Source of the DNA: a virus | Direction: 5' to 3' (one strand) | Length of the DNA: 24,196 nucleotides | IMG/VR virus record: IMGVR_UViG_3300020185_000258 | Location: 1 to 24,196 of that record | Shown: piece by piece, positions 1-24,196 of the stretch | How positions within the stretch are numbered: position 1 is the first letter of the stretch | How the letters are laid out: the number at the start of each line of letters is the position of its first letter | Translations under genes and position numbers: made by a program | The notes under the pieces: generated by a model | The model's input: the letters and a program-made list of their open reading frames with translations, nothing else | Databases searched by the model: none | What the model was told of the DNA's origin: nothing

Positions 1-1
1 T

Positions 2-121
2 TGGCACTCAAGTTTTGATGTGGAGTCTAATCGGAAGAAAATATTCCTAAAAGGAAGAGTTGATGACCTTGAGTTACGGATTAGAGATTTAATAGAAACC
101 TTTAAAACAAAAGAGAAATGA
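2..121 (+). CDS. 3' end of an unknown protein gene
   Basis: An open frame runs in from the left edge and gives 39 residues before TGA. The visible C-terminus is charged and probably helical (ending in DLIETFKTKEK). Its stop overlaps the ATG of the next mini-gene in an ATGA arrangement, which supports it being the real end of a translated gene. The N-terminus and any domain are outside the window, so no function can be given. Confidence 0.6.
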   Translation, partial: WHSSFDVESNRKKIFLKGRVDDLELRIRDLIETFKTKEK

Positions 122-192
122 AAGAGATAGTAATAATCACTTTGCTTGTAAGTGTGATGTTTATGTACCTCACTAATAAAGAAAAGAAGTGA
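118..192 (+). CDS. 24-aa membrane peptide
   Basis: This very short frame encodes a charged N-terminus (MKEI), about 16 hydrophobic residues and a lysine-rich tail (NKEKK), as expected of a single membrane span. The start overlaps the upstream stop as ATGA, and its own stop overlaps a GTG start downstream, so it sits in a chain of coupled genes. The support is positional and compositional only. Small membrane proteins of this type in phages can be holins, antiholins or superinfection-exclusion factors, but nothing here decides between them. Confidence 0.5.
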   Translation: MKEIVIITLLVSVMFMYLTNKEKK

Positions 193-254
193 AAGACATA
201 CTGTTAGAACTAATGAAACGTGATCTAGAAGAATATGGAATTGAATCAGACTGA
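189..254 (+). CDS. 21-aa charged peptide, GTG start
   Basis: The frame starts with GTG inside the previous stop (GTGA overlap) and encodes a 21-residue acidic, amphipathic peptide (MKDILLELMKRDLEEYGIES at its start). It ends within the next gene. Because it is so short and uses GTG, it could be an accidental frame bridging two real genes. It is listed because the overlaps on both sides follow the same pattern as the neighbours. Confidence 0.35.
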   Translation: MKDILLELMKRDLEEYGIESD

Positions 255-360
255 CATACAAGCTATCATTGAAATTGTGATAGTAGGAACTTTTACTGCA
301 GGCTTTTTTGGATATTTAATATGGAAAATGGGTAAGAACCCTGATAATCATGGAAAATGA
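235..360 (+). CDS. 41-aa single-span membrane protein
   Basis: The protein has a polar N-terminus (MELNQTDIQ), a hydrophobic segment at about residues 10-31 with small residues (VGTFTAGFFGYLIW), and a positively charged polar C-terminus. This fits one membrane span with the tail in the cytoplasm. It overlaps the previous gene by 20 nt and the next by 11 nt. The family was not recognised. A holin-like or membrane-regulatory role is possible from size and topology alone. Confidence 0.55.
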   Translation: MELNQTDIQAIIEIVIVGTFTAGFFGYLIWKMGKNPDNHGK

Positions 361-472
361 TATTCAAAAAACTATCAGACAGATAGAAAGATTGAGAAAA
401 GCTGAACGCATTGCTACATTTATTACAGGATGCTTGCTGGTACTATTAATAATAACGTTTATATATGGATGA
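350..472 (+). CDS. 40-aa membrane protein with basic N-terminal helix
   Basis: Residues 1-20 form a charged helix (KTIRQIERLRKAER). A strongly hydrophobic segment follows at about 21-39 (FITGCLLVLLIITF) and reaches almost to the C-terminus, like a tail-anchored protein. The start lies inside the preceding gene and the stop overlaps the next ATG as ATGGATGA, so it is the fourth coupled mini-gene in a row. No homologue is recognised. Confidence 0.55.
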   Translation: MENDIQKTIRQIERLRKAERIATFITGCLLVLLIITFIYG

Positions 473-746
473 TTTAGAAGGACAACACAGAAAAGTAACC
501 AAAACTATACTGTTAGCACAACTATTTCTAGAATCTATAGATGATCTAAAAGATACACAGTACTACAGGCAAGATGTAAAGAGTGCTACTAACAACTTGG
601 AAAAGAAGTTAGAACGATTTTTAATTCTACCAAACAAATATCTTATGGGTGAAGCCGAAGATGTTATGATGCGTTTGAGTAGAGGTGCAGAGAATATACT
701 TAACCAAACTTTAGAAGATATTTATGAGCAAGACAGCATGGGATAG
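465..746 (+). CDS. unknown 93-aa helical protein
   Basis: The protein is small, mostly helical, and rich in Leu, Lys, Asp and Glu, with no cysteines, membrane span or recognisable catalytic motif. Heptad-like spacing around residues 37-55 (DVKSATNNLEKKLERF) suggests a short coiled coil or helix bundle. It starts within the previous mini-gene and overlaps the next gene by 23 nt, so it belongs to the same coupled transcript. Function unknown. Confidence 0.7.
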   Translation: MDDLEGQHRKVTKTILLAQLFLESIDDLKDTQYYRQDVKSATNNLEKKLERFLILPNKYLMGEAEDVMMRLSRGAENILNQTLEDIYEQDSMG

Positions 747-1122
747 ATATGGTAGTCCACAACGGATGATATCCCTTAACCAAAAGATTTTTGATATGTT
801 TGCCCGCTATGTAGGGACAGAACTTAATTTAAAGTTTTTAATGAACGATGACCGTTATGCATTTAATACTGGATTTAAAAATGGTATTGAAGTATATACT
901 TTAAGATGGTATCAATCAAGCTTTGTAAGTGAAGAACGTCAAGAAGATATTAAGAAACTATTTCCTATTAAAATAGGTAACCTTCAATTCAACTTTGAGA
1001 CCGTATATGATTACGACTATGATGATGAAAGAGATTACCTTCCTGCTATAGGATTTAGCATCACTGAATTAAGTACAGAACCAACAAGAGACGATCAAAT
1101 ATTTATCTACTGGGAACAATGA
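724..1122 (+). CDS. unknown 132-aa acidic protein
   Basis: The protein is soluble and rich in aromatic residues, with no visible signal peptide or membrane span. A tyrosine/aspartate-rich patch (DYDYDDERDY) lies near residues 96-105. It overlaps the 93-aa gene upstream by 23 nt and the MazG-like gene downstream by 4 nt (ATGA), so all three are probably translated from one message. I do not recognise a family, and the acidic Tyr/Asp patch is the only notable feature. Confidence 0.75.
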   Translation: MSKTAWDRYGSPQRMISLNQKIFDMFARYVGTELNLKFLMNDDRYAFNTGFKNGIEVYTLRWYQSSFVSEERQEDIKKLFPIKIGNLQFNFETVYDYDYDDERDYLPAIGFSITELSTEPTRDDQIFIYWEQ

Positions 1123-1481
1123 AAAAACAAATAGAACAAATCAGAGAGTTTGAATCAGCATTTAATATTAATCCTGATAGTCAAACAGCATTCACAAAGT
1201 TTAATCTGCTACTAGAAGAACTAGAAGAATATGTAGCTGCAGCTAAAGCTAATGACCACGTTGAAATAGCAGATGCTATTACAGATATTCTATACATAGC
1301 TTTTGGTATTGTAACTAAGCATAACTTGGATGATAAAATAGAAGCTCTATTTGATGAAGTTCACTCTAGTAATATGAGTAAACTTGGTGCAGATGGTAAA
1401 CCAATTTATCGTAATGACGGTAAAGTATTAAAAGGACCACTGTATTTTAAACCAGACCTAAAGAAAATATTAGAGGCTTAG
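1119..1481 (+). CDS. MazG-like NTP pyrophosphohydrolase (all-alpha NTP-PPase)
   Basis: This 120-aa protein has the hallmarks of the MazG/HisE all-alpha nucleotide pyrophosphatase superfamily: an E-x-x-E pair at about residues 34-37 (LLEELEEY), followed by E49-x-x-D52 with D56 (EIADAITDILY), the Mg2+-binding set. A later HSSNMSKLG segment and a YFKPDL ending are typical of phage members resembling phosphoribosyl-ATP pyrophosphohydrolase. Such enzymes hydrolyse (d)NTPs to (d)NMP and PPi; phage versions are thought to adjust nucleotide pools or alarmone signals during infection. The exact substrate cannot be read from sequence. The gene overlaps its upstream neighbour by 4 nt and is followed by an 80-nt spacer, so it probably ends a co-translated group. 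Confidence 0.85.
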   Translation: MKKQIEQIREFESAFNINPDSQTAFTKFNLLLEELEEYVAAAKANDHVEIADAITDILYIAFGIVTKHNLDDKIEALFDEVHSSNMSKLGADGKPIYRNDGKVLKGPLYFKPDLKKILEA

Positions 1482-1561
1482 CTATACTCTCAGCTTTAAT
1501 ATTTGAATACTATTGCACAAGTGTGAGATAAGTTTATTTTTGTTTAAACTCCTGTGTAATA

Positions 1562-1819
1562 ATGCTATATCAATTACCTAATGGCCGTGTAATAGAAATA
1601 AGTCTAGACTATTATCTCTCTATGGATGATGATGAGCTAGATGAATTTACGCGCTTAAACTTAGGTACAACTATAGAGAATCCTTTTACAGGTTCTGCTT
1701 TAGATGGTAAGTATATGGCGTATGAAGATATGTCTGATGAAGATGTAGAACCAGAACTTCCTGATATTGATATTGACGATAAACTTCTTGATGAAGATTT
1801 TTTACGTGATGATATTTAA
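1562..1819 (+). CDS. very acidic 85-aa protein
   Basis: The N-terminal half looks folded (MLYQLPNGRVIEISLDYYLS). The C-terminal 35 residues are almost continuous Asp/Glu with hydrophobics, ending DEDFLRDDI. By hand count roughly 26 of 85 residues are acidic against five basic, so the net charge is strongly negative. The gene stands alone, with an 80-nt leader and an intrinsic terminator directly after the stop, which suggests its own transcript or a read-through boundary. Possible roles include a DNA mimic (anti-restriction or anti-nucleoid) or a regulator with a disordered acidic tail. These are inferences; no family is recognised. Confidence 0.75.
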   Translation: MLYQLPNGRVIEISLDYYLSMDDDELDEFTRLNLGTTIENPFTGSALDGKYMAYEDMSDEDVEPELPDIDIDDKLLDEDFLRDDI

Positions 1820-1824
1820 CCTAT

Positions 1825-1855
1825 AACCCTGGCAATAGTCGGGGTTTCTTTTTTT
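1825..1855 (+). terminator. intrinsic terminator after the 85-aa gene
   Basis: A 7-bp stem (AACCCTG pairing with CGGGGTT, one T-G wobble) encloses an 8-nt loop and is followed by a T-rich run (TCTTTTTTT). It lies 5 nt after the stop codon and is oriented for plus-strand transcripts. Confidence 0.85.
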
Positions 1856-1874
1856 AACTAAATTATATTTTATT

Positions 1875-2474
1875 ATGAACGCAGTAAAAATTATTGCAAA
1901 CGAAGACGGACAGATTGTAAATGTAAACAGTAATTCACCAGAGTATGGTTACGTTAGAATCGGTCAAACTATTTCTAAGTTCAACCCAGATGGTTGGATT
2001 TCAACAGAAGAAAGATACTTTCTTTTAAAAGGTAAGCTTGAAGCATTACAAAACTCAGGTCTAGATTCTAATAGTGTTTTACCAGGTAAACTTATTAGAC
2101 AAGAATCTTTAGAACCATTTGATGATTACTCTCAACCTAAAGTTGCAGGTACTTCAGGTGTAGTATGTAAGCTTAACGGTCAACCTATTTACTCTAGAGT
2201 AGTATGGGATCAGACTGGTACAGCTCATGATGTTCTTATTGCACATGACAATAAAGAAGAAATCATTGCTAGCCTTGCAAATAACAATGTAAAACCTATT
2301 GTTAACCCAGGTGATATTTCAGATGCTTTTGAAACAGAAGAAGAAGTATCAAATGAAATTGAAGAAGAAGTAGAGTCTAAATTTGACAACTCTCTAAACG
2401 AAGAAGTAGAAGTTGAAGAAACCATTGACGAAACTGTTGATGAGTTAGATTTAGAAACTGACTTTGAGTTATAA
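1875..2474 (+). CDS. unknown 199-aa protein with long acidic tail
   Basis: Residues 1 to about 145 form a mixed alpha/beta domain rich in Gly and Asn (IANEDGQIVNVNSNSPEYGY near the start; later SGVVCKLNGQPIYSR). The last 50 or so residues are a low-complexity Glu/Asp/Val tail ending LETDFEL. A folded domain plus an acidic hydrophobic-tipped tail is reminiscent of proteins that recruit partners, such as SSBs, but the N-terminal domain is not clearly an OB fold. The gene is flanked by intrinsic terminators on both sides, so it forms a single-gene unit and may be highly or separately expressed. The start follows an A/T-only leader (AAATTATATTTTATT). Function unknown. Confidence 0.8.
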   Translation: MNAVKIIANEDGQIVNVNSNSPEYGYVRIGQTISKFNPDGWISTEERYFLLKGKLEALQNSGLDSNSVLPGKLIRQESLEPFDDYSQPKVAGTSGVVCKLNGQPIYSRVVWDQTGTAHDVLIAHDNKEEIIASLANNNVKPIVNPGDISDAFETEEEVSNEIEEEVESKFDNSLNEEVEVEETIDETVDELDLETDFEL

Positions 2475-2480
2475 GAATAT

Positions 2481-2510
2481 GGGGAGGGTAACACCTCCCC
2501 TATATTTTTC
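2481..2510 (+). terminator. intrinsic terminator after the 199-aa gene
   Basis: A perfect 7-bp GC stem (GGGGAGG with CCTCCCC) encloses a 6-nt loop and is followed by TATATTTTTC. It sits 6 nt past the stop codon. The flanking ATAT and TATAT can extend the stem. Confidence 0.88.
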
Positions 2511-2536
2511 TTATCTTAGTGTCTTAATATATACTT

Positions 2537-2866
2537 ATGGAAATTAATTTATTTACTCCAGAGGAGATTGTATTCTTGTATTTAAGACATGAAAAATACA
2601 GAAAAGTACATGATGATGTAACGGAGTCTATTAAAGAACTTAACAAGGAGGGCGTAGAAACCCAACCTAGCTTACGGGACTTAAAGAATAACGTACATAT
2701 TGAAATGCTTAATGCATTAAACGAAAAACTAAAACCTATCTATGAGATAATTATAGATACTCATCCTGAAATACTATCAGAAATTCAAAGAGTTGTAGAT
2801 AACCCTATGAATTTACCAGATAGTCCTTTTGAAGAAGAAGAGGATGATAATGAAGATCTATTCTAA
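2537..2866 (+). CDS. unknown 109-aa protein with acidic C-terminus
   Basis: The protein is predicted helical, with an N-terminal segment (LFTPEEIVFLYLRHEKY) and a C-terminal stretch of Glu/Asp ending EDNE-type residues then DLF. There are no cysteines, membrane spans or catalytic motifs. It follows a terminator after a 26-nt leader, so it probably begins a new transcript with the HNH-like gene 1 nt downstream of its stop. The acidic-hydrophobic C-terminal tip resembles replisome-binding tails of SSB-like proteins, which is only suggestive. Family not recognised. Confidence 0.75.
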   Translation: MEINLFTPEEIVFLYLRHEKYRKVHDDVTESIKELNKEGVETQPSLRDLKNNVHIEMLNALNEKLKPIYEIIIDTHPEILSEIQRVVDNPMNLPDSPFEEEEDDNEDLF

Positions 2867-2867
2867 A

Positions 2868-3269
2868 ATGAAAAACAGAAAAAAGTTTTGTAATGGCTGT
2901 GAGTCAGAGCAGTTTATATGGAAAAAGGAAGGTGCTGATTTGTTTTGCAAGTCTTGTTGGGCTAAAGTAAAAGCTAAAGACCCAGATGCTCCTAAGTTAA
3001 ATCCTGTATCTGCTAGAAAAGCTAGTATGGATAAGACATATTCTAAATTACGCCGTGATTTTTTATTACAAAAGCCATTTTGTGAAGCAAGTTTACCTGG
3101 TTGTACTACTAAGGGTACAGATATCCATCATACATATTTTGGTAATGATAGAGAGAAGTATTACTTAATAACTTCAACCTGGAAAACTGTATGTAGAAAT
3201 TGTCATAATCAGATTCACGATAAACTATCCAGTGAAGAGCTAATAGAACGTGGACTTAAAAAAGTATAG
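2868..3269 (+). CDS. HNH-type nuclease with N-terminal zinc ribbon
   Basis: The protein carries two pairs of CxxC-type cysteines near the N-terminus (FCNGC, then FCKSC), a zinc ribbon. A treble-clef/HNH-like core follows: C-x-G-C (LPGC), a DIHH motif, and a terminal CRNCHNQIHD with the CxxC and metal-binding histidines. This order (HH, then about 25 residues, then CxxCHxxIH) fits a beta-beta-alpha-metal HNH nuclease. Phage HNH proteins act as homing nucleases, recombination nucleases (NinG-like) or packaging cofactors; the place among recombination genes favours a recombination role. I chose the ATG at 2868, just after the upstream stop. In-frame ATGs at 2829 and 2853 would overlap the acidic gene and add only basic residues. 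Confidence 0.72.
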   Translation: MKNRKKFCNGCESEQFIWKKEGADLFCKSCWAKVKAKDPDAPKLNPVSARKASMDKTYSKLRRDFLLQKPFCEASLPGCTTKGTDIHHTYFGNDREKYYLITSTWKTVCRNCHNQIHDKLSSEELIERGLKKV

Positions 3270-3271
3270 AG

Positions 3272-3511
3272 ATGTATAAAATAACAGATAGAATTAAGAT
3301 TACAATGACAGAGAAAGTTAACATTGATGGTGTTACTAAGTCAGTTATACAATGGATTAATAGCGATCCTATAGTTCTAGATCGTTACTTATATAAAAAC
3401 CCTCATTTAAAATTAAACCCACACGGTGAGTTATCCTTGAAGAAAAAACTAAATGAAAAAGACGAGAGATCAAATACAAAAAGAAGCTCTTCAGATAGCT
3501 TTAAAGAATGA
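3272..3511 (+). CDS. unknown 79-aa protein overlapping the helicase start
   Basis: This is a small basic protein beginning MYKITDRIKITMTEKV, with beta-strand-like alternation for the first 45 residues and a polar Lys/Ser-rich end. It starts 2 nt after the HNH gene, which supports translation. Its last 59 nt overlap the helicase gene in another frame, so the C-terminal 20 residues are constrained by that gene and may carry little function. No homologue is recognised. Confidence 0.6.
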   Translation: MYKITDRIKITMTEKVNIDGVTKSVIQWINSDPIVLDRYLYKNPHLKLNPHGELSLKKKLNEKDERSNTKRSSSDSFKE

Positions 3512-4577
3512 CCGCTGCACATTAGCCATTTCTATGGGTGTTGGTAAGACATTAATAGGATTAAAACATATGGCTCAAATATATACTCCTGGGTCTAAAT
3601 TCCTAGTAGTAGCTCCTAAACTTTCTATACATCAGTCTTGGAAAGATGATGCTGAAAAGTTTAATCTAGATTGGTTAATAGAGCATGTTACTTTTACTAC
3701 ATACCTATCACTAACTAAACAAGAGAGTAATATATTTAAACATATATACCTTGATGAATGTCACAGCCTTAAATACAATCATGACTTCTTTTTAATGTCC
3801 CAACAAAAAGCGGGGATATTAGGACTAACAGGTACACCCCCAGTTAGAAACGGATCAGAGAAGTATGAGATGATAAACAAGTTCTGTCCAGTTATGTACA
3901 CTTTTGGTGTAGATGATGCAACTGAGAATAATATTCTTAATGATTATCAGATTGTAATTCATACTATGGGGCTTAGTTCAGATAATAACCTATGGGTTAA
4001 TATGAAGAACGGCAAGAGTTTTAGAACTAGTGAAGTATCTCAGTATAACTTTTGGTCTGAAAGAGTAGCATCAGCTGGCCCAGGTCAAGCTAAGGCTATT
4101 GCTTCCGTACAAAGAATGAAAGCTATGATGAGTTTTGAAACTAAAGAAAGGTATGCCGCTGCATTAGCCAATCAGATTACGAATAAGTGTATCATCTTTG
4201 CTAACACTAAAGATCAAGCTGATAAATTGTGTAGGGATAGTTACCATTCTGGAAATCCTGATAGTGAAGATAATCTAGAAATGTTTAAGAACGGTAATAT
4301 AAGCCGTTTAAGCTGCGTTCTCCAATTGAGTGAGGGTGTTACTATACCCAACCTTAAATCAGGCATTATACTGCATGCCTATGGCAATGAGACCAAGAGT
4401 GCACAGCGTATTGGTAGATTACTTAGACTTAATCCTAATGATAAATCAACATGTCACATTCTTGCGTATCAAGATACCGTAGATATGATGTGGATAAGAA
4501 AAGCTTTAAAGAGCTTTGATTCATCTAAGATTAAATACTATGATCATTTAAACTTTACTTACAGAGATTATGAATAA
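3453..4577 (+). CDS. SF2 DNA/RNA helicase
   Basis: This 374-aa protein is a compact superfamily 2 helicase. Visible motifs in order are: a Q-like N-terminus (RDQIQKEALQIA), Walker A GVGKT at 29-33, motif II DECH at 101-104, motif III LTGTP at 125-129, motif IV IIFANTKDQA at about 247-256, motif V LSEGVTIPN at about 292-300, and motif VI QRIGRLLRL at 318-326. It contains both RecA-like domains and little else. The arrangement resembles phage UvsW-type or small DEAD/DEAH-like helicases used in branch migration, recombination-dependent replication or RNA unwinding. The start must be near 3453 because the Q-like motif begins at residue 5. It overlaps the next gene by 8 nt. Confidence 0.92.
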   Translation: MKKTRDQIQKEALQIALKNDRCTLAISMGVGKTLIGLKHMAQIYTPGSKFLVVAPKLSIHQSWKDDAEKFNLDWLIEHVTFTTYLSLTKQESNIFKHIYLDECHSLKYNHDFFLMSQQKAGILGLTGTPPVRNGSEKYEMINKFCPVMYTFGVDDATENNILNDYQIVIHTMGLSSDNNLWVNMKNGKSFRTSEVSQYNFWSERVASAGPGQAKAIASVQRMKAMMSFETKERYAAALANQITNKCIIFANTKDQADKLCRDSYHSGNPDSEDNLEMFKNGNISRLSCVLQLSEGVTIPNLKSGIILHAYGNETKSAQRIGRLLRLNPNDKSTCHILAYQDTVDMMWIRKALKSFDSSKIKYYDHLNFTYRDYE

Positions 4578-4944
4578 TGTACAAGTAACACTAACTAAAA
4601 AAGACGGTAAGCTATTATTTCGTAACAGTACAGAAGAAAAAGCATACAACGATTTTATATTCAATTTACCAGAAGGTGCACAAGCAGATGTTTTTATGAG
4701 TACAGATGCTAGTGGTAAGAGTACTAACTTTCAACTAGCTAAGATTCACAAATCAATTAGAGATCTTGCTTCTTTTACAGGAGCTACCTTTGATGATATG
4801 AAACTAGAAGTAAAAAAGAAAGCAGGACTTTCAACAGGCCCTGCTTCTTTTAAATCTTTTGCTGATTGCAGTAAAGAAGAAATTAATCTTGCTATACAAG
4901 CTGCTATAGATATTGGTGACTTTACCGGTATTAATCTTCGGTAG
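4570..4944 (+). CDS. possible NinB-like recombination protein
   Basis: This 124-aa protein has an N-terminal strand-rich part (VQVTLTKKDGKLLF), a helix-turn region (LAKIHKSIRDLASFTGATFD) and a C-terminal helix that follows FADCSKEEINLAIQAAID. The pattern of a small helical domain followed by a serine-rich turn, SKEE and a final long helix recalls the C-terminal half of lambda NinB-like ssDNA-binding recombination mediators, but the conserved tryptophans of NinB are absent. The place between an SF2 helicase and UDG is consistent with recombination or repair. An alternative is an unrelated small replication accessory protein. Its 3' end overlaps a minus-strand gene tail to tail by 14 nt. Confidence 0.55.
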   Translation: MNNVQVTLTKKDGKLLFRNSTEEKAYNDFIFNLPEGAQADVFMSTDASGKSTNFQLAKIHKSIRDLASFTGATFDDMKLEVKKKAGLSTGPASFKSFADCSKEEINLAIQAAIDIGDFTGINLR

Positions 4945-5209
4945 ATTCTGTATCAATATCTTTAGGAGTAATTTTATTTTGCTTCTCAGCTTCTTGTTCA
5001 ATCTCACGCATTAAGACTACAACTGTCTGTAAATGAGCAACATAAGCATCATCTATAGTATTGTTTTTAATCTTATCAAATACTTCAGTAATGTACTGAG
5101 GTTCTTTGTCTTCTAAGAGGTAGAACATTAAAGCTTGTACACGCTGGTAAAAGCTTCCATTCACTTTGATATCAATGATATCTTCTTCTTTAATAGTACT
5201 AACAATCAT
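4931..5209 (-). CDS. unknown 92-aa acidic protein, antisense to neighbours
   Basis: The protein has a short N-terminal beta segment (MIVSTIKEEDIIDIKVNG), a helical middle (FYQRVQALMFYLLED) and a Lys/Glu/Asp-rich helical C-terminus ending DTESTED. It has no membrane span or motif. It is the only minus-strand gene within this plus-strand block, overlaps the upstream plus gene tail to tail, and starts 11 bp from the divergent UDG start. Its promoter must therefore lie inside the UDG coding region. Its orientation suggests separate timing or a regulatory role, but the family is not recognised. Confidence 0.72.
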   Translation of the reverse strand: MIVSTIKEEDIIDIKVNGSFYQRVQALMFYLLEDKEPQYITEVFDKIKNNTIDDAYVAHLQTVVVLMREIEQEAEKQNKITPKDIDTESTED

Positions 5210-5220
5210 AATATACGTAT

Positions 5221-5934
5221 ATGGTTAAAGCGAATATAGTAAACTCTTCTGAGTTTGCAGGTAAAATTTATCAAAAATTAGAACCAACTGGTTGGAATAC
5301 AGTGCTTAGAACATTTATAAAGTCTAGTGATTTTACCACACTGCTTGATAAACTTCAAAATGAAGTAGCATTAGATAAAAGATTCACACCAACTTTTAAG
5401 TATGTATTTAAAGCATTTGAAGAATGCCATTACAAAGACACTAGAGTAATTGTATTAGGTCAAGATCCATACCCGCAAATTAACGTAGCAGATGGTCTTG
5501 CTTTTTCATGTAGTAGACAAGGTAGAACTGAAAAGTCATTACAGTATGTACACTCTGCTATGCAAAAGACTGTAGAAAATGCACAACCCAGTGTAAATAA
5601 TCTACAATACTTAGCAGATCAGGGTGTACTATTATTAAACACAGCCCTTACTACACAAATAGGTAAACCAGGAACACATCAAGACTATTGGAAACCTTTT
5701 ATGGCACATCTTCTTGACTATGTGAGAATGGATAAACCTAATATTGTATACCTACTACTAGGTAAGAAAGCAGAATTCTGGGAAGATCTTATAGATCAAC
5801 CAGATAATGTAGTTAAAGCATCTCATCCAGCCAGTGCAGCATATGCAGCTAAACATGAGTGGGATTGCAATGACTGCTTTAATAAAGTAAATGAAATCTT
5901 GGCTTCACAGGAGTTGCCAAGTATTAATTGGTAG
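5221..5934 (+). CDS. ung: uracil-DNA glycosylase, family 1 (variant motifs)
   Basis: This 237-aa enzyme removes uracil from DNA to start base-excision repair. The water-activating loop is GQDPYP at residues 80-85 (usual family 1 form GQDPYH), followed by DGLAFS. The GVLLLNTALT segment (135-144) supplies the uracil-binding Asn140. The Leu-intercalation loop is HPASAAYA from His202 (usual form HPSPLSA). The C-terminus ends PSINW, the usual family 1 finish. Length matches family 1 enzymes. Catalytic Asp82 and His202 are kept, so activity is likely although both signature loops differ. Its start lies 11 bp from a divergent gene, and a terminator follows the stop. Confidence 0.93.
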   Translation: MVKANIVNSSEFAGKIYQKLEPTGWNTVLRTFIKSSDFTTLLDKLQNEVALDKRFTPTFKYVFKAFEECHYKDTRVIVLGQDPYPQINVADGLAFSCSRQGRTEKSLQYVHSAMQKTVENAQPSVNNLQYLADQGVLLLNTALTTQIGKPGTHQDYWKPFMAHLLDYVRMDKPNIVYLLLGKKAEFWEDLIDQPDNVVKASHPASAAYAAKHEWDCNDCFNKVNEILASQELPSINW

Positions 5935-5961
5935 GAGAGGGGAAACCCTCTTCTATCTTTT
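5934..5961. terminator. terminator between converging genes
   Basis: An 8-bp stem (GGAGAGGG with CCCTCTTC, one G-T wobble) is capped by a GAAA loop and followed on the plus strand by TATCTTTT. It separates UDG (plus) from the spanin-like gene (minus), whose stop lies at 5960-5962, so it may serve both strands. The T-run is better for the plus strand. Confidence 0.75.
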
Positions 5962-6520
5962 AAAATGGTAAGATACCTTTAAACTTAAGGTATATACTAC
6001 CCGCAACAGCGGCAATCATCAAACCAATAAACCCTTTAAACTTACGGTTAGCTTTTTTAAGATCGGATTCTAACTGTGTAATTACTTGCTGTCTAGCAAA
6101 TAGATCTTTTTCTAATGAAAACTTAATGCTATCTAATTTAGCAATATCTTTTTTAAGTATACCTTCTAAAGCTCTGTCACGAACTGTTTCAGTTTTTGTG
6201 ACAGTCTTGTATTGAACCTTAACTGGACAACCAAATGATACGTTTCCTGCAGAATCTATACGTAAAGTACTACCGTCTGTAAAGATTGTATCAATTTCTT
6301 TATATGAAGAGATTGTATTGACAACTGATGAATCAGCTTGATAGAGAGTATCAATCTTTGTTTCTACTACAGTATCATTGATGCAGTATCCTCTACGGAT
6401 TACTTCTTCTGCTATGATATTAAATTTGGAAGTGTCTTTGAGAACCTGTTTAACAGGATTACAACTGGTTATTAGGAACAAACCTACTAGAATCGCTAGT
6501 ATGTTTTGGAATAACCGCAT
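5960..6520 (-). CDS. spanin-like lipoprotein with C-terminal membrane anchor
   Basis: The protein starts with a compact lipoprotein signal (MRLFQNILAI, then LVGLFLITSC) with the lipid-accepting Cys20. A periplasmic region of about 140 residues follows, with beta-rich and coiled-coil parts, and a C-terminal hydrophobic segment at about 164-180 (FIGLMIAAVAGSIYLKF). An outer-membrane lipid anchor plus an inner-membrane span in one chain is the layout of unimolecular spanins such as T1 gp11, which fuse the two membranes in the last step of lysis. I chose the ATG at 6520 because it places the signal peptide at the N-terminus; the in-frame ATG at 6541 adds seven polar residues. The gene start overlaps the upstream membrane/coiled-coil gene by about 62 nt, as Rz1 overlaps Rz. 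Confidence 0.72.
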   Translation of the reverse strand: MRLFQNILAILVGLFLITSCNPVKQVLKDTSKFNIIAEEVIRRGYCINDTVVETKIDTLYQADSSVVNTISSYKEIDTIFTDGSTLRIDSAGNVSFGCPVKVQYKTVTKTETVRDRALEGILKKDIAKLDSIKFSLEKDLFARQQVITQLESDLKKANRKFKGFIGLMIAAVAGSIYLKFKGILPF

Positions 6521-6782
6521 ATAGTGGTGGGTAATCATCATCGTTGTTTTTTATTGGAGCTTCGTTATGAACCATCTTATCAAGTTTAGTTCTAAGAAGC
6601 TGAACTTCTTTTTCAAGATAATCTATTTTAACCTTGTCACGTTCTGACTGAGCTAATAAGGTCTTGATATCCTGCTTCATTTCTTGCAGGTTCATATTAA
6701 GCATGCCTACTGCAAATGCAAATATACCAGGTAAAGCCCAAGCTTTAACGGTGTTAATAATAGACGTTTCACTTGTACTCAT
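6459..6782 (-). CDS. 107-aa membrane-anchored coiled-coil protein (holin or i-spanin-like)
   Basis: An N-terminal membrane span at about residues 9-27 (VKAWALPGIFAFAVGM) is followed by a coiled coil at about 28-70 (heptad-like LEKEVQLLRTKLDKM) and a polar Pro/Asp-rich tail. This topology matches inner-membrane spanin subunits (Rz type) and also XhlA-like holin accessory proteins. The lipoprotein gene downstream begins within its last 62 nt in another frame, the arrangement typical of Rz/Rz1. The two genes are the only minus-strand pair here and probably form the lysis operon. No endolysin is visible in the window. The holin versus i-spanin choice is open. Confidence 0.68.
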   Translation of the reverse strand: MSTSETSIINTVKAWALPGIFAFAVGMLNMNLQEMKQDIKTLLAQSERDKVKIDYLEKEVQLLRTKLDKMVHNEAPIKNNDDDYPPLYAVIPKHTSDSSRFVPNNQL

Positions 6783-6803
6783 GTGTACAATTTATTATCT
6801 TTA
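6773..6803 (+). promoter_or_regulatory. possible promoter for the DnaA-like operon
   Basis: TTG at 6773-6775 and TATCTTTA at 6796-6803 are spaced by 20 nt and resemble the Bacteroidota -33/-7 pair TTG and TAnnTTTG, with the last G replaced by A. It lies in the 120-bp divergent spacer about 100 bp before the plus-strand start at 6903. In an AT-rich sequence such matches occur by chance. Confidence 0.3.
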
Positions 6804-6902
6804 CAAGCTTTGCTTGTTTTAAATGCTAAAATACTAAACAACGAGAGCTTCCTCTCAAGTATAATATACAAAACAACTACTAACTATCCTAAAATATCAT
6901 CT

Positions 6903-7460
6903 ATGAAAAAAAGATTTGTTAACACCAATCTAGAAATAGCCACAGAATATAAAGTAATGGCTGACCTCTGGAAAGATATTGAAAGAGAATTTGAAATAAC
7001 TAAAAGTAGAAACCGTAAGAATGTAATCTATAGGTATTCTGCAATGGTTGCTATGAAGAAACATGGTAACCTCCCTTTAGCAGATATTGGAAGCATCTTT
7101 AATAAAGATCACGCTACTGTAATTCATGCTAATAAAGCACACCAAGCTAATTATGATTATGATAAAAGGTATCTCAATGTGTATTTAAATATAGAAGCTT
7201 TAGTAAAAGAAAGCCTTGATCAATATGAGTTACGAACAACTGATATACCTGAGTTAAACTCTACGCAACAAAATTATGATGGTGTGGTAAGAGTCTATCG
7301 TAAGTATATAAACCAAATAGAAGATGATAATGCTAATTTAAAACTTAAAATGAAACTTATGGAAAAGAAATATGATGCAATGGTTAAGCAGTTTAATACA
7401 ATCGTAGAACGCAACCAAAGATTAAATGAGTTAGCTAACAGATACAAAAACTTAATCTAA
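6903..7460 (+). CDS. DnaA domain IV-like DNA-binding protein with coiled coil
   Basis: In this 185-aa protein, residues 61-80 read DIGSIFNKDHATVIHANKAH. This matches the DnaA domain IV signature (helix-turn-helix with xRDHxTVxHAxxK), the part of the bacterial initiator that reads DnaA boxes. A basic region (KSRNRKNVIYRYSAMVAMKK) precedes it as in DnaA. There is no AAA+ domain. After residue 120 comes a long coiled coil (NANLKLKMKLMEKKYDAMV). It may recognise a phage origin and bring in the helicase, or occupy host DnaA boxes. The open frame extends upstream to a GTG at 6783, but the first 40 residues lack DnaA-like features and start opposite the divergent gene, so I chose the ATG at 6903. 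It is 1 nt from the next gene. Confidence 0.75.
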   Translation: MKKRFVNTNLEIATEYKVMADLWKDIEREFEITKSRNRKNVIYRYSAMVAMKKHGNLPLADIGSIFNKDHATVIHANKAHQANYDYDKRYLNVYLNIEALVKESLDQYELRTTDIPELNSTQQNYDGVVRVYRKYINQIEDDNANLKLKMKLMEKKYDAMVKQFNTIVERNQRLNELANRYKNLI

Positions 7461-7461
7461 C

Positions 7462-8031
7462 ATGAACCAGCTAAACCTATTTACTTACCTAGCCCGTAAG
7501 AAAATAACACCTAATGAATATGCGGCCTTGTTTAACATTCATAATAAAGCTACAATCAATAAGGGTTTAGAAGTTAACTATGATTATTTAAGAATGCTAG
7601 GTTTCATTATTAAAGAAGAGGGTAAGTGGATTATTACTAAAGCAGGTACTGGTGTAATAAATCAGGTTGATAGTTATTTTGCTGAACCACTGAATATTAA
7701 AGTGGCAAAACGCTTAGATACAGAAAGTATAAATACTTTAACGGAAGCATTACTAAAACTATACCCAGTAAAAACTTTAGATGAAAAGAAAAGACGCTTG
7801 CGTGATAACAAAATAGATGTTAGCTTTAAACTTCGTAAGTTTTTTACTAAATATACTGAATATGACTTTGAGTTAGTATTTGATGCTACTGTAGAATACT
7901 TAGAAGAAGGTGAAGAGCAAAACTATACTTGGACAAAATCTATAAGTAACTACATTTCTAAAGATAACATCAGTGAACTAGCCAAGTGGTGTGAAATCTT
8001 ATATAACCGAAACAAGAATAAGAATGAATAA
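7462..8031 (+). CDS. winged-helix protein, candidate helicase loader
   Basis: The first 65 residues of this 189-aa protein resemble a winged helix: helix (LARKKITPNEYAALFNI), second helix (NYDYLRMLGFI) and a beta wing (KEEGKWIITKAG). A helical C-terminal domain follows (KLRKFFTKYTEYDFELVFDA and onward), with a layout similar to DnaD/loader-type modules. It lies directly between the DnaA-like gene and the DnaB-like helicase and overlaps the latter by 8 nt. By position and architecture it may load the helicase at the phage origin. There is no Walker motif, so it is not a DnaC/DnaI ATPase. The family is not recognised with certainty. Confidence 0.55.
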   Translation: MNQLNLFTYLARKKITPNEYAALFNIHNKATINKGLEVNYDYLRMLGFIIKEEGKWIITKAGTGVINQVDSYFAEPLNIKVAKRLDTESINTLTEALLKLYPVKTLDEKKRRLRDNKIDVSFKLRKFFTKYTEYDFELVFDATVEYLEEGEEQNYTWTKSISNYISKDNISELAKWCEILYNRNKNKNE

Positions 8032-9031
8032 TAAACCATACACTACCATAGCTGATGCAATTGAAGAAGGATTTAAATATATAAGTAAACGTAGCCGTGG
8101 TGAAGAATCTTCTTTACTTACTCCGTTTACTACATTGAATCGCTTATTTGTAGAAGGTTTACCTTGGTCAAGTCACTTAGTTATAGGAGCAAGATCAGGT
8201 GTAGGTAAAACTTTGATTAAAGATCAGCTTTTAAACGCAGCATTTGATCCTAAAATAAATCCTAACCTCAATGTAAAGGTTCTAGATTTTAGTCTTGAAA
8301 TGCCTTTACAAGCAACTGGTTTACGCCTTATTCAAGGAGTAACTAAAATTGATAAGTCAACTCTACTAAGTACTTATGGTAATAAAATACCTCAAAGTAG
8401 TTTAGATCTAATAGAGAAGATGATCAGGAATAGACGTAAGCAACCTTGGAGTATTGAAACTTCCCCATCAACTGTTGATGAGTTAAGAGAACGTATACTT
8501 CAAGAAATAAATAGATGGTCTAATGAAAAAGATGCTAAGATAATTGTAGCTCTTGATCACAGTCTACTTGTAAAAGGTAATAAAGGTGATAAAGAAGGAG
8601 ATGTAATTGCTAAGTATAGTGAAATGATAACTAACCTACGTTCTAATTATGGTATTACTGTAATTACTCTTTCTCAGTTAAACCGTAACATTGAAGATGG
8701 ACATAGAAAAATACCAGGTAGAGCAGATAATTATCCGCAAACATCTGATATATCAAGTTCTGATAAGTTACTACACCATTGTGACTTTATGTTTATTCTA
8801 AACAGACCCAGTGACTTTAATCTAAAGTTCTATGGGCCTGAAAAGTTTATTGTACCTAATCACAATAACTATGTTGCATTACATGTAGTAAAGAATAGAT
8901 CTGGTGAACATAAAATGATTCACCTTAATGCTAACTATGCTAACTATGTATTTGAAGAAATGGCTGAACCACCTGAATCTAATGAACTAGGTGAGATCAC
9001 CAAGAAACAAAACCCCTTTAAAAAGAAATAA
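8024..9031 (+). CDS. dnaB: DnaB-like replicative helicase (SF4), single RecA-like domain
   Basis: Of 335 residues, Walker A is GARSGVGKT at 55-63. The LDFSLEMP motif (88-95) is the SLEM signature of DnaB. Walker B lies in KIIVALDHSL with Asp178, and the H4-like motif VITLSQLNR spans 213-221. A late DFMFILNR segment and a basic KNRSG follow. The N-terminal primase-binding domain of bacterial DnaB is missing, so only the motor domain and a short linker helix remain, as in several phage helicases. The ATG at 8024 overlaps the upstream stop; an upstream in-frame GTG at 7991 would add 11 residues. It works with the primase, SSB-like protein and polymerase encoded downstream. Confidence 0.92.
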   Translation: MNNKPYTTIADAIEEGFKYISKRSRGEESSLLTPFTTLNRLFVEGLPWSSHLVIGARSGVGKTLIKDQLLNAAFDPKINPNLNVKVLDFSLEMPLQATGLRLIQGVTKIDKSTLLSTYGNKIPQSSLDLIEKMIRNRRKQPWSIETSPSTVDELRERILQEINRWSNEKDAKIIVALDHSLLVKGNKGDKEGDVIAKYSEMITNLRSNYGITVITLSQLNRNIEDGHRKIPGRADNYPQTSDISSSDKLLHHCDFMFILNRPSDFNLKFYGPEKFIVPNHNNYVALHVVKNRSGEHKMIHLNANYANYVFEEMAEPPESNELGEITKKQNPFKKK

Positions 9032-9053
9032 TTAATAGTAACCCTTAAAACAA

Positions 9054-9698
9054 ATGACAACAGAAGAAAGAAAAGCTAAGAAAAAAGAACTGTATGCTCT
9101 ATATGAGCCATACTTTAAGGCACAAGGAATTGATAATCCTTACTTCGTACCTAAACCTATTCGTAGAGAAGGAGCTGGTGAACAATATGTAGCAGTTGCA
9201 TTCTTTGAGAATGAGTTAAGTGTAATATCTAAAACGAAAGAAGTCTATGTAGAAAATATTGACTACAGAGATATGAGTCGTAGAGATAGTAAGTACATAT
9301 TATATAAGTGGACTTACAACCCTTATTGGAACGATGAATCAGAAGGTTATGAAAGAATAACCATAACTAGTAGAAATGGTGATACTTTTATCAAGTATGC
9401 TGTACCTATTGAAGAATTTGAAATAGTTGGTGAAGGTTTAGAATTTTGGGAACGCTATAAAACTGTAGCACAACAAGAAGAATTACCACTATTTGATATG
9501 AGTTCTATATCTGGAGTTAAACCAACGCATGAACCTATTGATCAGGCTTCTGCATTTGGTAAACTACCTGATGATGAAGGTATGAGTACACGGTTTAGTG
9601 ATCTTACAGCAAGAGATTTGTATGCTCTAATGCACAGGAGACCTATTAGTAGTATACCAGGTATCAATGAGTTTATAAACAAAGAAAACAATATCTAA
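9054..9698 (+). CDS. unknown 214-aa protein in replication operon
   Basis: The N-terminus is basic and helical (MTTEERKAKKKELYALYEPYF). A strand-rich middle follows (EQYVAVAFFENELSVIS; YERITITSRNGD; FIKYAVPIEEFEIVGEG), then an Asp/Pro-containing C-terminal region with LTARDLYALMHRRPIS. No catalytic motif, cysteine cluster or membrane span is seen. Its TAATG overlap with the Sak4-like ATPase downstream suggests coupled translation and perhaps physical partnership in recombination. Unrecognised. Confidence 0.78.
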   Translation: MTTEERKAKKKELYALYEPYFKAQGIDNPYFVPKPIRREGAGEQYVAVAFFENELSVISKTKEVYVENIDYRDMSRRDSKYILYKWTYNPYWNDESEGYERITITSRNGDTFIKYAVPIEEFEIVGEGLEFWERYKTVAQQEELPLFDMSSISGVKPTHEPIDQASAFGKLPDDEGMSTRFSDLTARDLYALMHRRPISSIPGINEFINKENNI

Positions 9699-10378
9699 TG
9701 GCACAAGGTGTATTAATTATTGGGGAGTCTGGTAGTGGTAAATCAACCGCTATCAAGACGTTAGATCCTGCAGAAACATTTATCTATAACGTAGCTAACA
9801 AACCTTTACCTTTTAGAGGCTGGAAAAAGAGATACCAGTATGAAGGTGATGGGATGAACATGAGTAAACAGAATACTCCGCTAGGCTTAGCTAAAAGTGT
9901 TACTAAGTTGCTTGCAGCTAAACCAGAGATAAAGAATATCATCATTGATGACTTTCAATATCTTATGGCTTTTGAGTACATGAATCAAGCTGATGTTAAA
10001 GGTTATGATAAGTTTGTTAAACTTGCTAAGCAGATTTATGACATCATTAAGTTTACTCTAACTGAGTTACCAGATGATGTATTTGTAGTATTCCTATCAC
10101 ATGCTGAAGAGTCTGTTGATATGGATGGCCGCAGGAAAATTAAAGCTAAGACTATTGGTAAGATGATTGACAATGCCCTTACATTAGAAGGACTATTTTC
10201 AATTGTACTATTCTCTAAAGTAAAGCGTACTAAAGAAGGTGTTGAGCATATATTTGAAACATTTAATAATGGAGAGAATACATGTAAGTCACCTGAAGGT
10301 ATGTTTGAACCAGAGATTCCAAATGACCTCAGCTATGTTAGAGATTGTATCATTAGATACGAAAATGAAGAAGAATAA
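9698..10378 (+). CDS. Sak4-like RecA-superfamily ATPase (AAA_24 type)
   Basis: Walker A is GESGSGKST at residues 9-17, almost at the N-terminus, and Walker B is IIIDDFQYL at about 81-89. The strand-terminating FVVFLSHAEE (about 129-138) holds a sensor-like His/Glu, and KTIGKMIDN follows. At 226 aa with only a single RecA-like core, it fits the phage Sak4/AAA_24 group. These proteins promote single-strand annealing or recombination together with a phage SSB. The SSB-like protein encoded next supports this pairing. Its role would be recombination-dependent replication or gap repair with the RecB-like nuclease and RusA also encoded here. Confidence 0.78.
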   Translation: MAQGVLIIGESGSGKSTAIKTLDPAETFIYNVANKPLPFRGWKKRYQYEGDGMNMSKQNTPLGLAKSVTKLLAAKPEIKNIIIDDFQYLMAFEYMNQADVKGYDKFVKLAKQIYDIIKFTLTELPDDVFVVFLSHAEESVDMDGRRKIKAKTIGKMIDNALTLEGLFSIVLFSKVKRTKEGVEHIFETFNNGENTCKSPEGMFEPEIPNDLSYVRDCIIRYENEEE

Positions 10379-10396
10379 TTTTAAAAGTAAAAAAAC

Positions 10397-11098
10397 ATGT
10401 TAAGTACTAAAAACATCACCGTAGGTGGACCAAGTAAAGTAAGCCCATTAATTAAGCCAGGAACTCATAAAGTAAGAATCTATGATTTGTACTCTGAGAA
10501 ACCACCTTATAATGATACTACTAACCCTGATAGATTAAACGTTAACATTCGTGTTGAAACAGAACCTATTGAAGGATTAGAAGGTTGGGAACGTATTAAA
10601 GATAACCCATCTGCAGGTGTAGCTGAAGGTCAAATTGGTATTGTATCATTGAACCCTTATGGTTTTTCTAGCCGTAAACTTGCAGACGGTACTATAATTG
10701 ACCGTGACGGTTCTATCTTAAGATTGCTAAAAGGTTTAGCCAGCGCTAAAGGTGTTGAAGATGAACTAGATAGCATTGAAGCTAAAACTATTGAAGATTT
10801 TGTTGCAATGGCTAAGCGTATCATTTGTGATGATGAATACCTACACCTTGTTATAGGTGCTAAAAAGTCTGCTGCTAACGGATACTACAAGTATTACTTA
10901 GATTTAGCTCAGCCTAAAGGTAGAAAAGGACTTGCATTCAATAATGATCCTGCTAAGTTGTTTGAATTTTCTGAAGAGAAAGATATCTATGTTACACAGA
11001 AAGCTAAAGAGTTAGCTGCTGAAAAAGCAAATGAGTCTACACCTGTTGGAGAATTTGGTAACACTACTGCATCTGCAAATGAATTTGAAGAACTGTAA
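10397..11098 (+). CDS. single-stranded DNA-binding-like protein
   Basis: In this 233-aa protein, residues 20-165 are strand-rich (HKVRIYDLYSEKPPY; DRLNVNIRVETEPI; IGIVSLNPYGFSS; HLVIGAKKSA) with a possible OB-fold core. The C-terminus is a disordered Ala/Glu/Asn-rich tail ending ANEFEEL, an acidic-hydrophobic tip like those of SSBs. It follows the Sak4-like gene and ends with a strong terminator, consistent with high expression of an SSB. There are no cysteines in an arrangement like T4 gp32. The first eight residues (MLSTKNIT) are identical to those of the primase encoded next. SSB assignment rests on composition, tail and neighbours and is not proven. Confidence 0.55.
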   Translation: MLSTKNITVGGPSKVSPLIKPGTHKVRIYDLYSEKPPYNDTTNPDRLNVNIRVETEPIEGLEGWERIKDNPSAGVAEGQIGIVSLNPYGFSSRKLADGTIIDRDGSILRLLKGLASAKGVEDELDSIEAKTIEDFVAMAKRIICDDEYLHLVIGAKKSAANGYYKYYLDLAQPKGRKGLAFNNDPAKLFEFSEEKDIYVTQKAKELAAEKANESTPVGEFGNTTASANEFEEL

Positions 11099-11118
11099 TT
11101 AATAGTTACTATTATTAG

Positions 11119-11146
11119 AGAGGGGGCTACGGTCCCCTCTTTTTTT
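11119..11146 (+). terminator. strong intrinsic terminator with UACG tetraloop
   Basis: A 9-bp stem (AGAGGGGGC with GTCCCCTCT, one G-T wobble) is capped by TACG and closed by C-G, the stable cUACGg tetraloop. It is followed directly by six or seven T residues. It ends the transcript through the SSB-like gene. Confidence 0.92.
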
Positions 11147-11180
11147 GTTTAATTATTTTTTATAAGTTTACTGATGTCAA

Positions 11181-12179
11181 ATGCTATCAACAAAAAACAT
11201 AACAGATAACATAAAGGATGTGCCTTCCAGGTGGATCTTTGAATACTATTGGAACTTACCAGACCCACTTGATGGGCAGAGAATACAAGTACCATCATTA
11301 TTCAATCCATCGGAACGCACTCCTTCCATGTATTTTTATTTTGATGAAAAGTATAATGACTACAGGTTTAAATGCTTTTCTACAAATAATCAAGGTGATG
11401 GTGTCAGTTTGTTAATGAGTCTAGAAAATATTCCGTTTAACCAGGCAGCCTTACGCATTCTTAATGACTACAATAAGTATGTTATTGAAAATGGTACCAA
11501 GACTGTTAAACGTGAGTATACACAACAGCAAACAAAATATCAAGTAGATAGTGTAGAGATTAGAGGTTGGACTGTATTAGATGAGAAGTATTGGTTGCAT
11601 CTATTTAAGATCAATAGCAGTACTTTAAAACGCTTTAACGTTAAACCTCTTCATTCAGTAACTCTAGTAGCGGAAACGCCAGAAGGAGTTAAAAAATCTA
11701 CCATATCTCATTCACATATGTATGGTTACTTTAATGATGATAATGAACTTTATAAAGTTTATCAACCATCTAGTAAGAAGTATAAGTTTATGAAACTTCA
11801 GGATTACCTGCAAGGATTACATCAACTTACATATGAGAAACCCTATTTGGTAATTTGTTCATCTCTTAAAGATTGTATGGCATTATATGAGTTAGGTTAT
11901 AGAAATGTTGAAACTGTCGCACCAGATAGTGAAAACACTATGATCAAACCTATGTATATAGAAACGTTCCTTAAGAGATACAAAGGTGTAGTTACGCTAT
12001 TTGATAATGATGAAGCTGGTATAAATGCTGGACTTAAGTATAAAGAAGAGTATGGTATAGAACCAACTGTTTTAAACTTAATGAAAGACTTATCAGATAG
12101 CATTGCTAGTCATGGACTTGAGCATGTAAGAGCATGTCTTACACCATTACTAAGAAAAGCCCTATCTTTGAATTCATGA
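11181..12179 (+). CDS. dnaG: DnaG-like primase with degenerate zinc finger and TOPRIM domain
   Basis: In this 332-aa protein, residues 39-80 follow the CHC2 zinc-finger pattern of primases (FNPSERTPSM, then KCFSTNNQGDG). All but one of the metal-binding Cys/His positions are replaced, so zinc is probably not bound. A TOPRIM domain occupies about 221-300: YLVICSSLKDCMALYELG is the first strand and helix, where the usual Glu-Gly is Ser-Ser (227-228). LFDNDEAG (273-280) carries the Asp-x-Asp pair, and MKDLSD follows. It would make primers for the family B polymerase in partnership with the DnaB-like helicase. It starts a new unit after a terminator and overlaps RusA by ATGA. Confidence 0.82.
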   Translation: MLSTKNITDNIKDVPSRWIFEYYWNLPDPLDGQRIQVPSLFNPSERTPSMYFYFDEKYNDYRFKCFSTNNQGDGVSLLMSLENIPFNQAALRILNDYNKYVIENGTKTVKREYTQQQTKYQVDSVEIRGWTVLDEKYWLHLFKINSSTLKRFNVKPLHSVTLVAETPEGVKKSTISHSHMYGYFNDDNELYKVYQPSSKKYKFMKLQDYLQGLHQLTYEKPYLVICSSLKDCMALYELGYRNVETVAPDSENTMIKPMYIETFLKRYKGVVTLFDNDEAGINAGLKYKEEYGIEPTVLNLMKDLSDSIASHGLEHVRACLTPLLRKALSLNS

Positions 12180-12544
12180 AAGAGTTTTTTATTCCTTACA
12201 ACGTACCATCATCAAAGAACAGCCGTCAATGGACAGGTAAGTACTTTGTTGTAAGTAAAGGTGTACAGAAATGGAAAGCACTTACTAAACCAGTTTGGCA
12301 GAAATATCAATCAGACTTTATAAAAGCTATTGAAGGTAAAGCTCTTCCTCTTAAAATAGAGATGGAGTTTATCAGAGGTAGCAAACATAAGTTTGATTAT
12401 ATTAATCCTGCACAAACAATTCAAGATGAAATGGTACACCACGGTTGGTTAGAAGATGACAACTGTACCATTATGATTCCTTACTTTAAAGAATACAGTT
12501 ACGACAAGGAAAACCCTGGCGTATACATCCGTATTCTAGATTAA
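12176..12544 (+). CDS. rusA: RusA-like Holliday junction resolvase
   Basis: The 122-aa protein begins FFIPYNVPSSKNSRQW, like the RusA N-terminal strand and basic loop. The signature lies at about residues 73-96: KFDYINPAQTIQDEM and then HHGWLEDDN, giving Asp74, Asn77, Asp84 and the Asp94-Asp95 pair that in RusA bind Mg2+ and cleave four-way junctions. Length matches RusA (about 120 aa). The ATG at 12176 overlaps the primase stop as ATGA, which decides the start over the longer in-frame ATG at 12134. It probably resolves branched intermediates before packaging. Confidence 0.8.
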   Translation: MKEFFIPYNVPSSKNSRQWTGKYFVVSKGVQKWKALTKPVWQKYQSDFIKAIEGKALPLKIEMEFIRGSKHKFDYINPAQTIQDEMVHHGWLEDDNCTIMIPYFKEYSYDKENPGVYIRILD

Positions 12545-12568
12545 TTCTAATTTTTAAATACAATCCGT

Positions 12569-13726
12569 ATGACAGATTTTAAATTGCTGTCACGGACTAC
12601 TAAAGAACTATTGTTCAGTGAGCCTTACTATGGGCACTTTTTATCTGGACTTAATAGATCTTTTAGTAGTGACGTGCCTACAGCCGGTGTTGCTAAAGAT
12701 GGTATTGGAGTAAAGCTTGTAGTTAATCCTTTTTTCTTTAGAGATCTTAATGAACTCCATAGAAAAGGTTTATTGAAACATGAGCTACTTCATATTGCAT
12801 TTGGACACCTAATAATGCGTGATTCTTATCCAGATAAAAAGCTATTTAATATAGCTGCAGATCTAGAAATTAATCAACATATTGATCCTTCATGGTTACC
12901 AGAAGGTGGTATAACTATGAATTCCTTTCCTGAGCTAACTCTTCCACGTAAAGCTGGTACTAAGAAGTACTATGAGCTATTACAAGAAGAGCATGAGAAA
13001 GGAGAAGACGGCGCTCAATCATTACAAGATATGATGAGTGATGGTGAAGGAGTACCTAATCATGATTGGGAAGACTTTGAAGGATTATCTGAAGCTGAAG
13101 CTAAGCTTATTGATAAACAAGTAAAGCATCAAATGGTATCCATTGCAGAGGAAATGGAAAAAAGTTGTGGTAGTATTCCAGGAGAATTATCAGGTCTTAT
13201 TGAAAGGTTACGTCATGTAGAGCCTGCTAAGTTTGATTGGAAAGGATACTTAAGAAGATTTGTAGGATCATCTATTAAATCTTACACTAAAGTTCTTAGA
13301 CGTAAGCACAATAAAAGATATCCAGATAACCCAGGTCTTAAAATTAAATACAGAAACAGCGTGTTAGTTGCTATTGACACATCAGGATCTGTAAGTGATG
13401 ATGAAGTTAAGGAGTTCCTTAATGAAATTCATCACATCAATAAGACAGGTAGTTATGTAGATATCATTCAATGTGATACTAAAATCCACAGTGTTGAACC
13501 CTTTAATTCTAAAAAGGATTTTAAAGTACACGGAAGAGGAGGAACATCTTTCCAACCCGTGATTGATTATTATAATGAGAATAGAAGAAAATATACTACT
13601 CTCATTTATTTAACAGATGGTGAAGCTTCTTCACCAGAGAACTGTCCTAAAAGAACACTATGGTGTCACTCTAGCAGATCTAATATTAATGACAGATTAC
13701 CCGGTTATAAAATTAAATTAAACTAA
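12569..13726 (+). CDS. metallopeptidase-like/VWA protein (DUF2201 type)
   Basis: This 385-aa protein has an N-terminal zinc-peptidase-like domain with HELLHIAFGH at residues 71-80 and a possible third ligand in AADLEINQH (97-104). A charged helical linker follows. The C-terminal VWA domain has a complete MIDAS: DTSGS at 270-274, Thr326 in GGTSF and Asp350 in LTDGE. This order matches the DUF2201_N plus DUF2201 VWA-like family. VWA proteins act with MoxR-type AAA+ ATPases as remodelling or chaperone pairs, and a MoxR gene follows 7 nt downstream. Whether the peptidase site is active is unknown. In a phage the target could be a host complex or a phage metal-dependent assembly. Confidence 0.88.
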   Translation: MTDFKLLSRTTKELLFSEPYYGHFLSGLNRSFSSDVPTAGVAKDGIGVKLVVNPFFFRDLNELHRKGLLKHELLHIAFGHLIMRDSYPDKKLFNIAADLEINQHIDPSWLPEGGITMNSFPELTLPRKAGTKKYYELLQEEHEKGEDGAQSLQDMMSDGEGVPNHDWEDFEGLSEAEAKLIDKQVKHQMVSIAEEMEKSCGSIPGELSGLIERLRHVEPAKFDWKGYLRRFVGSSIKSYTKVLRRKHNKRYPDNPGLKIKYRNSVLVAIDTSGSVSDDEVKEFLNEIHHINKTGSYVDIIQCDTKIHSVEPFNSKKDFKVHGRGGTSFQPVIDYYNENRRKYTTLIYLTDGEASSPENCPKRTLWCHSSRSNINDRLPGYKIKLN

Positions 13727-13733
13727 AATTACT

Positions 13734-14987
13734 ATGGCACAAGTAACATTAAACACTAACGAACTTAAAGGTTTCGTAGAACACATTATTACATCTAACA
13801 GAATGCTTCAAGCTGCAGGTAACAAACCAGTAGCAGTTGAAGTTGTAGGTGAATCAGGTATTGGTAAGACTACTAGTATCTATCAAATTGCAGAGCAACA
13901 TAACTTAGATCTGGTAAAGCTTAATCTTGCACAGATTGAGGAGCTAGGTGACCTTGTAGGTTTCTCTACTAAGGAGTACTACATGATTAAGGAAGTAGCT
14001 GTAAAACAAGGTGAGACATTAAACTTCTCAGCTATTAATGCTGCTGATGCAGTACTTAAAGCTACAGGTAACACTAAGAAAGTGGGTCAATGGGTTGATG
14101 CTGAAGCAGTTAAGATATTCTTAAGTAATGGATGGCAGATGACTAAGAAGAAAAGAACTTCTTACTTACCACCTGAGTGGATTGCAGGTAAAACTAATGG
14201 AGGTATTCTTCTTCTTGATGACTGGAACCGTGCAGATCCTAGATTTATTCAGGCTGTTATGGAATTAGTTGATCGTCAGACTTATATCTCTTGGTCTTTA
14301 CCACAAGACTGGCATATCATTCTTACCAGTAACCCAGATGATGGTAACTACATGGTTAACTCTATTGATGCAGCACAGAAGACACGCTTCATTTCTGTAA
14401 ACCTAGAGTTTAATGTAGATACATGGGCTGAATGGGCTGAAGAAGCAGGTGTAGATTCTAGATGTATTAACTTCATGCTGCGTTATCCAGAAATGGTAAC
14501 ACCAGAATGTAATGCTAGATCTATTACTACGTTCTTTAATGCTATCTCTAGCTTTGACAACTTTGCTGATAATCTACCTATGGTACAGATGATTGGTGAA
14601 GGCTCTGTAGGTGAGGCGTTTGCTAGTACATTTACTACATTCATTCATAACAGACTTGATAAATTAATTCACCCTAAAGAAATGCTTACTGCAGAAGAGA
14701 AAACAATGAAAGCAAAACTCTCTTCATCAGTTAAGGACGATGACGGTGAATTATCTACTGCAATTACTTCTATTCTATCAACACGTTTAGCTAATTACGC
14801 ATTGCTATATGCTAAAGATAACAAGATAGATAGAAACTTAATTGACAGGTTAACTATGCTTCTAACTTCAGACTACTTTACTGTAGATAACAAGTACATG
14901 ATTGCACGTACTATTATTAATGGTAATCGTACTAAGTTCCAGAAGCTTGTAATGAACCCAGATATTTCTAAAATGATAACAGAATAA
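13734..14987 (+). CDS. MoxR-family AAA+ ATPase
   Basis: In this 417-aa protein, Walker A is GESGIGKTT at 39-47, Walker B is ILLLDDWNRA at about 158-167, and sensor 1 is ILTSNPDDG at 196-204. AAQKTRF at about 213-219 is the region with the trans-acting arginine. A helical lid and a long helical C-terminal region follow. The DDWNRAD motif in place of DExx is common in MoxR relatives. It is encoded between the VWA protein and two unknown large proteins with gaps of 7 and 2 nt. Together with VWA partners such ATPases form hexamers that load cofactors or remodel complexes (RavA-ViaA is the known parallel). The phage role is not established. Confidence 0.9.
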   Translation: MAQVTLNTNELKGFVEHIITSNRMLQAAGNKPVAVEVVGESGIGKTTSIYQIAEQHNLDLVKLNLAQIEELGDLVGFSTKEYYMIKEVAVKQGETLNFSAINAADAVLKATGNTKKVGQWVDAEAVKIFLSNGWQMTKKKRTSYLPPEWIAGKTNGGILLLDDWNRADPRFIQAVMELVDRQTYISWSLPQDWHIILTSNPDDGNYMVNSIDAAQKTRFISVNLEFNVDTWAEWAEEAGVDSRCINFMLRYPEMVTPECNARSITTFFNAISSFDNFADNLPMVQMIGEGSVGEAFASTFTTFIHNRLDKLIHPKEMLTAEEKTMKAKLSSSVKDDDGELSTAITSILSTRLANYALLYAKDNKIDRNLIDRLTMLLTSDYFTVDNKYMIARTIINGNRTKFQKLVMNPDISKMITE

Positions 14988-14989
14988 TT

Positions 14990-16015
14990 ATGACAACATA
15001 TGAAGATTTGGTAAAACATGGGGAGACTAAGTTCTCCCCTAAGTTTTACAGACATTGGAGAACAGATGGTAATTATATAAATCCAGTTGAAGCTCAACCT
15101 TTATATAGAAGAAGTGCTACTACTTCCTCATTTCCTACTTATAAAAATATAGGTAAACCTACCTTACAAAAAGGCCAGCGGTATTTTATTATTACTACTC
15201 CTAGTACACCAACAGGTAATATTAGAGAGTATATACAGATGGCTAATGGTAGAGTTACTAAAGATTTAGATAAGGCAGACTACATTGTATTTGATGATTC
15301 AAGCTTCAAGACAATCAGTTTTGAAGGAGCTTTCTATCTGAAATATACGGGAGATATAAATGTTGTAATTACATCACCTTCTAGATACGATAACTGGAAT
15401 ACCCATGAAGGAATTGTAAGTAAACAGATTGAAAATGCCAAACTAATAGATAGTAGGTATGCCAGTTGTGAAGGTTTTTATAAGCAATATAGTATTGCAG
15501 CAGCTGCAGCATTAGATAAGTATCCTAATAAAGTCTTACACCCTTATGACTTAGGTGTAGCATCTGGTTCTATTACAGAGCTTACAGAGGATAATATTAA
15601 AGCTGTAATTAAAATGTTGAAGTCTCGTAATGAACAAGATACGCAACTAGCTAATCACATGATTGGAACTTTTGATTATGAAAAGAGCTTGCTATTGACA
15701 TGGAAATTCTGTAGAGAACTATACATTGAAACTGCTTCTTTTTATTTTAACAGACGTATGAAAAGTGTAAGAACATTTATTGATAAGTATTATGATAAAT
15801 ACTCTGGAATGGAAGCTTCTTTCTTTTTCAGATACTGTGAAATGAAAGATATATTAACTCCTGAAATATTTAATAATGTATACAAAGTCATTCAAAATAG
15901 CATTCGTGTTTTGAATAACCCAGATGTATATACTATTAAGTTTGAAATGAAACCTAAGTATAAAGAACTATTAAAACAACATATGCTACATGGAAAAAAT
16001 GAAGTTAATAAATGA
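14990..16015 (+). CDS. unknown 341-aa protein, possible BRCT-like segment
   Basis: I do not recognise this family. Residues about 60-104 (GQRYFIITTPS, then IREYIQMANGRVTKDLDKA and DYIVFDD) have the strand-helix-strand order of BRCT domains: a strand, a helix, N-G-R-V-T, and a strand with a terminal YIV. The middle holds an alanine-rich helix (YSIAAAAALDKYPNK), and the C-terminal 130 residues are helical and aromatic-rich. It starts 2 nt after MoxR and overlaps the next unknown gene by 26 nt, so it is part of the MoxR/VWA unit. The BRCT resemblance is by eye only. Confidence 0.72.
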   Translation: MTTYEDLVKHGETKFSPKFYRHWRTDGNYINPVEAQPLYRRSATTSSFPTYKNIGKPTLQKGQRYFIITTPSTPTGNIREYIQMANGRVTKDLDKADYIVFDDSSFKTISFEGAFYLKYTGDINVVITSPSRYDNWNTHEGIVSKQIENAKLIDSRYASCEGFYKQYSIAAAAALDKYPNKVLHPYDLGVASGSITELTEDNIKAVIKMLKSRNEQDTQLANHMIGTFDYEKSLLLTWKFCRELYIETASFYFNRRMKSVRTFIDKYYDKYSGMEASFFFRYCEMKDILTPEIFNNVYKVIQNSIRVLNNPDVYTIKFEMKPKYKELLKQHMLHGKNEVNK

Positions 16016-17066
16016 CGGTAAAGTAAGCTGGATACATGTAGTATCTAAGAGGAAAAGCGAAATAGTCAGTACTTTCATACAAGGTATTAGTAATGCTAAG
16101 ACAACTTTAAAGAAAGGGCATAATGTTTACGTTATGCCCAAATCTTTAATCACTAGAGATGATATGAACTACTTGAAAGATGAAATGAATATTTCACAGA
16201 AAAGAAAAGGCGGTATATATGATAGAATTATTATTAGTGAAAAGCTAATTACTAATTTAATTTGTGATGAATGGAGTGAGCAAACTATAAAAGTAAATAG
16301 GGCACTACTAATAGATGCTTTGAAGTATACCATTAGTAATTATGAATTGCTAGAAAAATCAAATTCTAATAAGATTTATTGGCGTAATCAACTAGGTCCT
16401 ATAGAGCGTTATAAAGATTTTCTGAATGTTATTGAGATTAATTCTACAGCAAATGATACTGAACTTGCATTTGATAAAGTACAATTTAGCAAACTATATT
16501 TGTCTGATCACAATCATGCTCCATTAAAAGATTGTCAAAGTAGTATAAAGTATAATCAAGGTTACTTTACTCACGAAGATTATAATGAGTTTCAAAGTCT
16601 TTGGAAACAGCGTAATATTATTGTAACTGAAGAATATGTAAAGAAATTAATTACTTCGGATAATCCTATGTCTGTAGATACTACAATGTCTATCGCTAAA
16701 ATGTTAAGAGGTAACAAAGATGATGCAGAACTTGCAGTAGTTACTATTTCTAAAATGGCTTACAGAAGTCATTTAGATATGTTATACTACTTAGCTAGTA
16801 AGTATCAAAGTATCATGATGGATACCAAGGCTATAAATACAGCAGGATGTAAAGATCTTAAATCTGCTATTAGAGATATGCCCTGGGCTAGACCAGATAA
16901 TTTGCTAGAAAACTTACGTAGTAAAAATCAATTATCTAAAGAAGGTTTGAATTTGTTTTTAAAGGACATTGCAAATTCTATAAGTAATGATTATAAAATT
17001 GTTGAGCTATCTGTAGATCCTCAGCACTTAAAACTAAAAACAGAATTCAATGAAATCAGATCTTAG
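15990..17066 (+). CDS. unknown 358-aa protein in MoxR/VWA unit
   Basis: The N-terminus resembles a nucleotide- or ligand-binding alpha/beta start (SWIHVVSKRKSEIVSTFIQG; HNVYVMPKSLITRDD). The C-terminal half looks like a helical repeat (DTTMSIAKMLRGNKDDAELA; VVTISKMAYRSHLDMLYYLA). A helical-repeat scaffold could bind partner proteins, fitting an adaptor for the ATPase, but this is inference. It overlaps the upstream unknown gene by 26 nt and the nuclease gene downstream by 17 nt. The ATG at 15999 (MKLINDG) is an alternative start. Unrecognised. Confidence 0.72.
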   Translation: MEKMKLINDGKVSWIHVVSKRKSEIVSTFIQGISNAKTTLKKGHNVYVMPKSLITRDDMNYLKDEMNISQKRKGGIYDRIIISEKLITNLICDEWSEQTIKVNRALLIDALKYTISNYELLEKSNSNKIYWRNQLGPIERYKDFLNVIEINSTANDTELAFDKVQFSKLYLSDHNHAPLKDCQSSIKYNQGYFTHEDYNEFQSLWKQRNIIVTEEYVKKLITSDNPMSVDTTMSIAKMLRGNKDDAELAVVTISKMAYRSHLDMLYYLASKYQSIMMDTKAINTAGCKDLKSAIRDMPWARPDNLLENLRSKNQLSKEGLNLFLKDIANSISNDYKIVELSVDPQHLKLKTEFNEIRS

Positions 17067-17985
17067 TTACAGTTCAATTAACAAAATGCTTTTCTCTCCT
17101 AAGCTATTCTATTCTCATTACATTCTAAATGAACGTGAAGAAAAAATAGAAGCATATCTTATAGAGGGTAAGCTAGTACACTGCTTTATTCTACAACCAG
17201 AAGAATTTGAAAACTTGTTTGCTGTAGCACCGGGTAAAGTGCCAACGTCAAGCATACTTAAAATTCTTCATGGTGTTCATAATCAAGTAGTTACAGGATC
17301 TAAAGATCTAAATGATCATACAGACCTGATACTTAAAGAGTTACAGTCACAAAATCTTTATCAATCATTTAAAGAAGATGAGAAACGTTTAGAGAAAATT
17401 CTTACAGATGACGCTCAAAATTATTTCTCATTCCTCTTTAATAAGGAAGGTAAAGATCTAGTAGATGAAGATGCTGTAGAACGTTGTAAAGCATATGCAC
17501 AGATAATGAGAGATGAGCCCAGTATTGCTGCTCACCTTGAGTTAACTAAGTCAGATGGTTATAAGGTATATAATGAGATTCCATTAGAGTCTAAAGACTA
17601 CTATAAGAATTTTAGTATCAAAGGTATTATTGATAGACTGGTAATAGATGAGTTTAACAATGCTGAGATTATAGATGTAAAGACTACAGGCAAAACTGTA
17701 ACTACGTTTACAGACTCAATAGAGTTTTACAACTATTGGTTGCAAGCAGGAATTTATGCTATCTTAGTAAACCAGATCTACAATATACCTTTTGATAATA
17801 TCTCTTATAGCTTCTGGGTTATTGATAAATATGAACAGGTATACAACTTTGGAGTATCTAAAGAAACGTTAACAGACTGGATATCAAGAGCTAAAGAAGC
17901 TTACAACAAAGCAGTGTATCATATAGAAAATGTAAGATATGACTTGCCTTATGAGTTAGCTTCTGTAGAAAGAGTATACTTATGA
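17050..17985 (+). CDS. RecB/Cas4-like PD-(D/E)XK exonuclease
   Basis: In this 311-aa protein the N-terminal LSYSSINKMLFSPKLFY is the usual opening of RecB-type nucleases. EGKLVHCFI (39-47) gives the conserved G-x-x-H, His44. Asp195 in IKGIIDRLV and EIIDVKTTG with Asp209-x-Lys211 form the PD-(D/E)XK core, and the QAGIY motif (232-236) closes it. The closest type is the phage exonuclease VIII-like family (PDDEXK, DUF3799). It would resect DNA ends to single strands for the Sak4-like ATPase and SSB-like protein. It lacks an obvious 4Fe-4S cysteine cluster, unlike Cas4. It overlaps neighbours on both sides (17 nt and ATGA). Confidence 0.85.
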   Translation: MKSDLSYSSINKMLFSPKLFYSHYILNEREEKIEAYLIEGKLVHCFILQPEEFENLFAVAPGKVPTSSILKILHGVHNQVVTGSKDLNDHTDLILKELQSQNLYQSFKEDEKRLEKILTDDAQNYFSFLFNKEGKDLVDEDAVERCKAYAQIMRDEPSIAAHLELTKSDGYKVYNEIPLESKDYYKNFSIKGIIDRLVIDEFNNAEIIDVKTTGKTVTTFTDSIEFYNYWLQAGIYAILVNQIYNIPFDNISYSFWVIDKYEQVYNFGVSKETLTDWISRAKEAYNKAVYHIENVRYDLPYELASVERVYL

Positions 17986-18518
17986 TAGACAAAATACATT
18001 CAGATTACATTCAGAAGTCATTGTTGTTTCTGTATCCACAATTAAGAATCCCTAATGTTACTAGGTATAAACCTATTCAAACATATACGGGACTTAATAA
18101 CGATATACATCCAGCAGGTAGTGCTCTAATACTACTCTATAAAAAATTTCATTCTAGATCTTTTTTCAAATTTGAAACTAAGCATCTTATTGGTAATGAA
18201 TACTTTATGGATAGATTTGAATCAGACTTATATTATATCTATGTATTTAACCTAAGTCATTTGAAGTCTAGTTATGATAGCTTTTTATCAGGTAGGTATT
18301 CAAAGTTTTCTGAGGAAGCTAAGATGCCAATATTAGATTACTACTCCAAGGGAGATCCTATGACAGAGTATATTGAAAGTTATCTATACCCTGAACTGTA
18401 TTATGATGAGTATTCTAAAGTACTTAACATGGCAGAGTCAGATTTAGAAAATGTTATTGAACTCTGTGACAAACCGGATCTTAAAAAAGAAACACTAACT
18501 TTACAAATTAACAATTAA
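17982..18518 (+). CDS. unknown 178-aa protein
   Basis: The protein is rich in Tyr, Phe, Leu and Ser, with no membrane span despite many aromatics and no cysteine or nucleotide-binding motif. Segments such as FSKFSEEAKMPILDYYS and an acidic end (MAESDLENVIELCDKPDL) are predicted helical. The ATGA overlap with the nuclease gene upstream and its place before the polymerase region point to an accessory role in DNA processing. No family is recognised. Confidence 0.75.
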   Translation: MIDKIHSDYIQKSLLFLYPQLRIPNVTRYKPIQTYTGLNNDIHPAGSALILLYKKFHSRSFFKFETKHLIGNEYFMDRFESDLYYIYVFNLSHLKSSYDSFLSGRYSKFSEEAKMPILDYYSKGDPMTEYIESYLYPELYYDEYSKVLNMAESDLENVIELCDKPDLKKETLTLQINN

Positions 18519-18529
18519 AATCAAAAAAA

Positions 18530-19015
18530 ATGTCAGAAGAAACACCAACTTACGGAGAATCTAATCAGGTTAACTGGACAGCTCCATTGAATATGATGCT
18601 TGTAGACTCTTATATGGGGCCTTACAAAACTTTTGCACTTGTTCCATTATCTTCAGACTGCCCATGGGTAGAAGTAATCTTTGAACCAACAGGTGGTACT
18701 TTGATTGCTATCTCTAGAGAGAAGAAGCAAACTTATAAAATGCTACCTAAGCTAGATGATAACGGAGATCCACAAGAATTGAAGTTAATGAAGCGTAATG
18801 GTGGCCAAGCTTACAAAGAAGAAAGACGTTTAGTAGAAACATTCCATGAGATTGTTATTACTGGTCTAGATTCTACACGTGAGTTTGTAAATCAGTTTGC
18901 TATCAATGCAGAAAGTTATGACTTTGAAAAGTACATGAAGCCTGCAGAAAGTAATATTGATAAATCTACAGGTAAACTAACTTCATTACCAGGAAGCACT
19001 CTTATTGTAGAATAA
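18530..19015 (+). CDS. unknown 161-aa protein coupled to DNA polymerase
   Basis: The protein is strand-rich and mainly beta: NMMLVDSYMGPYKTFALVP, PWVEVIFEPTGGTLIAIS, then a lysine-rich loop and HEIVITGLDSTREFV. It has no catalytic motif. The start follows an A-rich leader (AATTAAAATCAAAAAAA), and the stop overlaps the polymerase ATG as TAATG, so it is translated together with the polymerase. A polymerase accessory or DNA-binding function is a reasonable guess from that alone. The family is not recognised. Confidence 0.78.
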   Translation: MSEETPTYGESNQVNWTAPLNMMLVDSYMGPYKTFALVPLSSDCPWVEVIFEPTGGTLIAISREKKQTYKMLPKLDDNGDPQELKLMKRNGGQAYKEERRLVETFHEIVITGLDSTREFVNQFAINAESYDFEKYMKPAESNIDKSTGKLTSLPGSTLIVE

Positions 19016-21015
19016 TGGGTAAGCACTGGGTAATGGATTATGAAACACTTGCTGACTGTTTTGTTGGAGTGTTTGAACATATTAAATCAGATGAAGTAAA
19101 AGTCTTTGCAGTATCAAACATGCAAAATGATTTTGAAAGCTTTGTTGATTTCTTGTATTCTAACATTACAAACAATGAGTGGCATGTGTCATTTAACGGT
19201 TTAGCGTTTGACGCCCAGGTTACAGAATTTATTCTAGATAATCATGTAGAACTTAGAAGTTTTGATGGAGGACAGATAGCAGGTTATATATACCAGTTTG
19301 CTCAAGAAACTATTGACTTAATGCGTAATAAAATGTGGCCTAAGTATAGCCCTTTTAAAATGCGTATTAGACAAATAGATATTTTTAAGCTTAACCACTG
19401 GGATAATCCTGCTAAGATGTCTTCCCTTAAATGGATTCAGTATAGTATGGATTGGCATAACGTATTAGATATGCCTATTCATCATTCTGAACCTATTACA
19501 AACAAAGCTGATCATGATATGGTAATTGAATACTGTATTAATGATGTTGCTAGTACTAAGGCAATTATGTACTTAAGTAAGCAACACATATCATTAAGAC
19601 AGACTCTTACTAAACAATATGGTATAGATCTATATAGTGCGTCTGAACCACGTATCAGTAAAGAATTGTTTGCATACTATCTAAGTAATAACTTGGGTAT
19701 TGAAAAGAAACAGCTTAAACAGCTGCGTACATTAAGACCTATGATTAAGGTTAAAGATTTAATCTTGCCTTATGTAAAGTTTGAAACCCCAGAATTTCAG
19801 AAGTTATTAGAATTCTTCAATGGTAAGATACTTAATACAAGTCCTGAAAGTAAAGAGGGAACTAAAAACGCACTATCATATTCTGTTAAATACAAAGGTG
19901 TTAAAACAGATTATGGTTTAGGTGGTGTACATGGTGCTAATGAAAAGGGTATCTATGAAAGTAATGATGACTTTGTAATAATGTCTTCAGATGTTACTTC
20001 ATACTATCCCAATCTTGCTATTAGAAACAAATGGTCACCAGAACATCTTCCTAAAGATAAGTTCTGTGAACTGTATGAGTGGTTCTTTGATGAACGTAAG
20101 AAGATTCCTAAGAGCAATCCTATGAATTATGTGTACAAGATTATACTTAATTCAACTTACGGCCTTAGCAACGATGCTAATAGCTTTCTGTACGATCCTG
20201 AGTTTACTATGCGTATTACAATTAATGGTCAGCTTAGTTTAACTATGCTCTATGAAATGATATGTGAAGAGATACCAAACTGTACTCCTATAATGCAGAA
20301 TACAGATGGTCTTGAAACTATTATTCCTAGAGAGTATGAAGACAAGTACTATAAGATATGTGAACGCTGGGAAAAGATTACAAACTTAAACTTAGAACAT
20401 GACAAGTATCAGAAGATCATATTTGCTGATGTAAATAATTACATTGCTGTATATGATTGGAAAGAACTTGACTATCCACAGTGGAAAGAGCTTAGAAAAA
20501 AATCACCAAATGATTTATTTAAAGCAACTGATGGTAAGTTTCTATATGCTAGTGCAAAGTGTAAAGGTAGATTTGAATATAGTGGCTTAGCTCTGCATAA
20601 GAACAAGTCAAAGCTTATAGTGCCTAAAGCTATATTCAATTACTTTATACACGGAAAACTACCAGAAGAGTACTTACAAGAAAACCGCAACATTTTAGAT
20701 TACTGCATAGGTACCAAAGCTAAAGGTGAATGGAAACTAGAAATCCGTTCTATAGAAGATCAGGAGTTCACTGTAACACCACTTCAAAAAACCATTAGAT
20801 ACTATGTAAGTAAAAAAGGTGGTAAGGTTTTTAAGGCACACCCTGATGGAAGAGAACAACAATTAGTTGCAGGTAGATACTTGCAGACTATGTACAATGT
20901 GATAGACGAAAAAGAATGGGAAGAGTATAACATTGATACTCAATACTACAAGAAATTAATTGAAAAAGAGATTAACTCTATTATTCAAAAGGTTAGGCAA
21001 CTTAATTTATTTTAA
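19015..21015 (+). CDS. family B DNA polymerase with 3'-5' exonuclease
   Basis: In this 666-aa protein the N-terminal exonuclease domain has ExoI MDYETL (Asp8, Glu10), ExoII SFNGLAFD (Asn61, Asp66) and ExoIII YCINDVAS (Tyr173, Asp177). The polymerase motifs are A, SSDVTSYYPN (Asp326); B, KIILNSTYG (375-383); and C, MQNTDGLE (429-432 NTDG), where the usual first Asp of DTD is Asn while the catalytic second Asp431 remains. Length is short for family B and lacks the large insertions of cellular enzymes. No terminal protein gene is evident, and a primase and helicase are encoded, so RNA-primed synthesis is likely. A strong terminator follows. Confidence 0.93.
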   Translation: MGKHWVMDYETLADCFVGVFEHIKSDEVKVFAVSNMQNDFESFVDFLYSNITNNEWHVSFNGLAFDAQVTEFILDNHVELRSFDGGQIAGYIYQFAQETIDLMRNKMWPKYSPFKMRIRQIDIFKLNHWDNPAKMSSLKWIQYSMDWHNVLDMPIHHSEPITNKADHDMVIEYCINDVASTKAIMYLSKQHISLRQTLTKQYGIDLYSASEPRISKELFAYYLSNNLGIEKKQLKQLRTLRPMIKVKDLILPYVKFETPEFQKLLEFFNGKILNTSPESKEGTKNALSYSVKYKGVKTDYGLGGVHGANEKGIYESNDDFVIMSSDVTSYYPNLAIRNKWSPEHLPKDKFCELYEWFFDERKKIPKSNPMNYVYKIILNSTYGLSNDANSFLYDPEFTMRITINGQLSLTMLYEMICEEIPNCTPIMQNTDGLETIIPREYEDKYYKICERWEKITNLNLEHDKYQKIIFADVNNYIAVYDWKELDYPQWKELRKKSPNDLFKATDGKFLYASAKCKGRFEYSGLALHKNKSKLIVPKAIFNYFIHGKLPEEYLQENRNILDYCIGTKAKGEWKLEIRSIEDQEFTVTPLQKTIRYYVSKKGGKVFKAHPDGREQQLVAGRYLQTMYNVIDEKEWEEYNIDTQYYKKLIEKEINSIIQKVRQLNLF

Positions 21016-21059
21016 TTATGTTTGTCCTGTAACCATTACTTGTGCCCAAAGTAATTAAG

Positions 21060-21091
21060 AAGGGAGTCAGATAATATCTGCTCCCTTTTTT
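21060..21091 (+). terminator. intrinsic terminator after DNA polymerase
   Basis: AAGGGAG pairs with CTCCCTT (7 bp). The stem continues past a single bulged T as CAGATA/TATCTG and is followed by TTTTTT. It lies 45 nt after the polymerase stop and just before the end of a minus-strand lipoprotein gene, so it may separate converging transcripts. Confidence 0.88.
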
Positions 21092-21097
21092 CTTGTT

Positions 21098-21220
21098 TTA
21101 AAAGTCTATGTAAGGAGCTCGTGAAACTACGTCAGGATCAGTTGCCTGTGCAACTGTAGACTGACTAGTTGAACAGCTACTTGTTAATGCTAATACAAAT
21201 ATTATTAGTACCTTTCTCAT
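21098..21220 (-). CDS. 40-aa small lipoprotein
   Basis: The sequence begins MRKVLIIFVLALTSSC: a basic start, a hydrophobic stretch and a lipobox-like TSSC with Cys16. The mature part would be a 25-residue tail starting with the lipidated Cys and rich in Ser, Thr and Gln, ending YIDF. This is a complete lipoprotein signal in a tiny gene, so it probably reaches the outer or inner membrane. Phage mini-lipoproteins include o-spanins and receptor-blocking superinfection-exclusion proteins (T5 Llp is an example). It lies alone on the minus strand, converging with the polymerase and divergent from the next small gene 37 bp away. Confidence 0.65.
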   Translation of the reverse strand: MRKVLIIFVLALTSSCSTSQSTVAQATDPDVVSRAPYIDF

Positions 21221-21257
21221 GCCTATAAGTTTTATGGGTTCAATGTTAAGTTAATTC

Positions 21258-21416
21258 ATGAGAAATCCAAATCCTGCAAGCAAAGCCCAGTCTATGATTG
21301 CAAAACACCAAGGAAAACAAGAAGCTTTAATTCAAGCTCAACAGGTACTATATATGTCTACAAATTTTGTATACTGGGAAAGTGTAATTAATGAAATCAA
21401 CAACTATGAATCTTGA
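21258..21416 (+). CDS. 52-aa unknown protein
   Basis: This is a small polar protein (MRNPNPASKAQSMIAKHQGK at its start) rich in Gln, Ala and Asn, with a helical middle (EALIQAQQVLYMSTNFVYW). It has no membrane span. It starts a plus-strand group after a 37-bp divergent spacer and overlaps the next gene by up to 26 nt. Unrecognised. Confidence 0.55.
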   Translation: MRNPNPASKAQSMIAKHQGKQEALIQAQQVLYMSTNFVYWESVINEINNYES

Positions 21417-21729
21417 GAATTTTAATGAATTATTAGAACAAAGGTTTGACAAAACCAGGAGCATTCTAATTGAAAAGAACAAAGAGTATGGTCTTACAGA
21501 AGACGTACTCCACAGCTTTAGAGAGCAGGCAGACTTTAGCCTACATAAAACCGGTCCATCCGTATGTTGGGAGCTAATGGTAAAGCATCTGTACTCTGTA
21601 AGAAGAATGGTAACAGACTTTGAGGTAACAGGAATGCCACCAACAGAAGAACTTATGAATGAGAAGATAGGAGATACCATCAACTATCTTATACTCTTAG
21701 AAGCAATGTTTAAAGAGATGCAGCAATGA
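21391..21729 (+). CDS. DUF1599/Nmad1-like nucleotide-related protein
   Basis: This 112-aa protein has the pattern KNKEYGLTEDVLHSFREQA, then GPSVCWELMVKHLYSVRRMV and ending EKIGDTINYLILLEAMF. That matches the small helical DUF1599 (nucleotide modification associated domain 1) family, an all-alpha relative of MazG: Y-x-x-x-D before a basic helix, K-H/R-x-x-S, and a terminal D-x-x-NY-x-x-L. These proteins are common in phages and are thought to act on nucleotides, but their reaction is not established here. An in-frame ATG at 21406 is an alternative start. It overlaps the next gene as ATGA. Confidence 0.7.
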   Translation: MKSTTMNLENFNELLEQRFDKTRSILIEKNKEYGLTEDVLHSFREQADFSLHKTGPSVCWELMVKHLYSVRRMVTDFEVTGMPPTEELMNEKIGDTINYLILLEAMFKEMQQ

Positions 21730-21950
21730 ACGAAGAACAAGAAGAATTCTACTACAAAGTAAGAATTAAAACCAATGTAAAAGGAGATAAAGCAAGTAGT
21801 AGTTACATTATCAAAGCCCGTGCAGTTAATGAGGCAGACGCCAAAATGAAGATGCATGTGCGTAAGATCATGATGAAGCATGAAATAACTGACTACTCCC
21901 TAGATATTTTAAGTATTACTAACACAAATGTGATAGACTTTATTGTCTAA
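21726..21950 (+). CDS. unknown 74-aa protein
   Basis: This small protein has a strand (EEFYYKVRIKTNV), a central YIIKARAVNEADAKMKMHVR that resembles the AxxxxEAxxK helix of DpnD/PcfM-like mini-proteins, and a C-terminal strand (TDYSLDILSI). The resemblance is weak. It is coupled to the DUF1599-like gene by ATGA and ends just where a near-consensus promoter begins. Confidence 0.65.
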   Translation: MNEEQEEFYYKVRIKTNVKGDKASSSYIIKARAVNEADAKMKMHVRKIMMKHEITDYSLDILSITNTNVIDFIV

Positions 21951-21973
21951 ACTATTTAAGTTTACTATATTTG
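21943..21973 (+). promoter_or_regulatory. Bacteroidota-type promoter (TTG-N20-TATATTTG)
   Basis: TTG at 21943-21945 and TATATTTG at 21966-21973 are 20 nt apart and fit the Bacteroidota primary-sigma pattern TTG / TAnnTTTG exactly at all defined positions. It is the best such match I saw in an intergenic region of the window. Transcription would begin near 21980 and run into the hairpin-rich non-coding segment. Confidence 0.55.
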
Positions 21974-21979
21974 GTGAAT

Positions 21980-22252
21980 AAACCTGATAGATATGAAGCT
22001 ATTAATAGTTTGCACATTACTATACTTAATCAGCCAGCGGCTGAAATAATACGCAAGAGGTCGTATGTATTAAAGACTCTCCGGAGCTTATGGAGAGAGA
22101 AGGCTATTCAGTCTATTATAGGAAGATCCTCGTAATTTGTCACCTATAGTTTAGATCAAACTGAGCATACATAATTTTCATATCACTATGAATAGCAATA
22201 AGCCGGGGCACAGTAAGGAAGACATTTAAGAGAGGTCTTCCTTACCCCCGAT
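21980..22252 (+). ncRNA. candidate structured non-coding RNA
   Basis: The segment from 21951 to 22253 holds no plausible gene of more than about 20 codons. It is packed with hairpins: 22030-22044 (TCAGCC/GGCTGA, 3-nt loop), 22045-22071 (9 bp with one bulged G), 22077-22097 (CTCTCC/GGAGAG), 22117-22148 (TATAGG/CCTATA around inner structure), 22148-22162 (AGTTT/AAACT), 22177-22192 (TTCATA/TATGAA), and a final long one at 22204-22250 (5 bp, a 4-nt bulge, then 11 perfect bp). A near-consensus promoter lies just upstream on the plus strand. No tRNA fold is seen. The final hairpin lacks a T-run. A short frame, 21993-22049 (18 hydrophobic residues), lies near the 5' end. Strand and boundaries are inferred. 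Confidence 0.45.
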
Positions 22253-22253
22253 A

Positions 22254-22406
22254 TCATTTATCCTCTAAGTTAATTTGTAAAGTAAGTACAAATAAAAATA
22301 CTTGTATTGTAGTTACAGGCACTTCCTCTGTAGGACGTAAACATTCAACACCAACTGCAAACCTATCGTGAGGCCAGTGCATTATTAAAGTAAGACTCCA
22401 TTCCAT
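22254..22406 (-). CDS. 50-aa protein coupled to PhoH
   Basis: The protein (MEWSLTLIMHWPHDRFAVGV and onward) is mostly beta, with a hydrophobic C-terminal stretch (TTIQVFLFVLTLQINL) ending in EDK. Its ATG overlaps the PhoH stop as TAATG, the same coupling seen at other gene joints here. Its stop lies 3 nt from the large hairpin at 22204-22250. It could be a small soluble beta protein or weakly membrane-associated. No family is recognised. Confidence 0.6.
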   Translation of the reverse strand: MEWSLTLIMHWPHDRFAVGVECLRPTEEVPVTTIQVFLFVLTLQINLEDK

Positions 22407-23092
22407 TATCTATAATTTTCGTATACCTTAAGTATAGGTTCAACAATTGTATGACGATGGTTTTGTTTTAAAGTGATTACTTTAAACCCTTGCACTTGTG
22501 CTTCTAATGTATATAAAAAACCAAATCCAGAATCTTTCTTATGTCTTAAATCTATTTGAGCTTGATCCCCACATATAACCATGGTACTGCCTTTACCTAA
22601 ACGGCCAAGCATCATCTCCATTTGGTTCATAGTAACGTTCTGAGCTTCATCTAAAATAATTAAAGCATTAGTAAATGTTCTACCCCGCATAAATGCAAAG
22701 GGTACAATCTCTATTTGCCCTTCTTCAACGCACTTATCAATCTTAACTTTATCGTATAATAAGTACAAGTTATGGTATATAGGAGCAAGCCACGGATCCA
22801 TCTTTTCCTTGATATCTCCAGGAAGGAAACCAATGTCTTCTTTGGCCACTGTTGGTCTGGTGATAATGATCTTTTCAATTTGCTTTGTAAATAAGAGATC
22901 CAAACCAACTTGAACTGCCACCAAAGTTTTCCCACTTCCTGCCATGCCCTGTAAGACAGTGACTGGGTTTTCAAGTATTTCTGCTTTTGCAAGTTTCTGT
23001 TCTGCATTGAGATTGATGTTAAATTTAATAGGCTTCTTAGGTCTTCTCTTTGCTTTAAATACCTCATCTTCATGAGATCTAGCTGCTGCCAT
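22406..23092 (-). CDS. phoH: PhoH-family ATPase
   Basis: In this 228-aa protein a short basic N-terminus is followed by the PhoH core: LNAEQKLAKAEI, Walker A GMAGSGKT at 49-56, IIITRPTVAKEDIGFLPGD (75-93, the conserved RP and GxLPG region), Walker B LIILDEAQN (144-152), the ICGDQAQID motif (173-181) and a terminal KQNHRH with basic residues. The PIN domain of PhoH2 is absent. PhoH is an RNA-helicase-like ATPase very common in marine phages, with a debated role in RNA processing or phosphate stress. It starts 2 nt after the membrane protein gene. Confidence 0.93.
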   Translation of the reverse strand: MAAARSHEDEVFKAKRRPKKPIKFNINLNAEQKLAKAEILENPVTVLQGMAGSGKTLVAVQVGLDLLFTKQIEKIIITRPTVAKEDIGFLPGDIKEKMDPWLAPIYHNLYLLYDKVKIDKCVEEGQIEIVPFAFMRGRTFTNALIILDEAQNVTMNQMEMMLGRLGKGSTMVICGDQAQIDLRHKKDSGFGFLYTLEAQVQGFKVITLKQNHRHTIVEPILKVYENYR

Positions 23093-23094
23093 AA

Positions 23095-23661
23095 TTAGTC
23101 TTTTTCTGTAGCATACTTGACACCCATGATGGTACCAACTATACTAAATGAATTAGTTAACAATATACCAAATAAATTGGACCAGGTACTTTCTATTATC
23201 TTAGAATCATAACCCTGGTACAAAACAAACATATATAATGCAGATGTAAAAACACCTACGCCCACAATAACTCCTAATGCAAGCTTTACAATAATACCTA
23301 CTAACTCAAACTGAGTCTTTTTTTGCATGACTTCCAGGTCATTCAAAGCTTCATCCCGTAAACTTTCAGCTGCTTTTTTAGCATCTTCAAGTTCTTCCAT
23401 CTTATCCTGTAGATCTAATAGGAGAGCTTTGTTCAATATGTTAGCATTTTCAAGCTCTTTATTTTGAGCCTGCACTTGCTTAGTAATGTCTAAACGTTTA
23501 CGCCTTTGAGCTAAGTCTTTTCTTTTACACTCTTCAATGTAGTCTTTAACTTCATCATCAGTAGTCTTAGCCAGCAGCTTAACAAAGTTTCCTTCTATAT
23601 AAACTTTCTTAGACTTGGCTTTAAGTATAGCTTCTTTGACTGTATCCTTAGAACTAATCAC
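23095..23661 (-). CDS. coiled-coil protein with two C-terminal membrane spans
   Basis: In this 188-aa protein residues 1-45 form a small charged domain. Residues 48-115 are a long coiled coil (RKRLDITKQVQAQNKELENA; QDKMEELEDAKKAAESLRDE). Membrane spans lie at about 119-147 (ELVGIIVKLALGVIVGVGVF) and 161-183 (WSNLFGILLTNSFSIVGTIM). The stretch RRLDITKQ-type followed by coiled coil recalls linkers between PAS and kinase domains of sensor kinases, but there is no H-box or ATP-binding domain. With a receiver protein encoded two genes upstream, a signalling or scaffold role at the membrane is possible. The start codon is GTG, overlapping the previous stop by 8 nt. Confidence 0.72.
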   Translation of the reverse strand: MISSKDTVKEAILKAKSKKVYIEGNFVKLLAKTTDDEVKDYIEECKRKDLAQRRKRLDITKQVQAQNKELENANILNKALLLDLQDKMEELEDAKKAAESLRDEALNDLEVMQKKTQFELVGIIVKLALGVIVGVGVFTSALYMFVLYQGYDSKIIESTWSNLFGILLTNSFSIVGTIMGVKYATEKD

Positions 23662-23824
23662 CGCAACCGTATGCTCTAGTGCTATCTAAATAGCTGTTAT
23701 CAGGATTACCTGTAGTTACATAACCCGTCTCATAATCCTTCTTGTTTTTTTGTACAAGTAAACCTGCTACAGCTAACAAGAAAAAGAATATAATTGCAAC
23801 TCTAAACTCTTTTATTATTCTCAT
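23654..23824 (-). CDS. 56-aa single-span membrane protein
   Basis: The N-terminus MRIIKEFRVAIIFFFLLAVA then GLLVQKNKK gives a short basic lead, about 17 hydrophobic residues and a stop-transfer basic cluster. A polar tail (YETGYVTTGNPDNSYLDS and onward) would face the periplasm or cytoplasm. It starts inside the stop of the receiver-domain gene (ATGA) and overlaps the coiled-coil gene, so all are coupled. Unrecognised. Confidence 0.65.
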   Translation of the reverse strand: MRIIKEFRVAIIFFFLLAVAGLLVQKNKKDYETGYVTTGNPDNSYLDSTRAYGCGD

Positions 23825-24196
23825 CGGTATACTTTAAATGGATTAGTCTTATTTACATAACCTTCATAGTCTTTATGAAACTCTTCTAGTCTTGGTTCAA
23901 TATCGTCTGACTTGATAATCCAAAACTGTGCGCCCACAGCTTTAGCTTTTTCTATTTCTTCTTGGTCAGAGCTACTTGATATAATACCAATAACACAACC
24001 GTTACCATAATCCTGATTAATTTTACGTATCATTTCTATACCATCAAAGCTAGAACCAATAATGTTAAGATCAACAAAGACACACTCAGGTCTTTCTTCA
24101 CCATTATCTGGAAACCAACTCTTAAACATCTTATCTGCTTCATCACTACTGTCTAGTGACTCTATTGATAATGCTATATCCAACATGGAGCAAGCA
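23821..24196 (-). CDS. response-regulator receiver-domain protein, 5' partial
   Basis: The frame is open through the right edge, so the N-terminus is missing; the first ATG in the window (24186) starts after the usual VDDD strand. The visible part follows CheY topology. Counted from that ATG, the phospho-acceptor strand is ECVFVDLN with Asp39, then DGIEMIRKI, IGIISSSSDQEEI with the Ser/Thr switch (70-72), and KAVGAQFWIIKSD with conserved Lys92 and an aromatic at Trp89. No output domain follows, so it is a stand-alone receiver. It could intercept a host histidine kinase or act with the membrane coiled-coil protein downstream. No kinase is encoded in the window. Confidence 0.8.
   Translation of the reverse strand, partial: ACSMLDIALSIESLDSSDEADKMFKSWFPDNGEERPECVFVDLNIIGSSFDGIEMIRKINQDYGNGCVIGIISSSSDQEEIEKAKAVGAQFWIIKSDDIEPRLEEFHKDYEGYVNKTNPFKVYR

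Follow-up and report, generated by a model that had tools for sequence, protein, structure and literature searches.

The intergenic gap at 21951-22253 almost certainly encodes a selected RNA structure on the + strand, in which a core of about 145 nt (22057-22203) is folded into a compact knot with several pseudoknots. Judged by comparison with known families, this structured RNA is a previously undescribed family of the phages that carry it. The DNA analysed here (the window) is the linear IMG/VR fragment IMGVR_UViG_3300020185_000258 with a length of 24,196 bases, and the case for the RNA is built on unusually clean compensatory changes that preserve a complex fold in only six sequences. A new structured phage RNA had already been proposed in a preliminary description of this locus, and the compensatory changes in relatives strongly support that proposal, as does the Rfam search, in which Rfam 15 gave no match at the gathering threshold in the window or in five homologous loci. 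However, the picture of stacked hairpins did not hold, a micropeptide ORF had been missed, and the evidence favours none of the functions suggested there (regulatory, decoy, packaging or defence-related) over the rest. The best sub-threshold Rfam match within 21900-22300 reached 16.5 bits, where the gathering score is 55.6, and lies on the other strand, and ARAGORN found no tRNA or tmRNA.

The replication genes (helicases, a primase and a DNA polymerase at 19015-21015) are located on the + strand of the window, and the gap is surrounded by the following genes:

21391-21729, + strand: phrog_6802 gene, the DUF1599-like gene of the preliminary description, without a match in Pfam
21726-21950, + strand: ORF of 74 amino acids following the phrog_6802 gene; the gap starts 3' of it
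21951-22253: intergenic gap harbouring the RNA, between a + strand unit ending at 21950 and a - strand unit ending at 22254
22254-22406, - strand: small conserved ORF of 50 amino acids that overlaps phoH and converges on the gap
22406-23092, - strand: phoH, likewise converging on the gap

The gap is thus positioned where two transcription units converge, as originally noted, and no gene is found downstream of the folded RNA on the + strand. The closest relative in a named phage is the phoH gene of Flavobacterium phage immuto, with 70.7% DNA identity and a different gene order, for which reason the hosts of these phages are probably Bacteroidota. Phages of Bacteroidota have so far yielded few structured RNAs, to our knowledge. 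The 50-aa ORF belongs to a widespread family of small proteins with the core motif HWPHDR, of which 97 relatives, often in different gene contexts, were recovered in one IMG/VR scan, and it has no match in Pfam or PHROG. Elsewhere on the - strand, the ORF at 23821-24186 gives a weak match to the response-regulator receiver domain (Pfam PF00072, 28.5 bits; cut-off 30.2).

A scan of IMG/VR with PhoH yielded five contigs (L002-L006) with 92-94% protein identity, the next best being 77%, and in all five the stretch adjoining phoH aligns with the gap of the window. The RNA core in these contigs is 54-72% identical to that of the window, compared to 87-90% for phoH DNA, and among all members the identity amounts to 53-92% for the core and 87-94% for phoH. 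The six sequences represent about four to five independent lineages. Within the collections searched, the family comprises six contigs of one phage group, with one copy each.

In the 5' to 3' direction, the RNA consists of the P0 5' strand, the P1 5' strand, the P2 hairpin, the P3 5' strand, the P4 hairpin, the P7 5' strand, the P1 3' strand, the P5 hairpin, the P3 3' strand, the P6 3' strand and a terminator-like hairpin. The core is organised around a pseudoknot of P1 and P3 and the pairing of the P2 loop with the 3' tail (P6), with P7 and P0 as weaker contacts. All elements are on the + strand:

22057..22060, + strand: P0 5' strand GAGG, partner CCUC at 22128-22131 in the P4 loop (tentative)
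22063-22068 with 22165-22170, + strand: P1, five different 6-bp helices in the six members
22077..22097, + strand: P2 hairpin, with a 7-nt loop NNGCUUA (22084-22090) that ends in invariant GCUUA
22103-22109 with 22190-22196, + strand: P3, pseudoknotted with P1, five different helices in the six members
22111-22115 with 22152-22156, + strand: P4a, first pair an invariant G-U, 29/30 pairs kept
22118-22122 with 22143-22147, + strand: P4b, 31/31 pairs kept
22162-22164 (UGA) with 22183-22185 (UCA) in the P5 loop, + strand: P7, 3/3 pairs changing on both sides
22179..22190, + strand: P5 hairpin CAUA-N4-UAUG, invariant in 6/6 members
22199..22203, + strand: P6 3' strand UAAGC, partner GCUUA at 22086-22090 in the P2 loop
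22204..22250, + strand: terminator-like hairpin of 16 bp in two blocks, directly abutting P6 (z -5.3)

Compensatory changes were counted for a fold of 33 pairs, written by hand with helices partly chosen by eye on the very six sequences tested, using a six-sequence MAFFT alignment (A2) that was not fitted to the fold. The paired cells reach 96.0%, compared to 82.7 +/- 1.6 in shuffles, 17 of the 33 pairs change on both sides (6.5 in shuffles) and the covariation score is 0.483 (0.188 in shuffles); none of 500 shuffles reached the observed paired fraction, both-side changes or covariation score. Furthermore, sliding the partner by 1-3 columns reduces the pairing to 34-42%. When RNAalifold was given the alignment as its only input, it returned P2, P3, P4a and the terminator hairpin independently. 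Exchange of strands between members points in the same direction, with P1 keeping 36/36 pairs within members versus 61/168 after the swaps and P3 keeping 42/42 versus 144/196, although these counts lean towards structure because the segments were chosen by eye, and the test on alignment A2 is the fairer one.

At the level of single helices, both-side changes occur in five of the seven pairs of P2, which is 100% paired, in five of the seven pairs of P3 and, by helix count, in four of the five pairs of P4a. Together with P1, these helices are well supported by the alignment. P7 is formed by UGA/UCA, UGG/CCA, CAG/CUG or CGC/GCG in the different members, where L002 requires a shift of one column, and its partner sits in a 4-nt loop, which is sterically tight. 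P0 would pair in a flexible register (GAGG/CCUC, UGGG/CCCA, CGGG/CCCG, GGAG/CUCC and GGGA/UCCC across the six members). P6 can form 4-5 bp in all six members and is almost invariant; as both P5 and P6 hardly vary, they are beyond the reach of covariation. The pairing of the terminator-like hairpin is likewise preserved through both-side changes at many of its pairs.

The paired columns contain 16 G-U cells and no A-C cells, which identifies the + strand as the one that carries the RNA. The same cells bear on the possibility that the stems are DNA hairpins belonging to an origin, a packaging site or a bidirectional terminator. Such a DNA-level element would suit a position between convergent units and near replication genes, as well as a terminator hairpin that is strong on both strands, but the 16 G-U cells, including the invariant one in P4a, would turn into A-C mismatches in the other strand, and long-range pseudoknots are untypical of such elements, which makes this explanation quite improbable.

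Folding energy contributes little to the case for the RNA. The whole stretch folds better than shuffled sequence on both strands (z -3.5 on the + strand and -2.6 on the - strand), as the preliminary description would have it, but the terminator hairpin accounts for most of this effect: leaving it out gives a z-score of -1.20 for 21978-22200 and -0.71 for 22055-22200. The energy of the core is therefore unremarkable and the case rests on covariation, while the energy test is uninformative for this core because the fold is pseudoknotted, as expected. The six compact hairpins in a row that were originally described are replaced by a nested and pseudoknotted fold on the evidence of covariation, and the hairpins of the minimum free energy structure are partly unconserved, as for example CAGCC-AGC-GGCUG near 22030-22045. 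The long stem of that structure (21949-/22147-) was, as judged by eye, not kept in relatives. The last of the described hairpins, an interrupted stem of 16 bp, corresponds to the 16 pairs at 22204-22250; a standard scan found no qualifying U-run or T-run 3' of it.

In five of the six members, the RNA makes up the 3' portion of a short unit that also has a promoter-like element and a hydrophobic ORF of 15-18 codons. The 5' part of this unit contains, in the window:

21943..21973, + strand: exact match to a Bacteroidota-type promoter-like element TTG-N20-TATATTTG, with TTG at 21943-21945 and TATATTTG at 21966-21973
21948..21964: 17-nt palindrome TAAACT-N5-AGTTTA, which fills the promoter spacer and starts at the stop codon of the upstream gene
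21993..22049, + strand: micropeptide ORF MKLLIVCTLLYLISQRLK (18 aa), 5' of the RNA fold

The promoter-like element had been reported before and is indeed exact, yet chance alone would give a mean of 0.69 such matches over a length like that of the window. Its support as a predicted promoter is moderate and comes from its position and its conservation in relatives: the TATNTTTG box occupies the equivalent position in L003, L004 and L005, is degraded to TATCTTAG in L002 and is absent from L006. For comparison, the -7 box of F. psychrophilum has the consensus TAnnTTTG at positions -12 to -5 (PMC9723704). Transcription would be expected to start at about 21978. The palindrome is kept in all five contigs that retain the promoter region (window and L002-L005), and its chance expectation for the window is 0.03 copies; it is intact only at this site in the five contigs, where other matches are imperfect, and it may be an operator. 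In L006, the promoter, the palindrome and the ORF are all missing.

The region had been described as non-coding, a claim that is contradicted by the conserved 18-codon ORF at 21993-22049, while the folded core is, as claimed, free of any conserved frame. ORFs of 15-18 codons are found at the equivalent place in the window and L002-L005 (MKLLIVCTLLYLISQRLK, MIMLLGFIAILFIAKTLR, MAFILTALLFFIIARKS, MFYLLLFIIALVITD and MLYFILFLILLKITD). The five micropeptides align poorly, but all are strongly hydrophobic, a property confined to the ORF frame among the three, and T is enriched at codon position 2. Their mean hydropathy was reached by none of 20,000 nucleotide shuffles and all five frames were open in only 0.4% of shuffles. 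From this composition, insertion of the micropeptide in the membrane can be inferred. As counted on the sequences, a stop codon ends 3-11 nt 5' of P0 in all six contigs, and in L006 the position of the micropeptide stop is occupied by the stop codon of the upstream gene. A conserved short ORF and a conserved RNA structure thus coincide in one region in five of the six members, which is the pattern of a dual-function small RNA, and the peptide ORF and the RNA are likely to share one transcript. This transcript would be a single RNA of about 270 nt, running from ~21978 to ~22252.

With 15-18 aa, the hydrophobic peptides match the known Ibs toxins in shortness, and with a structured mRNA they call to mind a type I toxin-antitoxin-like unit, in which the micropeptide would be a membrane toxin and the RNA would control its translation or stability. 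This is very improbable, as L006 retains the RNA without the peptide and the conserved pairing is internal to the fold, leaving out the start of the ORF.

The function that we propose tentatively, with somewhat less than even confidence, is that of an autonomous, trans-acting RNA module of a new family at the 3' end of a micropeptide mRNA. The folded domain would serve as a regulator, or a scaffold, that binds a protein or the ribosome, and the peptide ORF would be a dispensable second function, giving a dual-function transcript. L006 is a natural variant in which the RNA occurs without the peptide: it keeps the fold with compensatory changes of its own despite the loss of ORF and promoter, and transcription of its RNA would have to come from upstream. 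This suggests that the RNA module is the essential and constant part, and favours the autonomous module over a cis-acting 3' UTR element. In the latter explanation, which is possible but doubtful, the knot and the terminator would protect or control their own mRNA, for example by blocking exoribonucleases or by sensing translation termination, the mRNA being that of the micropeptide ORF or, in L006, of the phrog_6802/74-aa operon. The stop codon shortly 5' of the fold in all six contigs, even in L006 where it belongs to a different gene, the lack of a downstream gene on the + strand and the position of the fold immediately next to the terminator hairpin all agree with an element in cis. However, a simple hairpin would be enough for mere protection, and the upstream ORF has been exchanged, so that the members lack a specific target gene in common. 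As P0 and the P1 5' strand would be overlapped by a ribosome that terminates at the nearby stop, translation could gate the folding of the RNA.

The compactness of the core, its several pseudoknots and its conserved unpaired stretches (GAAG, CAG, YAAAC and AAUAAGC) would also be in keeping with a ribozyme of a new fold, self-cleaving or otherwise catalytic, but the ribozyme families in Rfam are unmatched, a conserved context for a cleavage site was not identified and exon-like flanks are absent, making catalysis unlikely. A group I intron-like topology, with a P3/P7-like pseudoknot and a P8-like hairpin, was considered and set aside on the lack of an Rfam match and of exons. On a broader view, the locus might, with limited probability, represent a novel functional RNA class whose tertiary fold is its own, with four or five pseudoknot contacts interlocking within ~145 nt, and which is coupled to translation of the micropeptide, the stop codon of which is just upstream; examples of such a class would be a novel ribozyme or an RNA by which the phage captures a host protein or the ribosome. 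If trans-acting, the RNA would be a phage tool inside the host, and if cis-acting, it would be a 3' UTR structure of a kind that is rare in bacteria and their phages. Its size is suitable for in vitro transcription and probing.

Only general comparators were found in the literature, namely the L17 downstream element, Downstream-peptide RNA and large ornate RNAs. Staphylococcal RNAIII is a dual-function RNA that contains the delta-haemolysin ORF and acts by antisense hairpins. The phage transcript, as predicted, would resemble it in combining a short ORF for a membrane-active peptide with a long structured RNA, but RNAIII is bacterial and employs antisense hairpins, whereas the phage RNA is a compact multi-pseudoknot, and no relation in sequence or structure is claimed. 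The large RNAs GOLLD and ROOL are linked to phages. They are orphan, metagenome-linked RNAs that are conserved and ornate and whose role is obscure (PMC12286853); the phage RNA is likewise conserved, ornate and without an assigned role, but is much smaller and has no Rfam match. The L17 downstream element (RF01708) is a structured RNA in the 3' UTR behind a coding gene, often with no gene downstream (PMC2864571), and the phage RNA likewise lies directly 3' of a coding gene without a downstream gene. However, the L17 element occurs in other taxa, and the phage RNA has a micropeptide ORF on its 5' side, is heavily pseudoknotted and is not matched by this or any other Rfam family. In Downstream-peptide RNA (RF01704)/yfr6, a structured RNA and a short ORF go together on one transcript of ~250 nt (PMC2864571), as they would in the phage locus, but there the RNA precedes the ORF, whereas the phage RNA, which this family does not match either, follows it.

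Further members were sought with specific and permissive gapped patterns over viral contigs, a pattern over genome contigs, a covariance model (R1) applied to whole contigs and to every phoH, DUF1599, polymerase and 51-aa-protein locus, and a descriptor free of sequence applied to the retrieved loci, none of which added to the window and the five contigs; distant relatives may escape the covariance model, as it was built from six sequences. Several candidates were judged to be chance matches: a model match in L082/L090 (E 0.67) inside an ORF of 1098 aa, a pattern match in L280 inside an ORF of 541 aa, candidates in L174, L279, L196 and L197 without a model match, and a partial match at G001:40356-40444 (E 0.02) that partly overlaps reading frames. 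T5-like phages gave blastn matches (E 2) in a stretch where no genes are annotated, but these disagree with the model.

The surroundings of the RNA are variable as well. The region from the polymerase to phoH (21391-22406) diverges far faster than phoH, with protein identities to the window of 30-53% for the 74-aa ORF and 54-60% for the 50-aa ORF, and is a possible diversification hot spot. L006 has almost the same terminator hairpin as L003 and L005 despite an RNA core with only 57% identity to theirs, which points to recombination at that spot. In two phages with a PhoH identity of 76-78% (L015 4817-4984 and L017 4684-4851), the micropeptide and the RNA are replaced by a 55-aa protein with one hydrophobic stretch.
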